This document shows, in pieces, positions 1-64,000 of a DNA stretch of 64,000 bases. Positions within the stretch are counted from its first letter, which is position 1, and the number at the start of each line of letters is the position of its first letter. This DNA is from Curtobacterium sp. UNCCL20 (GTDB taxonomy: Bacteria > Actinomycetota > Actinomycetes > Actinomycetales > Microbacteriaceae): contig NZ_FNKG01000003.1 of the NCBI RefSeq assembly GCF_900101675.1, positions 248,001 to 312,000 on the forward strand, read 5' to 3'. Both the position numbers and the translations under genes were made by a program. Under the pieces are notes generated by a model. That model saw only the letters and a list, made by a program, of their open reading frames with translations, was not told the DNA's origin and did not search any database.

Positions 1-3000
1 TTCGGCCGGCACGTGGCCGTCCTCGACCGGACCACGGGGGAGATCTCCGTCGACGGGGACACCGTCGACCTCGGCGACCGGGTCGGGTCGTCGCCGTCGC
101 TCCAGCGGTCGACGGACGATGCTTCCGAGGTGGTCGTCGCCGGCACGGCCGGTCTCGTCCGGGTCTCGGCCTCCGGTGCCGTCACCACGACGGCGCTCCA
201 GGTGTCCGGTCGCGCCGCACGGCCGACCGTCGTCGGTTCCTGCACCTACGCCGCGTGGGCCGGCGGGCAGGCGATGGACAGCTGCGAGGGCAAAGGGCTG
301 CAGCGGCTCGCCGACACGGCAGGCACGGGCGACCTGCAGATCCTGCACAACGGCGAGACCGTCGTCGCCAACGACCCGCAGAGCGGTCGCTCCTGGGCGA
401 TCGACCGGAGCGGCCAGGTCATCGACAACTGGGCCGACCTCATCAAGAAGGACGACGACCAGCAGCAGGAGCAGGTGTCCGACGACGACCCGGAGGTCGA
501 GAAGGACCAGAAGCCGCCCGTCGCGGTCGACGACGACCTCGGCGCTCGTCCGGGACGCACCACGAGCCTCCCGGTCCTGCTCAACGACTACGACCCGAAC
601 GGCGACCCGATCGTCATCAGTGAGGTCGGCACCGTCGCCGACGCCGTCGGCGACGTGGCGATCGTCGGCGACGGCCAGCGGTTGCAGATCACGCTGTCCG
701 CCCGTGCCACCGGGACGGTCTCGTTCCCGTACACGATCACCGACGGCAACGGCGGATCGGACACCGCGACCGTCACGGTGACGGTCCGACCGGACTCCGT
801 GAACGACGCACCGCGGCAGGTCCGCGACACCTCCGCCGACGTCGTGCAGAACGGCCACGTCGTGACCAACGTCCTCGGCGACTGGGTCGACCCGGACGGC
901 GACCCCGTCTACCTGAAGTCCGCGACGGCGTCCGACGGCGACCGCGTCTCCACGACGCCCGACGGCCTCCTCGACTACCGCAACGCCAGCGCACGCACCG
1001 GCGACCGTGCCGTGCAGCTCGTCGTGAGCGACGGCCGTGACGACGGCCGCGGGTCGGTCGTGGTGCACGTCGCGAAACAGGGTGCTGTTCCGCTGTACGC
1101 CGATCCGTTCCCCGTGCAGGGGTACGCCGGCAAGGCGTTCACCGTGGACCCGCTCGAGCACGTCCGAGGCGGCAACGGCACCGTGACGCTCACCAGCGTG
1201 TCCTCGGCCACCGGACTGACGGTCACCCCGAGCTACGACGCCGGCACGTTCCGCGTGCAGGGCGCGAGCGCGGGCGACCACCAGCTCGAGTACACGGTCA
1301 CCGACGGCACCAAGACCTCGAGCGGCATCGTCCGGGTCACCGTCCTCGCGCCCCCGGACGCCTCGACCGCGCCGATCACCACCCCGAAGACGGTGTTCGT
1401 CAACACGCTCTCCACCAAGGACACCGACGTCACCGCGACCGACATCGACCCGGCCGGCGGCGTGCTCCTCGTGACCGCGCTGGACGGACCCGACCGGGGT
1501 TCGGGCGTGCAGGCGAGCATCCTCGACCAGCACACCGTCCGCGTCACGCTCACCGCGCCGCTCGACGGACCGGTGTCGTTCGGGTACACCGAGACGAACG
1601 GGCTGGCGTCCTCGACCGGCACCGTCACGGTCGTCGAGATCCCGAAGCCGGACCGCATCCAGCCGCCGGTCGCCCAGCCCGACACCGCGACGGTCCGCGT
1701 CGGCGACGTCGCGAACATCGACGTGCTCGACAACGACACGCAGCCCGAGGGGGAGCCCCTCACCCTGCAACCGGACCTCGTGCAGAACGTCCCGGGCGAC
1801 GGCGGCCTGCTCTTCGTCTCCGGTGACCACCTCCGGTACCTGGCCCCCACCACGCCGGGCAACTACACCGCCGTCTACCGGGTCGCCGGGCCCGACGGGC
1901 AGTACGCGGACGCGACGGTGTCGATCTCGGTCCGCGAGCAGGACGCGGCGACGAACAACCCGCCCGTTCCGCAGACGGTCACCGCGCGGGTGGTCGCGGG
2001 ACAGTCCGTGCGCGTGTCGATCCCGCTCAACGGCATCGACCCCGACGGCGACTCCGTGCAGCTCGTCGGCGTCGGGTCGAACCCGGACAAGGGTTCCGTC
2101 AGCGACGTCGCGGCCGACTCCTTGACCTACGAGGCCGGCGACTACTCAGCCGGCACGGACGAGTTCACGTACACCGTCGTCGACGCGCTCGGCGCCCGCG
2201 CGACCGGCACCGTCCGCGTCGGTATCGCCCCGCGCGCCGAGCAGGCGTCGAACCCCGTGGCCGAGGCGGACCACGTCACGATCCGCCCCGGAGGCTCCGT
2301 CACGGTCCGTGTCCTGCAGAACGACTCCGACCCCGAGGGCGGCCAGCTGACCGTCACGAAGGCCGAGCCGACGGCGCAGGACGTCACCGCTAAGGTCCTG
2401 CAGAAGCAGCAGATCCGCGTCACGCCACCGAAGTCCGCGAAGACCGGGGACTTCGCGGTCCTCTACACCGTCGCGAACGAGAACGGTGGGGCGAGCACCG
2501 CGTTCCTCACCGTCACCGTGGACCCGGACGCCCAGCCGCTCCGGCCCGAGGTCGACGACACCACGCTCGACCTGCAGGACATCATGCACCGGCAGAGCGT
2601 GACGGTGGACGTGCTCGACAACGTCTTCTTCGCCGAGGGCACCGCGGCCGACCTGAAGGTCGGCGTGGTCGACGGGTACGGCGACACCGCCCGTGCGACA
2701 GAGGACCAGCGCATCGTCGTCCGGCTGACCGACGACTCCCAGGTGATCCCGTTCTCGGTCGCGCGCATCGACCACCCGGACATCGTCTCGTACGGGTTCA
2801 TCCACGTGCCCGGCTTCGACGACGCCCTGCCCCAGGTCAACCGGACCGCCGGCGCCATCACCGTCAAGAGCGAGGCGACCGTCAAGATCCCGCTGTCGAA
2901 GTACGTCGTCACGGCGAACGGCCAGACCGCGAAGGTCACCGACGACGGCACCGTCAAGGCGACCCACGCCAGCGGGCAGGACCTCGTCGTCGACTCCTCG

Positions 3001-5229
3001 ACGCTGCAGTTCACCTCCTCGAAGCTCTACTACGGGAACGCGTCGATCTCGTTCGAGGTCACGGACGGGTCGAACGCGAACGGCGGCAAGGGACGCGTCG
3101 CGACGCTCGTCCTCCCCATCAAGGTTACGCCGCGCTCGAACCAGCCGCCGGCCTTCACCGGGTCGGCAGTCGACATGCAGCCGGGGGAGTCGCGCACGAT
3201 CGACCTCACGAAGCTGACCGACTACCCGTACCCGAAGGACCTGCCGGAGCTCCGGTACTCGGTGATCAGCAAGCCGAACGACGGCACGACCGCGACCATC
3301 GCCGGGCAGAAGCTCACCGTGAAGGTCGCCGACAGTGCGAAGAAGAACACCACCGCGACGATCGGGATCGGCGTCGCCGACGACGCGAACGCCGGACGGT
3401 CCGGATCGATCGCCGTCGATGTCGTCGCCTCCACCCGACCACTCGTGCAACCCGGAGCGGATCGGTCCGTCACGAAGCGCGGCCAGACCACGACCATCGA
3501 CGTGCTCCAGAACGACCAGCCGACGAACCCGTTCCCGGAGCAGCGCCTCCGCGTCGTGAACATCCGGGGCCTCGGCGGCGGACTGCCCGGTGGCGTGACC
3601 GTCACGCCGAGCGCCGACAAGTCGCGCCTGCAGGTCAGCGTCTCCGACCAGGCCAAGGCCACCGACACCCACCTGCAGTACCAGGTCGCCGACGCCACCG
3701 ACGACCCTGACCGGTACGTGTGGGGCGACGTGACGATCTCCGTGCAGGACGTGCCGGACGCTCCCGGGGCTCCGAGCCGCACCGGTTCCTACCAGGGGGG
3801 CCAGGCCACGCTGACCTGGTCCACCCCGCAGGCGAACAACTCGCCGATCACGGGCTACCGACTGCAGGGCACCGGTGGTGTCTCGAAGGACTGCGGCACG
3901 GCCACCGTCTGCACGATCACCGGACTCGACCCCAAGTCGTCCTACCGCTTCAGCGTCATCGCGACGAACGCCGTCGGCGACTCGAAGGCCTCCGCCGAGT
4001 CCAGCGCGGTGAGCGCCGACTTCGTGCCGGCGCCGCCGAAGGGCATCACGGTGTCACCGAGCAAGAGCACGCCCAACCAGCTCGACGTCGCCTGGAACGC
4101 GGTCGACGCTCCGAACAACGGCACGGCCGTGAACAACTACGTCGTGACGATCGAGGGTTCGGGGCTGTCGACGAGCCGGAGCACCGGCACGTCGACGAGC
4201 ACGTCCTTCACCGGCGCGCAGAGCGGCGCGCAGTACAAGTTAACGGTCTCCGCGCGGAACGGCGCGGACCGCAACGGCACGGTCGTCCAGTGGAACTCCG
4301 CGTCGGCCACGGGCTCCGCGGTCGGCGTCCCCGGCAAGCCCGTGAACGTCTCCGCAAACGTCGGCAGCAACGACGACGGCGCGGGGAAGTCCGTCGTGAC
4401 CGTCACCTGGGGCGCGGCGGACGCGGCCGGAGGCCCCTCGATGAGCTACGGCGTGTTCCAGTCCGGGAACATCGATTGCAACAACCTGCCCGGAGGGTCG
4501 TTGGGCTCGTCGAGCCCTACGACGGTGACCGGTGTGGGCGGCGGGAAGCGCACCTTCGCGGTGACAGTGTCGAACGGCTTTTTCTGCAACGTCCAGTACA
4601 CCGAGACCACGGCGTACCAGCGACCGGACGGGACGGACACCCCGACTGTGGCGCTGACGTCTGAGAGTTCCAGCTTGCCCAACGCGCTGATCACCGCGCC
4701 GCGAACGGACGTCGACCATTACCTGCTCGAGACGGGGAGCGGCACCCCCGTCACCCTGCAACCGGGCCAGTCCTGGAGCGGTGTACCCGGCGGCGGTGCT
4801 CGGAACGTCCCTGTGACCGTGACGCTTCGGGCCTGCGGCGGTCCCGGCACTTCGTTCTGCACGCAGGATGCGCAGTCCAAACAGGTGCGTGCGGCCGCTC
4901 TCGATGCAACTGCTTCGGTCGACGCAGCAAAGCAGGGCGCCCCGATCGCGGTCGACGGACCATCTGGTGCCGGAATGAGCGTTCGGTATACGGCGCGGTG
5001 GTACGGGAGCGACGACGGTAGCGGCCTGTTCACGACTGAATCGTGGGACGCATCAGCCGCGGCACCGAGTCCGCCATTGCTCGCTGGCTCGGTTCGCGTG
5101 CAAGCCACGCTGACGCTGTCGCTCGGCGATGGATCGAGCCTGACTACCACCGGTGACCTGTCGGCCGCGGTGCCAGTGTCGCCCGCGGATCCGCCCGCGA
5201 CGGACCCGTCCACCGCGCCGTCCGAGTAA
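1..5229 (+). CDS. Giant Ig-like / fibronectin type III surface protein (5' end outside window)
   Basis: The frame is open from base 1, so the N-terminus lies upstream; about 1,742 residues are visible. The first ~150 residues look like the end of a repetitive beta-propeller-like region. A charged D/E/Q/K linker follows, then about ten tandem cadherin/Ig-like repeats with the recurring signature LxNDxDPxGD (for example LLNDYDPNGDPI and VLDNDTQPEGEPL). Two or three fibronectin III modules follow at about residues 1245-1520 (ITGYRLQGTGG, YRFSVIATNAVGDS). The C-terminus is Pro/Ala/Thr-rich with no LPXTG anchor. Such architecture is typical of large extracellular adhesion or envelope proteins. The gene heads a cluster with MoxR, DUF58, transglutaminase-like and FHA genes. 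The precise function is unknown. Confidence 0.85.
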   Translation, partial: FGRHVAVLDRTTGEISVDGDTVDLGDRVGSSPSLQRSTDDASEVVVAGTAGLVRVSASGAVTTTALQVSGRAARPTVVGSCTYAAWAGGQAMDSCEGKGLQRLADTAGTGDLQILHNGETVVANDPQSGRSWAIDRSGQVIDNWADLIKKDDDQQQEQVSDDDPEVEKDQKPPVAVDDDLGARPGRTTSLPVLLNDYDPNGDPIVISEVGTVADAVGDVAIVGDGQRLQITLSARATGTVSFPYTITDGNGGSDTATVTVTVRPDSVNDAPRQVRDTSADVVQNGHVVTNVLGDWVDPDGDPVYLKSATASDGDRVSTTPDGLLDYRNASARTGDRAVQLVVSDGRDDGRGSVVVHVAKQGAVPLYADPFPVQGYAGKAFTVDPLEHVRGGNGTVTLTSVSSATGLTVTPSYDAGTFRVQGASAGDHQLEYTVTDGTKTSSGIVRVTVLAPPDASTAPITTPKTVFVNTLSTKDTDVTATDIDPAGGVLLVTALDGPDRGSGVQASILDQHTVRVTLTAPLDGPVSFGYTETNGLASSTGTVTVVEIPKPDRIQPPVAQPDTATVRVGDVANIDVLDNDTQPEGEPLTLQPDLVQNVPGDGGLLFVSGDHLRYLAPTTPGNYTAVYRVAGPDGQYADATVSISVREQDAATNNPPVPQTVTARVVAGQSVRVSIPLNGIDPDGDSVQLVGVGSNPDKGSVSDVAADSLTYEAGDYSAGTDEFTYTVVDALGARATGTVRVGIAPRAEQASNPVAEADHVTIRPGGSVTVRVLQNDSDPEGGQLTVTKAEPTAQDVTAKVLQKQQIRVTPPKSAKTGDFAVLYTVANENGGASTAFLTVTVDPDAQPLRPEVDDTTLDLQDIMHRQSVTVDVLDNVFFAEGTAADLKVGVVDGYGDTARATEDQRIVVRLTDDSQVIPFSVARIDHPDIVSYGFIHVPGFDDALPQVNRTAGAITVKSEATVKIPLSKYVVTANGQTAKVTDDGTVKATHASGQDLVVDSSTLQFTSSKLYYGNASISFEVTDGSNANGGKGRVATLVLPIKVTPRSNQPPAFTGSAVDMQPGESRTIDLTKLTDYPYPKDLPELRYSVISKPNDGTTATIAGQKLTVKVADSAKKNTTATIGIGVADDANAGRSGSIAVDVVASTRPLVQPGADRSVTKRGQTTTIDVLQNDQPTNPFPEQRLRVVNIRGLGGGLPGGVTVTPSADKSRLQVSVSDQAKATDTHLQYQVADATDDPDRYVWGDVTISVQDVPDAPGAPSRTGSYQGGQATLTWSTPQANNSPITGYRLQGTGGVSKDCGTATVCTITGLDPKSSYRFSVIATNAVGDSKASAESSAVSADFVPAPPKGITVSPSKSTPNQLDVAWNAVDAPNNGTAVNNYVVTIEGSGLSTSRSTGTSTSTSFTGAQSGAQYKLTVSARNGADRNGTVVQWNSASATGSAVGVPGKPVNVSANVGSNDDGAGKSVVTVTWGAADAAGGPSMSYGVFQSGNIDCNNLPGGSLGSSSPTTVTGVGGGKRTFAVTVSNGFFCNVQYTETTAYQRPDGTDTPTVALTSESSSLPNALITAPRTDVDHYLLETGSGTPVTLQPGQSWSGVPGGGARNVPVTVTLRACGGPGTSFCTQDAQSKQVRAAALDATASVDAAKQGAPIAVDGPSGAGMSVRYTARWYGSDDGSGLFTTESWDASAAAPSPPLLAGSVRVQATLTLSLGDGSSLTTTGDLSAAVPVSPADPPATDPSTAPSE

Positions 5230-5297
5230 CGAATCCCAGTCGCCACTCGCCGTACGCTGCCCCTATCGCCATCCCCGAGAACGAGGAACGACACCGC

Positions 5298-6269
5298 ATG
5301 AGCATGACCCCGGAGCAGGCCACCTGGTTCGCCGACGTTGCAGGCCGCATCGTGACAAACGTCGAGCAGGTGCTCCTCGGGAAGACGTTCGTGATCCGCC
5401 TCGCGGTCACGGCGATGCTCAGCGAGGGACACCTCCTGCTGGAGGACGTCCCGGGTACGGGCAAGACGAGCCTCGCCCGTGCGATGGCGCAGAGTGTGCA
5501 GGGCTCGACGAACCGCATCCAGTTCACCCCCGACCTGCTGCCGGGCGACATCACCGGTATCAGCGTGTACGACCAGAAGACGCAGGAGTTCGACTTCCAC
5601 CGCGGCCCGGTGTTCTCGAACATCGTGCTCGCTGACGAGATCAACCGCGCGAGCCCGAAGACCCAGTCGGCGCTCCTCGAGGCGATGGAGGAGTCCGCGG
5701 TCACGGTCGACGGAGTCAACCACCGCCTGGCTGCGCCGTTCATGGTGATCGCGACGCAGAACCCCATCGAGCAGGCCGGCACGTACCGTCTGCCCGAGGC
5801 CCAGCTGGACCGGTTCCTCATGAAGGCGTCGATCGGTTACCCGGACCACGCCGCGACGGTGAAGATCCTCGAGACCTCGTCGGCCCCGTCGAGTTCGGTT
5901 CCGCTGGCGAGCGTGGTGCCCGCCGCGACGATCACCGAGATGGCGGCGCTCGCGCGGACGGTGCACGTCGACCCGGTGATCGCCGACTACGTCGCGCGCC
6001 TGGTGGACGCGACCCGCTCGGCCAGTGAGGTCCGTCTCGGTGTCAGTGTCCGTGGCGCCATGGGCCTGATGCGTGCTTCGCGCGTGTTCGCGGCCCTGAA
6101 CAACCGGCACTACGTCACGCCCGACGACGTGAAGGCGCTGGCCGTCCCGGTTCTCGCCCACCGGCTCGTGCTCGACGCGGAGGCCGAGTTCGACGGCGTC
6201 AGCGCCACCAGCGTCGTCGCGCAGCTCCTCGTCGAGACCCCGCCGCCCGCGGACCGGTCGGCGTCGTGA
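5298..6269 (+). CDS. MoxR family AAA+ ATPase
   Basis: This 323-residue AAA_3/MoxR ATPase has Walker A PGTGKTS at about residues 52-58 and Walker B with IVLADEINRA at about 109-117. The MoxR hallmark following it (SPKTQSALLEAMEE) and sensor 1 (VIATQNPIEQAGTYRLPEAQ) are also clear. MoxR ATPases act as chaperones or maturation factors for partner proteins, commonly encoded beside DUF58 and transglutaminase-like genes as here. The ATG start is preceded by a gaacgagga Shine-Dalgarno-like stretch 68 nt after the surface-protein stop. The downstream DUF58 gene overlaps its stop by 4 nt (GTGA), so the two are translationally coupled. The specific client is not evident; the neighbouring giant surface protein is an inference. 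Confidence 0.93.
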   Translation: MSMTPEQATWFADVAGRIVTNVEQVLLGKTFVIRLAVTAMLSEGHLLLEDVPGTGKTSLARAMAQSVQGSTNRIQFTPDLLPGDITGISVYDQKTQEFDFHRGPVFSNIVLADEINRASPKTQSALLEAMEESAVTVDGVNHRLAAPFMVIATQNPIEQAGTYRLPEAQLDRFLMKASIGYPDHAATVKILETSSAPSSSVPLASVVPAATITEMAALARTVHVDPVIADYVARLVDATRSASEVRLGVSVRGAMGLMRASRVFAALNNRHYVTPDDVKALAVPVLAHRLVLDAEAEFDGVSATSVVAQLLVETPPPADRSAS

Positions 6270-7678
6270 CCGATCGCCGGCCCGTCTCCACGCGGTCGCG
6301 CCGCCCGTCCTCGACGCGGTCGCGTCGCGGGACGACGGCGTACGAACGCACGGGGACGGTCGCCGGCCTGACGAACGTCCGGACGCGCCTGGTCGGTGAC
6401 CGTGAGGGCGTGGCAGCGGAGGCGGTCGTCGGTCTCGCACGGGCCTGGGCGACGGCCTGGAGGCTCGTCAAGCGCGGGTGGGCCGAGGTCTCGTCCGTGG
6501 TCACCGGCCTGGGCTGGACGGTGGCGGCCCTCACGCTCGTCGCGTTCGTGCTCGGGTACCGGTTCGGGCTGCGTGAGGTCGTCGTGGTCGGGTTCGCGGG
6601 AGCGCTCCTGGTGGTCGTCGCCGCGGTCGCGCTGATCGGCCGTTCGCGCCTGCTCATCCGGATGCGTCTGCCGCAGCACCGGGTAGCGGTCGGGGACGCG
6701 GCCGGCGTGGTGGTGACGGCGGAGAACCCGGCGCGGCTCCCGTCCGTCCCGACGACGGTGGAGGTGCCGGTGGGGTCGGGGCTCGTGGACGTCGCGATCC
6801 CGTCGATCACTCCTCGGGGCACGTTCGAGCAGGAGGTCCCGGTGCCCACGGTGCGTCGCGGCGTCCTCGACGTCGGACCGGTGACGGGTGTCCGGGCGGA
6901 CCCCGTCGGCCTGGTCCGTCGCGAGGTGGTCTGGACGGCCCGCGAGCAGGTGATCGTGCACCCGCGGACGATCGCGATCCCGTCGACGAGCACCGGCCTG
7001 GTCCGAGACCTCGAGGGGCAGGCGACGACGGACCTGTCCCCGTCGGACATCGCGTTCCACGCGATCCGCGAGTACATGCCCGGTGACGACCCCCGGACGA
7101 TCCACTGGAAGTCGACGGCGAAGTCCGGCGCGCTCATGGTCCGGCAGTTCGAGGACACCCGGCGGTCGCACCTCGTGATCGCGCTGGCCGTGTCGCGTGC
7201 CGAGTTCGGTGACGACGAGGAGTTCGAGCTCGCGGTCAGTGCCGCCGCGTCGCTCGGCACCCGGGCGATCCGGGACGGCCGCGAGGTGACCGTCGTGGTC
7301 TCCGAGCGGACGCCTGAGTTCGCGAAGCGTGCCGTGTACGCCGTGCACCCGCTCCCGACGGTCACACCGACCCGACTGCTGGACGAGTTCGCGTCGGTGG
7401 GGCTGGCGGACGCGTGCCTGCCGATCGCCGAGGTGTCCCGCATCGTCGGCAACGACACGGCCGGCATCTCGGTCGCGTTCCTCGTGGTCGGGTCGACCGT
7501 CGAGCTCCCGGCGCTCCGCCTCGCGGCCACGCGGTTCCCCGTGGGAGTCGAGGTCGTCGCGGTGATCTGCGAGCCCGAGGCCCAGCCGCGGTTCCTGCGG
7601 GTCGCCGGGCTGACCGTGATGACCATCGGCTACCTCGACGACCTCCGCCACGCCCTGCACCGTTCGGCGGCGGCATGA
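6266..7678 (+). CDS. DUF58 domain membrane protein
   Basis: The product is 470 residues. The Arg-rich N-terminus (about 75 residues) is followed by two transmembrane segments at about 85-130 (TVAALTLVAFVLGYRF, VVVVGFAGALLVVVAAVAL). The DUF58 core at about residues 260-300 contains the diagnostic stretch REYMPGDDPRTIHWKSTAKS, followed by a vWA-like region. DUF58 proteins are the usual partners of MoxR ATPases. The GTG start overlaps the MoxR stop by 4 nt, and its own stop overlaps the next gene's ATG by 4 nt, so the three genes form one translationally coupled unit. The biochemical role is not established. Confidence 0.92.
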   Translation: MTDRRPVSTRSRRPSSTRSRRGTTAYERTGTVAGLTNVRTRLVGDREGVAAEAVVGLARAWATAWRLVKRGWAEVSSVVTGLGWTVAALTLVAFVLGYRFGLREVVVVGFAGALLVVVAAVALIGRSRLLIRMRLPQHRVAVGDAAGVVVTAENPARLPSVPTTVEVPVGSGLVDVAIPSITPRGTFEQEVPVPTVRRGVLDVGPVTGVRADPVGLVRREVVWTAREQVIVHPRTIAIPSTSTGLVRDLEGQATTDLSPSDIAFHAIREYMPGDDPRTIHWKSTAKSGALMVRQFEDTRRSHLVIALAVSRAEFGDDEEFELAVSAAASLGTRAIRDGREVTVVVSERTPEFAKRAVYAVHPLPTVTPTRLLDEFASVGLADACLPIAEVSRIVGNDTAGISVAFLVVGSTVELPALRLAATRFPVGVEVVAVICEPEAQPRFLRVAGLTVMTIGYLDDLRHALHRSAAA

Positions 7679-10170
7679 GCGTCGCAGCGAGCCCGGACAC
7701 CCGGGCGCGGAAGACGGTCCGGCGGGACGCCCGCCGTGAAGCCCGTCGGCTCACCCCGACGCGGCTCGTCGGCGGAACCCTGGCGGTCTGGCTCCTCCTC
7801 GCGGTCGCGAGCACCGCATGGTGGCCGGTCTACCGGGACGACGCGATGATCGTCGCCGCGGTGACCGCCGTCGTGTTCGGGACGCTCGTCGCCCTCATCG
7901 GGACGGTCCTGCGACTACCGACCGCGGTCGTCGCCGTCGCGACCGTCGCCGCCTTCGCCCTCACGGGTGTGCCGGCGGCGGTGCCGGGCGAAGCGAACGG
8001 GATCCTGCCCACCGGGCAGGGACTCGTCGATCTCTTCGCCGGTGTCGCCCTCGGGTGGAAGCGGCTGGTGACCATCAGCCTGCCGGTGGGGTCCTACGAG
8101 TCGCTCCTCGTGCCGTACTTCGTCACGCTCCTGATCGCCACGGTGACGGCCGTGAGCGTGGCGACCCGCGCCTCCAGGCAAGAACTCGCCAGCATCCCGG
8201 CGCTGGTGCTCTTCGCGGCCGGTGTCGTGATCGGGCCGAGCCGGCTGGACACGTCCATCGTGACGGCCGTCGTGCTGACCGGGATCGCCCTGGTCTGGGC
8301 GCTGACCGTGCGGCACGCGCGTCGTGCCGTCGCGGTGGCGACCACGATCGGGACCCGCGTACCGGTCGTCCGTTCGGTGCTCCGTCCGGCGCTCGTCGGG
8401 ACCGGGACCATCGTCGCGGCCGCGGTGGTGGCGACCGGACTCGGACTCGTCGCGCCGCCGTCCGTCGGCCGGACCGTCGCCCGGACGGACGTCGTGAAGC
8501 CGTTCGACCCGCGCGACTACGTGAGCCCGTTGAGCGGGTTCCGTGCCTACGAGGAACAGGCCGAGGCGGACACCACCCAGCTGCGCGTCACCGGGCTGCC
8601 CGCGAACGGTTTCGTCAGGATCGCGACGCTCGACACGTACGACGGCGTGGTCTACCGGGTGGGCGGGTCCGACGGCTCCACGGCATCCGGCACCTTCGAG
8701 CGGGTCCCGACCTCGGTCGACGTCCGAGGGGTCCGCGGAACGACGGTCCGGGTCGGCGTCACGGTCGACGGCTACAGCGGCGTGTGGCTGCCGACGGTCG
8801 GTGACCTCGAACGCGTGGAGTTCACCGGCTCCGGTGCCGAGCAGGAACGCGGGGCGTTCTTCTACAACGGGTCCACGGGGACCGGCGCGGTCGTCGGTGG
8901 TGTCGACGACGGCACCCGGTACGACCTCACGGCGGTGCTGCCCGACCAGCCGAGCGACGACCAGCTGGCGTCGGCCCGCCCGGGCTCCGCCTCCGTCCCG
9001 ACGCCCCGCTCGGTCCCGGATGCGGTCCGTGAGACCGTCGACGCGTACTCCGGCGATGCCGAGACCGACGGGGCGAAGCTCGTCGCGGTGATCCAGGAGC
9101 TCAAGCGGAACGGCTACGTCAGCCACGGTGTGGGTGACGACCGTGCGAGCCGCTCGGGACACGGTGCGGACCGCATCCAGGAGCTCCTGACGTCCCCGCT
9201 GATGATCGGCGACCAGGAGCAGTACGCCGCGGCCGCCGCGTTGATGGCGAACCAGCTCGGGTTCCCGGCGCGAGTGGTCATGGGGTTCTCGGCCGGCGGT
9301 GACTCCGGGGCGAAGGGCGCCGGGTCGTCGTCCGGCCGCACCACCACGTTCCGCGGTTCGGACGTCACCGCCCGGGTCGAAGTGGACACGGCGCAGTGGG
9401 GCTGGGTGATGCTCGACCCGAACCCGACCGTGCGCGAGATCCCGAACGAGCAGCAGCAGACCCCGCAGCCCGTCACCCGACCGGAGACCGTCGTCCCGCC
9501 GCCCCCCGCCGAGCAGCAGGACCAGTCGCAGCAGGCGCCTCCGCAGAGCGACCGGAACACGCCACCCGTCCAGCCGCTGTGGCTGCAGATCCTGCTCGCG
9601 GCACTGCCGTGGATCCTCGCCACCCTCGGGTTCGTCGCGCTCGTGCTGCTGCCGTTCGGAGTCATCCTGCTGCTCAAGCGCATCCGTCGCCGTCGTCGTC
9701 GCCGTGCGCCCACGCCTCGGGGCCGGATCGTCGGTGCCTGGGACGAGTACCGCGATGCGTTGGTCGACCGCGGGCACGACGTCGACCGGTCGGCGACCCG
9801 GCGTGAGGCCGTCGTCGGCGCACCGGGGGAGGGCGGCACCGGCTTGGCGGCCCTCGCCGACCGGTCGGTGTTCGGCCCGAACGACGCCGACGTCTCCACG
9901 GCGGACCGGATGTGGTCCGCGACGGACGACGCCATCTCGAGTCTGCGGGCCGGACGGACCCGCAAGGAACGGATCCGGGCAGCGGTGTCGATCCGGTCGC
10001 TCCGGATCGCCGACGCCTCCCGTGCGGCGGGGTCATCGGTGACCGCCGCGGTCGCGAGCCGGGGTCGACGCGGTGCGCGCGGCCAGGGTCCGGCTGGACC
10101 GCGTGACTACGATGGCCTGCAGGCCGGCGAGCGTCGTGGACGGCCGAGTGAGGACAGAGGGACCCCGTGA
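7675..10170 (+). CDS. Transglutaminase-like (TgpA-type) membrane protein, apparently catalytically dead
   Basis: The product is 831 residues from the ATG that overlaps the DUF58 stop (ATGA). A basic N-terminus leads into about seven transmembrane helices (residues ~30-270), then an extracytoplasmic domain. The transglutaminase core begins near residue 510 (GDQEQYAAAAALMANQLGF, PARVVMGF) and ends with QWGWVMLDPNPT. In active members the motif reads GxCxxxA with a later HAW; here the Cys position is Gln and the His position is not His (DVTARVEV). A P/Q-rich linker, one more membrane helix at about 640-665, an Arg-rich segment and a cytoplasmic tail follow. An in-frame start 261 nt upstream would overlap the DUF58 coding region and is unlikely. 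Confidence 0.88.
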   Translation: MSVAASPDTRARKTVRRDARREARRLTPTRLVGGTLAVWLLLAVASTAWWPVYRDDAMIVAAVTAVVFGTLVALIGTVLRLPTAVVAVATVAAFALTGVPAAVPGEANGILPTGQGLVDLFAGVALGWKRLVTISLPVGSYESLLVPYFVTLLIATVTAVSVATRASRQELASIPALVLFAAGVVIGPSRLDTSIVTAVVLTGIALVWALTVRHARRAVAVATTIGTRVPVVRSVLRPALVGTGTIVAAAVVATGLGLVAPPSVGRTVARTDVVKPFDPRDYVSPLSGFRAYEEQAEADTTQLRVTGLPANGFVRIATLDTYDGVVYRVGGSDGSTASGTFERVPTSVDVRGVRGTTVRVGVTVDGYSGVWLPTVGDLERVEFTGSGAEQERGAFFYNGSTGTGAVVGGVDDGTRYDLTAVLPDQPSDDQLASARPGSASVPTPRSVPDAVRETVDAYSGDAETDGAKLVAVIQELKRNGYVSHGVGDDRASRSGHGADRIQELLTSPLMIGDQEQYAAAAALMANQLGFPARVVMGFSAGGDSGAKGAGSSSGRTTTFRGSDVTARVEVDTAQWGWVMLDPNPTVREIPNEQQQTPQPVTRPETVVPPPPAEQQDQSQQAPPQSDRNTPPVQPLWLQILLAALPWILATLGFVALVLLPFGVILLLKRIRRRRRRRAPTPRGRIVGAWDEYRDALVDRGHDVDRSATRREAVVGAPGEGGTGLAALADRSVFGPNDADVSTADRMWSATDDAISSLRAGRTRKERIRAAVSIRSLRIADASRAAGSSVTAAVASRGRRGARGQGPAGPRDYDGLQAGERRGRPSEDRGTP

Positions 10171-12152
10171 TCAGATGCGAACACTGCGGATCGATGCTCC
10201 CGGACGGAGCGATCTTCTGCGGTGAGTGCGGGCGTGCGGTGACCGCTGCGGCGAGTCGACGGCCGGTCGCACCGCCCCCCGTCGAACAGGCACCGCCGCC
10301 GCCGCTCCAGCAGCCCGACCTGCACGGTCGACGACAGGACCCGGCGGCCGATGCGTGGCTGCCCGAAGCCACCCTCGACCCTGCGACGCGTGCGTGGCTG
10401 ACCGGTGCCGACCGCCGGGACGTGCAGCCGCCGGCCCCGGTGCCGGTGCAGCGCCCCGACGACAACGCTCCCCGTTCCGCGCCGACGCACGTGCACCGCG
10501 CGGACTCCGGCCTGCGGGACTGGTCAGCGCAGCAGGACGGCGGCGCCACCAGTGCGGCCTCCGGTGAGCAGCCGAGCGAACCCCGGGACGAGCCGACCCT
10601 CGACCCGAACGCCTACCCCGCCGAGTCCGAGGACCCGGAGGTCACCCGCCTCGCGGAGCGATCCGGTGCGGCTGGCCCCGCTCCGGTGCAGGCGCCCGAC
10701 GACTCCGGCCGCGTCGACTCCGTCGCTGGGACTGCTGGTGCCGCCGGAACGGGCGACGGTGCTGCGTCTGCGGACGACAGTGAGCCCGATGTCGCTCCGC
10801 CGGTGTGGAGCCCGCCGCAGGAGCAGACGCCCGCAGTGCCCGCAGCCGGTCCGTCCTGGTGGGTCGGCCGGTCGAACGCCGCCGTCGCGCAGGATGCCTC
10901 CACCGAGCAGGATGCCTCCACCGAGCAGGACTCGTCGGCTGCTGCCACCGACTCCGACGAACCGTCATCGGTGGCGGAGCCGCCACGACCCGGTGACACC
11001 GCGGTCGTCGAACCCCTGATCGACCGTCGGGCCACGCGCCCGGCACCGCTCGTGACCCCGGGATCGCAGGCGACCACGTGCCACGTGTGCGGTCACCGCC
11101 TCGAGCCCGACGACATCTTCTGCGGGGAGTGCGGCGCGGTACGGCCGGCCGTCACCGCTGCGTTCACCGGTCAGATCGTGCCGCTGCCGATGGACCGACC
11201 GGACTGGGCAGCAGACGACTCCGTCGGGGCACCCGCGGGAGCCGCGGCACCCGCGGGCGAGACCGACGCTCCGGACGACGCCGGGACTGCCGAGGGGCAC
11301 GAGGACCCGTCCGACGCCTCCGCCGCGGACGTTGACACCGAGACACCCGACGAGGACACCCCGCGGGCCCCGTTGCGCCCGCGCGGTGCGCACGCCGGAC
11401 CGGTGAGCGACGAGCCAGCTGCAGATGAGCCGGCTACCGGCGGGTCCGCCGCCGGCGCGCCCGACGCTGACGCACCCGTGGCCGGCGGGCCCGATGCTGA
11501 CGTGCCCGGCGCCGACGCGCCCGGTGCCGCCGCGCTCGGTGCCGCCGTGCCCGTGGCCGACGCGCGTGACGCCGTCGCGCCGCGGCTCCCGCAGATCCCA
11601 CCCGCCCCGGGTTCCGCCACGGTGCCCTCCTCAGCGCCGTCCGCCACGGACACCGCTGCCCTGCGGATCCCGTCCGCAGCGCCGCTCCCACCCGTCCCCG
11701 GCGGCCCCGGCGTCACCGGGCCCGTGCTCCCACTTCCGGCCCGGTCGGACGACGGGGGTCCGACGAGCGCGGATGGTGACGACGACGACGTCGACGAGAC
11801 GCGCATCGTCTCGAAGACCCCGACGCACGCACCCTTCGTCCTGCACTTCAGCACGGGTGAACGGTTCGGGGTGCACGGCACCGGCCTCGTCGGACGGTTG
11901 CCGCGTCCCCAGCCGGGGGAGCGGTTCGACGACCTCCTCACGGTGCACGACCCCGGGAAGTCGGTGTCGAAGACGCACCTCGAGCTCGGTCGGGACGGCG
12001 ACGACCTCTGGGTCTCGGACCGGTTCTCCGGCAACGGCACGGTCGTCCGGCACATCGACGGGTCGATCCGCCGGTGCGAGCCGGGCCGTCGCTACCGCGT
12101 GGAGCGTGGCGCCCGGGTCGACATCGGGGAGCAGTTCTTCCTCGTGCAGTGA
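10167..12152 (+). CDS. Double zinc-ribbon, FHA domain protein
   Basis: This 661-residue protein starts with GTG overlapping the previous stop by 4 nt. A zinc ribbon opens it (CEHCGSMLPDGAIFCGECG, Cys 4, 7, 18, 21). A second nearly matching ribbon lies near residue 306 (CHVCGHRLEPDDIFCGECG). Between and after them are long disordered Ala/Pro/Asp-rich linkers, including an exact duplicated EQDAST hexapeptide. The C-terminus (about 565-655) is a forkhead-associated domain with GLVGRLPRPQ, SVSKTHLEL and SGNGTVV. FHA domains bind phosphothreonine, so this is probably a signalling or scaffold partner of the MoxR/DUF58 machinery, perhaps under a Ser/Thr kinase encoded elsewhere. It is the last gene before a strong hairpin. 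Confidence 0.9.
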   Translation: MIRCEHCGSMLPDGAIFCGECGRAVTAAASRRPVAPPPVEQAPPPPLQQPDLHGRRQDPAADAWLPEATLDPATRAWLTGADRRDVQPPAPVPVQRPDDNAPRSAPTHVHRADSGLRDWSAQQDGGATSAASGEQPSEPRDEPTLDPNAYPAESEDPEVTRLAERSGAAGPAPVQAPDDSGRVDSVAGTAGAAGTGDGAASADDSEPDVAPPVWSPPQEQTPAVPAAGPSWWVGRSNAAVAQDASTEQDASTEQDSSAAATDSDEPSSVAEPPRPGDTAVVEPLIDRRATRPAPLVTPGSQATTCHVCGHRLEPDDIFCGECGAVRPAVTAAFTGQIVPLPMDRPDWAADDSVGAPAGAAAPAGETDAPDDAGTAEGHEDPSDASAADVDTETPDEDTPRAPLRPRGAHAGPVSDEPAADEPATGGSAAGAPDADAPVAGGPDADVPGADAPGAAALGAAVPVADARDAVAPRLPQIPPAPGSATVPSSAPSATDTAALRIPSAAPLPPVPGGPGVTGPVLPLPARSDDGGPTSADGDDDDVDETRIVSKTPTHAPFVLHFSTGERFGVHGTGLVGRLPRPQPGERFDDLLTVHDPGKSVSKTHLELGRDGDDLWVSDRFSGNGTVVRHIDGSIRRCEPGRRYRVERGARVDIGEQFFLVQ

Positions 12153-12170
12153 CCGGCGCAGACTGACGCC

Positions 12171-12208
12171 AGCAGCGCACCGCTCCTCCACAGGGGCGGT
12201 GCGCTGCT
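12171..12208 (+). terminator. Strong GC-rich hairpin after the FHA gene
   Basis: Arms at 12171-12186 and 12193-12208 pair over 16 bp with one G-T pair and a 6-nt loop (tccaca). There is no T-tract, as is common for high-GC actinobacteria. It lies 18 nt after the FHA gene stop and ends 13 nt before the next ATG, so it probably ends the envelope-cluster transcript. Confidence 0.7.
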
Positions 12209-12221
12209 CTCGTCTCCACAG

Positions 12222-12965
12222 ATGCCCGTGCGGACGAGCTCGACGGCACCGGTGGGTGGTGTGCTGGTCGGCATGACCCCGATCGCCGCCCGCTGCTTCC
12301 TCGTCGCCTCGGCGATGGTGCTCGCCGTCGCCGGTGCCCTGGCGCCGGTGAGCGGAGCCCCTCGAGCGGTCGTGCTGACGGCCGCCGGGTGCTGTGCGGT
12401 GCTCGACGTCCTGCTGGCACGGTGGACCCGCGCCGCGGGGTTCGTGGACGACGTCGTCCTGGGGCCGCCGGCTGTCCTGGCCGTGGCCGAGGTGGACACG
12501 GGGCCGGACGAGCGCGTCCTCCGACTGGGCACAGGTGAGCAGGGGGAAGCGGTCGACGTCCCTACCGCCGGCGGCGTGCACCTGGTGGTCGTCGGGACCG
12601 GCGTCCTCGCCACGGCCGTCTTCCGGGCGCTGGGCGTGCAACTGCAGGACACGGCGGAGCGGTCCGGCACCGACGTGCGCGCGGCGTCGGCCACCGACCT
12701 CCGTGGCGAGGTGCTGCGGAGCAGGAGCGTCGCGACGGACCGCGACTGCCGCCACGACCTCCCCGAGGGCTGCGCGGCGCTCGTCCTCGATCCCGCGGGC
12801 CCGACGCAGGCGAGCCTCGTGCTCGTCCCCGGCCCGAGCCACCACCCGCGACGGTGGGACGTCGCGATCGACGTCACGCGCTACGGGTGCGCGGTGCGAC
12901 GGCCGGGCGAACCGCACGGCACGCTGCTCTCGCCGGCGCTCCCGATGCTCGGGGCGCCGTCGTGA
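12222..12965 (+). CDS. Hypothetical membrane protein, doubtful FtsK-like remnant
   Basis: A 247-residue reading frame with two hydrophobic helices near the N-terminus (FLVASAMVLAVAGALAPV and AVVLTAAGCCAVLDVLLA) and a soluble remainder. The stretch GGVHLVVVGTGVLATAVFRAL resembles the position of the FtsK/EccC P-loop, but the Gly-Lys-Thr/Ser signature is absent. A relic of an FtsK-type ATPase is therefore possible, though speculative. The start follows a strong hairpin by 13 nt without a clear Shine-Dalgarno sequence; ATG 12273 is an alternative. It ends 2 nt from the convergent asparaginase stop. Coding status rests on the membrane segments and position only. Confidence 0.5.
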   Translation: MPVRTSSTAPVGGVLVGMTPIAARCFLVASAMVLAVAGALAPVSGAPRAVVLTAAGCCAVLDVLLARWTRAAGFVDDVVLGPPAVLAVAEVDTGPDERVLRLGTGEQGEAVDVPTAGGVHLVVVGTGVLATAVFRALGVQLQDTAERSGTDVRAASATDLRGEVLRSRSVATDRDCRHDLPEGCAALVLDPAGPTQASLVLVPGPSHHPRRWDVAIDVTRYGCAVRRPGEPHGTLLSPALPMLGAPS

Positions 12966-12967
12966 CC

Positions 12968-13960
12968 TCAGAGCAGGCCGGCACCGACGCGCAGCGAACC
13001 CACGGGCACGCCGCCACCCAGGACCTTCTCGCCGGTGGCTGCCATCACGTCGGCGACGCCCGCCGAGTCGACCAGGCCGTTCCGCTCGAGCAGGGTCAGG
13101 GCGGCCAGGGTGCCGGCACGCTGGGACCCGTCCAGGCTCTTCACCGCGACCGCTGCTCCGCCGGGCAGTCCCATCACCATGACGCCCTCGGCACCGAGCT
13201 TCGCGAGCACCCGCAGCCGCTCGATCGTGACGGTGTTGGCGCGACCGATGCCGTCGATGGCCCACGGGTGGTCGAGCACCGCATCGGTCAGGGCCGCAGT
13301 GTCGGACTCCGCTCGTGCCACGACGCCGGCGAACCCGCGGGCGAGTCCGGCGAGGGTGAGCGGGAACACGGGAGCACCGCAGCCGTCGGTCCCCACGACG
13401 TCGACGGTCTCGTGGGTGAACTCCTCGACGGTCGACCGCACGCGCTGCTGGAGCGGGTGCGCGATGTCGAGGTAGGTTTCCTCGTCCCAACCGTTGACCC
13501 GGCAGGCCGCGAGCATGCCGGCGTGCTTGCCCGAGCAGTTCATGGCGAGGCGCCGCGGTTCCGTCATGGTGCGGGCGGTCGCCCGGTCGAACGGCAGGTC
13601 GGGCGGGCACCCGAGGTCGGACTCGACGTGGTCGAACGACTCGAGCATGTGCAGGGCGATCGCCTGGTGCGCCGCGGTACCGGCGTGGCTGGCCGTGGTG
13701 AGGACGAGTTCCTCGTCGGAGAAGACCGCCCCGGCGCGACGGACCGCCAGCGCCTGGAACGGCTTCATCGTCGAGCGCGGGTAGATGCTCGCGTGCACGT
13801 CGCCGACCGAGTCGATGACGGTGCCGTCGGCGGACACGACCACACCGGCCCCCACGTGGCGGCTCTCGTCGAACCCGTTGCGGTCGATGACCGCGAGTTC
13901 GACCGACCCCTCGGCGGTGAGAGGATGGCGATCAGTGCGGACATCGTGGCTCACCGTCAT
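12968..13960 (-). CDS. L-asparaginase (AnsA / L-asparaginase II family, thermolabile type)
   Basis: The product is 330 residues and matches the asparaginase II family (pfam06089), distinct from the classic Ser/Thr type I/II fold. Typical stretches are IYPRSTMKPFQALAVRRAG near the N-terminus, LTTASHAG, MNCSGKHAGMLAACRVNGW in the centre, GTDGCGAPVFPLTLAGLA, and the Gly-rich GVMVMGLPGGAAVAVKSLDG. It probably converts asparagine to aspartate and ammonia in the cytoplasm. The ATG at 13960-13958 lies exactly 6 nt after TACGAT (minus strand), matching the leaderless layout seen at other genes here. It is transcribed away from osmC and converges on the preceding hypothetical gene. Confidence 0.9.
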   Translation of the reverse strand: MTVSHDVRTDRHPLTAEGSVELAVIDRNGFDESRHVGAGVVVSADGTVIDSVGDVHASIYPRSTMKPFQALAVRRAGAVFSDEELVLTTASHAGTAAHQAIALHMLESFDHVESDLGCPPDLPFDRATARTMTEPRRLAMNCSGKHAGMLAACRVNGWDEETYLDIAHPLQQRVRSTVEEFTHETVDVVGTDGCGAPVFPLTLAGLARGFAGVVARAESDTAALTDAVLDHPWAIDGIGRANTVTIERLRVLAKLGAEGVMVMGLPGGAAVAVKSLDGSQRAGTLAALTLLERNGLVDSAGVADVMAATGEKVLGGGVPVGSLRVGAGLL

Positions 13961-13966
13961 GCCGCA

Positions 13967-13972
13967 ATCGTA
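13967..13972 (-). promoter_or_regulatory. -10 hexamer of asparaginase gene (leaderless layout)
   Basis: On the minus strand TACGAT is followed by tgcggc and then the ATG, so transcription should begin at or beside the start codon. No good -35 is obvious. Confidence 0.5.
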
Positions 13973-14000
13973 GCGAGGCGCCGACGGGCGACCGTTGCGA

Positions 14001-14085
14001 GCACGCCGATCCGGACCGGCTCGCACCACGCCGATCCGGACCGGTGAGCAGCACGCCGATCCGGACCGGCTCGCACCACGCCGAC
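14001..14085. repeat. 25-nt tandem repeat array (3.4 copies, 50-nt higher-order unit)
   Basis: Units at 14001-14025, 14026-14050, 14051-14075 and a partial one at 14076-14085 share the core cacgccgatccggaccgg. Units 1 and 3 are identical (ending ctcgca), while unit 2 ends tgagca, so the array reads as a duplicated 50-mer. It fills the divergent region between the asparaginase and osmC genes. Confidence 0.85.
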
Positions 14086-14140
14086 CCACGACCGACAGCG
14101 CAAACCGCGCCGGACCACGACCGACAGAAGGAGCCCGACC

Positions 14141-14617
14141 GTGACCGACCACACCTACGAGGTCTCCGTCCGCTGGACCGGCGACCGCGGCACCGGAACG
14201 AGCGGCTACCGCGACTACGGCCGCGAGCACGACGTGCACGCCGACGGCAAGCACGACATCGAGGGTTCCGCCGACCCGACCTTCCGCGGCGACCGCGACC
14301 GGTGGAACCCCGAGGAGCTCGTCGTCGCGGCACTCGCGCAGTGCCACATGCTGAGCTACCTGCACGTCGCGGTGATGCAGGGCTTCACCGTCGTCGACTA
14401 CGAGGACCGTGCGACGGCGAGCCTCAACCTGAACCGCGACGGGTCCGGCGAACTCACCGAGACGACGCTGCACCCGGTCGTGACGATCCTCGAGGAGGAC
14501 CGCGTCGCCGACGCCGAGGCCGCGCACGCGACGGCGAACAGCCTCTGCTTCATCGCCCGCTCCGTCGCGTTCCCTGTGCACCACGTCCCGCACACCAAGG
14601 TCCGTGCGGCAGACTAG
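14141..14617 (+). CDS. OsmC family peroxiredoxin-like protein
   Basis: This 158-residue OsmC/Ohr fold protein keeps both redox cysteines of the family: one in LAQCHMLSYLHVAVMQG on the central helix and one in ANSLCFIARSVAF near the C-terminus. It also has the PEELVVAALAQCH segment typical of OsmC-like proteins. The family reduces organic hydroperoxides using a Cys pair. The GTG start has a good Shine-Dalgarno sequence (agaaggag). The gene stands alone, 6 nt before the FKBP lipoprotein gene, with which it may be co-transcribed. Confidence 0.9.
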   Translation: MTDHTYEVSVRWTGDRGTGTSGYRDYGREHDVHADGKHDIEGSADPTFRGDRDRWNPEELVVAALAQCHMLSYLHVAVMQGFTVVDYEDRATASLNLNRDGSGELTETTLHPVVTILEEDRVADAEAAHATANSLCFIARSVAFPVHHVPHTKVRAAD

Positions 14618-14623
14618 GGCCTC

Positions 14624-15595
14624 GTGAAGCGTCTGCGTCTCCTCCCGATCGCCCTCGTCCCCGCCGTCGTGCTGGGACTCGCCGCATGCTCCGGCTCCGG
14701 CTCGGGCGGCTCGTCGGCCACCCCGACCGCCTCTTCGAGCGCGACCGCGGCGGCGATCACCTCCTGCCCCAAGCCCGGAGCATCGTCCAAGGCGATCACC
14801 GTCACGGGGGACTTCGGCGGCAAGACCGCGCCGACGGTGAAGTTCACGGGCGGGCTGTCCGCGTCGAAGCCGCAGGCCAGCACGGTGGTGCGGGGCAAGG
14901 GTGCGGCGCTGAAGGACGGCGAGTACGCGCAGGTGTCGTACAGCGTCTACCAGGCCTCCGACGCGAAGAAGCTCGGCACGGTCGGCTTCGACCAGGGCAA
15001 CCCCCAGGTCCTCTCGGTCGGCGGCTCCGGGTTCGGCGCCCTGCTGGCCTGCACCAACGTCGGTGACCGCGTCGCAGCGGTCGGCCAGTCCTCCGCGCTC
15101 GGGTTCAACACCGGCGGCGAGATCGTCGTCGTCGCGGACGTCGTCGCGCAGACCCCCACGAAGGCCACAGGCAAGGCACAGCCGCAGGACCCGAAGCTCC
15201 CGACCGTCGAGGACAAGGCCGACGGCGAGCCCGAGATCACCATCCCGAAGGGCGTCGCGGCTCCGACGAAGACCACGCCCGAGGTCATCAAGCAGGGCAC
15301 CGGCGACACCATCGCCGACGGCGACACCGCGCTCGTGCAGTACAAGGGCGTCGTCTACGACACCGGCAAGGAGTTCGACTCCTCGTGGTCGAAGGGCGCA
15401 CCCACGACGTTCACGATCTCCGAGGGCTCGCTGATCAAGGGCTTCGTGACCGGTCTCGTCGGTCAGAAGGTCGGCTCGCAGGTCCTCATCGTCGTCACGC
15501 CGGAAGACGGCTACGGCGCCAACCCGCAGGAGGGCTCGGGCATCCCGAAGAACGCCACGCTCGTCTTCGTGGTCGACATCCTCGCGAAGGGCTGA
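14624..15595 (+). CDS. FKBP-type peptidyl-prolyl isomerase lipoprotein
   Basis: This 323-residue protein has a lipoprotein signal: positive MKRLRLLP, a hydrophobic stretch, and lipobox LAAC near residue 22. A Ser/Gly linker follows. The C-terminal ~95 residues form an FKBP domain with [40 protein letters not shown] and VVTPEDGYG. The middle resembles a degenerate second FKBP module ([16 protein letters not shown]). It should be membrane-anchored outside the cell and assist folding of exported proteins. The GTG start lies 6 nt after osmC, and dxr starts 1 nt after its stop, suggesting co-transcription. Confidence 0.92.
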
Positions 15596-15596
15596 C

Positions 15597-16727
15597 GTGA
15601 CGAGCGCTGACCTGACGGGCGCCGACGCGACCGGCCCGACCGCGGCCGCGAAGCGCCGCATCGTCATCCTCGGCAGCACCGGTTCGATCGGCACGCAGGC
15701 GCTCGACGTCATCGCCCGCAACCCGGACCGCTTCGAGGTCGTCGGTCTCACCGCCGGCAGCAACCGCGAGCTCGTGGCCGAGCAGGCCGCCCGCTTCGGC
15801 GTCGGCGAGACGGCGTTCGGCGCCGAGGACTCGGAACGCCTGGTCCGCAGTGTCGAGGCCGACGTCGTCCTCAACGGCATCACCGGTTCGGTGGGGCTCG
15901 GCCCGACACTCGCCGTGCTCGAGTCCGGAGCGACGCTCGCCCTCGCGAACAAGGAGAGCCTGATCGTCGGCGGGTCGCTGGTGCAGGCAGCGGCGGCTCC
16001 CGGCCAGATCGTGCCGGTCGACAGCGAGCACTCCGCGATCGCGCAGGCACTCCGCTCCGGCACGCCCGCCGAGGTCCGACGCTTGGTCCTCACCGCCAGT
16101 GGCGGTCCGTTCCGCGGTCGCTCCCGGGCGGAACTCCGCGACGTCACCCCGGCCCAGGCGCTCGCGCACCCCACGTGGGACATGGGCCTCGTGGTCACGA
16201 CGAACTCGGCGACGCTCGTGAACAAGGGACTCGAGGTCATCGAGGCCCACCTGCTCTTCGACGTCCCCTACGACCGCATCGACGTCACGGTGCACGCGCA
16301 GTCGATCGTGCACTCGATGGTCGAGTTCGTCGACGGTTCCACGATCGCGCAGGCGTCGCCGCCGGACATGCGGCTGCCGATCGCGCTCGGGCTGGCCTGG
16401 CCGGAGCGCGTCCCCGGCGTGGGCGTGCCGCTCGACTGGACGACGGCCAGCACCTGGACCTTCGAGCCGCTCGACGACGACGCGTTCGGTGCGGTCGCCC
16501 TGGCGAAGCGCGTCGGGCAGCTCGGCGGGACGTTCCCGGCGGTCTTCAACGCGGCGAACGAGCAGGCCGTGGCCGCGTTCCACGCGGGTGCGATCGGGTT
16601 CCTCGACATCGTCGAGACGGTCGAGCGCGTGGTCGACGAGCACACCGCGGGGGAGTCGACGCTCGAGGGTGTGCTGGCAGCGGAGCGCTGGGCGCGCGCC
16701 ACCGCGGACCGCACGCTGTCCCGCTGA
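15597..16727 (+). CDS. dxr: 1-deoxy-D-xylulose 5-phosphate reductoisomerase
   Basis: The 376-residue enzyme catalyses the second step of the MEP isoprenoid pathway, making 2-C-methyl-D-erythritol 4-phosphate with NADPH. Visible features are the NADPH motif [15 protein letters not shown] near residue 25, NKESLIVGG, the metal and substrate motif [23 protein letters not shown], and ATWDMG-like [20 protein letters not shown]. Length is normal. The GTG start lies 1 nt after the FKBP stop. The next gene but three is ispG, another MEP enzyme, and the M50 protease follows directly, the dxr-protease-ispG association known from actinobacteria. Confidence 0.97.
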
Positions 16728-16737
16728 CGCGATCCGT

Positions 16738-16798
16738 GCCTCCAGGCCGCATCGGCGGCGGCAGATCGCGGACGTGACGCACAGGCCTGCCTGGAGGC
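16738..16798. repeat. Inverted pair of the GCCTCCAGGC decamer after dxr
   Basis: Decamers gcctccaggc (16738-16747) and gcctggaggc (16789-16798) are exact inverted copies separated by 41 nt, starting 11 nt after the dxr stop. They could fold as a long-loop hairpin and act as a terminator. The same decamer recurs elsewhere in the window. Confidence 0.6.
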
Positions 16799-16847
16799 CC
16801 GGATCACCTCTCAGACGGCGCTCGGCTCCGTCATGGGAACCGTCCCG

Positions 16848-16853
16848 TACCCT
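16848..16853 (+). promoter_or_regulatory. -10 hexamer of site-2 protease gene (leaderless layout)
   Basis: TACCCT followed by 6 nt and GTG at 16860. This layout decides the start against the in-frame ATG at 16833, which would place the -10 element inside the coding region. Confidence 0.5.
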
Positions 16854-16859
16854 TTCCCG

Positions 16860-18194
16860 GTGACCGTCGAATCCGTCCTGCTCTTCGTCCTCGGCGTGGT
16901 CGTCTTCATCATCGGCCTGCTGGTCTCGATCGGACTCCACGAGCTGGGGCACCTGTCCTTCGCGAAGCTGTTCAACGTCAAGGTGACGCAGTACTCGCTG
17001 GGCTTCGGCAAGGCGATGTGGTCGTTCACGCGGGGTGAGACCGAGTACGGCATCCGGCCGATCCTGCTCGGCGGGTACATCTCGATGGTCGGCATGTTGA
17101 AGCCCCGCGCATCCGGGCGGCCGAGCGCGATCACGAACACGGGCATGTACGGCGCGTTCGTGCAGGACGCCCGGCAGGCCAGCGCGGAGCAGATCGCGGA
17201 CTCGGGCGGCGACGACTCGCGGGCGTTCTACCGGTTGACCCCCTGGAAGCGGATCATCGTGATGGTCGCGGGCCCGGCGATGAACCTCGTCATCGGGATC
17301 TTCCTGTTCGGCGTCCTCCTCGTCGGGTTCGGCGCACCGACGACGACGTTCACCTCGAGCGTCGACTGCGTGCTCCCGACCAGCCAGGCGACGACCTGCA
17401 CCGCGGGCGACGCGGTGTCCCCTGCGAAGCAGGCCGGCATCCGCTCGGGCGACGTCGTCCGGTCGGTGAACGGCGAGTCCGACCCGACGATCACCCAGGT
17501 GTCGGAGGCCTTCCAGCGGTCCGCCGGCAAGGACGTCACCGTCGTCGTCGAGCGGGACGGCGCCGAGAAGACGCTGCACATCACGCCGACCACGGCCACC
17601 CGTGACGTCTACGAGGCGGACGGCACGGTCGCGAAGAACGACGACGGCACGACGAAGACGCAGCAGGTCGGTGTCGTCGGCGTGAGCATCGGCCAGTCGC
17701 TGGTCCGGCAGTCGCCCGCCGCGGTGCTGCCCGCCACCGGCGCGCAGATCTCGGCGTCGGCGCACCTCATCATCGACCTGCCGCAGCGGCTCGTCGCGGT
17801 GTGGAACGCGGCGTTCGGGGCGCAGGAGCGGTCGCAGGACAGCCCGGTGTCGGTCGTCGGCGTGGGCCGCGCGATCGGTGAGGTCTCGTCGATGAGCGGC
17901 GTGCCCGTGGTCGACAAGGCGTACACGATCCTCGGCCTGCTCGCCTCGCTCAACATCGGCCTGTTCGTCCTCAACATGGTGCCGCTCCTGCCGCTCGACG
18001 GCGGGCACATCGCGGGCGCCCTGTGGGAGGCGGTCAAGCGTCGCTCGTTCCGGCTCGTGGGCAAGGCGGACCCGGGCCCGATCGACCTCGCGAAGACGAT
18101 GCCGCTGACGATGGTCGTGGTCGTGCTGCTCGCCGGCATGAGCGCGCTGCTCATCTACGCGGACATCGTGCGGCCGGTGAACCTGTTCGGGTAG
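16860..18194 (+). CDS. Site-2 intramembrane zinc metalloprotease (M50, RseP/Rip1 type)
   Basis: From GTG 16860 the protein is 444 residues. The zinc motif HELGH sits at residues 27-31 inside the first transmembrane helix, and the C-terminal LPLDGGHIAGALWEAV supplies the third metal ligand. A PDZ domain lies between about residues 170 and 250 (AGIRSGDVVRSVNGES), and there are about four membrane helices. RseP/Rip1 proteases cut membrane-bound anti-sigma factors. Location after dxr is the conserved actinobacterial position. An in-frame ATG at 16833 would add nine residues, but TACCCT lies 6 nt before the GTG, which favours a leaderless GTG start. Confidence 0.93.
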   Translation: MTVESVLLFVLGVVVFIIGLLVSIGLHELGHLSFAKLFNVKVTQYSLGFGKAMWSFTRGETEYGIRPILLGGYISMVGMLKPRASGRPSAITNTGMYGAFVQDARQASAEQIADSGGDDSRAFYRLTPWKRIIVMVAGPAMNLVIGIFLFGVLLVGFGAPTTTFTSSVDCVLPTSQATTCTAGDAVSPAKQAGIRSGDVVRSVNGESDPTITQVSEAFQRSAGKDVTVVVERDGAEKTLHITPTTATRDVYEADGTVAKNDDGTTKTQQVGVVGVSIGQSLVRQSPAAVLPATGAQISASAHLIIDLPQRLVAVWNAAFGAQERSQDSPVSVVGVGRAIGEVSSMSGVPVVDKAYTILGLLASLNIGLFVLNMVPLLPLDGGHIAGALWEAVKRRSFRLVGKADPGPIDLAKTMPLTMVVVVLLAGMSALLIYADIVRPVNLFG

Positions 18195-18206
18195 GCCCTG
18201 CGGCGA

Positions 18207-18212
18207 TACGCT
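18207..18212 (+). promoter_or_regulatory. -10 hexamer of NCS1 permease gene (leaderless layout)
   Basis: TACGCT, then cagcgg (6 nt), then ATG at 18219. Confidence 0.45.
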
Positions 18213-18218
18213 CAGCGG

Positions 18219-19697
18219 ATGAGCACAGCGCCCGAGACCCGCGCCGGAGCGGCCGGCACGCCCGAGGTCCGCACGGTGGAGCGGCAGGGGACCGACGTCA
18301 TCGCCGAAGCCGACCGCAAGGGCGTCCCACGCGGCCTGTTCTGGCCGTGGTTCGCGGCGAACATCTCCGTCCTCGGCATCGCGTACGGGTCGTTCGTCGT
18401 CGGGTTCGGCATCTCGTTCTGGCAGGCCACCGTCGTGAGCGTCGTCGGGGTGGTGTTCTCGTTCCTGCTGTGCGGCATCGTCGCGATCGCGGGCAAGCGG
18501 GGATCGGCGCCGACCATGGTGCTCAGCCGGGCGGCCTTCGGCGTCCGCGGGAACCGGCTGCCCTCGGGGTTGAGCTGGGTCCTGACGGTCGGGTGGGAGA
18601 CCGCCCTCGCCGCGCTGGCCGTCCTCGCGACGTCGACGGTCCTCCGTGAACTCGGGTGGGATGCCGGTGTCGTCACGAAGCTCGTCGCGCTGCTCGTGGT
18701 CGCCGCGCTCGTGGTCGGGGCCGGGGTCGCCGGGTTCGACGTGATCATGCGACTGCAGACCTGGATCACGGTGATCACGGCGGTCCTGACGGTCGTCTAC
18801 GTCGTGCTGGCCGTGCCGTCGATCGACTTCCAGGCGATCGCGGCGATGCCGGCGGGGAGCGCCCAGCAGGTGATCGGCGCGCTCGTCCTCGTGATGACCG
18901 GCTTCGGGCTCGGGTGGGTCAACGCGGCTGCCGACTACTCGCGGTACCTGCCGCGTGGTTCGTCCACGCGCGGTGTCGTCGGCTGGACGACGTTCGGCGG
19001 GGCGCTGGCACCGGCGATCCTCGTCGTGTTCGGCGTGCTGCTCGCCGGCTCCTCGAAGGACCTGAACGCCGCGATCGGCGCGGACCCGATCGGCGCACTG
19101 ACGACGATCCTGCCGGTCTGGTTCCTCATCCCGTTCGCCCTCGTGGCGATCCTCGGGCTGGTCGGCGGCGCGGTCCTCGACATCTACTCGTCCGGGCTCG
19201 CCCTGCTCAGCACCGGCGTCCGCATTCCCCGGCCCGTCGCGGCCGGTGTCGACGGGGTGTTCATGGTCGCCGGAGCGGTGTACGTCGTGTTCTTCGCCCC
19301 CGACTTCATCGGGCCGTTCCAGTCCTTCCTGATCACGCTCGGCGTCCCGATCGCCGCGTGGGCGGGCGTCTTCGTGGCCGACGTGCTGCTGCGTCGCCGT
19401 GACTACGCCGAGACGGAGCTCGAGGACCGCCGCGGGCGCTACGGCGACGTCCGGTGGGCGGCCATCGCGCTCGTGCTCGTCGGCACCGCGCTCGGCTGGG
19501 GGCTCGTCACGAACACGTCGGGCGTCCCGGCCTGGCTGAACTGGCAGGGGTACCTGCTCGAGCCATTCGGTCTCGGCGGCCGGACCGGCGCCTGGGCCTA
19601 CGCCAACCTCGGGGTCCTCGTCGCGCTGCTCGTCGGGTTCCTCGGCACGCTGCTGCTCGCCCGCGGGTCCGTCCGCCGCCAGGAGACGTCCCGGTGA
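18219..19697 (+). CDS. NCS1 family purine/cytosine permease
   Basis: This 492-residue protein has about twelve hydrophobic segments and NCS1 signatures such as FWPWFAANISVLGIAYGSF near the N-terminus and GFGLGWVNAAADYSRYLP in the centre. NCS1 transporters take up nucleobases, hydantoins or vitamins by cation symport; the substrate cannot be read from sequence alone. The stop overlaps the GTG of the following isochorismatase-like hydrolase by 4 nt, which suggests that the pair imports and degrades a nitrogen compound. The two genes interrupt the usual neighbourhood of the site-2 protease and ispG. Confidence 0.9.
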   Translation: MSTAPETRAGAAGTPEVRTVERQGTDVIAEADRKGVPRGLFWPWFAANISVLGIAYGSFVVGFGISFWQATVVSVVGVVFSFLLCGIVAIAGKRGSAPTMVLSRAAFGVRGNRLPSGLSWVLTVGWETALAALAVLATSTVLRELGWDAGVVTKLVALLVVAALVVGAGVAGFDVIMRLQTWITVITAVLTVVYVVLAVPSIDFQAIAAMPAGSAQQVIGALVLVMTGFGLGWVNAAADYSRYLPRGSSTRGVVGWTTFGGALAPAILVVFGVLLAGSSKDLNAAIGADPIGALTTILPVWFLIPFALVAILGLVGGAVLDIYSSGLALLSTGVRIPRPVAAGVDGVFMVAGAVYVVFFAPDFIGPFQSFLITLGVPIAAWAGVFVADVLLRRRDYAETELEDRRGRYGDVRWAAIALVLVGTALGWGLVTNTSGVPAWLNWQGYLLEPFGLGGRTGAWAYANLGVLVALLVGFLGTLLLARGSVRRQETSR

Positions 19698-20305
19698 GCA
19701 CGACCATCACCGACGTCGACGGCGTCCCGGACGACGCCTGGCTGGTCGTCATCGACGTGCAGCAGGTCTTCACCGGGGACAGTCCGTGGGCCACGCCCCG
19801 GTTCGACCACGCCACCGCGGGCATCGAACGCCTGCTGCCCTGGTTCACCGGCCGCACGGTCTTCACCCGCTTCGTCGCACCGGAGCACCCGCAGGGCGCG
19901 TGGGTGCCGTACTACCGCGACTGGTCGTTCGCCCTCCGGCCCGACACCGATCCGCTCTGGGACCTGACCGAACCGTTCGCCTCGGCAGCGGCGGACCGGC
20001 GCGACCCCGTCGTCACGGCGACGACCTTCGGCAAGTGGGGGACGAGCCTCCGGTCGGTCGTCGGCGACCACCCGCACCTCGTGCTCACCGGCGTCTCGAC
20101 GGACTGCTGCGTCCTGTCGACCGCACTCGCAGCGGCCGACGCCGGCGCGAGGGTGACGGTCGTGGCGGAGGCCTGCGCCGGCGCATCGGACGAGGACCAC
20201 GAGCGCGCCCTCGCCGCGATGCGCCTCTACGCCCCGCTCATCACCGTGGTGGACTCGGCGGCGGACCTGTCAGCGAGCACCGAGCGCGTCATCCCGAGCG
20301 CGTAG
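19694..20305 (+). CDS. Isochorismatase-like cysteine hydrolase
   Basis: The GTG at 19694 overlaps the permease stop and gives 203 residues. The catalytic triad of the family is visible: Asp in [11 protein letters not shown] (about residue 21), Lys in [10 protein letters not shown] (about 115) and nucleophile Cys in [19 protein letters not shown] (about 137-138). Members include nicotinamidase, N-carbamoylsarcosine and ureidoacrylate amidohydrolases; the adjacent NCS1 permease favours an amide or carbamoyl derivative of a nucleobase. An upstream in-frame start would lie within the permease coding region and is rejected. ispG starts shortly after its stop. Confidence 0.9.
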
Positions 20306-20308
20306 AGT
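20303..20308 (+). promoter_or_regulatory. -10 hexamer of ispG (leaderless layout)
   Basis: TAGAGT overlaps the TAG stop of the hydrolase gene and is followed by 7 nt and GTG at 20316. ispG therefore may have its own promoter even though it follows the permease-hydrolase pair closely. Confidence 0.45.
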
Positions 20309-20315
20309 GCACTTC

Positions 20316-21470
20316 GTGCCTGCAGTGAACCTCGGTCTGCCGAAAGTCCCCGAAACCCTCAGCCCCCGCCGCAAGTCCCGGCAGATCCGGGTCGGCAAGG
20401 TACTCGTGGGTGGCGACGCTCCGGTGTCCGTCCAGTCGATGACCACGACGCCGACGACGAACATCAACGCGACCCTCCAGCAGATCGCCGAGCTCACGGC
20501 CTCCGGCTGCGACATCGTGCGTGTCGCGGTCCCCAGCCAGGACGACGCCGACGCGCTGCCGATCATCGCGAAGAAGTCGCAGATCCCGGTGATCGCCGAC
20601 ATCCACTTCCAGCCGAAGTACGTCTTCCAGGCGATCGACGCCGGGTGCGCCGCGGTCCGTGTGAACCCGGGCAACATCCGGAAGTTCGACGACCAGGTCG
20701 GTGCCATCGCCCGCGCGGCGAAGGACGCCGGCGTCTCGCTCCGCATCGGCGTGAACGCGGGGTCGCTCGAGCCGAGCCTGCTGCAGAAGTACGGCAAGGC
20801 CACGCCCGAGGCCCTCGTCGAGTCGGCCGTCTGGGAAGCCAGCCTCTTCGAGGAGCACGACTTCCACGACTTCAAGATCTCGGTCAAGCACAACGACCCG
20901 ATCGTCATGGTGAAGGCGTACCGCCAGCTCGCCGCGGCCGGTGACTGGCCGCTGCACCTCGGCGTGACCGAGGCCGGTCCGGAGTTCCAGGGCACGATCA
21001 AGAGCGCCACCGCGTTCGGCATCCTGCTCGCCGAGGGAATCGGCGACACGATCCGTGTGTCCCTCTCCGCTCCGCCCGCGCAAGAGGTCAAGGTCGGCCT
21101 GCAGATCCTGCAGTCCCTCAACCTGCGCGAGCGCAAGCTCGAGATCGTCTCCTGCCCGAGCTGCGGCCGCGCGCAGGTCGACGTGTACCAGCTCGCGAAC
21201 GACGTCACCAAGGGGCTCGAGGGCATGACCGTCCCGCTCCGCGTCGCCGTGATGGGCTGCGTCGTGAACGGCCCGGGCGAAGCGCGCGAGGCCGACCTCG
21301 GCGTCGCCTCCGGCAACGGCAAGGGGCAGATCTTCGTCAAGGGCCAGGTCGTCAAGACCGTCCCCGAGTCCGAGATCGTCCCGACCCTCATCGCCGAGGC
21401 GAACCGCATCGCCGACGAGATGGGCCCGGCCGCCGCGACCGGTACCCCGCAGGTCGTCACGACGGTCTAG
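20316..21470 (+). CDS. ispG: 4-hydroxy-3-methylbut-2-en-1-yl diphosphate synthase (GcpE)
   Basis: This 384-residue [4Fe-4S] enzyme performs the penultimate MEP pathway step. The N-terminal TIM-barrel shows [29 protein letters not shown] and [19 protein letters not shown]. The C-terminal cluster ligands are in [11 protein letters not shown] (two Cys) and [12 protein letters not shown] (one Cys), with the conserved Glu downstream. GTG 20316 gives the N-terminus [18 protein letters not shown] 20307 would add three residues but overlaps the proposed -10 element. A 14-bp perfect hairpin ends the gene at 21491-21522. Confidence 0.95.
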
Positions 21471-21490
21471 CCGTCACCACCCATCCGACT

Positions 21491-21522
21491 GGAGGCGCGG
21501 TGCCGGCTGGCACCGCGCCTCC
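21491..21522 (+). terminator. 14-bp perfect hairpin after ispG
   Basis: Arms 21491-21504 (ggaggcgcggtgcc) and 21509-21522 are exact reverse complements around the tetraloop ggct, 20 nt after the ispG stop. The same 32-nt sequence recurs after proS at 23526-23557. Confidence 0.85.
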
Positions 21523-21742
21523 CGTCCGTCGGTGCGCACCGTGCGCGCCTCGTCATTCGGTGCGACGTCTGCGGGGTCGTGCGAGCTTGCAGCGCGGCAC
21601 GGGGCGGCGAACGTGGCACGCACTGACGAACCTCGCACGGTGCGCGGCCCGGTCGCACCGTGCGCGGCGCGGCCGCCCGACCCCGCGCTCGCCCCGGCCG
21701 CCCGATCCCGACCCCGCGCCCGTCCCGCCCACCGCACGCCGC
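21523..21742. other. GC-rich intergenic stretch between ispG and proS
   Basis: No gene is supported here. It holds degenerate copies of short inverted motifs such as caccgtgcgc and cctcgcacggtgcg, resembling parts of the 93-nt repeats at 33055-33278. It is probably a decayed REP-like region. Confidence 0.4.
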
Positions 21743-21748
21743 TAGGCT
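21743..21748 (+). promoter_or_regulatory. -10 hexamer of proS (leaderless layout)
   Basis: TAGGCT, then 6 nt, then GTG at 21755. Confidence 0.5.
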
Positions 21749-21754
21749 TGCCCC

Positions 21755-23506
21755 GTGGTCACACGGCTTTCGCATCTCTTCCTCCGTACGCTCCGCGACG
21801 ACCCCTCCGACGCCGAGGTGACGAGCGCGAAGCTGCTCGTCCGCGCCGGGTACATCCGTCGCCAGGCCCCGGGCATCTTCGCCTGGCTGCCGCTCGGCCT
21901 CCGGGTCCGCGCGCGCATCGAGAGCATCATCCGCCAGGAGATGGAGGCGGCCGGCGCGCAGGAGGTCCTGCTGCCGGCACTCGCCCCGCGCGAGCCGTAC
22001 GAGGCGACGAACCGCTGGACCGAGTACGGCGACGGGATCTTCCGCCTCAAGGACCGCAAGGACGCCGACTACCTCCTCGCCCCGACGCACGAGGAGCTCT
22101 TCGCGCTGCTCGTGAAGGACCTGTACTCGTCGTACAAGGACCTGCCGGTCACGCTGTTCCAGATCCAGGACAAGTACCGCGACGAGGCACGTCCCCGCGC
22201 CGGTCTCCTGCGCGGCCGCGAGTTCACGATGAAGGACGCCTACTCGTTCGACGTCACCGACGAGGGGCTCGACCGGAGCTACCAGGTGATGCGCGACGCG
22301 TACGAGCGCATCTTCGCCCGCCTCGGGCTCGAGTACGCGATCGTCAAGGCGGACGCCGGGGCGATGGGCGGCTCGAAGTCCGAGGAGTTCCTGCACCCGA
22401 TCGCGGTCGGCGAGGACACCTTCGTCCGGAGCGCCGGCGGGTACGCGGCGAACGTCGAGGCCTACGTCACGCCGGTCCCCGACGCGCTGCCGATCGAGGG
22501 GCAGCCGGAAGCGGTGCTCCTGCCCGCGTCGGACACCCCCACGATCGACACGCTCGTCACCCACGCGAACGAGGTCGCCCCGCGCGACGACGCGCCCTGG
22601 ACGGCGGCGGACACGCTCAAGAACGTCGTGCTCGCGCTCACGCACCTCGACGGCACGCGCGAGGTCGTCGTGGTCGGCCTGCCCGGTGACCGCGACGTCG
22701 ACCTGAAGCGTGCCGAGGTGGCCTTCGCCCCGGCCGAGGTCGAGGCCGCCGGCGACGACGACTTCCGGAAGCACAAGGGTCTGGTCAAGGGCTACATCGG
22801 CCCGCAGGTCCTCGGGGCGGACAGCGCCACCGGCATCCGCTACTTCGTCGACCCGCGCGTGGTCGACGGCACGAGCTGGATCACCGGCGCGAACGAACGT
22901 GGCGTGCACGTCTCCGGGCTCGTCGCCGGCCGTGACTTCGTCGCCGACGACGTGGTCGAGGTCTCCGACGTCCGAGCGGGCGACCCGGCCCCGGACGGCT
23001 CCGGGCCGCTCGAGACCGCCCGCGGCATGGAGATCGGGCACGTGTTCCAGCTCGGTCGCAAGTACGCCGAGGCGCTCGGGCTCAAGGTGCAGGACGAGAA
23101 CGGCAAGCTCGTCACCGTCACGATGGGCTCGTACGGCATCGGCGTGACCCGCATCCTCGCGATCCTCGCCGAGGCGCACAACGACGAGAAGGGCCTGGCC
23201 TGGCCGAAGCACGTCGCGCCGTTCGACGTGCACGTGGTCGCCACCGGCCGCGACGGCGTCGCCTACGACCTGGCGACGGACATCGTCGCGCAGCTCGAGG
23301 GGGAGCGGTACGAGGTCCTCTACGACGACCGGCCGAAGGTCTCGCCGGGTGTCAAGCTCCGCGACGCCGAGCTGCTCGGCATGCCGATCGTGGTCGTCGC
23401 CGGCCGCGGCGCGGCCGACGGGGTCGTCGAGCTCTGGAACCGCGCGTCGGGCGAGCGCCGCGACCTGCCGGTCGCCGAGCTGCTCGAGGCGGTGCGCGCG
23501 ATCTAG
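21755..23506 (+). CDS. proS: Prolyl-tRNA synthetase
   Basis: The 583-residue class II synthetase charges tRNA-Pro. Motif 1 region appears as [24 protein letters not shown], motif 2 as [25 protein letters not shown], and motif 3 as [19 protein letters not shown]. An insertion (editing) domain lies between motifs 2 and 3 (about residues 225-400), as in the bacterial-type enzyme, and an anticodon-binding domain closes the protein. Length and layout are normal. The GTG start is 6 nt after TAGGCT and no Shine-Dalgarno sequence is seen, so a leaderless mRNA is likely. A hairpin terminator follows. Confidence 0.97.
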
Positions 23507-23525
23507 TCGCGTCCACGGTCCGACC

Positions 23526-23557
23526 GGAGGCGCGGTGCCGGCTGGCACCGCGCCTCC
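23526..23557 (+). terminator. 14-bp perfect hairpin after proS
   Basis: Identical over 32 nt to the hairpin after ispG: arms 23526-23539 and 23544-23557, loop ggct, located 20 nt after the proS stop. Confidence 0.85.
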
Positions 23558-23595
23558 AGTGCGTCGCGGGGCCGGGTCCGCGAGCCGCAGTGCGG

Positions 23596-23601
23596 TAGTC
23601 T
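23596..23601 (+). promoter_or_regulatory. Candidate -10 hexamer of the nusA operon
   Basis: TAGTCT lies 63 nt before the nusA GTG, giving a leader of about 55 nt with a real Shine-Dalgarno sequence (ggagg), in contrast to the leaderless genes around it. Confidence 0.4.
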
Positions 23602-23663
23602 GGTCGCCGACTTCCGCGCAGTTCCATCCGCGGGAGCGACTCATCTGAATACGGAGGCCCTCG

Positions 23664-24659
23664 GTGAAGATCGATCTCGCAGTCCTGCGACTCATGGAGC
23701 GTGAACGGGAGATCCCGTTCGACGAACTCGTCCAGATCATCGAACAGGCCATCCTGACGGCGTACCAGAAGCACCGCGCCGAGAACGAGGAGCCCGTCGA
23801 CGCCGAGGTGCGCGTCGAGCTCGACCGCAAGTCGGGCGAGGTCTCCGTCTTCGTGCCCGAGCGCGACGAAGAAGGAACGGTCATCGGCGAGGCAGTCGAC
23901 CAGCCGAACGACTTCGGCCGCATCGCCGCCTTCGCCGCGAAGCAGGTCATCAACCAGCGCCTGCGCGACATCGGTGACGACAAGATCCTCGGCGAGTTCC
24001 GCGGCAAGGAAGGCGACATCGTCGCGGGCGTGGTCCAGCAGGGCCCGAACCCGAAGATGGTGCACGTCGACCTCGGCACCGTCGAGGCGATCCTGCCCCC
24101 CGAGGAGCAGGTCCCGGGCGAGGACTACAAGCACGGCTCCCGCATCCGCGTCTACGTGACGAGCGTCGGACGCGGTGCCAAGGGCCCGCAGATCACCGTG
24201 TCGCGCACGCACCCGGGCCTCGTCCGGAAGCTCTTCGCGCTCGAGGTCCCGGAGATCGCGTCGGGTGTCGTCGAGATCACCTCGCTCGCCCGCGAGGCCG
24301 GTCACCGCACGAAGATCGCGGTGAAGGCGAACGAACCGGGCGTCAACGCAAAGGGTGCCTGCATCGGTGAACTCGGTGCCCGCGTGCGCGCGGTGACGAC
24401 GGAGCTCGGCGCCGAGAAGATCGACATCGTCGACTACTCGTCCGACCTCGCCTCGTTCGTCGCGAGTGCCCTGTCGCCGGCCAAGGTGACGAGCGCGTTC
24501 GTGCTCGACGCCTCGACGAAGGCCGTCCGCGCCCTCGTGCCGGACTACCAGCTGTCGCTCGCCATCGGCAAGGAAGGGCAGAACGCCCGCCTCGCCGCGA
24601 AGCTCACGGGCGCCCGGATCGACATCCAGCCGGACTCGATCCTGGACGGCGAGGACTGA
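23664..24659 (+). CDS. nusA: Transcription termination/antitermination factor NusA
   Basis: This 331-residue protein has the NusA N-terminal domain (about 1-125), an S1 domain, and two KH domains (SRTHPGLVRKLFALEVPEI, AIGKEGQNARLAAKLTGARIDI). As in most actinobacteria, the C-terminal acidic repeats of the E. coli protein are missing. It binds RNA polymerase and modulates pausing and termination. The GTG start has the Shine-Dalgarno stretch acggaggccc. It heads the nusA-ylxR-infB-rbfA block; rimP, often found before nusA, is absent here. Confidence 0.96.
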   Translation: MKIDLAVLRLMEREREIPFDELVQIIEQAILTAYQKHRAENEEPVDAEVRVELDRKSGEVSVFVPERDEEGTVIGEAVDQPNDFGRIAAFAAKQVINQRLRDIGDDKILGEFRGKEGDIVAGVVQQGPNPKMVHVDLGTVEAILPPEEQVPGEDYKHGSRIRVYVTSVGRGAKGPQITVSRTHPGLVRKLFALEVPEIASGVVEITSLAREAGHRTKIAVKANEPGVNAKGACIGELGARVRAVTTELGAEKIDIVDYSSDLASFVASALSPAKVTSAFVLDASTKAVRALVPDYQLSLAIGKEGQNARLAAKLTGARIDIQPDSILDGED

Positions 24660-24726
24660 GCGGTTTCGCTCGTGGCACGTCCGGTCCGGGCGTGCCGGAT
24701 CGCGGTCGACGGAGGGGAGGAGTAAG

Positions 24727-25041
24727 GTGGTTCCCGTCAGAACATGCATCGGCAGTCGCCGTCGTGCACCCCGGTCCTCCCTCCTCCGTGTCGTCGCCCT
24801 GAGCGACGGTCGCGTCGTGGCGGACCCGAAGGCAGTCATGCCGGGTCGGGGGGCATGGCTCACACCGACGGTCGAAGCACATGATCAGGCCGCCAAGCGC
24901 AGGGCTTTCCGCCGGGCGCTCCGGCTGGATCATGAACCGGACACGTCCGCGGTTCGCGACTACCTCGAAGCGCTCAGCGCTGCAGAGCAGGCGCGTCACC
25001 GGGACATGACAGAACAGGCTGAACGGCTTATGGACAACTGA
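24727..25041 (+). CDS. YlxR (DUF448) RNA-binding protein
   Basis: The 104-residue protein starts at GTG 24727 behind a strong Shine-Dalgarno sequence (ggaggggaggag). It begins PVRTCIGSRRRAPRSSLLR and contains PGRGAWL, both hallmarks of the YlxR/DUF448 fold found between nusA and infB in many bacteria. Members bind nucleic acid and have been reported as nucleoid or RNA-associated regulators. Position in the nusA-infB operon supports the call. Confidence 0.9.
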   Translation: MVPVRTCIGSRRRAPRSSLLRVVALSDGRVVADPKAVMPGRGAWLTPTVEAHDQAAKRRAFRRALRLDHEPDTSAVRDYLEALSAAEQARHRDMTEQAERLMDN

Positions 25042-25083
25042 TGAGCGGCTCGAAATGAGACCCGTCATCCATTGAGTCCTGCC

Positions 25084-25109
25084 CCTTCACGGGGTGGGAC
25101 CCGTGAAGG
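25084..25109 (+). promoter_or_regulatory. Hairpin sequestering the infB Shine-Dalgarno sequence
   Basis: Arms ccttcacggg (25084-25093) and cccgtgaagg (25100-25109) are exact reverse complements around a 6-nt loop. The 3' arm contains most of the aaggag Shine-Dalgarno sequence serving the GTG at 25116, so folding would block translation initiation of IF-2. Confidence 0.6.
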
Positions 25110-25115
25110 AGAACA

Positions 25116-28019
25116 GTGGCAAAACCACGCGTACACGAGATCGCATCCGAACTCGGTGTCGACAGCAAGACCGCAATGGAGAAACTCAAGGAACTCGGCG
25201 AATTCGTCAAGGGCCCGAGCTCTTCCGTCGAACCCCCCGTCGCGCGGAAGCTCCGTGCTGCGCTGCAGGCTGACGGCGTTCCCGCGTCGAAGCCCGCCGC
25301 GGCACCCGCCGGCTCGGCCTCGCCGAAGCCCGGCACGGCTGCGCCCAAGAGCGACGCGCCCGCCGCCCCGAAGCCCGCAGCGGCCTCGGGCAGCAGTGCG
25401 CCGAAGCCCGGCGGCATGAAGCCCGGCCCCGCCCGTCCCGCGCCTGCTTCGGCAGCGCCCGAGGCGACGACGGCCGACGACACCTCCACCGACTCGTCCG
25501 CGCCCACCCCGGGTGCGCCGAAGTCGGTCGCGCAGCGCCAGGCCGAGGCCGAGGCAGCGCGGAAGGCCGCAGCGGCCGAGAAGGCAGCAGCAGAGAAGGG
25601 CGATGCCGGTTCGGCAGCCCCGAAGGCCGACGCCGTCAAGCCCGGTGGCGCCCCGAAGCCGGGCTCCGCAGCCGGCCCCAAGCCGGGCGGCCCGAAGCCG
25701 GGTGCACGTCCCGGCAACAACCCGTACGCGTCGAGCCAGGGCATGGGCTCGCGCCCGCCGCGTCCGGGCAACAACCCGTACTCCTCGAACCAGGGCATGG
25801 GCCAGCGCCCCGCACCCGGTGCCGGTGGCGCCGGTGGTGGCAACGGCATTCCGCGTCCGGCTCCGCCGCGTCCGGGTGTTCCCCGTCCGGGTGCGCCGCG
25901 TCCCGGTGGTCCCGGCCAGGCCGGTCGTCCGAACGGCTTCGGGCAGCGCCCGGGCCAGGGCGGCGGCGGTCGTGGTGGCCCCGGTGGTCGTCCGGGTGGT
26001 GGTGCCGGTGGCGGTTTCCCGCGTCCGGCCTTCAGCGGCCCGCGTCCCGCCGGTGGCGGTGGCCGCGGTCGTGGCCCCGGTGGCGGTACCGCTGGTGCGT
26101 TCGGTCGCGGTGGCGGCAAGAGCCGTGCCCGCAAGTCGAAGCGGACGAAGCGCGCCGAGTACGAGATGCGGCAGGCGCCGTCGCTCGGCGGCGTGCAGGT
26201 CCCGCGTGGCGACGGCAACACGATCGTCCGTCTGCGCCGGGGTGCGAGCATCTCGGACTTCGCCGACAAGATCGACGCGAGCCCCGGCAACCTGGTGACG
26301 GTGCTGTTCCACCTCGGTGAGATGGCGACCGCGACCGAGTCGCTGGACGAGGCCACGTTCGAGGTCCTCGGCGAGGAGCTGGGCTACAAGATCCAGATCG
26401 TCTCGCCCGAGGACGAGGACAAGGAGCTCCTCGAGGGCTTCGACATCGACCTCGAAGCAGAGCTCGAGGACGAGGACGACTCGGTGCTGCAGCAGCGGCC
26501 CCCGGTGGTCACCGTCATGGGTCACGTCGACCACGGCAAGACCCGCCTGCTCGACGCCATCCGCAACTCGAAGGTCGTGGAGGGCGAAGCCGGCGGCATC
26601 ACCCAGCACATCGGTGCGTACCAGATCGTCACCGAGCACGAGGGCATCGAGCGCCCGATCACCTTCATCGACACCCCGGGTCACGAAGCCTTCACGGCCA
26701 TGCGTGCTCGTGGTGCCCAGGTGACGGACATCGCGATCCTCGTGGTCGCGGCGGACGACGGCATCATGCCCCAGACGATCGAGGCGCTGAACCACGCGCA
26801 GTCGGCCGGTGTGCCGATCGTGGTCGCGGTGAACAAGATCGACAAGGAGGGCGCGAACCCGGCGAAGGTCCGGCAGCAGCTCACCGAGTACAACCTGGTG
26901 GCCGAGGAGTACGGCGGCGACGTCATGTTCGTCGACGTGTCGGCTCGGCAGAACATCGGCATCCAGGACCTCTTGGACGCCGTGCTGCTCACCGCCGACG
27001 CTGGTCTCGACCTGCGTGCGAACCCCGACAAGGACGCCCGCGGTGTGGCGATCGAAGCACGCCTCGACAAGGGGCGCGGTGCGGTCGCGACGGTGCTCAT
27101 CCAGTCCGGAACGCTGCACGTCGGCGACGCCATCGTGGCGGGCACGGCCTACGGCCGCGTCCGTGCGATGACGGACGAGAACGGCGAAGCGGTCAAGGCC
27201 GCGACCCCGTCCCGCCCGGTCCAGGTGCAGGGTCTGTCCTCGGTGCCCCGCGCCGGTGACACGTTCCTCGTCACCGAAGAGGACCGTACGGCTCGTCAGA
27301 TCGCCGAGAAGCGTGAAGCCGCCGAGCGCAACGCCCAGCTGGCCAAGGCCCGCAAGCGCATCTCGCTCGAGGACTTCACCCGTGCACTCGAAGAGGGCAA
27401 GGTCGAGTCGCTCAACCTCATCATCAAGGGTGACGTCTCCGGTGCTGTCGAAGCACTCGAGCAGTCGCTCCTGGACATCGAGGTCGACGACAGCGTCCAG
27501 CTCCGCATCCTCCACCGCGGTGTCGGTGCGATCACGGAGTCGGACATCGACCTCGCCACGATCGACAACGCCATCGTCATCGGCTTCAACGTCCGTCCGG
27601 ACGTCAAGGCCCGTGAGCGTGCGGCGCGCGAAGGCATCGACGTGCGCTTCTACTCGGTCATCTACAACGCACTCGAGGACATCGAGCAGTCCCTCAAGGG
27701 CATGCTCAAGCCCGAGTACGAAGAGGTCCAGTCGGGTGTCGCCGAGATCCGCGAGGTGTTCCGTTCCTCCAAGTTCGGCAACATCGCGGGTGTCATCGTC
27801 CGCTCCGGCACGATCACGCGCAACGCGAAGGCGCGCGTCATCCGCGAGGGTGTGGTGATCGCCGATGGCCTGGCCATCGAGTCGCTGCGTCGCTTCAAGG
27901 ACGACGTGACCGAGGTCCGCACGGACTTCGAAGCCGGTATCGGTCTGGGCAAGTTCAACGACATCCAGATCGGTGACGAGATCGAGACCACCGAGCTCGT
28001 CGAGAAGCCGCGCGACTGA
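25116..28019 (+). CDS. infB: Translation initiation factor IF-2
   Basis: The 967-residue GTPase starts [18 protein letters not shown], the conserved IF-2 N domain. A long Pro/Gly/Arg/Ala-rich linker (about 60-340) contains a duplicated RPGNNPYxSxQGMG block, as in other actinobacteria. The GTPase has G1 GHVDHGKT at 469-476, G3 [15 protein letters not shown], and G4 NKIDK, followed by domains II, III and IV. It places initiator tRNA on the ribosome. The GTG start lies within reach of a hairpin that hides the Shine-Dalgarno sequence, suggesting translational control. Confidence 0.97.
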
Positions 28020-28033
28020 TCGCGTGACTCCCT

Positions 28034-28107
28034 GGGCCCCGGCCTCCCCTCGCGGGGGACCGGGTCCCGACGGGCCCCGGCCTCCCCACGGGGGGACCGG
28101 GGCCCGA
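28034..28107 (+). repeat. Duplicated hairpin unit between infB and rbfA
   Basis: Two nearly identical units, 28034-28070 and 28072-28107, each start gggccccggcctcccc and end in the complementary ggggaccgggncccg. Each can form a strong hairpin, and the two can also pair with each other. It may attenuate transcription into rbfA or protect an mRNA end. Confidence 0.65.
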
Positions 28108-28165
28108 CCCCGTTTCACCAGGACCACCGGCGGGAAGCGTCCCGCCACTGCCTCAGGAGGCACCA

Positions 28166-28618
28166 ATGGCCGATCCGCAGCGCGCACGCAAGATGGCGGA
28201 CCGCATCAAGGAAGTCGTCGCACGTCGGCTCGACAAGGGCCTCCGGGACCCGCGGCTCGGGTTCGTGACGATCACCGACGTCCGTGTGACCGGTGACCTG
28301 CAGCACGCATCGATCTTCTACACCGTCTACGGCACCGACGAGGAGCGTGCCGACTCCGCCGCCGCGCTCAAGGCGGCGACCGGCATGCTCCGGTCGGAGG
28401 TGGGCAAGAACATCACCGCCCGGCTCACGCCGTCGCTCGAGTTCATCGCCGACGCCCTGCCGGAGACCTCGGCACACATGGAGGACCTGCTCGTGCAGGC
28501 ACAGCTGCGCGACGAGCAGGTCCGCGCCGCCGCCGCCGGTGCGACGTACGCCGGCGACGCCGACCCGTACAAGCGCGACGAGGACGAAGACGGCGACGAG
28601 GACCAGGCCCGCGCCTAG
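28166..28618 (+). CDS. rbfA: Ribosome-binding factor A
   Basis: This 150-residue KH-like fold protein begins ADPQRARKMADRIKEVVARRL and includes DPRLGFVTITDVRVTGDLQHA and the DALPETSAHMEDLL C-terminal region, all typical of RbfA. It matures the 30S subunit by binding 16S rRNA helix 1. The tail is acidic (DEDEDGDEDQ). The ATG has the Shine-Dalgarno sequence aggaggcacc. Its TAG stop overlaps the convergent mutY stop within the palindrome CTAG. Confidence 0.95.
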   Translation: MADPQRARKMADRIKEVVARRLDKGLRDPRLGFVTITDVRVTGDLQHASIFYTVYGTDEERADSAAALKAATGMLRSEVGKNITARLTPSLEFIADALPETSAHMEDLLVQAQLRDEQVRAAAAGATYAGDADPYKRDEDEDGDEDQARA

Positions 28619-29595
28619 CCCTCCGGCAGGCTGTAGCCGCTCGCGTCGTCGCCCTCCGCGAGACCATCGCGGAGGAGCGACGCGAGCGCACGTTCCCGCT
28701 GCTCGGCGTCCGGCCACACCGGTTCGATCTCGTCCCGGGTGACGGGCACGTCGGACGCCCGGAGCTCGGCCATGATCAGGCCACGCACCTGCCGGTCGCT
28801 GCCGGCGAACTTCGCCTGCTTCGGTGCCCGTGGCCCCTCGTGCTCCGGGTAGCCCGCTGCACGCCAGGCGCAGCGGTCCGCGATCGGGCACGCGTCGCAG
28901 GCGGGGGAGCGGGCGACGCAGACGAGCGCGCCGAGCTCCATCACCGCGGCGTTGGTCGCGGCGGCGTCGTCACGATCGGCGGGCAGGACGGACTCCATCA
29001 GCGGGAGGTCCTGCTTCGCCTTCGCGGGGCCCGGTTCGCCCTGGCCGAGGAGGGCGCGGGCGAGGACGCGGCGCACGTTGACGTCGACGACCGGGTGCCG
29101 GTCGCCGTACGCGAAGACCGCGACCGCCCGCGCCGTGTAGTCGCCGATCCCGGGCAGCGCCAGCAGTGCGTCGACGTCCCGCGGCACCACGTTGCCGTGC
29201 TGTTCCGCGATCGCGGTCGCCGCCGCGTGCAGCGCGAGCGCCCGTCTCGGGTAGCCGAGCCGGTCCCACGCGCGCACCGCGTCCGCCGGGGGTGAGTCCG
29301 CGAGGTCCGCAGGTGTCGGCCACCGGGTGAGCCATGCCTCCAGGCGGGGGATCACGCGCGCCACCTGCGTCTGCTGCAGCATGATCTCGCTGACGAGCGT
29401 GCCCCACGCGGGGAAGCCGGGGCGGCGCCAGGGGAGGTCGCGTGCCTCCTGGCGGAACCAGGTGATCAGCGGAGTGGCGATGTCGGGCCGCGTGGTCGCG
29501 GCCGGGTCGGGGCGGGTCGCCGTGGCCGGTTCCTCCACACCGTCTCGCGTCGTCGGGTTGTCCACATTCTGCCTGGAGGCCCGACTCGCGTTCAC
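28615..29595 (-). CDS. mutY: A/G-specific adenine glycosylase
   Basis: The protein is 326 residues from GTG 29595 and removes adenine mispaired with 8-oxoguanine. It carries LVSEIMLQQTQVARV with the catalytic Glu, the helix-hairpin-helix GPD motif (LPGIGDYTARAVAVFAYG then VVDVNVRRV), and the four-Cys iron-sulfur loop spaced C-x6-C-x2-C-x5-C in LVCVARSPACDACPIADRC. A C-terminal NUDIX-like domain for 8-oxoG recognition is missing or very short, as in some actinobacterial MutY. An adjacent GTG at 29598 is possible, but 29595 lies exactly 6 nt from the TAGGCT element. It converges on rbfA and diverges from the next gene. Confidence 0.94.
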   Translation of the reverse strand: MNASRASRQNVDNPTTRDGVEEPATATRPDPAATTRPDIATPLITWFRQEARDLPWRRPGFPAWGTLVSEIMLQQTQVARVIPRLEAWLTRWPTPADLADSPPADAVRAWDRLGYPRRALALHAAATAIAEQHGNVVPRDVDALLALPGIGDYTARAVAVFAYGDRHPVVDVNVRRVLARALLGQGEPGPAKAKQDLPLMESVLPADRDDAAATNAAVMELGALVCVARSPACDACPIADRCAWRAAGYPEHEGPRAPKQAKFAGSDRQVRGLIMAELRASDVPVTRDEIEPVWPDAEQRERALASLLRDGLAEGDDASGYSLPEG

Positions 29596-29601
29596 CACGA
29601 C

Positions 29602-29611
29602 AGCCTACGGT
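29602..29611. promoter_or_regulatory. Overlapping divergent -10 elements (mutY and kinase-like gene)
   Basis: The ten bases agcctacggt hold TAGGCT on the minus strand (29607-29602, 6 nt from the mutY GTG at 29595) and TACGGT on the plus strand (29606-29611, 6 nt from ATG 29618). The two hexamers share two base pairs, so both promoters cannot be opened by polymerase simultaneously. Confidence 0.5.
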
Positions 29612-29617
29612 GGGTGC

Positions 29618-30064
29618 ATGGCACGTTGGGCACCCCAGGAGACCGACACGATGGCAGCGATCGCAGCCGAGGTGATCGCGCAGGTCGGCACGAACCGGAC
29701 CGTGATCGGCATCGACGGACAGGACGGCGTCGACCTCGAGCGCGTCGCCGCGGGGCTCGTCGCCGGCTTCGAGCAGCACGGTGTCTCCGCCATGGCCGCG
29801 GCCGCACCCTCCGCCGACGTCGACGCCCTGCGCGCCGACCTCGTCGCACCCTTCCGCTCCACCGGCGCCGGGGACGGCGTGCTCGTGGTCCACGGGCACG
29901 GCGTGCTGGCGCACGGTGCGCGTGGGCTCTGGCGGTGGTCCCTGTGGGCCGAGCAGGAGGACGGTCGTCTCGAGCGTCGGGCCGACGTGAAGATCGCCGC
30001 GTCGGCGGTGCTCGACGTCACCGACCCGGAGCACCCGCGGCGCGAGTGGAACGACGCCTGCTGA
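29618..30064 (+). CDS. Degenerate P-loop (uridine kinase-like) protein
   Basis: This 148-residue protein reads TVIGIDGQDGVDLERVAAGLV near residue 28, where nucleoside kinases of the uridine kinase/phosphoribulokinase family have IDGxSGSGKTT. The Lys and Ser/Thr of the Walker A motif are missing. Downstream GDGVLVVHGHGVLAHGARGLW resembles the kinase EGV-F/LL segment and VTDPEHPRREW resembles its C-terminal region. ATP binding is thus doubtful. The start lies 6 nt after TACGGT, a leaderless layout, in a promoter region shared with divergent mutY. The relation to uridine kinase is my reading of short similarities. Confidence 0.65.
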   Translation: MARWAPQETDTMAAIAAEVIAQVGTNRTVIGIDGQDGVDLERVAAGLVAGFEQHGVSAMAAAAPSADVDALRADLVAPFRSTGAGDGVLVVHGHGVLAHGARGLWRWSLWAEQEDGRLERRADVKIAASAVLDVTDPEHPRREWNDAC

Positions 30065-30114
30065 GGCAGACACCTGACCGATGGATCGCGCCCACTGACC
30101 GGTTGCACCGCTGG

Positions 30115-30120
30115 TAATCT
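30115..30120 (+). promoter_or_regulatory. -10 hexamer of truB (leaderless layout)
   Basis: TAATCT, then 6 nt, then GTG at 30127. Confidence 0.45.
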
Positions 30121-30126
30121 CCTACG

Positions 30127-31089
30127 GTGCTCGAAACCGCGCCCGACGGCATCCTCCTCGTCGACAAACCGCAGGGGATCTCCAGCCATCGGGTCGTCTC
30201 GATCGCCCGGCGCCGCCTCGGTCTGAAGAAGGTCGGCCACGCCGGCACCCTCGACCCGATGGCGACCGGTCTGCTCATCCTCGGCGTCGGCCCGTCGACC
30301 CGGCTCCTGACCCACCTGGTCGGCCTCGGGAAGACCTACACCGCGACGATCCGGCTCGGTGTCTCCACAGACTCCGACGACGCCGACGGCGACCCCACGG
30401 CGGCCCTCGGAACGGCCTCGGCCGACGTGTCCGACGCTGCCGTCGAGGCCGCGGTCGCCGCCCTCCGCGGCGAGATCTCCCAGGTCCCCTCGACCGTCAG
30501 CGCCATCAAGGTCGACGGCCGGCGCGCCTACGACCTCGCACGGAAGGGCGAAGAGGTCGTCCTCAAGTCCCGCACCGTGACGGTCTCACGGTTCGACGTC
30601 ACCGGCCGAGGAGACCGGGTGGTCACCGTCGACGGCCACGAGGTCGCCGTCGTCGACCTCGACGTCGTCGTGACGTGCTCGTCAGGCACCTACGTCCGAG
30701 CCCTGGCGCGTGACGTCGGCGCGGCCCTCGGCACGGGTGCGCACCTGACGGCGCTCCGCCGCGAGCAGGTGGGCCCGTTCGACGTGGCGGACGCGATCGA
30801 CCTCGAGGACGACGCGGTCGACGTCCGCGCCGCACTCGCCCGGCCGGTCGACATCGCCCGACGGCTGTTCCCCGCCGTCCCGCTCGACGCCGACGCGGCG
30901 AAGGACCTCGCCGACGGTAAGCGCGTCGCCGCCGACCACCCGGACACCGACGGCCCGGTCGCGGCCGTCGCCACCGAGGGAGACCGGCTCGTCGGACTCG
31001 TCTCGGTCCGGCGCGGACTCCTCCGCGTCATCACCAACTTCCCGACGGCGCACACGGTGTCGTCCACGAGCGGCGGAGCGAACGCGTGA
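30127..31089 (+). CDS. truB: tRNA pseudouridine-55 synthase
   Basis: The 320-residue enzyme makes pseudouridine at position 55 of tRNA. The N-terminus has GILLVDKPQGISSHRVV, and catalytic Asp43 sits in GHAGTLDPMATGLLILGVG. SQVPSTVSAIKVDGRRAYDLARKGE and CSSGTYVRALARDVGAALG are also family hallmarks, and a short C-terminal PUA-like region follows. The gene belongs to the infB-rbfA-truB-ribF set common in bacteria, here split by convergent mutY. Its stop overlaps the next gene's GTG by 4 nt. Confidence 0.96.
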   Translation: MLETAPDGILLVDKPQGISSHRVVSIARRRLGLKKVGHAGTLDPMATGLLILGVGPSTRLLTHLVGLGKTYTATIRLGVSTDSDDADGDPTAALGTASADVSDAAVEAAVAALRGEISQVPSTVSAIKVDGRRAYDLARKGEEVVLKSRTVTVSRFDVTGRGDRVVTVDGHEVAVVDLDVVVTCSSGTYVRALARDVGAALGTGAHLTALRREQVGPFDVADAIDLEDDAVDVRAALARPVDIARRLFPAVPLDADAAKDLADGKRVAADHPDTDGPVAAVATEGDRLVGLVSVRRGLLRVITNFPTAHTVSSTSGGANA

Positions 31090-31451
31090 TCGAGTGGTTC
31101 ATGTGGGTGCAGCTCGTGATCGCCGTGGTCGCAGGGCTGTTCGCCGTGGTCGTCGGCTTCATCGGTTGGAAGCCGAACGACTACACGGTGGGGTCGCTTG
31201 TCCTCGTCGAACTCCTGCTGCTCGCGCAGGGCGTGATCGCGCTGGTCCTGCCGGCCGTCGGCAGCCCGCCGGTCGGGAACGCCCTCGAGTTCGGCGTCTA
31301 CGCGGTGTCGGTGCTGCTCGTGCCGCCGGCGACGATCGTGTGGGCGCTCATCGACCGGACCAAGTGGAGCACCGTCGTCCTCGGCGCCGGAGCCTTCACC
31401 GTCGCCGTGATGCTGTACCGGATGTACCAGATCTGGTTCGCGCTGAACTGA
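31086..31451 (+). CDS. Small membrane protein, unknown function
   Basis: The 121-residue protein overlaps truB by 4 nt (GTGA), implying coupling. It has four hydrophobic helices: WVQLVIAVVAGLFAVVVGF, VLVELLLLAQGVIALVLP, FGVYAVSVLLVPPATIVW and a C-terminal VVLGAGAFTVAVMLYR. I do not recognise the family; conserved position between truB and ribF in related bacteria is plausible but not shown here. Confidence 0.85.
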   Translation: MIEWFMWVQLVIAVVAGLFAVVVGFIGWKPNDYTVGSLVLVELLLLAQGVIALVLPAVGSPPVGNALEFGVYAVSVLLVPPATIVWALIDRTKWSTVVLGAGAFTVAVMLYRMYQIWFALN

Positions 31452-31499
31452 CGCAGAGCCTGTCGACGGCTGCGCGCGTGCCGGTCGAGTCCGCCCCGT

Positions 31500-31548
31500 C
31501 CTTGCGTCATCGTCGGGCTCGTCCTGACGCCTTGCGTCATCGTCGGGC
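31500..31548 (+). repeat. 19-nt direct repeat between two membrane protein genes
   Basis: ccttgcgtcatcgtcgggc occurs exactly at 31500-31518 and 31530-31548. The second copy ends 12 nt before the -10-like TAGAAT (31560-31565) of the next gene, so the repeats lie over its -35 region. Confidence 0.75.
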
Positions 31549-31559
31549 CCGGCCGTCGG

Positions 31560-31565
31560 TAGAAT
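31560..31565 (+). promoter_or_regulatory. -10 hexamer of membrane protein gene (leaderless layout)
   Basis: TAGAAT, then 7 nt, then ATG at 31573. Confidence 0.5.
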
Positions 31566-31572
31566 CGGTGCA

Positions 31573-32031
31573 ATGGCGACCAGATCCTCACTCGCGACCG
31601 GCATCGGCCGCGTCCTCATCGCCGTCTACGGCGTGCTCGCGCTGGCGGCGACCGGTCGGAGCGTCGTCCAGATCATCGAGAAGTTCGACTTCGCGCCCTT
31701 CGCCTACACGCTGAGCGCCGTCGCGGCCGTCGTGTACATCGTCGCGATGATCGCCCTCATCGTCCCCGGTCGGTTCTGGTACCGGGTCGCCTGCGTCACC
31801 ATCGTCTTCGAGATGACCGGTGTGCTCGTCATCGGGACGCTCTCGCTCTTCGACCGGGCGCTGTTCCCGGACGACACGATCTGGTCGTACTACGGCCTCG
31901 GGTACGCCTTCGCCCCGCTCGTGCTCCCGGCTGCCGGTCTCTGGTGGCTCCGGAAGCACCACCGCACCGCCGGAGCGCCCGACAACGCAGCGACCGACGC
32001 GCCCACGTCCACCGTGCCGGCCGGCGAGTAG
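31573..32031 (+). CDS. Four-helix membrane protein, unknown function
   Basis: This 152-residue protein has about four membrane helices (GRVLIAVYGVLALAATGRSV, TLSAVAAVVYIVAMIALIVP, VACVTIVFEMTGVLVIGTL and YGLGYAFAPLVLPAAGLWWL) and a short polar tail. I do not recognise a characterised family. The start is leaderless in layout and ribF begins 9 nt after its stop, so they may be co-transcribed. Confidence 0.85.
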   Translation: MATRSSLATGIGRVLIAVYGVLALAATGRSVVQIIEKFDFAPFAYTLSAVAAVVYIVAMIALIVPGRFWYRVACVTIVFEMTGVLVIGTLSLFDRALFPDDTIWSYYGLGYAFAPLVLPAAGLWWLRKHHRTAGAPDNAATDAPTSTVPAGE

Positions 32032-32040
32032 GGGGTCGAC

Positions 32041-33003
32041 GTGCAGTACTACGACGACATCGCCGACGTGGCCCAGGGCTTTGGGCCGAGTGCGGTCACG
32101 ATCGGCAAGTTCGACGGCGTCCACGTCGGGCACCGGGCCGTGATCGCGCACCTCGAGCGAGCCGCACACGAGCAGGGACTCGTCTCCACCGTCGTGACGT
32201 TCGACCGGCACCCGCTCACCGTGATCGACCCGGTCAAGGTCCCACCGGCCCTGACGAGCATCGCCCAGCGCCGCGAGCTCCTCGACGAGGTCGGCGTCGA
32301 CGCCACCCTGCTCCTCCGGTTCGACCACGAGCTGCAGTCGAAGGCGCCCGGAGCGTTCGTGTCCGAGATCCTCGTCGACACCCTGCACGCCCGGCTCGTC
32401 TTCGTCGGCAGCGACTTCCGCTTCGGCGCGAAGGGTGCCGGCGACGTCACACTCCTCCGTGCACTGGGTGAGCGGCACGGCTTCACCGTCGAGCTCATCG
32501 ACGACGTGGACCTGGTCGACGACGTCCGGCCCGACGGCGAACGCCGGGTCTCCTCCACGTGGATCCGCGAGCTCCTCGGCGACGGGCGGGTGGCCGAGGC
32601 CGCACGGCTCCTCGGCCGCGAGCACGCCGTCCGGAGCGTCGTCGTGCACGGCAACCAGCGTGGCCGGGCGATGGGCTACCCGACGGCGAACCTGGACCCG
32701 GCGTGCGAGGGGTTCGTCCCCGCCGACGGTGTCTACGCGGCGCGGGTGCTGCACGAGGGCACGGTGTACCCGGCTGCCGTGTCGGTCGGCAACAACCCGA
32801 CGTTCGAGGGTGTGCCCGCGAAGCAGATCGAGGCGCACCTGCTCGACGTCGACATCGACCTCTACGGCGACACCATCTCGGTGCTCTTCGTGTCCTACGT
32901 GCGCGGCATGGTGAAGTTCTCGTCGATGGACGAGCTCGCCGCGCAGATGCGCCAGGACGACCGCGACATCCGGCTGCTGCTCGGGCTTCCCGCGCCCGTC
33001 TGA
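32041..33003 (+). CDS. ribF: Bifunctional riboflavin kinase / FAD synthetase
   Basis: The 320-residue enzyme converts riboflavin to FMN and FAD. The N-terminal adenylyltransferase has VTIGKFDGVHVGHRAVI and FVGSDFRFGAKGAGDV with STWIRELLGDG. The C-terminal kinase has GNQRGRAMGYPTANL, VSVGNNPTFEG and the HLLDVDIDLYGDTISVLFV segment. GTG 32041 follows an aggggg Shine-Dalgarno sequence. It is the last gene of the block; the intergenic repeats that follow include a perfect palindrome likely to end transcription from both sides. Confidence 0.96.
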   Translation: MQYYDDIADVAQGFGPSAVTIGKFDGVHVGHRAVIAHLERAAHEQGLVSTVVTFDRHPLTVIDPVKVPPALTSIAQRRELLDEVGVDATLLLRFDHELQSKAPGAFVSEILVDTLHARLVFVGSDFRFGAKGAGDVTLLRALGERHGFTVELIDDVDLVDDVRPDGERRVSSTWIRELLGDGRVAEAARLLGREHAVRSVVVHGNQRGRAMGYPTANLDPACEGFVPADGVYAARVLHEGTVYPAAVSVGNNPTFEGVPAKQIEAHLLDVDIDLYGDTISVLFVSYVRGMVKFSSMDELAAQMRQDDRDIRLLLGLPAPV

Positions 33004-33054
33004 CGCTGCCCGGCGGTACGGGGGCACGGCGGCACGGCACGGCGCACGCGCGCG

Positions 33055-33278
33055 GCGCACGGTGCCAGCTTCGCCGGACGGTGCGAGGTTCTGCGCCCGG
33101 TGCGGCGCTGCAGGCTCTCGCCAGGCGCGGAACCTCGCACCGTGCGACGTTCCGCGGGCGTCACGGTGCCCGCTCCACAGCGCCAGCGCACGGTGCCAGC
33201 CTCGCCGGACGGTGCGAGGTCGTTCGCCCGGTGCGGCGCTGCAGACTCCCACGAGGCGCGGAACCTCGCACCGTGCGA
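33055..33278. repeat. Pair of 93-nt REP-like direct repeats with internal inverted repeats
   Basis: Copies at 33055-33147 and 33186-33278 have equal length and about eight mismatches. Each begins gcgcacggtgccagc and ends cctcgcaccgtgcga. Within a copy, ggtgcgaggt near the start and acctcgcacc near the end are exact inverted repeats, so each copy can fold as a long hairpin. Between them gcgggc and gcccgc form another small stem. No gene is supported in this 403-nt gap. Confidence 0.8.
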
Positions 33279-33348
33279 GCTCGCAGACCCGCGCGCCGCG
33301 CGCCCGCTGACCCGCGCACCCGTGCGCCGCGCGACCGACGCCCCGCGC

Positions 33349-33388
33349 GACGAAGCCCCCGTGACCGATCGGTCACGGGGGCTTCGTC
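33349..33388. terminator. 40-nt perfect palindrome, probable bidirectional terminator
   Basis: The arms gacgaagcccccgtgacc (33349-33366) and its reverse complement (33371-33388) flank gatc, and the whole is a perfect 40-bp palindrome. It lies 18 nt after the stop of the minus-strand DUF349 gene and in the path of plus-strand transcription from ribF, so it can serve both directions. Confidence 0.85.
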
Positions 33389-33406
33389 GAGACGGACGGC
33401 CGGGTG

Positions 33407-34639
33407 TCAGCCGCCGAGCGCGTCGAGCCAGATCTTGCGGGCGTCGAGCGCTTCCTGCGCGTCCTTGATCTTGCGGGCATCGCCGGAGGCCTGCGCGTCG
33501 GCGAGCTCCGCCTCGAGCTTGCCGATGGCGTCCTCGAGCTGGCTGGCGAGCCCGTTCTGCCGGGCCTTGCGCTCGGGGTCGGACGCCTTCCAGTGCTGGT
33601 CTTCCAAGCTGCGCACGTGGTCCTCCACCGCGCGGAGACGGTCCTCGATGCGGCGGACGTCCCCGCGGGGGACCTTGCCGATCTCGTCCCACCGGCGCTG
33701 GATGCCCGTGAGCGTCCGGCGAGCCGCGACCCGGTCAGTCGCCTGCAGCAGCGGTTCAGCCTCGGTCAGCAGTGCCTGCTTCGCGACGAGGTTCTCGGAG
33801 TACTCCTCGTTCTCGATGGCAGCCTCGGCGTGCCGCTGCTCGAACAGCACGTCGCCGGCGGCCTTGAAACGTGCCCAGAGCGCGTCGTCGTGCCGCTTGC
33901 CCGCTCGCCCGGCCTGCTTCCAGTCGTCGAGCAGTTCGCGGTACGCGGGGATGGCGTCCGACCCGCGCGGCGCGAGGGCCTCGGCCTGCTGGACGAGCTC
34001 CTGCTTCCGGTTGCGGGCGTCGCGGTGCTGCGCGTCGAGCTCGGAGTAGAACGCACGACGGTGCTGGTCGACGGTCGAGCGGGCGGCCCGGAATCGCTTC
34101 CAGAGCTCGTTCGCCTCGTTCTTGGGGATGCGCGGGCCGTCGTGCTGGTGCTGCTGCCACCGCGCGAAGACGTCGTCGAGCTGCGCGGTGATCTGCTTCC
34201 ACTGCGCTCGGGCGGGGTCGACCGCAGCGAGTGCCTCGGCCTCTTCCACCAGGGCGGTGCGGTGCGCCAGTGCATCCGCGAGTGCCTGCTGCGCCTGCTC
34301 CGCCTGCTCCTTCGTGAGCGAGCCGAGCTGCTCGGTGAGGGCGCCGACGCGGGTCTCGAGCGCCTTGAGGTCACCGACGACGCGCGCCTCGGCCACGAGG
34401 GTGCGGAGGTGCTCCACCGTGCGGGCGACGTCGTTCGCCGAGGCACCACGCGCAGCGCGCTGCTCGGCGATCTTCACCTGCCCCTCGAGGTCGGCGTACT
34501 TCCGCGCGAAGTAGGCGAGGGCTTCGTCCGGGGTCGCGTCCGGGTACTCACCGACCGCTTTCTCGGTGTCCTCGTACCGGACGTACACGGTCCCGTTCTC
34601 GTCGACCCGGCCCCAGGTCGTTGCTTCGTCAGATCCCAC
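33407..34639 (-). CDS. DUF349 coiled-coil protein
   Basis: The 410-residue, highly charged helical protein contains repeated DUF349 units with the W-x-x-I/A-x-R-F pattern (ELWKRFRAARSTV, ALWARFKAAGDVLF, RRWDEIGKVPRGDV). The N-terminus is TTWGRVDENGTVYVRYEDTE, which is conserved in actinobacterial members. Function is not established for this branch. The GTG start has a gaggcgagacct upstream. The gene lies on the minus strand downstream of the cyclophilin gene, 113 nt after its stop; the palindrome at 33349-33388 ends it. Confidence 0.88.
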   Translation of the reverse strand: MGSDEATTWGRVDENGTVYVRYEDTEKAVGEYPDATPDEALAYFARKYADLEGQVKIAEQRAARGASANDVARTVEHLRTLVAEARVVGDLKALETRVGALTEQLGSLTKEQAEQAQQALADALAHRTALVEEAEALAAVDPARAQWKQITAQLDDVFARWQQHQHDGPRIPKNEANELWKRFRAARSTVDQHRRAFYSELDAQHRDARNRKQELVQQAEALAPRGSDAIPAYRELLDDWKQAGRAGKRHDDALWARFKAAGDVLFEQRHAEAAIENEEYSENLVAKQALLTEAEPLLQATDRVAARRTLTGIQRRWDEIGKVPRGDVRRIEDRLRAVEDHVRSLEDQHWKASDPERKARQNGLASQLEDAIGKLEAELADAQASGDARKIKDAQEALDARKIWLDALGG

Positions 34640-34752
34640 AGGTCTCGCCTCGATCGTGGTCGTGCATCACCGACGTCGCCGTCGGCACGGTCAGGTCGTC
34701 AGCCTATTGCACGGACGGCCTCTGCGACCCGCCCGGACGGCGCGCCTGTGGA

Positions 34753-35568
34753 CTACTTCTCCTGCGCGATCGTCGCGCCGGTGATCTTCGTGCTGACCTT
34801 GGGCTCGCCGGTGCCGTCGCTGCCGGCTGATGCGATGCCCTTCGAGGTGATCTTCGACACGAGGTCGTCGAGGCCGCTCGTCACCTTCCCGACGACGGTG
34901 TAGCCGCCGGTGGAGCCGTCGAGCGTGGTGTCGCCGTAGACGATGAAGAACTGGGTGCTCTGCGAGTACGCGGTCGAACTGCGGGCGATCGCGATCGTGC
35001 CCTTCTCGTACTTCCCGTCGCTCGGCACGTTCTCGAGCGGGCCGTACTCGAACCCGGCGTCCCCGGTGCCGTCGCCGTTCGCGGAGCCGCACTGCAGGAA
35101 CTCGAACCCGTCGCTGTCGGCGAGCCGGTGGCAGGTGGTGCCGTTGTAGAACTGCTCCTGGATGAGCTTGATCTCGACGCTCGTGGCCTGCGGCGCCTTC
35201 TTCCCGTCGAGCTCGATGCCGAGCTTCACGTCCTTGTTGAGCGTGAGGGAGCCGGTCCAGGTGGCGTCCTTCGCGATCGACTTGCTCGGCACGTCGCCGG
35301 TGTTGGCCGCGGTCGCACTGGCGGACGGCGTCGGCGTGGCCGTCGCGCTCGCGCTGGCGGACGCCGTCTTCTCGGAGCCGTGCGACCCGGCGAACGCGAG
35401 CTGCGATCCGGTCGCGAGCGCGGCGACGAGCACGAGCACCCCGGCGCCCACCAGGTTGTCCCGCAGGCGGCGGCGTCGCTGCCGGTCGTGCAGGCCCTGC
35501 CGCGCCTTGTAGAGGCGGAGGCGCTCGCGCGCCTCCCGGTTGTCTCGCGCCTGGTTCTTCGGTGCCAC
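34753..35568 (-). CDS. Membrane-anchored cyclophilin-type peptidyl-prolyl isomerase
   Basis: From GTG 35568 the protein has 271 residues: a basic cytoplasmic start (APKNQARDNREARERLR), one transmembrane segment (LVGAGVLVLVAALATGSQLAF), a Ser/Ala/Thr linker and a cyclophilin domain. The domain shows FYNGTTCHRLADSDGFEFLQCG, KGTIAIARSS, STQFFIVYGDT and YTVVGKVTSGLDDLV. It should act on exported proteins at the cell surface. An ATG at 35622 would add 18 unconserved-looking residues, and the gag-agg Shine-Dalgarno sequence fits the GTG better. A minus-strand TACGCT at 35608-35603 is a candidate -10 with a leader of about 28 nt. Confidence 0.9.
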   Translation of the reverse strand: MAPKNQARDNREARERLRLYKARQGLHDRQRRRRLRDNLVGAGVLVLVAALATGSQLAFAGSHGSEKTASASASATATPTPSASATAANTGDVPSKSIAKDATWTGSLTLNKDVKLGIELDGKKAPQATSVEIKLIQEQFYNGTTCHRLADSDGFEFLQCGSANGDGTGDAGFEYGPLENVPSDGKYEKGTIAIARSSTAYSQSTQFFIVYGDTTLDGSTGGYTVVGKVTSGLDDLVSKITSKGIASAGSDGTGEPKVSTKITGATIAQEK

Positions 35569-35662
35569 GGTGCTCTTCGGACCTCTCGTCGACTGTGCGA
35601 CGAGCGTAGCGGAACCGGTCATGCCAACGGCCTGGAGGCGCGCCCCTGTCAGTGGGTCGGCC

Positions 35663-35668
35663 TACGAT
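35663..35668 (+). promoter_or_regulatory. -10 hexamer of rarA (leaderless layout)
   Basis: TACGAT, then 7 nt, then ATG at 35676. This decides the start against an in-frame start at 35652 that lies upstream of the element. Confidence 0.5.
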
Positions 35669-35675
35669 TGGATGC

Positions 35676-37073
35676 ATGGCAGCGGACCGTTCGGGCATGC
35701 GTGCGCCCACGACAGGCGGTCGCGCTGGGCTCGCGCAGGGTTCCGTCCCACTCGCCGTCCGGATGCGCCCCACCAGTCTCGACGAGGTGGCTGGTCAGCA
35801 GCACCTGCTCGGTCGGGGCAGCCCCCTCGTGCAGCTCGCCACCGGCACGCGTGAGAACCCCGGCGGCGTCTCCGTCATCCTCTGGGGGCCGCCCGGCACC
35901 GGCAAGACGACGCTGGCGCAGGCGATCGCGCGACAGTCCGGCCGTGAGTTCGTCGAGCTCTCCGCGGTGACCGCCGGTGTGAAGGACGTGCGCGAGGTGA
36001 TGGAGAAGGCCCTCACCCACCGCGACCTCTACGGCAGCACCACCGTGCTGTTCCTCGACGAGATCCACCGGTTCAGCAAGGCCCAGCAGGACGCCCTCCT
36101 GCCCGGGGTCGAGAACGGGTGGGTCATCCTGATCGCGGCCACCACCGAGAACCCGTCGTTCTCGGTGATCTCCCCGCTGCTCTCCCGCTCGCTGCTGCTG
36201 ACGCTCAAGCCCCTCACCGACGAGGACCTCGGCATGCTCGTCGACCGCGCGGTGGAGGACCCGCGCGGCCTCGGCGGCTCCGTCGTCCTCGGCGACGAGG
36301 CCCGCAGCGCCATCGTCCGGCTGTCCTCCGGGGATGCGCGGCGTGCCCTGACCGCGCTCGAGGCCGCCGCGTCCTCGGCGATCGCCGCACAGGGCGACCC
36401 GGACGACGACGCCGCGCTCGACGGTGTCCCCGCGGTGCCGATCGTCGACGCGGACACCGTCGCCTCCGCCGTCGACCGGGCGCTGCTCCGCTACGACCGG
36501 CAGGGCGACGAGCACTACGACGTCATCAGCGCGTTCATCAAGTCCGTCCGGGGGAGCGACGTCGACGCCGCGCTCCACTACCTGGCGCGCATGATCGAGG
36601 CGGGCGAGGACCCGCGGTTCATCGCCCGTCGGATCATCATCTCCGCGTCCGAGGACATCGGCATGGCCGACCCGCAGGCGCTCCCGATCGCGGTCGCCGC
36701 CGCGCAGGCGGTGCAGCTCATCGGCATGCCCGAGGGACGGATCCCGCTCGCCGAGGCCGTGGTGTACCTGGCGACCGCGCCGAAGTCGAACGCCGCCTAC
36801 AACGGGGTGAACGCTGCGATCGCCGACGTGAAGGCCGGCCGGCTCGGGGTGGTCCCGATGCACCTCCGCGACGCGCACTACCCGGGGGCGAAGCGCCTCG
36901 GGCACGGCAAGGGGTACGTCTACTCGCACGACGCCGAGCACGGTGTCGCCGAGCAGCAGTACCTGCCGGACGCGCTCGACGGGACCGAGTACTACACGCC
37001 GACCGCGAACGGGTACGAGCGCGAGGTCGGTCCCCGGCTCGAGCGCCTCCGGAAGATCACCCGCGGCGAGTAG
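35676..37073 (+). CDS. rarA: Replication-associated recombination protein A (MgsA/RarA AAA+ ATPase)
   Basis: The 465-residue ATPase has [18 protein letters not shown], Walker [15 protein letters not shown], Walker [22 protein letters not shown], sensor 1 [20 protein letters not shown], and the RarA C-terminal part with [22 protein letters not shown] and [18 protein letters not shown]. RarA acts at stalled replication forks. It is monocistronic, divergent from the cyclophilin gene, with a decamer gcctggaggc in between (35630-35639). Confidence 0.95.
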
Positions 37074-37096
37074 CGCGACGCACCTCGACGGGGTGC

Positions 37097-37125
37097 TTCA
37101 CCCCCGGTTCGGATGCTGCTATCGT
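37097..37125 (+). promoter_or_regulatory. Candidate rpsD promoter
   Basis: TTCACC (37097-37102), a 17-nt spacer, and TATCGT (37120-37125). Transcription would start near 37132, giving a leader of about 210 nt before rpsD. Confidence 0.5.
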
Positions 37126-37130
37126 TGACG

Positions 37131-37341
37131 GGCCTACGTCCTGGTCCTCGCGTGCGGCTGCGTCGAGGACAGAGTGTCACGGAGCGGGAGTACCCGCCGC
37201 TGTGGCACGGGGGCAGAGGTTCGGACTGTAGCCGTCCGATCCCACAGGCTCATCCCTCTGGATCCCATTCGTCGGGTTCGATCGCACGTGCGCGTGCGGT
37301 GGTCGACGATCAGTTCAGTTCAGTACAGAGAAAAGGACCCT
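37131..37341 (+). promoter_or_regulatory. Structured 5' leader of rpsD, candidate cis-regulatory RNA
   Basis: Three stems are visible. P1: gtcctcg 37144-37150 with cgaggac 37164-37170. P2: 37174-37180 with 37202-37208, capped by gcggg 37184-37188 and cccgc 37193-37197 around agta. P3: cagagg 37214-37219 with cctctg 37255-37260, enclosing tcggac 37221-37226 paired with gtccga 37234-37239. The P3 inner loop agcc (37230-37233) can pair with ggct (37247-37250) as a pseudoknot. rpsD products often bind their own leaders; I know of no described family matching this one. Confidence 0.5.
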
Positions 37342-37971
37342 GTGTCTACCAAGTCACGCACCCGCAGCAAGACCCGCCTCTCGCGCGCGCTCGGCATCCC
37401 GCTGACGCCGAAGGCGGCCCGTTACCTCGAGAAGCGCCCCTACGGCCCCGGTGAGCACGGCCGCACCCGCCGTCGTGCGGACAGCGACTACGCCGTCCGC
37501 CTCCGTGAGAAGCAGCGTCTGCGCGCCCAGTACGGCATCCGCGAGAAGCAGCTCCGCATCGTCTTCGAAGAGGCCCGCAAGACGAAGGGCCTGACCGGTG
37601 AGAACCTGGTCGAGCTCCTCGAGCAGCGCCTCGACGCCCTCGTGCTCCGTGCCGGCTTCGCCCGCACCACCGCGCAGGCCCGTCAGCTGATCGTGCACCG
37701 TCACATCCTGGTCGACGGCAAGCTCGTCGACCGTCCGTCCTTCCGCGTGAAGGAGGGCCAGCTCATCCACGTGAAGCAGCGCTCCGAGTCCCTCGAGCCC
37801 TTCCAGGTCGCCGCCGCCGGTGGGCACCAGGAAGTCCTGCCGAAGGTCCCGGGCTACCTCGAGGTCGAGATCGACAAGCTCCAGGCCCGCCTGGCCCGTC
37901 GTCCGAAGCGCGCCGAGGTCCCCGTGACCTGTGAAGTGCAGCTCGTCGTCGAGTACTACGCAGCTCGCTGA
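37342..37971 (+). CDS. rpsD: 30S ribosomal protein S4
   Basis: The 209-residue protein binds 16S rRNA early in 30S assembly. It shows the S4 N-terminal part (SRALGIPLTPKAARYLEKRP) and the S4 RNA-binding domain (RLDALVLRAGFARTTAQARQLIVHRHILVDGK, at about 96-135). It has no zinc-binding Cys ligands near the N-terminus, so it is a zinc-independent type. The GTG start has aaaagga upstream. The gene has its own promoter with a long leader, and a hairpin terminator follows at 37987-38028. Confidence 0.97.
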   Translation: MSTKSRTRSKTRLSRALGIPLTPKAARYLEKRPYGPGEHGRTRRRADSDYAVRLREKQRLRAQYGIREKQLRIVFEEARKTKGLTGENLVELLEQRLDALVLRAGFARTTAQARQLIVHRHILVDGKLVDRPSFRVKEGQLIHVKQRSESLEPFQVAAAGGHQEVLPKVPGYLEVEIDKLQARLARRPKRAEVPVTCEVQLVVEYYAAR

Positions 37972-37986
37972 TCCACTGATCACACC

Positions 37987-38028
37987 CGAACGGCGGGTCG
38001 TCCTCTCCACGGGGCGGCCCGCCGTTCG
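37987..38028 (+). terminator. Hairpin terminator after rpsD
   Basis: cgaacggcggg (37987-37997) pairs with cccgccgttcg (38018-38028) over 11 bp, with further partial pairing inside. It lies 15 nt after the stop. Confidence 0.75.
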
Positions 38029-38051
38029 GCGTTCCCGGCCGGCACCGCCAG

Positions 38052-38057
38052 TAAGAT
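38052..38057 (+). promoter_or_regulatory. Candidate -10 for the small membrane protein / alaS transcript
   Basis: TAAGAT lies between the rpsD terminator and the 60-residue gene, 43 nt before its GTG. Confidence 0.35.
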
Positions 38058-38100
38058 CGTCTGGGCACGCACCGCTCGCGTGCGCAGAGGGAGAGGCACC

Positions 38101-38283
38101 GTGAAGCAGCTGTTCTTCGTCGCCGTCGGCGTCGTCATCGGGTTCGCCGTCGCGCACCGGGTCGCGAACACCCCCGGTGGGGCGCGCTTCTTCGCCGACG
38201 TGAACGCTCGCACGAAGGCCTTCACGGGTGCCGTCGCCGACGGCTACCGCTCCCGCGAGGCCGAGCTCCGCACCGACGTCTGA
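38101..38283 (+). CDS. Small single-pass membrane protein of the rpsD-alaS region
   Basis: The 60-residue protein from GTG 38101 (Shine-Dalgarno gagggagagg) has one membrane helix (LFFVAVGVVIGFAVAHRV) and a charged amphipathic tail (FFADVNARTKAFTGAVADGY). Similar small proteins commonly precede alaS in actinobacteria, but the function is unknown. Start choice excludes seven upstream Arg/Gly residues that would overlap the Shine-Dalgarno sequence. Confidence 0.8.
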   Translation: MKQLFFVAVGVVIGFAVAHRVANTPGGARFFADVNARTKAFTGAVADGYRSREAELRTDV

Positions 38284-38351
38284 CGACGCCGATCCCGCCG
38301 CTCCGGACCGCACTCGCCGCCCCCTCCCGCCGACCTGAATCAGGAAGCACC

Positions 38352-41009
38352 ATGCAGACCGCAGAGATCCGCCGCCGTTGGCTCCAGTTCTTCGGTGACC
38401 GCGGCCACACCGTCGTCCCGTCCGCCTCGCTCGTCTCGGACGACCCCTCGCTGCTCTTCACGGTCGCCGGCATGGTCCCCTTCATCCCGTACCTGACCGG
38501 GCTCGTCCCCGCGCCGTTCCCGCGTGCCACCAGCGTGCAGAAGTGCATCCGCACGAACGACATCGAAGAGGTCGGCAAGACCCCGCGGCACGGCACGTTC
38601 TTCCAGATGAACGGCAACTTCTCGTTCGGCGACTACTTCAAGGAGCAGGCGATCCAGTACGCCTGGCAGTTCCTGACCTCGCCGGAGGACGAAGGCGGTC
38701 TCGGGTTCTCGGCGGACGACCTCTGGGTCACCGTCTACGAAGAGGACGACGAGGCGATCGCGTTCTGGAAGCAGCACTCCACCCTGCCCGAGGACCGCAT
38801 CCAGCGGCTCGGCAAGGACACCAACTACTGGTCGACCGGTCAGCCCGGCCCGGCCGGCCCCTGCTCCGAGATCTTCTTCGACCGCGGGCCCGAGTACGGC
38901 ATCGACGGTGGTCCGGCGACCGACGACGACCGCTACGTCGAGATCTGGAACCTCGTGTTCATGCAGTACCAGATCGCCGACGTCCGGTCGAAGTACGACT
39001 TCGAGATCACCGGCGAGCTGCCGAACAAGAACATCGACACCGGCATGGGGCTCGAGCGCGTCGCCTTCATCAAGCAGGGCGTCGACAACATGTACGAGAT
39101 CGACCAGGTCCGTCCGGTCCTCGACAAGGCGGCGGAGATCTCCGGTCGTCGGTACGGCGCCGTGCACGAGGACGACGTCCGGATGCGCGTCATCGCGGAC
39201 CACGTGCGGTCGGCGCTCATGCTCATCGCCGACGGCGTCAGCCCGTCGAACGAGGGCCGCGGGTACATCCTGCGGCGCCTGCTCCGGCGCACGGTGCGTG
39301 CGATGCGCCTGCTCGGCGTCGAGGGTGCGACCTTCCCCGAGCTCTTCCCGGCGTCCCGCGACGCCATGCGCGACGCCTACCCCGAGGTGGGCGAGGACTA
39401 CGACCGGATCGCGCGGATCGCCTACGCGGAAGAGGAGACGTTCCTCCGTACCCTCGCGCAGGGCACGACGATCCTCGACGTCGCGGTGGAACGGGCCAAG
39501 CAGGACGGTGCGCCGTCGATCGGTGGCGACACCGCGTTCCTCCTCCACGACACGTTCGGCTTCCCGATCGACCTGACGATGGAGATGGCGGAAGAGGCCG
39601 GCGTCCACGTCGACCGGACCGCCTTCGAGACCCTGATGTCCGAGCAGCGTGCGCGTGCGAAGGCGGACGCGAAGAGCAAGAAGACCGCCCTCGCCGACCT
39701 CAGCGTTTACAGCGCCTTCCGTGCGAAGGGCGAGACGACCTTCCTCGGCTACGACGCGCTCGAGGCCGAGACGACCATCCTCGGCATCATCGTCGGTGGC
39801 GTCAGCGTCGACCGTGCGGTGGCGGGCGACATCGCCGAGGTCATCCTCGGCGAGAGCTCCCTCTACGCCGAGTCCGGTGGCCAGGACGCCGACCAGGGCT
39901 CGATCGTCGGCAATGGCTTCGACCTCGAGGTGCTCGACGTGCAGCGCCCGGTCGCCGGCCTCTGGAGCCACACGGTCCAGGTCCGCTCCGGCGAGGTCGG
40001 GGTCGGTGCGCCGGCGACGACCGTCGTGGACGCCGAGTACCGCCGCGGTGCGACGCAGGCCCACTCGGCCACGCACCTGGTGAACGCGGCGCTCCGCGAC
40101 ATCCTCGGCCCCGAGGCGCTGCAGGCCGGTTCCTACAACAAGTCCGGCTACATGCGTCTCGACTTCTCCTGGTCGCAGCCGGTGTCGCTCGAGACCCGCT
40201 CCGAGATCGAGGAGGTCGTGAACACCGCGATCCGCTCCGACCTCGAGGTCTCCACGCGCGTGCTCCCGCTCGCCGAGGCCAAGTCCCTCGGTGCACAGGC
40301 GCTGTTCGGCGAGAAGTACGGAGCCGAGGTCCGCATGGTGGACATCGGCGGCCCGTGGTCCCGCGAGCTCTGCGGTGGCACCCACGTCGCGTCCAGCTCG
40401 CAGGTCGGCCTCGTCAACCTGGTGGGGGAGTCGAGCGTCGGCTCGACCAACCGCCGCGTCGAGGCGCTCGTCGGACTCGAGGGCTTCCGCGACCTCGCCG
40501 TCGAGCGGACCATCGTGTCCCAGCTGTCGAGCGCGCTCAAGGCGCCGCGCGAGGACCTCCCCACCCGTGTCCAGTCCCTGATGGAGGACCTCCGCACCGC
40601 CCAGAAGCGGGTCGCCGAGTTCGAGTCGGCGAACCTGCAGCAGCGCGTGCCGTCGATCGCCCGGCAGGCGACGACCGTCGGCACCACCACCGTGGTCGCC
40701 GAGTCCGTCCAGGGGCTGCAGTCCGGTGACGACCTCCGTGCCCTCGCGACCGGGGTGCGCAGCCAGCTCGGCGACGGTGCAGCTGTCGTCGTCCTCGGTG
40801 CGGTCATCAACGACAAGCCCGTCGTCATCGTCGCGACGAACGACGCGGCGCGCGCTGCGGGCGTCCAGGCGGGCCCCCTCGCGAAGGAGGCCGCCGGCGT
40901 CCTCGGTGGTGGTGGCGGCGGCAAGCCGGACCTCGCCCAGGGTGGCGGCACCGACGCATCGGCGCTGCCGGCGGCGCTCCGTGCGGTGACCGACCGGCTC
41001 GCGGCCTGA
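38352..41009 (+). CDS. alaS: Alanyl-tRNA synthetase
   Basis: The 885-residue class II synthetase begins MQTAEIRRRWLQFFGDRGH. Visible parts are the catalytic core (LLFTVAGMVPFIPYL, GTFFQMNGNFSFGDYFKEQA), the editing domain with zinc motif HSATHLVNAALRDILG and CGGTHVASSSQVG, and a C-terminal DHHA1-like C-Ala domain (GGGGGGKPDLAQGGG). It charges and proofreads tRNA-Ala. ATG 38352 has an aggaagcacc Shine-Dalgarno sequence. ruvX starts 3 nt after its stop. Confidence 0.97.
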   Translation: MQTAEIRRRWLQFFGDRGHTVVPSASLVSDDPSLLFTVAGMVPFIPYLTGLVPAPFPRATSVQKCIRTNDIEEVGKTPRHGTFFQMNGNFSFGDYFKEQAIQYAWQFLTSPEDEGGLGFSADDLWVTVYEEDDEAIAFWKQHSTLPEDRIQRLGKDTNYWSTGQPGPAGPCSEIFFDRGPEYGIDGGPATDDDRYVEIWNLVFMQYQIADVRSKYDFEITGELPNKNIDTGMGLERVAFIKQGVDNMYEIDQVRPVLDKAAEISGRRYGAVHEDDVRMRVIADHVRSALMLIADGVSPSNEGRGYILRRLLRRTVRAMRLLGVEGATFPELFPASRDAMRDAYPEVGEDYDRIARIAYAEEETFLRTLAQGTTILDVAVERAKQDGAPSIGGDTAFLLHDTFGFPIDLTMEMAEEAGVHVDRTAFETLMSEQRARAKADAKSKKTALADLSVYSAFRAKGETTFLGYDALEAETTILGIIVGGVSVDRAVAGDIAEVILGESSLYAESGGQDADQGSIVGNGFDLEVLDVQRPVAGLWSHTVQVRSGEVGVGAPATTVVDAEYRRGATQAHSATHLVNAALRDILGPEALQAGSYNKSGYMRLDFSWSQPVSLETRSEIEEVVNTAIRSDLEVSTRVLPLAEAKSLGAQALFGEKYGAEVRMVDIGGPWSRELCGGTHVASSSQVGLVNLVGESSVGSTNRRVEALVGLEGFRDLAVERTIVSQLSSALKAPREDLPTRVQSLMEDLRTAQKRVAEFESANLQQRVPSIARQATTVGTTTVVAESVQGLQSGDDLRALATGVRSQLGDGAAVVVLGAVINDKPVVIVATNDAARAAGVQAGPLAKEAAGVLGGGGGGKPDLAQGGGTDASALPAALRAVTDRLAA

Positions 41010-41011
41010 CC

Positions 41012-41461
41012 GTGGCGATCCGTTCCGGGCGGCGACTCGGCGTCGACGTCGGTCGCGCCCGGATCGGGGTCGCGGTCTGCGACCGTGACGGGCTCCTCGC
41101 GACGCCGGTGGAGACGGTCCGCCGCGACGACACGACCGATGTCCGGCGGATCGTCGAGATCGCGGACGAGTACGACGTGCTCGAGATCGTCGTCGGACTG
41201 CCGTTGTCGATGTCCGGCGGGGACACCCCGTCGACGGCCGACGCCCGAGAGTTCGCCGGGCGGTTGGCGGAGCACAAGCCGGTGCGCCTGGTCGACGAGC
41301 GTCTGTCGACGGTGACGGCGCAGCGGGGGCTGCACCAGGCCGGCAAGAACACGAAGAAGTCCCGAGCCGTGATCGACCAAGCGGCCGCTGTTATCATTCT
41401 GCAACACGCGCTCGACCACGAGCGTGCGTCCAGTGCCCCACCGGGGGCCACGCTCCCCTGA
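41012..41461 (+). CDS. ruvX: Putative pre-16S rRNA nuclease / Holliday junction resolvase-like (YqgF)
   Basis: The 149-residue RNase H-fold protein has GRRLGVDVGRARIGVAVCD (catalytic Asp), EIVVGLPLSMSGGDTPSTA and VRLVDERLSTVTAQRGLHQAG with the second acidic group, and a final Asp in SRAVIDQAAAVIILQ. YqgF trims the 5' end of 16S rRNA precursor. The GTG start lies 2 nt after the alaS stop, so the two genes are co-transcribed. Confidence 0.94.
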   Translation: MAIRSGRRLGVDVGRARIGVAVCDRDGLLATPVETVRRDDTTDVRRIVEIADEYDVLEIVVGLPLSMSGGDTPSTADAREFAGRLAEHKPVRLVDERLSTVTAQRGLHQAGKNTKKSRAVIDQAAAVIILQHALDHERASSAPPGATLP

Positions 41462-41570
41462 ACGTGCGCACCACCAACGCGCACAGCGCAGTGCTCACCT
41501 GACCGCGGCTGCCACACCGTCGCCCAGGATCCGAGCCAGGCGGAGTTCCCGACCGAGAGACCGAGGACCG

Positions 41571-43289
41571 TTGGCAGACGACCTGGACTGGAACGCGATC
41601 ATCGCGCCCGGCAACGACGCCGAGCGGCGGAAGACGACTTCCGACCGCGCGGCCACACCCGATGATCGCGGCGACGCGGTCGACCCCGCCACGACGCCGT
41701 ACGCGCGGCCGATGTCGCGGCGCGAGGCCCGCGCGGCCGAAGCGGCCCGCGACGCAGACGCCGCTCGCGACGCCGCCGCTACCGACGCGGCTCGCGCTGA
41801 CGACGCCGCTCGCGACGCCGCCGCCGACACCGCTCGCGCTGCCGACACCGCTCGCGCTGCTGAAGCCGCCCGCGCTGGCCGGTTCCCCGAGACGACCCGA
41901 GCGGACACCGCACGACTCGACGCGGGTCCCCCGACGCGCGACCGCTCCGCCCGACCCACGTCCCCGGCCGACGCCCCCGTCGCGCAGCGCGTCGACGAGC
42001 TCCACCCCGAGGTCCAGGCGCTCCTCACCGGCGAGGTGCACGTCAGCGACGACGAGCGACGCGCCGCCGCAGGCGCGCGGGCCGCCACTCCGGGCGACGT
42101 CCGTCGGGACGGCCCCACGCCGGGCGACGACGGCTCTGGAGGCGCGGGAGACGGCGGTCGCGGCGGTCGCGGCGGACGTGGGGGAGCCTCCAGGGCGCCA
42201 CGTGAGCCCCGCGAGCCGCGTCCGAAGCGACGTCGCGGACCGCTCATCGCGGGCATCGTCATCGTCGCGGTCGTGCTCGCCGGCGGTGTGTCCGCCTACG
42301 CGTTCGCCGCGCCGAAGATCCAGCAGGTCGTCGGCGCGCTGACCGGCAAGCAGGAGTCGGACGACTACACCGGCGGCGGCACCAGCAAGGTGACCATCAC
42401 GATCAAGCAGGGCGACATCGGCGAGGACGTCGCGAAGACGCTGCAGCGCAGCGGCGTCGTGAAGGACTCGACGGTCTTCTACAAGCTGCTCCTGGCCTCG
42501 CCGGACGTGCAGTTCCAGCCTGGTTCGTACGCGCTCAAGAAGAAGATGAGCTCGAAGTCGGCCCTCGCGGCGCTCCAGGACGCGAAGAACCGCGTCCAGG
42601 CGTCGATCGTCATCCCCGAGGGCACCGCCCTCAAGGACATCGAGGCGGGCATGGTCTCGAAGGCCGGTCTCAGCGAAGCGCAGGTGTCGGCCGCGGCGAA
42701 GGACCTCTCGGCTTACGGGCTGCCGGCGAACGCCACCACGCTCGAGGGCTGGCTCTTCCCGGCGACCTACCCGATCAACCCCGGGTGGACGGCCACGCAG
42801 TACTTCAAGTCGATGGTCGACACGATGAAGGAACACCTCGCCGCAGCGGGCGTCGCCGAGGCCGACCAGGAGCACGTGATCGTGTTCGCGTCCCTCGTGC
42901 AGAAGGAAGCCGGGCTCGCGGCCGACTACCCGAAGGTCGCGCGCGTGTTCCAGAACCGGCTCGACACGGGCATGAAGCTGCAGTCCGACGCGACGGTGGC
43001 CTACGGCACGGGCAACACGCACACGGTGACGACGACCGACGCCGAGCGCGCCGACGCGTCGAACAAGTACAACACCTACGTGCACGACGGACTCCCGCCG
43101 GCGCCGATCTCGAACCCGGGGGACATCGCCATCAACGCGGTGACGAAGATGGCCACGGGGAACTGGGAGTACTTCGTGACGGTGAACCTCGAGACGGGTG
43201 AGACGGTGTTCTCGGACACCTACGACCAGCACCTGGCCGCGGTGAAGCAGTTCCAGGCCTGGCTGCGCGCGCACCCCGACTACCAGTAG
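41571..43289 (+). CDS. mltG: Endolytic murein transglycosylase MltG (YceG)
   Basis: From TTG 41571 (Shine-Dalgarno ccgagga) the protein has 572 residues. The first ~220 are cytoplasmic and of low complexity, with Ala/Asp/Arg repeats (for example TARAADTARAAEAARAG). A transmembrane helix at about 224-246 (GPLIAGIVIVAVVLAGGVSA) precedes the YceG domain. The catalytic Glu is in FASLVQKEAGLAADYPKVA, followed by VFQNRLDTGMKLQSDATVAY. It cuts nascent peptidoglycan and sets glycan length. An ATG/GTG farther upstream would include unlike residues and overlap ruvX. Confidence 0.92.
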   Translation: MADDLDWNAIIAPGNDAERRKTTSDRAATPDDRGDAVDPATTPYARPMSRREARAAEAARDADAARDAAATDAARADDAARDAAADTARAADTARAAEAARAGRFPETTRADTARLDAGPPTRDRSARPTSPADAPVAQRVDELHPEVQALLTGEVHVSDDERRAAAGARAATPGDVRRDGPTPGDDGSGGAGDGGRGGRGGRGGASRAPREPREPRPKRRRGPLIAGIVIVAVVLAGGVSAYAFAAPKIQQVVGALTGKQESDDYTGGGTSKVTITIKQGDIGEDVAKTLQRSGVVKDSTVFYKLLLASPDVQFQPGSYALKKKMSSKSALAALQDAKNRVQASIVIPEGTALKDIEAGMVSKAGLSEAQVSAAAKDLSAYGLPANATTLEGWLFPATYPINPGWTATQYFKSMVDTMKEHLAAAGVAEADQEHVIVFASLVQKEAGLAADYPKVARVFQNRLDTGMKLQSDATVAYGTGNTHTVTTTDAERADASNKYNTYVHDGLPPAPISNPGDIAINAVTKMATGNWEYFVTVNLETGETVFSDTYDQHLAAVKQFQAWLRAHPDYQ

Positions 43290-43306
43290 CCGCCGTTGAC
43301 CGCCGG

Positions 43307-43363
43307 GCGCGGAGCCCGGCGGTCAGCGCGGACCCCGGCGGTCTGCGCGGACCTCGGCGCGTA
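43307..43363 (+). repeat. 19-nt tandem repeat before aroC
   Basis: Three consecutive 19-nt units (43307-43325, 43326-43344, 43345-43363) start gcgcgga and mostly end cccggcggt, followed by a partial gcccggcggtcc. They fill most of the gap between mltG and the aroC Shine-Dalgarno sequence. Confidence 0.7.
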
Positions 43364-43395
43364 GCCCGGCGGTCCGCTGTGGGAGGATGGGAACC

Positions 43396-44616
43396 ATGCT
43401 TCGTTGGTTGACTGCTGGTGAGTCCCACGGACCGGAACTCATCGCGATGCTCGAGGGCCTGCCCGCGGGTGTCCCGGTGTCGTTCGAGTCCATCCGTACC
43501 GATCTCGCGCGGCGCAAGCTCGGCTACGGCCGCGGCTCACGCATGAAGTTCGAGCAGGACGAGCTGCACGTCTCCGGCGGCGTCCGGCACGGGTACTCGC
43601 TGGGCAGCCCGATCGCGATCCGCATCGGCAACACCGAGTGGCCGAAGTGGGTCGAGGTCATGAACCCCGAGCCCGTCGAGCAGACCGACGCCTCCCGCGG
43701 GCGCAGCGCTCCGCTCACCCGGCCGCGCCCGGGTCACGCCGACCTCGTCGGCATGCAGAAGTACGGCTTCGACGAAGCCCGTCCGATCCTCGAGCGCGCC
43801 TCCGCCCGCGAGACCGCTGCCCGGGTCGCCCTCGGGGCGGTCGCGAAGTCGTTCCTCGCCGAACTCGGCATCCGCTCGGTCGCGCACACCCTGCAGGTCG
43901 GCACGGTCCGGGTGCCGGACGGTACGGCGTTGCCACTGCCCGACGACGTCGACCGTCTCGACGAGGACCAGCTGCGCTGCTTCGACGCCGAGACCTCCGC
44001 CCGCATGGTGGACGAGGTCGAGGCGGCCAAGAAGGACGGCGACACCCTCGGTGGCGTCGTCGAGGTGCTCTTCTACGGGGTCCCGCCGGGCCTCGGCTCG
44101 CACGTGCAGTGGGACCGTCGTCTCGACGCCCGCCTCGCCGCGGCGATCATGGGCATCCAGGCGATCAAGGGCGTCGAGGTCGGCGACGGGTTCGCCACCG
44201 CAGCTCGTCGCGGTTCCGAGGCACACGACGAGCTGTACCGCGAGGACGGCGAGATCATCCGCACCACCGACCGCGCGGGCGGCACCGAGGGCGGCATGTC
44301 CACGGGCACCGTGCTGCGCGTCCGTGCCGGCATGAAGCCGATCGCGACGGTGCCGCACGCGCTGCACACCATCGACGTCACCACCGGTGAGGACGCCTCG
44401 GCGCACCACCAGCGCTCCGACGTCTGCGCGGTCCCCGCAGCCGGCGTCGTCGCCGAGGCGATGGTCGCGCTCGTGCTCGCCGACGCCGTGCTCGAGAAGT
44501 TCGGCGGCGACAACGTCGTCGAGACGAAGCGGAACCTCGACGCGTACCTCGCGGCGATCCCGGAGACGCTGCGCAGCCGCCGTACCGAGGCCGCCGAGCA
44601 CACGTCGGCCTGGTGA
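43396..44616 (+). CDS. aroC: Chorismate synthase
   Basis: The 406-residue FMN enzyme catalyses the last shikimate step. It begins [21 protein letters not shown] and has [10 protein letters not shown]-like [16 protein letters not shown], the [19 protein letters not shown] segment and SCR-type [20 protein letters not shown] 43396 is chosen over ATG 43387 because ggagg lies 8 nt before it and MLRW is the family start. aroK overlaps its stop by 4 nt. aroE, often between mltG and aroC, is absent. Confidence 0.97.
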
Positions 44617-45164
44617 GCAGCGCGGCACTGTCCGCACCCGTCGTCATCATCGGGCCGATGGGCGCGGGCAAGTCGAGCGTGGGCAAGCGCGTCGCCAAGG
44701 CGCTGGGTGTCCCGTTCACCGACACCGACCGCGCCATCGTGCGGGAGCACGGCCCGATCCCGGGCATCTTCGCCGACCGGGGTGAGCCCGCGTTCCGCGA
44801 GCTCGAGGCCGCGGCCGTGCGCTCGGCGATGGCGACCGGCGGTGTGATCGCCGTCGGCGGTGGCGCCGTGACCCACGCCGCCACGCGCGAGGCGATGGCC
44901 GGCGCGAGCGTCGTCCTGCTCACCGTGTCGCCCGAGGCGGTCGCGGACCGCATCGCCGGCAGCGACCGACCGCTGCTCGCGAACGGCGGCATCGACGCCT
45001 GGCAGACCATCATGGACGAGCGCGCGGCGACCTACGCCGAACTCGCGCACGCCGTCTTCGACACGTCTCGTCGCCCGATGTCGCACGTCGTCGACGACGT
45101 CGTCGCGTGGCTCGGCAACGACGTCCGCCCGGAGACCCGCACCACCACCGAAGGAGCACCGTGA
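44613..45164 (+). CDS. aroK: Shikimate kinase
   Basis: The 183-residue P-loop kinase has [19 protein letters not shown] (Walker A), [11 protein letters not shown] with the shikimate-binding Asp, [14 protein letters not shown], and [14 protein letters not shown]. It phosphorylates shikimate at O3. The GTG start overlaps aroC and the TGA overlaps aroB's GTG, forming the coupled run aroC-aroK-aroB. Confidence 0.95.
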
Positions 45165-46258
45165 CCGAGTCGACCCTGCCGGAGGGCACCACCGAGATCC
45201 GCGTCGGCGGCGAGGACGGATACGTGGTGGCCGTCGGCAACGGGCTGCTCGGCTCGGTCCCGGCGCTGCTCGGCCCCCGTGTCGCCAAGGTCCTCATCGT
45301 GCACGCGCCGACCCTCGGCGCGCGGGCCAACGACCTCCGCGACCTGCTCGCCGACGCCGGCCTCGGGGCCCTCATCGCCGAGGTCCCCGACGCCGAGGGT
45401 GCCAAGCGGGTCGAGGTCGCCGCGTTCTGCTGGCAGATCATGGGCCAGTCCGACTTCACCCGGACCGACGCCGTGATCGGACTCGGGGGCGGTGCGGTCA
45501 CCGACCTCGCCGGCTTCGTCGCCGCCACCTGGCTCCGCGGTGTGCCCTACGTCGCGATCCCGACGAGCGTCCTCGGCATGGTGGACGCCAGCGTCGGCGG
45601 CAAGACCGGCATCAACACGAACGAGGGCAAGAACCTCGTCGGTGCGTTCTACCCGCCCCGCGCCGTCGTGGCGGACATCGACCTCGTCCGGACGCTGCCG
45701 CGCAACGAGATCCTCACCGGCTTCGCGGAGATCGTGAAGGCCGGGTTCATCGCCGTCCCGGAGATCCTCGAGAACGTCGAGGCCGACGTGGCCCGGGTCA
45801 CCGACCCCTCGACGCCGGAGTTTCGGCGGGTCGTCGAACTCGCGATCGAGCTCAAGGCGCAGGTGGTGTCCGACGACTTCACCGAGCAGGGGCGCCGCGA
45901 GATCCTCAACTACGGGCACACGCTCGGCCACGCGATCGAGCACGCCGAGCGCTACCAGTGGCGGCACGGCGCCGCGGTGTCCGTCGGCATGGTCTTCGCC
46001 GCCGAGCTCGCCCGCCTGACCGGCCACCTCGACGACGCCACGGTCGACCGGCACCGCGCGATCCTCGAGTCCCTCGAACTCCCGACGACCTACGGCATCG
46101 GCCGCTGGGAGGGCCTCCTCGCCACGATGCGTCGTGACAAGAAGGCCCGCGCCGGCATGCTGCGGTTCATCATCCTCGACGGCGTCGGCAAGCCGGTCAC
46201 CCTCGAAGGTCCCGAGGACCACCTGCTCTTCACTGCCTACCAAGAGGTCGGGGTCTAG
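45161..46258 (+). CDS. aroB: 3-dehydroquinate synthase
   Basis: The 365-residue NAD and metal-dependent enzyme has IGLGGGAVTDLAGFVAATWL, TSVLGMVDASVGGKTGINT and NLVGAFYPPRAVVAD, the metal-ligand Glu in EILTGFAEIVKAGFI, and YGHTLGHAIEHAERYQWRHG with His ligands. GTG 45161 has the Shine-Dalgarno sequence aaggagcacc and overlaps the aroK stop by 4 nt. It ends the aro unit; the accessory insert starts on the other side. Confidence 0.97.
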   Translation: MTESTLPEGTTEIRVGGEDGYVVAVGNGLLGSVPALLGPRVAKVLIVHAPTLGARANDLRDLLADAGLGALIAEVPDAEGAKRVEVAAFCWQIMGQSDFTRTDAVIGLGGGAVTDLAGFVAATWLRGVPYVAIPTSVLGMVDASVGGKTGINTNEGKNLVGAFYPPRAVVADIDLVRTLPRNEILTGFAEIVKAGFIAVPEILENVEADVARVTDPSTPEFRRVVELAIELKAQVVSDDFTEQGRREILNYGHTLGHAIEHAERYQWRHGAAVSVGMVFAAELARLTGHLDDATVDRHRAILESLELPTTYGIGRWEGLLATMRRDKKARAGMLRFIILDGVGKPVTLEGPEDHLLFTAYQEVGV

Positions 46259-46278
46259 CCCGACGGTTCAGCGGTCCC

Positions 46279-47592
46279 TCAGTACTTCCGGACCCCCAGG
46301 TGATCTCGCAGGTGTGGCCCGGAGTACTCGGTGCGGTGCAGTCCACGCCGCTGCAGCTCCGGCACGACCTGCTGCGTGAAGGCCTCGACCCCGGCGGGGA
46401 AGTGCGTCGGCACCGCGAGGAAGCCGTCGCACGCACCCGCCTCGGACCACTCCTGCATGGTGTCCGCGATCGTCTCGGGGGAGCCGATCATCTTCCGGTA
46501 GCTGCCCTCGGCAAAGTACCGCGCGGTCTCGATGGTCGAGAGCCCTTGGTCGCGTGACACGGCCATGATCGCCTCGCGGTGGGACTTGCCGGCGTTCGAC
46601 TCGGGGAGCTCGGGCACCGGTGCGTCCGGGTCGAACGCGCGGAAGTCGACCCCGCCCGCGAGCGGCTTCAGGTTGCTGAGGGCCAGGTCGTCGGGGATGA
46701 GCGCCATCATCTCGTCGGCGAGCGCACGGGCATCGGCGTCGGTGGCCCCGACGATCGGGGTCATCCCGACCAGGATCTTGACGTGCTCCGGGTCGCGCCC
46801 GAACCGCTCGGCACGCTGCCGGATGTCGTCGCGGAAGGCCCGGCTCGCGTCCGGGTCGGACTGCAGCGTGAACACGACGTCGGCCGTCCGGGCGGCGAGT
46901 TCCCGTCCGGGCTCGGAGGCGCCGGCCTGGAACACGACGGGCCGACCCTGCGGACTCCGCCCCGTCGTCAACGGTCCCCGCACGCGGAAGTGCTCGCCCT
47001 CGTGCTGCAGGAACCGCATCTTCTCGACGTCGAAGTAGGTGCCGGACTCCTTGTCACGGACGATCGCGTCCGGTTCCCAGCCGTCCCAGAGCCCGGTGAC
47101 GACGTCGACGAACTCGCTCGCCCGCTCGTACCGGGCGGCGTGCTGGACGTGTGCGTCGAGGCCGAAGTTCTGCGCCTCGTCCTCGTTGAACGACGTCACG
47201 AGGTTCCACCCGGCGCGGCCGCCGCTGATGTGGTCGAGCGTGGAGAACCGACGCGCGAGGTTGAAGGGGTCGTTGAAGGTCGTGGTCGAGGTCGCCGCGA
47301 GCCCCAGGTGCGTGGTCCGCATCGCCAGCGCCGGCAGGAGCATCGTCGGGTCGAAGTGGATCGAGCGGGGGTTCGCCGCGCCGTACACGTCACCCGCGAG
47401 GATGTCGTTGCTGCGGCGGACGGCCGCCTGGTCCTCGAAGAACAGGGCGTCGAGCTTCGCGGCCTCGGCGAGTTCGGCCGCGCGGACGTAGTGCTCGATC
47501 CCGAGGTCGAGCTCGGGGACGGCATCGGGCAGGCGCCAGGCACCGAGGTGGTAGCCGGGGAACAGGAACAGGGCGAGGTGGATCGGCTTCAC
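46279..47592 (-). CDS. FMN-dependent monooxygenase, NtaA/SnaA/DszA family
   Basis: The 437-residue luciferase-like flavin monooxygenase reads MKPIHLALFLFPGYHLGAWR, ALFFEDQAAVRRSNDIL, HLGLAATSTTTFNDPFNLAR, LDHISGGRAGWNLVTSFNE and VVFQAGASEPGRELAARTAD. It belongs to the NtaA/SnaA/DszA/SoxA group, which uses reduced flavin from a partner reductase to oxidise sulfur or amine compounds; the substrate is not readable. The GTG start has a gagaggaacccc upstream. No flavin reductase is adjacent. Upstream lies a long leader holding a candidate 22-residue peptide. Confidence 0.9.
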   Translation of the reverse strand: MKPIHLALFLFPGYHLGAWRLPDAVPELDLGIEHYVRAAELAEAAKLDALFFEDQAAVRRSNDILAGDVYGAANPRSIHFDPTMLLPALAMRTTHLGLAATSTTTFNDPFNLARRFSTLDHISGGRAGWNLVTSFNEDEAQNFGLDAHVQHAARYERASEFVDVVTGLWDGWEPDAIVRDKESGTYFDVEKMRFLQHEGEHFRVRGPLTTGRSPQGRPVVFQAGASEPGRELAARTADVVFTLQSDPDASRAFRDDIRQRAERFGRDPEHVKILVGMTPIVGATDADARALADEMMALIPDDLALSNLKPLAGGVDFRAFDPDAPVPELPESNAGKSHREAIMAVSRDQGLSTIETARYFAEGSYRKMIGSPETIADTMQEWSEAGACDGFLAVPTHFPAGVEAFTQQVVPELQRRGLHRTEYSGPHLRDHLGVRKY

Positions 47593-47771
47593 GGGGTTCC
47601 TCTCGGAGGGACGGCAGGTGTGCGCGCTGGCCCGGTCCGGACGACGTCGGACGGGAGGCGCGGGGTGCGCGAGCGCGTCGGCGCACGTCCACGACGTGGC
47701 CGGTGCCCGGCGGGGGAGCGGCGGTTGTGCGGCGAACGGTCGCGTCTCGATCGTTCGACGGGGGCGCTCGG

Positions 47772-47840
47772 TCAGTGCCCGTGCGCGATCGCACCACGCG
47801 GCCAGCGGCGGGGCGAGTAGGCCGAGTCGTACGCGGTCAT
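47772..47840 (-). CDS. Candidate 22-residue leader peptide before the monooxygenase
   Basis: On the minus strand an ATG preceded by gggagggaagcg (a strong Shine-Dalgarno sequence) opens 22 codons, starting MTAYDSAYS and ending RGAIAHGH, then TGA. The monooxygenase GTG is 179 nt farther on. A minus-strand -10-like TACCGT at 47902-47897 would give a transcript containing both. Short hairpins at 47665-47686 and 47635-47652 lie between. No similarity is known to me. Confidence 0.4.
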   Translation of the reverse strand: MTAYDSAYSPRRWPRGAIAHGH

Positions 47841-47896
47841 CGCTTCCCTCCCGGTGGGTTCCTGCGTGGTGCCCGGCGTCCACCGGTGTGCCTTCG

Positions 47897-47902
47897 ACGG
47901 TA
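47897..47902 (-). promoter_or_regulatory. Candidate -10 of monooxygenase leader transcript
   Basis: TACCGT on the minus strand, about 57 nt before the leader peptide start. The inverted repeat at 47909-47943 covers the region of the -35 element. Confidence 0.35.
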
Positions 47903-47908
47903 CGGGCG

Positions 47909-47943
47909 GGGTGTTTCGGATGCGTTTCGACCGGGAAACACCC
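47909..47943. promoter_or_regulatory. Inverted repeat, candidate operator between divergent promoters
   Basis: gggtgtttc (47909-47917) and gaaacaccc (47935-47943) are exact inverted copies with a 17-nt spacer. A second gtttcg lies in the spacer and a second gaaacc just outside, giving a set of four GTTTC/GAAAC half-sites. The element lies over the -35 region of the monooxygenase leader promoter and upstream of the deaminase -10. Confidence 0.5.
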
Positions 47944-47960
47944 TCGAAACCAACCGGGGC

Positions 47961-47966
47961 TAGCGT
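47961..47966 (+). promoter_or_regulatory. -10 hexamer of nucleoside deaminase gene (leaderless layout)
   Basis: TAGCGT, then 7 nt, then ATG at 47974. Confidence 0.45.
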
Positions 47967-47973
47967 CCTCGCC

Positions 47974-48588
47974 ATGTCCGGACCAGTCCTCGCCCCGTTC
48001 CCCACCGAGCTCCGTGTCGGCGTGCCCGACTGGCTCCGGGACGAACAGGCCGCCCTGCCCGAAGCCCTGCCGACCCGGGCCGAGCGGTTCGCGCTGGTGA
48101 CCGCCCTGGCCTCCCGGAACGTCGAGGAGGGCACCGGCGGCCCCTTCGCCGCGACCGTCGTCGACGAGGAGACCGGCGAGGTCGTCTCGATCGGCGTGAA
48201 CCTCGTCCTGCACTCGAACGTGTCGTCGATGCACGCCGAGGTGGTCACCCTCGGACTGGCGCACGCACGCACCGGCTCGTGGAACCTCGGCCGCGACGTG
48301 GGCCGCCGCCGAGTCCTCGTCGTGAACGCCCAACCGTGCGTGATGTGCCTCGGCGCGCTGCTGTGGTCAGGGGTGTCCGCCGTGGAGTACGCCGCCGACT
48401 GCGCCACGGTCGAGCGGATCACGGGCTTCGACGAGGGCCCCGTGCCGGAGGACTGGCGGGAGCAGCTCATCGCCCGTGGCATCGCCGTCCACCAGGAGCA
48501 CGGCGTCGGCGCCGAGGCCGCCCTGCACCGCTTCCGGGAGCTCGTCGACGCCGGCACCACCGCGCGGTACAACGGCGACGGCGCCTGA
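47974..48588 (+). CDS. Cytidine/deoxycytidylate deaminase family protein
   Basis: The 204-residue protein has the zinc deaminase motifs HAEVVTLGLAHAR (His and catalytic Glu, about residue 90) and NAQPCVMCLGALLWSG (two Cys ligands, about 119-122), like TadA and guanine deaminases. The N-terminus (VGVPDWLRDEQAALPE) is unlike tRNA-specific TadA, and the C-terminal YRY-like ending is absent, so a metabolic nucleoside or base deaminase is more likely. The ATG start follows a leaderless -10. It shares a regulatory region with the divergent monooxygenase gene. Confidence 0.85.
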   Translation: MSGPVLAPFPTELRVGVPDWLRDEQAALPEALPTRAERFALVTALASRNVEEGTGGPFAATVVDEETGEVVSIGVNLVLHSNVSSMHAEVVTLGLAHARTGSWNLGRDVGRRRVLVVNAQPCVMCLGALLWSGVSAVEYAADCATVERITGFDEGPVPEDWREQLIARGIAVHQEHGVGAEAALHRFRELVDAGTTARYNGDGA

Positions 48589-48620
48589 CGGTCCGGGTCG
48601 GCGACCAGACTCCGGGCGCG

Positions 48621-48800
48621 TCAGCGCAGGACGCGTCGGGTCCGTCGCCACCACCACTTCACCCGTTGGGAGACGGTCACCACCCCGGTGCGCTGGTACT
48701 CGTGGAACTCCGCCACCGTGGCGCCGTTGTCCCAAGCCCAGAGCTCTTCGTCATCCGCATCGATCCCAGGTGCATCCGGCAGCGGTGGCAAGATCGGCAT
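48621..48800 (-). CDS. Small acidic/basic hypothetical protein
   Basis: The 59-residue product starts MPILPPLPDAPG, has an acidic middle (DADDEELWAWDNG) and a strongly basic, Trp-rich end (KWWWRRTRRVLR). The ATG shares its A with the TGA of the preceding gene (TGATG), and gagaagagg is a Shine-Dalgarno sequence within that gene. I do not recognise the family. The coupling and ribosome site support a real gene. Confidence 0.65.
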   Translation of the reverse strand: MPILPPLPDAPGIDADDEELWAWDNGATVAEFHEYQRTGVVTVSQRVKWWWRRTRRVLR

Positions 48801-49099
48801 CAGTCCTCTTCTCCCTGTGGATTCGGGCGTCTCAAGTGGACGCGTCGTCGCAACGCGCTGGTGGCCAGCCGCTGGTCCTGCTTCGACCACCACGGTACGG
48901 ATTCGAGTTCGCGCAGCACAGCTGTCGAGATGTCGTATGCCGCGCTGTCGGCGTGCTGCGCCACCGACCAGGTGAACCGCTTCCACGCGTGGTCCCGGTC
49001 GGCGGTTCGTCGGTTCTGGAACGCCCCGAACCAACTGACGACAGCAGCCGCCACGGCGGCGCCTGCGGCGATGAGTGCCGTGACCAGTGCTGTCTCCAT
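48800..49099 (-). CDS. Small single-pass membrane protein, unknown function
   Basis: The 99-residue protein has an N-terminal membrane helix (ALVTALIAAGAAVAAAVVSW) followed by a cytoplasmic charged part (NRRTADRDHAWKRFTWSVAQ). This layout, a short anchor plus RR-x-D-x-A-W-x-R, is often seen in phage- or accessory-type small proteins, but I do not recognise it. Its stop overlaps the next start by 1 nt, so the two genes form a pair. No strong Shine-Dalgarno sequence precedes the ATG. Confidence 0.65.
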   Translation of the reverse strand: METALVTALIAAGAAVAAAVVSWFGAFQNRRTADRDHAWKRFTWSVAQHADSAAYDISTAVLRELESVPWWSKQDQRLATSALRRRVHLRRPNPQGEED

Positions 49100-49228
49100 G
49101 CCGAGCAGCCTGACGCCGTGGACGCGAGCCCGCGCCGGAGGTGAGCCGATCTGTGGAGGACGAGCCGCGCCTCCAGGCTGTGGAGGAGGGACCGGCGGCG
49201 ACTCAGGCCGGGGGAGCAGACTGCACCC

Positions 49229-50920
49229 GTGCCCAACCCGCCCCGCCTGAGCGACCTGTCCGGCGCTCCCGACGCCCCGGTCGGAACCCTCCGGACCCGC
49301 GGTCGTCGCTTCGCCGAACTCCTCGCGATCGCCCGCCGTCACGAACTCCTCCCGTTCCGTCGGCTCGACTTCTCCCACGACCCCGCGACCTCCGAACTGC
49401 GCGCGAAGCAGGCCGACCACCTGCGACGTGCCCTCGAAGAGGCAGGCGGCGGGTTCGTGAAGATGGGCCAGCTGCTCTCCACGCGCGACGACCTGCTGCC
49501 GGACGAGTGGACCGAGGGCCTCGCGCACCTGCAGCGGAACGTCCGTCCGGCGCCTCCCGAGGACGTCGCAGCGCTGCTCGAACGCGAACTGGGCGCCCCG
49601 GTGGACCAGGTGTTCCGCTCGTTCGACCCGGTTCCGGTCGCTGCAGCGTCGATCGCGCAGGTCCACCGCGCACGGCTGCAGGACGGCACCGAAGTGGCGG
49701 TGAAGGTGCAGCGTCCGGGCATCGACCAGGCAGTCCGTCGCGACGTCGACATCGCGCTCCGGGTGGTGCGCTTCATGGCCCGGTGGTCGGCCGAGGCACG
49801 CCAGGTCGGCGTGCAGGACGTCGCCGCCCAGTACGCGGCCGATCTGGTGTGTCAGGTCGACTTCAGCGCCGAACTCCGGAACCTGGCGGCACTGCGTGCG
49901 GCCCAGGCTCGGAGCGCCCGTCCGGACGAGGTGGTCTTCCCGACGCCGCACGAGGAACTGTCCGGCCGCCGGGTGCTCGTGATGGAGTTCCTCCAGGGCG
50001 ACACGCTGAGCGCCCTCCGCGCCGCGCGGTCCGATCGCGACCTCGACGAGCCGATGCGTGCCATCCTGCGGGCGTTCCTCCGGCAGGTGGTGTTCGACGG
50101 GATCTACCACGCGGACATGCACCCCGGGAACGTCATCCTGCTGCCCGACGGGCGCCCGGCGCTCATCGACTTCGGGTCGGTCGGGCGGCTCGACCCCGGG
50201 CTCCGCGACATCGTGCAGGAGCTGCTCGCGGCGTACCTGCAGGACGACACCTCGCGGATCGCCGACGCCGTCCTCCGGATGGCACCGGTCCGCGACGCCC
50301 AGGACGAACCGGACTTCCGCCGCGACATCGCGCGGTTCGTCGCGGACGAGCTCGGCCCCGGTGCCCGGATCGGCGTCGAGACCGTGGACGACGCGGTCGA
50401 GGTGTTCGGGCGCTACCGGCTGAAGGCGCCGCCGGACTTCGTCGCGGCCGCCCGGGCGCTCGCGATCTTCGAGGGCACGCTCCGGACCCTCGCGCCGTCG
50501 TTCGACCTGCTCGAGGAGTCCCGAGGACTCGCCCGCGACCAGATCCGCGACCAGCTGAGCCCGGGGAAGCTCCGCGACGTCGCCGTCCGCGAACTGTTCG
50601 GCGCGGTGACGGCTGCGCGACGGCTCCCGCGCCGGGTGGACCGCATCGGCGAGGCGATCGAGAGCGGCAAGCTCTCGGTCAACATCCGGCTGTTCTCGGA
50701 CCGCCGTGACCGCCAGACGCTCAACGGCGTGATCCGACGCGTGCTCCTGGTGCTGCTCGGGTCCGGCGCGGGGATCCTGGCGATCGTCTACCTGTCGCTG
50801 CCGGCACGCCCCACCGCGGTGCTCTCCACCGGAGTTGCTGGCGCGCTGCTCGGCGGAGCGGCGGTGGTGCTGCTGGCGTGGGCGGCGATCGACGCAGCGC
50901 TGGCGCGGAAGCGCGAGTGA
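49229..50920 (+). CDS. ABC1/AarF (UbiB-type) atypical kinase
   Basis: The 563-residue protein carries the ABC1 family motifs: [19 protein letters not shown] with the KxGQ signature, [20 protein letters not shown] and VKVQRPG with the Ala-rich loop and Lys, [19 protein letters not shown] and [10 protein letters not shown] with the catalytic and metal Asp. Two membrane helices sit at the C-terminus ([20 protein letters not shown] and [19 protein letters not shown]). UbiB proteins support quinone or isoprenoid lipid metabolism. The GTG start lies 6 nt after CAGACT, a weaker leaderless match. Confidence 0.93.
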
Positions 50921-50945
50921 GCGCGTCCGCTACACTCGTCCGTGG

Positions 50946-51073
50946 CCCGAGCGGCCCGGAGACGGGACGCGAGCGGCCCCGGACGTAGCCCGAGGTGCCC
51001 CGAGACGGGACCCGAGCGGCGCCGGACAGGGCCCGAGCGGCCCGAGACGGGTCCCGAGCGGCCCGCAGACATT
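50946..51073 (+). repeat. Six imperfect 21-nt tandem repeats before efp
   Basis: Units at 50946-50967, 50968-50988, 50989-51010, 51011-51031, 51032-51052 and 51053-51073 share cccgagcggcccgagac with substitutions. The last ends 34 nt before the efp ATG. The period of 21-22 nt is two turns of the helix. Confidence 0.75.
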
Positions 51074-51107
51074 CACAACACACGACCGAACGGGACATCG
51101 AAGACTC

Positions 51108-51671
51108 ATGGCCAGTACCACTGACATCAAGAACGGCGCCGTTCTCATCATCGACGGGCAGCTCTGGTCGGTCGTCGAGTTCCAGCACGTCAAGCCGGGC
51201 AAGGGCGGCGCCTTCGTGCGCACCAAGCTCAAGAACGTCGTGTCGGGCAAGGTCGTCGACCGCACCTTCAACGCTGGTGCGAAGATCGAGACCGCGACGG
51301 TCGACCGTCGTGACTACCAGTACCTCTACGAGGACGGCGACTCGTACGTCTTCATGGACACCGACACCTACGACCAGATCCCGGTCCCCGCGACGGTCGT
51401 CGGCGACGCGAAGAACTTCCTCCTCGAGTCCGCGATGGTCACCATCGCCATCAACGAGGGCACGCCGCTCTACATCGAGCTCCCGACGTCGATCGTCACC
51501 GAGATCGAGACCGAGCCGGGTCTGCAGGGTGACCGCTCCTCCGGCGGCACCAAGCCCGCGACGATCAAGGCCACCGGCTACCAGATCCAGGTCCCGCTGT
51601 ACCTCGAGACCGACACCGTGGTGAAGATCGACACGCGTGACGGCAGCTTCCTCGGCCGCGTCAACTCCTAG
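51108..51671 (+). CDS. efp: Elongation factor P
   Basis: The 187-residue protein relieves ribosome stalling at polyproline. The KOW-like N-terminal domain has [20 protein letters not shown] with the Lys that in other bacteria can be modified, followed by two OB domains ([53 protein letters not shown]). ATG 51108 is chosen as the standard start. nusB begins 11 nt after the stop. No EF-P modification enzyme gene is visible nearby. Confidence 0.96.
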
Positions 51672-51682
51672 GCGCTGACCGT

Positions 51683-52135
51683 ATGAGTGCTCGTTCGAAG
51701 GCCCGCAAGCGCGCCCTCGACATGCTGTACGTGGCAGAGGTGCGGGAACTCCCGATCTCGGACGTCCTCGCCACGGAGACGGTCCGACACCTGGACCAGC
51801 CGGAGCGTGCCTCCAGCTGGGACTACGCGCGCCAGATCGTCACCGGCGTGGACGACGACCGCGCGGAGCTCGACAAGGTCATCGTCGAGCACGCGCAGGG
51901 CTGGTCGATCGCCCGGATGCCCGTACTCGACCGCTGCATCCTGCGGATGGGCGTGTGGGAGCTCCGGTACAACCCGGAGGTCCCCGACGCCGTCGCCATC
52001 GCCGAGGCCGTCGAGCTCGCCCAGTCGCTCTCGACCGAGGAATCGGCCGGGTTCGTCAACGGCGTGCTCGGAGCCGTCGCCGGCGGTCGTGCACCGTCCG
52101 GTCGGACGGTCGCAGGGGACCAGGAGTCCCGGTAG
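51683..52135 (+). CDS. nusB: Transcription antitermination factor NusB
   Basis: The 150-residue all-helical protein begins MSARSKARKRALDMLYVAEV and has WSIARMPVLDRCILRMGVWE and AVAIAEAVELAQSLSTEESAGFVNGVLG, the NusB signatures. With NusE/S10 it binds boxA RNA in rRNA antitermination. It follows efp closely; a pyrR promoter overlaps its stop codon. Confidence 0.95.
   Translation: MSARSKARKRALDMLYVAEVRELPISDVLATETVRHLDQPERASSWDYARQIVTGVDDDRAELDKVIVEHAQGWSIARMPVLDRCILRMGVWELRYNPEVPDAVAIAEAVELAQSLSTEESAGFVNGVLGAVAGGRAPSGRTVAGDQESR
52093..52110. promoter_or_regulatory. Perfect 8-bp inverted repeat just upstream of the pyrR promoter
   Basis: accgtccg (52093-52100) and cggacggt (52103-52110) flank gt. 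It lies inside the 3' end of nusB and ends 22 nt before the TAGGGT element, near the -35 region, so it could be an operator or a weak terminator. Confidence 0.35.
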
Positions 52136-52187
52136 GGTTGACCACGTCAGCATCCTTTAAGTCCGTCCGGTGAGGCGGGGAAGGAGG
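52133..52187 (+). promoter_or_regulatory. pyr operon leader with PyrR-type RNA binding loop
   Basis: TAGGGT (52133-52138) is a likely -10 element overlapping the nusB stop. The leader holds UCCGGUGAGG at 52166-52175, an exact match to the PyrR loop core UCCNGNGAGG, closed by ccg (52163-52165) with cgg (52176-52178). The Shine-Dalgarno sequence aaggagg (52181-52187) follows directly. In mycobacteria PyrR represses pyr translation through such a loop, so translational control rather than attenuation is inferred here. Confidence 0.75.
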
Positions 52188-52192
52188 TCGGC

Positions 52193-52906
52193 GTGGGTAC
52201 CAGAACGGTCCTGCAGCACTCCGACATCACGCGTGCTCTGACACGCATCGCGCACGAGATCCTCGAGGCCAACCACGGCGCCTCGGACCTCGTGCTCCTG
52301 GGCATCCCGACACGGGGTGCCGTCCTGGCCGAGCGACTCGGCCGCGTCCTGGCGGACATCGAGCCCGAGTGGGCGGCGGACAGCGCGCAGCGCGTCGGCA
52401 CCCTCGACGTCACGATGCACCGCGACGACCTCGGGCACGGCATCGGCCGGGCGCCGCAGCGCACCACGATCCCGACGAGCGGCATCGACGGCAAGGTCGT
52501 CGTGCTCGTCGACGACGTGCTGTACTCCGGCCGGACCGTCCGGGCGGCGCTCGACGCGCTGCAGGGCATCGGTCGGCCGCGGGCGGTCCGGCTCGCCGTG
52601 CTGGTCGACCGGGGACACCGTGAGCTCCCGATCCGCGCGGACCACGTGGGCAAGAACCTGCCGACGGCGTCCGACGAGCGGGTCACGCTCCGGCTGACCG
52701 AGACCGACGGCGCCGACGAGGTCGTCATCGAACAGCCCGAGCCGGCCGACCAGCAGCCGGGCAGCCAGCTGCCGGGCAGCCAGCAGCCGGGCAGCCAACA
52801 CCCGCGCAGCCAGCAGCCGGGCAGGCAACACCCGGGCAGCCAGCAGCCGGGCCGCCAACACCCGGGCAGCCAGCAGCCGGGCAGCCAGCAGGGAGGCGTC
52901 GCGTGA
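52193..52906 (+). CDS. pyrR: PyrR bifunctional uracil phosphoribosyltransferase / pyr operon regulator, with repeat tail
   Basis: Residues 1-185 are a normal Pyr[50 protein letters not shown] and the PRPP loop [20 protein letters not shown]. The remaining ~50 residues are about ten Gln/Pro/Gly/Ser pentapeptides (QQPGS type) encoded by a tandem 15/30-nt repeat at 52751-52890. Usual PyrR length is 175-195, so the tail is an expansion. GTG 52193 follows the aaggagg Shine-Dalgarno sequence and the pyrB GTG overlaps its stop by 4 nt. The tail is close to the end of the gene and may be disordered. Confidence 0.95.
52751..52890 (+). repeat. Tandem 15/30-nt repeat encoding the PyrR tail
   Basis: Repeated cagcagccgggcagc units alternate with caacacccgggcagc to make a roughly 30-nt higher-order unit, copied about four times without frameshift. 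Small changes (cgcagc, ccgc, aggc) show that the copies have diverged slightly. Confidence 0.9.
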
Positions 52907-53862
52907 AGCACCTCCTCTCCACCGCCGACCTCTCCCGCGCCGAGGCCATCCACATCCTCGACGTCGCCGAGGAGATGGCCGAGGTCAACTCCCGCGAGGT
53001 CCGCAAGCTCCCGGCCCTCCGCGGCAAGACCGTCGTGAACCTCTTCTTCGAGGACTCCACGCGCACCCGCATCTCGTTCGAGGCCGCCGCGAAGCGCCTC
53101 TCCGCCGACGTCCTCAACTTCGCCGCGAAGGGGTCGAGCGTCTCGAAGGGCGAGTCCCTCAAGGACACCGTGCAGACCCTCGGCGCGATGGGCATCGACG
53201 GGATCGTGATGCGGCACGGCGCGTCCGGCGCCCCGCGGGTCCTCGCCGACGCCGACTGGATCGACGTCCCGGTCGTGAACGCGGGCGACGGCACGCACGA
53301 GCACCCGACCCAGGCCCTGCTCGACGCCTTCACGATGCGCCGACGCCTGCACGGTGACGCCAGCCGCGGGAAGGCGCTCGACGGCGTCCGAGTCCTCATC
53401 GTGGGCGACGTCCTGCACAGCCGCGTCGCCCGGAGCAACGCCTGGCTGCTGCAGACCCTCGGCGCGAGCGTGACCTTCGCGGCCCCGCCGACCCTCCTGC
53501 CGGTGTCGAGCACCCCGTTCGGTGCAGCGGTGCACCACGACCTCGACGCGGCCCTCGCCGAGGACCCCGACGTCGTGATGACCCTGCGGATCCAGCAGGA
53601 GCGGATGAACGACGCGTTCTTCCCGAACCCCCGTGAGTACACGCGCCACTGGGGGCTGACGGCGGCCCGGTTCGGCCGGCTCGCCGAACGGACGCTCATC
53701 ATGCACCCGGGGCCGATGAACCGGGGGCTCGAGATCGCCGGCGTCGCCGCCGACGACCCGCGCTCGACGGTCGTCGAGCAGGTCGAGAACGGCGTCTCGG
53801 TCCGGATGGCCGTCCTCTACCTGGCCCTGACCGGCAACGAAGCGAAGGAGTCCGTCGCATGA
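52903..53862 (+). CDS. pyrB: Aspartate carbamoyltransferase catalytic subunit
   Basis: The 319-residue enzyme joins carbamoyl phosphate and aspartate. It has [19 protein letters not shown] (carbamoyl phosphate site), [40 protein letters not shown], and [13 protein letters not shown]. No regulatory subunit PyrI is present. The GTG start overlaps pyrR, and pyrC overlaps its stop. Confidence 0.97.
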
Positions 53863-55217
53863 CCGCTCACCTCATCCGTGGCGCGCAGCTGGTCGACGGC
53901 TCGCGTGCCGACATCCGCCTGGAGGGACGACGCATCGCCGCGGTCGGGTCCGGTCTCGACACGGCCGGTGCCACGGTCGTCGATGCGGACGGTCTGATCG
54001 CCCTCCCCGGTCTCGTGGACCTCCACACCCACCTCCGCGAGCCCGGTCACGAAGAGTCGGAGACCGTCCTCACCGGCTCGCGTGCCGCGGCCGCCGGCGG
54101 CTTCACCGCGGTGAACGCGATGGCGAACTCCTCCCCGGTGGCGGACACCGCCGGCGTGGTCGAGCAGGTGCAGGCGCTCGGTGACGACGCGGGCTACGTC
54201 ACGGTGCGCCCGATCGGTGCGGTGTCGCAGGGGCTGCAGGGCACGCACCTGTCCGAGATCGGGGCGATGGCGACCTCGCGGGCGAAGGTCCGGGTCTTCT
54301 CGGACGACGGGTCGTGCGTCGCGGACCCGCTGCTGATGCGCCGGGCGCTCGAGTACATCAAGGGCTTCGGTGGGGTGCTCGCGCAGCACGCCCAGGAACC
54401 GCGGCTGACCATCGGTGCGCAGATGAACGAGGGTCGGCTGTCGTCCGAGCTCGGACTCGCGGGCTGGCCGGCCGTCGCCGAAGAGGCGATCATCGCCCGT
54501 GACGTCCTGCTCGCCGACCACGTCGGGGCCCGGCTGCACGTCTGCCACGTCTCGACCGCGGGCAGCGTCGAGGTGATCCGCTGGGCGAAGTCCCGTGGCA
54601 TCGACGTCACCGCCGAGGTCACCCCGCACCACCTCGTCCTCACCGAGGACCTGATCGCCGGGCGCGACGGCGCCGCCGGGTACGACGCCCGGTACAAGGT
54701 GAACCCGCCGCTGCGCTCCCGTGAGGACGTCGACGCCCTCCGCGCCGCCCTCGCCGACGGCACCATCGACATCGTCGCGACCGACCACGCCCCGCACACC
54801 GCCGAGGCGAAGTGCTGCGAGTGGCCCGCGGCCGCGAACGGCATGGTCGGGCTGGAGTCGGCGCTGAGCGTCGTGCAGGCCGCGGTGGTCGAGAGCGGGC
54901 AGCTCGACTGGGCCGACGTCGCGCGGGTGCTCTCCGAGGCGCCGGCACGGATCGGGCAGGTCGAGGGCCACGGCCAGCGGATCGCCGAGGGTGCGCCGGC
55001 CGAGATCACCCTCTACGACCCCGCCGCCAGCCGCGAGTTCTCGGTCGGTGACCTCGCCGGGCAGTCCCAGAACTCGCCGTACCTCGGCATGCGGCTCCCC
55101 GGCCGCGTCGTCGCGACGTTCCACCACGGCGCCGCCACGGTCCTCGACGGCACGCTCGTCGATGCCGAGACGGTCGCCGCGCACGCCCGCGCCACCCGGA
55201 TCGGGGCGACCGCATGA
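53859..55217 (+). CDS. pyrC: Dihydroorotase
   Basis: The 452-residue type I dihydroorotase has [20 protein letters not shown] with zinc ligands HxH, the [22 protein letters not shown] region, [32 protein letters not shown] and [13 protein letters not shown] with Asp and His ligands. It closes carbamoyl aspartate to dihydroorotate. It overlaps pyrB (ATGA) and the next gene (ATGA) by 4 nt each. Confidence 0.97.
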
Positions 55218-55756
55218 GCGGCGACACGCTCCGCTGGACCGAAGGGGCGATCATCCTCGCCCTGGTCGTCCTGCTGTTCGTCGCCATGGCGCGCACCTGG
55301 CGGACGCGGGTCAGGAAGCAGGCGGAAGCCGTGCCTCCAGTCAGCGTCCCGGCCGACCTGTCACCGGCGGCCGGGTCGTGGGACGGCTTCACCGTCGCGA
55401 CGACCCGCGCCGACCAGCCGCTCGAACGGATCACGGCGGGCGGACTCGGGTTCCGGGGTCGCGGCGGTGTGACCGTCCACGACACCGGTGTGGTCCTGCA
55501 CCTCGCGGGGACGCCCGACCGGTGGATCGAGGCCGACGCCGTCCGCGGCGCCGACCGCGCCACGTGGGCCATCGACCGTGTGGTCGAGCCCGGGGGACTG
55601 GTCCGTCTGCGATGGACGGCGACCGGCGCCGCAGGTGCGACGGACCTCGACACCTACTTCCGGTTCCCGGAGGGCGACGCAGCAGCACTCGTCGCCCTGC
55701 AGGGACTGTCGACGAAGCACAACCACCCGCACACCGCGGGCGAAGGGACGAACTGA
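55214..55756 (+). CDS. PH-like domain membrane protein in the pyr operon
   Basis: The 180-residue protein has an N-terminal membrane helix ([20 protein letters not shown]) and a soluble beta-rich domain (GWD-like [57 protein letters not shown]). Homologs in this place between pyrC and carA are common in actinobacteria and annotated as PH-like, from memory. Function unknown; it could link the operon to the membrane. It overlaps pyrC by 4 nt and carA by 1 nt (TGATG). Confidence 0.88.
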
Positions 55757-56987
55757 TGACACGCGAACGGGCCGTACTGGTCCTCGAAGACGGCACCCGG
55801 TACGACGGCTGGGCCTACGGCGCCCGTGGGCGCACGCTCGGCGAGGTGGTCTTCGCGACCGGCATGACCGGCTACCAGGAGACCCTCACCGACCCCTCCT
55901 ACGCCGGGCAGATCGTGGTGCAGACCGCGCCGCACATCGGCAACACCGGGGTGAACGACGAGGACCCCGAGTCCCGTCGCATCTGGGTGGCCGGGTACGT
56001 CGTGCGCGACCCCAGCCGCGTGGTGTCGAACCACCGCGCGAACGCCTCGCTCGACGAGCACCTCGTCCGGGACGGCATCGTGGGGATCTCCGGCATCGAC
56101 ACCCGGGCGCTCACCCGCCGGATCCGCGACGCCGGTGCCATGAAGGGCGGCGTGTTCAGCGGCGAGGACGCGGCGCTGTCCGCCGAGTCGCAGCTGGACG
56201 CGGTCCGGTCGCAGGCCACGATGGCCGGGGCGAGCTTCTCGGCGGTCGTGTCCACCCCGGAGACCTACGTGGTGCCGGCGGTCGGCGAGCAGATCGGCAC
56301 GCTGGCCGTGCTCGACCTCGGCGTGAAGGCCTCGACGACGCGCTACCTCGCCGCCCGCGGCTTCGAGGTGCACGTCGTGCCGCAGGACATCACCGCGGCG
56401 GAGCTCGAAGCACTCGGCCCCGACGCGCTCTTCTACTCGAACGGCCCCGGCGACCCGGCGGCGTCGGACGCCCAGGTGGCGCTGCTGCAGGACAGCCTGA
56501 AGACCGGTCGCCCGTTCTTCGGCATCTGCTTCGGCAACCAGCTGCTCGGCCGCGCCCTCGGCTTCGGCACCTACAAGCTGCCCTTCGGCCACCGCGGCAT
56601 CAACCAGCCGGTGCTCGACACCACGACCGGCAAGGTCGAGATCACGAGCCAGAACCACGGTTTCGCGGTCGACGCGCCGCTCGGTGAGGTCATCGAGTCG
56701 CCGGCCGGGTTCGGCCGGGTCGAGGTCTCGCACTACTCGCTCAACGACAACGTGGTCGAGGGCCTCCGCGCCCTCGACGTGCCGGCGTTCAGCGTGCAGT
56801 ACCACCCCGAGGCCGCCGCCGGTCCGCACGACAGCATGTACCTGTTCGACCGCTTCGCCGACCTCGTGCGTGCCAGGCGCGACGGGACGCCCCTCGACGC
56901 GGCGACCGCCGACGCCACCACCCCGGCAGCAGACCCGACGACCGGCAGCTCCCAGGCCGACGTCACGACGAACGAAAGCAGCAACTG

Positions 56988-56988
<1 letters not shown>
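55756..56988 (+). CDS. carA: Carbamoyl-phosphate synthase small chain
   Basis: The 410-residue glutaminase subunit begins [20 protein letters not shown] and carries [38 protein letters not shown], the nucleophile Cys in [27 protein letters not shown] and [16 protein letters not shown]. It supplies ammonia to CarB. A Thr/Ala-rich tail of about 30 residues ends the protein. It overlaps the preceding gene and carB by 1 nt each. Confidence 0.97.
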
Positions 56989-60277
<3,289 letters not shown>

Positions 60278-60281
<4 letters not shown>

Positions 60282-61177
60282 CGGCTGCCAGCGTGGGGAC
60301 GTCCCAGCCCGGAGGCACCGCCTCCTTCGGCGTCCGGCTCGCCGCCGCCATCGGGTCCCGTTCAGCCCTCTGCGTCGGCATCGACCCCCACGCCGCCACG
60401 CTGGCGGCGTGGGGGCTCGGCCGCGACGAGGCCGGCCTGACGGTCTTCGGTGCGACCCTCGTCGACGCCGCCGCCGGCCGGGCCGCGATCGTGAAGCCGC
60501 AGATCGCCTTCTTCGAGGCGGCCGGGGTGGCGGGCTACCGTGCGCTCGACGCGACCATCCGTCGTGCACGCGATGCGGGCCTCCTGGTCGTCGCCGACGT
60601 GAAGCGGGGCGACATCGGCACGACGGGGGACGACTACGCGCTCGCGTGGCTGGACCGTGACGGGCCGTTCGCGGCCGACGCCATGACGGTCTCGCCGTAC
60701 CTCGGCTACGGGTCGCTCGCGGGGACCGTCGAGGTCGCGCGCCGGAACGGCGCCGGGGTCTTCGTGCTCGCGGCGACGAGCAACCCGGAGGCCCGGGTCC
60801 TGCAGACCGCGGTCCTCGCCGAGGGCCCGTGGGCCGGACGGTCCGTGGCTGCCGGTATCGTCTTGGACGTGGCAGACGACAACCGGGCCGGCGGCGACCA
60901 GCCCCTCGGTGACGTCGGGCTCGTGCTCGGCGCCACCCTCGACCTCGACGACTTCGGCATCGACGCGGACACGATCGGCTCCGCGCCGGTCCTCGCTCCG
61001 GGCTTCGGTGCCCAGGGCGCCCGCATCGAGGACCTCCGTTCCCTGTACGGCGTACGCGCCGAGCAGGTCCTCGTGAGCGAGTCCCGCGGGCTGCTGACCG
61101 ACGGACCGGACGGGGTCGCCGCGCTCGTCGCCGACCGGGCGGACCGCATCCGCACCGCACTGGGAGCGGCCGCATGA
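60278..61177 (+). CDS. pyrF: Orotidine 5'-phosphate decarboxylase (type 2)
   Basis: The 299-residue enzyme makes [31 protein letters not shown] and the catalytic [21 protein letters not shown] are as in the long type 2 enzymes of actinobacteria. No pyrD (dihydroorotate dehydrogenase) or pyrE is in the operon. GTG 60278 overlaps the carB stop; GTG 60293 is a possible alternative. It overlaps the next gene by 4 nt. Confidence 0.96.
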
Positions 61178-62088
61178 CGTCCGACCGCGACGACCTGCCC
61201 GCCCACCGGAACCCGCCGGAGGTCGACCGGGTCGCCGCCGCGCAGGCAGCGGTGGCGGCCCGCCGTGCCCGCGCCGCGGTGAAGGCCGCGATCGCGTCGG
61301 GGGAGCGCTCCGCGCTCGACGTCGCCCGGACCGCGTGGTCCGACGCCGATGCCCCGGCCGAGAAGTCCCTGCGGGTCCGTGACCTGCTGACGAGCCTGCC
61401 CGGCATCGGCCCGGCTCGTGCCGAATCGATCATGGGCGACCTGCGCATCGCGCCGTCGAAGCGCCTCGGCGGCCTCGGCACCCGGCAGCGTTCCGAGCTG
61501 GCGGACTGGCTCGCGGCCCGCGGCCGGAAGCGCGGCACCTCGAAGCTCGTCGTCCTCGCCGGCCCGACCGCGGTCGGCAAGGGCACCGTCAGCGCGTACA
61601 TCCGCGAGCAGTACCCGGACGTCAACCTCAGCGTCTCCGCGACGACCCGGAAGCCCCGCCCGGGCGAGGTCGACGGCGTGCACTACTTCTTCGTGGACGA
61701 CGACGAGTTCGACCGGATGATCCGCGACCGCGAACTCCTCGAGTGGGCGACCGTGCACAACTCGTACCGGTACGGCACCCCGCGCCCGCCGATCGACCGC
61801 GCGCTCGACGCCGGCGACAAGGTGATGCTCGAGATCGACCTGCAGGGTGCCCGGCAGGTCCGCGACGCCATGCCCGAGGCCGTCCTGGTGTTCCTGCTGC
61901 CGCCCTCGTGGGAGGAACTCGTCCGTCGGCTCATCGGCCGCGGCACGGAATCGGCCGAGGAACAGGCTCGCCGGCTCGACACCGCCAAGGTCGAACTGGC
62001 CGCGCAGGACGAGTTCGACGTGCGGATCGTGAACTCCGATGTCGGCACCGCGGCACGCGAGGTCGTAGACTTGTTCTCTGCGCCCTGA
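61174..62088 (+). CDS. gmk: Guanylate kinase fused to an N-terminal mIHF DNA-binding domain
   Basis: The 304-residue protein is two parts. Residues about 22-115 match actinobacterial integration host factor m[23 protein letters not shown], the helix-hairpin-helix loop [17 protein letters not shown] and [19 protein letters not shown]. Residues 124-304 are guanylate kinase: P-loop [10 protein letters not shown] (129-138), [37 protein letters not shown] and LLEIDLQGA-like [20 protein letters not shown]. Standalone mIHF is ~105 aa and GMK ~190-210. In mycobacteria mihF and gmk are separate neighbours in this position. The fusion overlaps pyrF by 4 nt. Confidence 0.93.
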
Positions 62089-62123
62089 CGGGCGCTCCGT
62101 TCGTTCCGTCGACAGGAGACACC

Positions 62124-62387
62124 ATGGCCAACCCCCAGGGCATCATCGACCCGCCCATCGACGACCTGCTCGCCAAGGTGGAGTCGAAGTACGCGCTCGT
62201 CATCTTCGCCTCGAAGCGCGCGCGTCAGATCAACGACTACTACGCCGACCTGCACGAGGGTTCGCTGTTCGACAACGTCGGCCCGCTGGTCGACTCGACG
62301 ATCGACGACAAGCCGCTGTCCGTCGCGCTGCACGAGATCAACGAGGACAAGCTCACGGTCACCAAGCAGCAGCAGCCCTCCGACTGA
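62124..62387 (+). CDS. rpoZ: RNA polymerase omega subunit
   Basis: The 87-residue protein reads [20 protein letters not shown] and [15 protein letters not shown], the actinobacterial omega signature, with [20 protein letters not shown] at the C-terminus. ATG 62124 follows the Shine-Dalgarno sequence caggag. It stabilises the beta-prime subunit. gmk-rpoZ is a conserved adjacency. Confidence 0.95.
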
Positions 62388-62392
62388 CCCCG

Positions 62393-63607
62393 GTGACTGC
62401 AGCTGCTCTGCGCCTCTTCACGTCCGAGTCGGTGACGGAGGGGCACCCCGACAAGATCTGCGACCAGATCTCGGACACGATCCTCGACGCGCTGCTCGAG
62501 GTCGACCCGCACGCACGCGTCGCCGTCGAGACGATGGTCACCACGGGGCTCGTGCACGTCGCGGGCGAGGTCACGACCTCCGGCTACGTCGAGATCCCGA
62601 AGCTCGTCCGTGACGTCATCACGGGCATCGGCTACAACTCGTCCGAGGTGTCGTTCGACGGGCACACCTGCGGCGTCGAGGTCTCCATCGGCGCGCAGTC
62701 GCCGGACATCGCCCAGGGTGTGGACGAGTCGCTCGACGCCCGCTCCGGTGCCGGCGTCGACCCGCTCGACCGTCAGGGCGCGGGCGACCAGGGCATCATG
62801 TTCGGCTTCGCGACGAACGAGACCCCCGAGTACATGCCGGTCGCCATCTGGCTGGCGCACCGCCTGGCCGAGCGTCTGGCCGAGGTCCGCAAGTCCGGCG
62901 AGCTGACCTTCCTGCGGCCCGACGGCAAGACCCAGGTCACCGTCGGGTACGACGGCGTCGTGCCGAAGACCGTCGAGACCGTCGTGCTCTCGACGCAGCA
63001 CTCGCCGAGCGTGACGCTCGACGAGCTCACCGCGGCGATCACCGAGCACGTCATCCGACCGGTCCTCGACCTGGTCGACCTCGACTCGTCGCACGTCGAC
63101 GTCATCGTGAACCCGACCGGCCGCTTCGAGATCGGCGGCCCCCAGGGCGACGCCGGGCTCACCGGTCGCAAGGTGATCGTCGACACCTACGGCGGGGCCT
63201 CCCGTCACGGTGGCGGTGCGTTCAGCGGCAAGGACCCGTCGAAGGTCGACCGTTCGGCGGCGTACGCCCTCCGCTGGGTCGCGAAGAACGCGGTCGCCGC
63301 GGGCCTCGCCGACCGTCTCGAGGTCCAGGTCGCCTACGCGATCGGCCGTGCGAAGCCGGTCGGGCTGTACGTGGAGACCTTCGGGACCGGCCACGTCGAC
63401 GACGCCACGATCGAAGCGGCGATCCGCCAGGTGTTCGACCTGCGTCCGGCCGCGATCATCCGCGATCTCGACCTGCTCAAGCCGCGCTACGCCAAGACCG
63501 CGACGTACGGCCACTTCGGCCGCGAGCTCCCCGGGTTCACCTGGGAAGCGCTCGACCGCGTCGAGGAACTCCGCGCCGCCGCAGGACTCGTCGCCGCCGC
63601 CGTCTAG
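62393..63607 (+). CDS. metK: S-adenosylmethionine synthetase
   Basis: The 404-residue enzyme has [40 protein letters not shown], the phosphate loop [20 protein letters not shown] and [18 protein letters not shown]. It makes AdoMet from methionine and ATP. It starts with GTG 5 nt after rpoZ. coaBC, which often lies between rpoZ and metK, is missing here. Confidence 0.97.
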
Positions 63608-63614
63608 GCACCGC

Positions 63615-64000
63615 GTGACCACCGTCGCGCGCGTCGTCCTCGACTCGCCGCTCCCGCAGTTGGACCGTCTGTTCGACTACCGGGTGCCGGCCGAGCTCGA
63701 GGACGACTGCGTGCCCGGGGTGCGCGTGAAGGTCCCGCTGCGGACCGGTGCGCGGATGTCCGACGCGTACGTCGTCGAGATCGTCGACGAGGGCGACTAC
63801 CCGGGCGAACTCAGCGCGATCGAGACGGTCGTCTCGCCGATGCCGGTCCTCGCGCCGGAGATCTGGACGCTGGCCCGCGCCGTCGCCGACCGTGCGGCGG
63901 GCGTCGCCTCCGACGTGCTGCGCCTCGCCGTCCCGACCCGCCAGGTCCGCGCCGAGAAGGCCTGGCTGGCCCGTGACACGACGTGGTCGCCTCCGCCGGT
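63615..64000 (+). CDS. priA: Primosomal protein N' (5' part; continues past window)
   Basis: The visible 128 residues start TTVARVVLDSPLPQLDRLFD and run through YRVPAELEDDCVPGVRVKVP and YVVEIVDEGDYPGELSAIE, the N-terminal 3'-DNA-binding domain of PriA. The helicase part lies beyond the window. Actinobacterial PriA often has degenerate ATPase motifs, which cannot be judged here. GTG 63615 lies 7 nt after metK, and metK-priA is a known neighbourhood. Confidence 0.88.
   Translation, partial: MTTVARVVLDSPLPQLDRLFDYRVPAELEDDCVPGVRVKVPLRTGARMSDAYVVEIVDEGDYPGELSAIETVVSPMPVLAPEIWTLARAVADRAAGVASDVLRLAVPTRQVRAEKAWLARDTTWSPPP

Follow-up and report, generated by a model that had tools for sequence, protein, structure and literature searches.

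The locus and its leader peptide

The window, by which is meant the whole 64-kb stretch of Curtobacterium sp. UNCCL20 DNA that was analysed, carries two divergently oriented genes on either side of the feature described here. On the minus strand, positions 46279 to 47592 (GTG start at 47592) encode an LLM flavin monooxygenase that scored 509.9 bits against the NtaA/DmoA-family FMN monooxygenase model TIGR03860, above its cut-off of 279.7, that has YtnJ and MoxC as its nearest relatives in the PDB, and that is a predicted stand-in for xanthine dehydrogenase (XDH). On the plus strand, positions 47974 to 48588 encode a deaminase with the CDA fold, guanine-deaminase-like, the best PDB matches of which were a deaminase group headed by 2g84 and then the guanine deaminases.

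Upstream of the monooxygenase, also on the minus strand, lies a frame of 22 codons (47772 to 47840, from ATG at 47840 to TGA at 47772) encoding the leader peptide MTAYDSAYSPRRWPRGAIAHGH, with the Shine-Dalgarno sequence GGGAGGG, identified by eye, at 47852 to 47846. The peptide ends in the core W-P-R-G-A-I-A-H-G-H-stop (47772 to 47804, minus strand). On its 5' side is a promoter-like box, GAAACACC-N7-TACCGT (47897 to 47917, minus strand; TACCGT at 47902 to 47897), of a type also present in the leaders of relatives, and on its 3' side a C-rich spacer of 179 nt (47593 to 47771, minus strand; C/G ratio 1.62), which could be a Rho loading region, extends from the peptide stop to the monooxygenase and includes the monooxygenase Shine-Dalgarno sequence GAGAGGA (47598 to 47604, minus strand, by eye). 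A sequence-only reading of this DNA had proposed a 22-codon minus-strand frame with a strong Shine-Dalgarno sequence and the ending RGAIAHGH, placed in a leader running from a -10-like TACCGT to the monooxygenase GTG, and all of these elements were located at the positions given above. Its further claim of two small inverted repeats, one of them just before the monooxygenase Shine-Dalgarno sequence, was accurate as to the presence of repeats and approximate as to their position: the spacer contains seven pairs, as a raw count in G+C-rich DNA, of which the best spans 47730 to 47760 (13-nt arms, 85%) and the nearest to the Shine-Dalgarno sequence at 47604 to 47598, a bare GCGCGC palindrome excepted, spans 47635 to 47654. 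Neither a sigma-70-type promoter nor, in the window leader, an intrinsic terminator was found between 47500 and 48100, there were zero matches to Rfam covariance models at gathering score across the 64-kb window, and the leader peptide was unmatched by NCBIfam and by Pfam.

A second box, GAAACCAACCGGGGCTAGCGT, was identified by eye before the divergent deaminase (47946 to 47966, plus strand), such that two opposed GAAACACC boxes lie within 47897 to 47966, in the region that separates the monooxygenase gene from the deaminase gene, an arrangement that hints at a shared regulator or an alternative sigma factor. The string GAAACACC occurs twice in the window, both times here, and at least two occurrences were seen in 9 of 100 shuffles.

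Conservation of the peptide

Five other genomes of Curtobacterium have the peptide at the same place, with E values from 1.9e-10 to 2.3e-4 and 0.035 for the next best match. The search covered 60 genus genomes, G487 to G492 not among them, and had six positives in all, with E values between 1e-11 and 2.3e-4. These six comprise the five genomes with an intact ortholog of the LLM monooxygenase together with G006; seven weaker matches within the genus were fetched, and the motif was present in none of the seven. An LLM ortholog at 91% identity or more was present in five of 66 genus genomes, every one of which carries the peptide, and G046 has a homolog of only 46% identity. Within the 33 nt of motif and stop, six sites vary across the six LLM leaders, and every one of them is a third codon position at which the change is synonymous. 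Outside the genus, among 398 family genomes, LLM orthologs at 74-84% identity were found in three genomes of other genera, with different neighbouring genes, and the peptides before them end in WNRGAIAHGA-stop, WNRGAIAHGHR-stop and WAPGQIAHGN-stop. A narrow DNA pattern for RGAIAHGH-stop (at most one mismatch) matched three of the 398 family genomes, all of them Curtobacterium, and thus missed these three leaders, indicating that the sequence drifts far around its core. The sequence-only reading had named a lack of conservation in relatives as evidence that would count against it, and the search for such a lack returned a conserved peptide. Its suggestion of the NtaA/DszA family as a search clue served for close LLM orthologs and was too wide beyond them, as the two examined homologs of 45-46% identity (L042 and L046) each follow another gene immediately and lack the peptide.

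The core W-x-x-G-x-[IVL]-A-H-G recurs in 58 accepted loci in Curtobacterium, other Microbacteriaceae, Streptomyces, Nocardiopsis, Frankia and Corynebacterium (6 + 3 before LLM genes, 17 before Curtobacterium XDH, 13 + 6 before Streptomycetaceae XDH, one in Nocardiopsis, nine in the Frankia family, one in Corynebacterium and two in genome G1289). These loci reduce to 55 distinct sequences, obtained through a script that itself demanded W, G, A, H and G, so that invariance in 55 of 55 is fixed by the search pattern; the residues were therefore recounted on the 36 loci that had been reached through the downstream gene or through protein similarity (nine LLM, ten Streptomycetaceae XDH and 17 Curtobacterium XDH). 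In this pattern-free set W, G, A, H and G were present in 36 of 36, and the residue before A-H-G was I (30), V (5) or L (1). Wobble positions vary under these fixed residues, with three and four codons used at the two Gly positions and four at Ala; the His codon is CAC in all 36. The Arg codon after the motif is CGA in all 17 Curtobacterium XDH leaders (L135, L153-L167 and L169), in which other wobble sites vary.

The remainder of the peptide is far less constrained. The part before the core shrinks to M-A, tails are variable and reach 36-64 residues in some members, and the shortest form reads M-A-W-N-R-G-M-I-A-H-G-R followed by a variable tail. A stop codon follows one codon past HG in 39 of the 55 distinct sequences and two codons past it in one, a share biased by several searches having demanded the stop, and in the other 15 the frame continues for 36-64 codons. 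The frames that hold the motif are short and have either a Shine-Dalgarno sequence or an ATG near the promoter box.

The motif precedes three unrelated types of enzyme

Three unrelated types of enzyme are encoded downstream of the motif: the LLM flavin monooxygenase, XDH and Rieske oxygenases. A pattern scan of genome contigs returned 15 stretches, comprising three from Curtobacterium; six from Streptomyces and one from Nocardiopsis, with the peptide before xdhA (e.g. MSTPSGPGRLTECTAWAPGQIAHGC followed by the stop); one from Frankia, with the peptide before a Rieske oxygenase gene that is followed by a deaminase of the window type; one from Corynebacterium sputi, with the motif between a 5-hydroxyisourate hydrolase-like gene (by eye) and a Rieske gene; and three (L057, L059 and L060) that were judged to be chance. 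In the Streptomycetaceae, an XdhA homolog was present in ten of 91 genomes and the peptide lay 257-317 nt upstream in all ten, of which three were known earlier from the peptide profile and seven were not. The form in this family is W-x-x-G-R-[IVL]-A-H-G, followed by C (9) or R (1) and then the stop. In many but not all Streptomyces leaders a possible GTGCC/GGCAC hairpin is visible a short way past the stop of the peptide; it was not counted, since some of the ranges examined for it ran into the peptide or into xdhA. A conserved block around CACAGAAAGCTGCCTGAAATTGGCGAAC lies approximately 50-90 nt before xdhA in Streptomycetaceae leaders such as L095, L097, L100 and L116.

A search of Actinomycetes genomes for the motif with its stop matched 18 of 374, against 0 of 374 for the reversed pattern, and the genes behind the matches, assigned by reading, were LLM in one case, Rieske in nine (one of them broken) and XDH in eight. 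At L113 (genome G1064) the peptide and the deaminase are preserved with no intact Rieske frame seen between them. Within an order-level sample, genome G1289 carries two copies of the motif, which precede xdhA and a Rieske gene respectively. Matches to the loose pattern used on this sample mean nothing by themselves, since its reversed control gave eight matches in 79 genomes; L172 and L174 were accepted despite it on the basis of short frames and gene context, and L170, L171 and L175 were judged to be chance and left out. At L172, in G1289, a gene resembling an FAD-dependent urate hydroxylase (by eye) is divergent from the peptide-xdhA unit. A peptide profile matched 53 of 396 phylum genomes at E <=0.05, from which 20 loci were read and four genomes accepted (the window's genome, G659, G818 and G835), with L065 and L070 judged to be chance; a motif scan of all fetched loci added none, and the profile may miss members, its first pass having scored at most 21 candidates per genome.

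Within Curtobacterium, the sequence WNRGMIAHG-R was found in all 17 genomes with XDH, ending 50-52 nt before the xdh start, and the peptide frame continues through that start. A second XdhA-like stretch in G051, which contains an internal stop, has no motif in its upstream region (L168). The promoter box was also compared across 22 leaders, taking in 13 of the 17 Curtobacterium XDH leaders: G[AT]AACA-N9-TANNNT was present at constant spacing in 13 of 13 XDH leaders and seven of nine LLM leaders, as raw counts for the whole box. The two LLM leaders in which it was missing are L044 and L009, the dead copy in G006, which reads GAGACACC. Through the shared peptide and promoter box, the XDH and LLM leaders thus resemble each other though their enzymes are unrelated. 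In four leaders (L154, L158, L160 and L163) the peptide ATG lies 7 nt past the TANNNT box, which suggests leaderless mRNAs.

Association with purine oxidation

The distribution of these enzymes was compared with that of uricase in 31 Curtobacterium genomes, a set made up of all six that have the LLM gene or what is left of it, plus 25 others selected mainly because they were complete. Uricase was present in 22 of the 31 and XdhA (E <=1e-10) in 17, every one of them uricase-positive; XDH in this genus was assigned from homology to parts of XdhA, at 38-49% identity. The uricase-positive genomes without XDH (G000, G002, G003, G033 and G037) are exactly those with an intact LLM gene, such that LLM presence matches the uricase-positive, XDH-negative state in 31 of 31 genomes, and the nine uricase-negative genomes had neither XDH nor LLM at the thresholds used. 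All 22 uricase-positive genomes accordingly carry the motif, before XDH in 17 and before an intact LLM gene in five. The LLM/XDH pattern has naive odds of 1 in 169,911 with genomes treated as independent; as the Curtobacterium genomes are related, its real weight is below this figure, and the exclusion, observed in one genus, may rest on few independent events.

In genome G006 (L009 and L149, compared with L130 and L131) the LLM gene is internally deleted, the leader peptide is kept and XDH is present. The uricase of G006 matches those of the XDH genome G012 and of G000 at 100% (rounded) and 68% identity respectively, which suggests that an XDH-uricase block replaced an older set in this genome.

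Around uricase in the window's genome, a fusion of OHCU decarboxylase with HIU hydrolase and a PbuX xanthine permease lie side by side. Among the 31 genus genomes the deaminase is present in the six peptide genomes and G028; it is also found in G484 and G184 and is absent from G190, and its relatives adjoin the peptide-Rieske unit in Frankia too. Three Rieske proteins were compared with the PDB. For the two from the Frankia family the closest entry is the methylxanthine demethylase NdmA; for the one from C. sputi it is SxtT of the saxitoxin pathway, with NdmA behind, which counts against the purine reading. A Rieske system of Klebsiella, HpxDE, has been linked to hypoxanthine/xanthine oxidation (available text of PMC7373994). 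The enzymes behind the motif probably all oxidise purines. The reading frame first noticed in the window is real and belongs to a larger feature than the sequence-only reading had described, with a link to purines that was absent from that reading.

Proposed mechanism and alternative explanations

The motif is conserved, protein-coding and associated with these genes, and we infer stalling, its ligand, the sign of control, the output step and the activity of the enzymes. Our favoured reading, which we hold to be rather probable, is that the peptide represents an undescribed actinobacterial family of nascent-peptide leaders that would sense oxidised purines in the manner of TnaC or SpeFL and control whichever enzyme makes urate. 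The nascent W-x-x-G-x-[IVL]-A-H-G would arrest the ribosome when an oxidised purine is present, most likely xanthine, with hypoxanthine, guanine or urate as possible ligands. Arrest would allow expression of the downstream gene, as TnaC does for tryptophanase, and that gene would encode the enzyme converting xanthine to urate, namely XDH, a Rieske oxygenase or, in the window, the LLM monooxygenase replacing XDH. An exit-tunnel arrest peptide best fits the variable length and start together with the restriction of fixed sequence to the last ten residues. A stop one codon past HG, the arrangement in 39 of the 55 sequences, is that of TnaC-type termination arrest. Since the frame reads on in 15 of the sequences, arrest may occur at the HG codons themselves, and as the Curtobacterium XDH motif does not stand at a stop codon, a single mechanism of arrest at termination cannot account for every member. 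The xanthine riboswitches described in the available text of PMC7373994 act as OFF switches, so the sign of peptide control could be opposite to that proposed here.

The output step may differ between members. Where the spacer is long and C-rich, a stalled ribosome could hide a Rho site, as described for TnaC in the available text of PMC8429421. Spacer C/G ratios were 1.42-3.11 in eight LLM leaders, 1.25-1.81 in eight Frankia-family leaders and 1.09-1.42 in eight Streptomycetaceae leaders. Eleven further window leaders, delimited with a crude gene caller, served as controls and gave 0.88-1.30, a range that the Streptomycetaceae values overlap; L096 and L103, with misplaced gene starts, were dropped from this measurement and L113 was not included. 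Spacers range from 54 to 306 nt, and three LLM spacers, at 54-91 nt, are short for Rho. Where the gap is approximately 50 nt, the output could be translational: in the Curtobacterium XDH leaders a ribosome that runs through crosses the xdh start and a stalled one does not, such that stalling could free the start. Start-site sequestration in these leaders was considered and dropped, as it was not above that of shuffled spacers. Accessibility 4-18 nt before the xdh ATG increased from 0.36 to 0.58 without the upstream RNA in 17 of 17 leaders, but when 14 of these leaders were compared with versions carrying shuffled spacers, over the seven bases that start with ATCGGA, the means were 0.33 versus 0.37, with three of 14 leaders at a fraction <=0.08. 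Of the peptide-controlled attenuation originally proposed for the window, the translated controlling leader peptide has strong support from its conservation in several genera and before several types of enzyme. Attenuation as the output step is putative: no terminator was found in the window leader, spacers vary between 54 and 306 nt, and the Curtobacterium XDH frames overrun the start of the next gene.

Among the alternatives, the one that survives best, although we judge it unlikely, is that arrest is constitutive and ligand-free or responds to a non-purine signal, for example flavin, oxygen or a compound that targets the ribosome. All three types of enzyme are oxidoreductases that contain flavin or iron-sulphur centres, and arrest peptides without a small ligand have been described, as for SecM; however, the common denominator of these non-homologous enzymes is the purine pathway, represented by uricase, HIU hydrolase, the deaminase and xanthine permease. 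A classical attenuator that measures charged tRNA under Trp, His or Gly starvation is very unlikely. Its W and H codons would be the invariant ones observed, and purine and histidine metabolism are connected, but G, [IVL], A and G are as fixed as W and H, the core has a single W and a single H with no run of like codons of the trp or his kind, the window leader has no intrinsic terminator, and the regulated genes resemble those of purine oxidation rather than amino-acid genes. Slightly more improbable still is a microprotein with a function of its own, either in trans or as a small partner of an enzyme, for which residue conservation and one reported trans-acting leader peptide (PMC7298713) could be cited, since only about ten residues are conserved between an N-terminal part reducible to M-A and tails of 36-64 variable residues, and the peptide stays beside enzymes that are unrelated to each other. 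Least credible of all is a DNA operator or a structured RNA such as a riboswitch in place of a translated peptide: the stretch is short and regulatory in position, the Curtobacterium XDH and LLM leaders have a promoter box in common and the CAC and CGA codons are uniform, but the changes in the six LLM leaders are exclusively synonymous, the Gly and Ala codons of the pattern-free loci vary under fixed residues, the motif lies in short frames with translation signals, and Rfam models found nothing in the window or at the leaders of eight relatives, with a single tRNA in L043 away from the leader.

Comparison with known systems and implications

The known bacterial arrest peptides that sense metabolites are few, with TnaC and SpeFL as examples in the available text of PMC8429421. 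As described there, TnaC of the tryptophan-sensing E. coli tnaCAB operon resembles the present family in being a short leader peptide before a catabolic gene with a spacer after it, and in having a key Trp and important residues near the stop codon. It differs in its unrelated sequence, in the purine ligand predicted here, in the lack of a stop after the motif in some of our members and in the position of the Trp, which in those of our members that stop one codon past HG lies nine residues ahead of the final one; stalling and Rho involvement, moreover, are here putative. The ornithine-sensing SpeFL resembles our proposal in sensing a small metabolite from within the exit tunnel (same source, PMC8429421), but it has another sequence and host group, and its sensing part is N-terminal, unlike the C-terminal ten residues that alone are conserved here. 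The xanthine riboswitch (NMT1 motif) likewise controls purine oxidation genes, including Rieske-type hpxD-like dioxygenases (available text of PMC7373994), but it is an RNA aptamer and an OFF switch, and the element described here is a peptide without an Rfam match.

In the Curtobacterium XDH leaders, the short spacing and the overlap of the frame with the start of the next gene would be compatible with switching at the level of translation, with attenuation of the ermC type as a precedent; unlike ermC, however, their start regions were not sequestered above shuffled controls. To our knowledge there is no previous example of a purine-sensing arrest peptide. Neither such a peptide nor a leader peptide before xdh appeared among the literature matches listed, which consisted of titles and abstract openings and covered few subscription journals.

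We regard it as an even proposition that a mobile purine-sensing arrest peptide marks the xanthine-oxidising enzyme of each lineage, in which case it would reveal the LLM monooxygenase as a further molybdenum-free route to urate besides XDH and the Rieske oxygenases. With a core as short as that of the M-A-W-N-R-G-M-I-A-H-G-R form, a ligand screen by toeprinting is directly feasible. The motif is usable for finding further enzymes of this kind, and the LLM monooxygenase and the Rieske proteins of unassigned substrate become testable candidate xanthine oxidisers.
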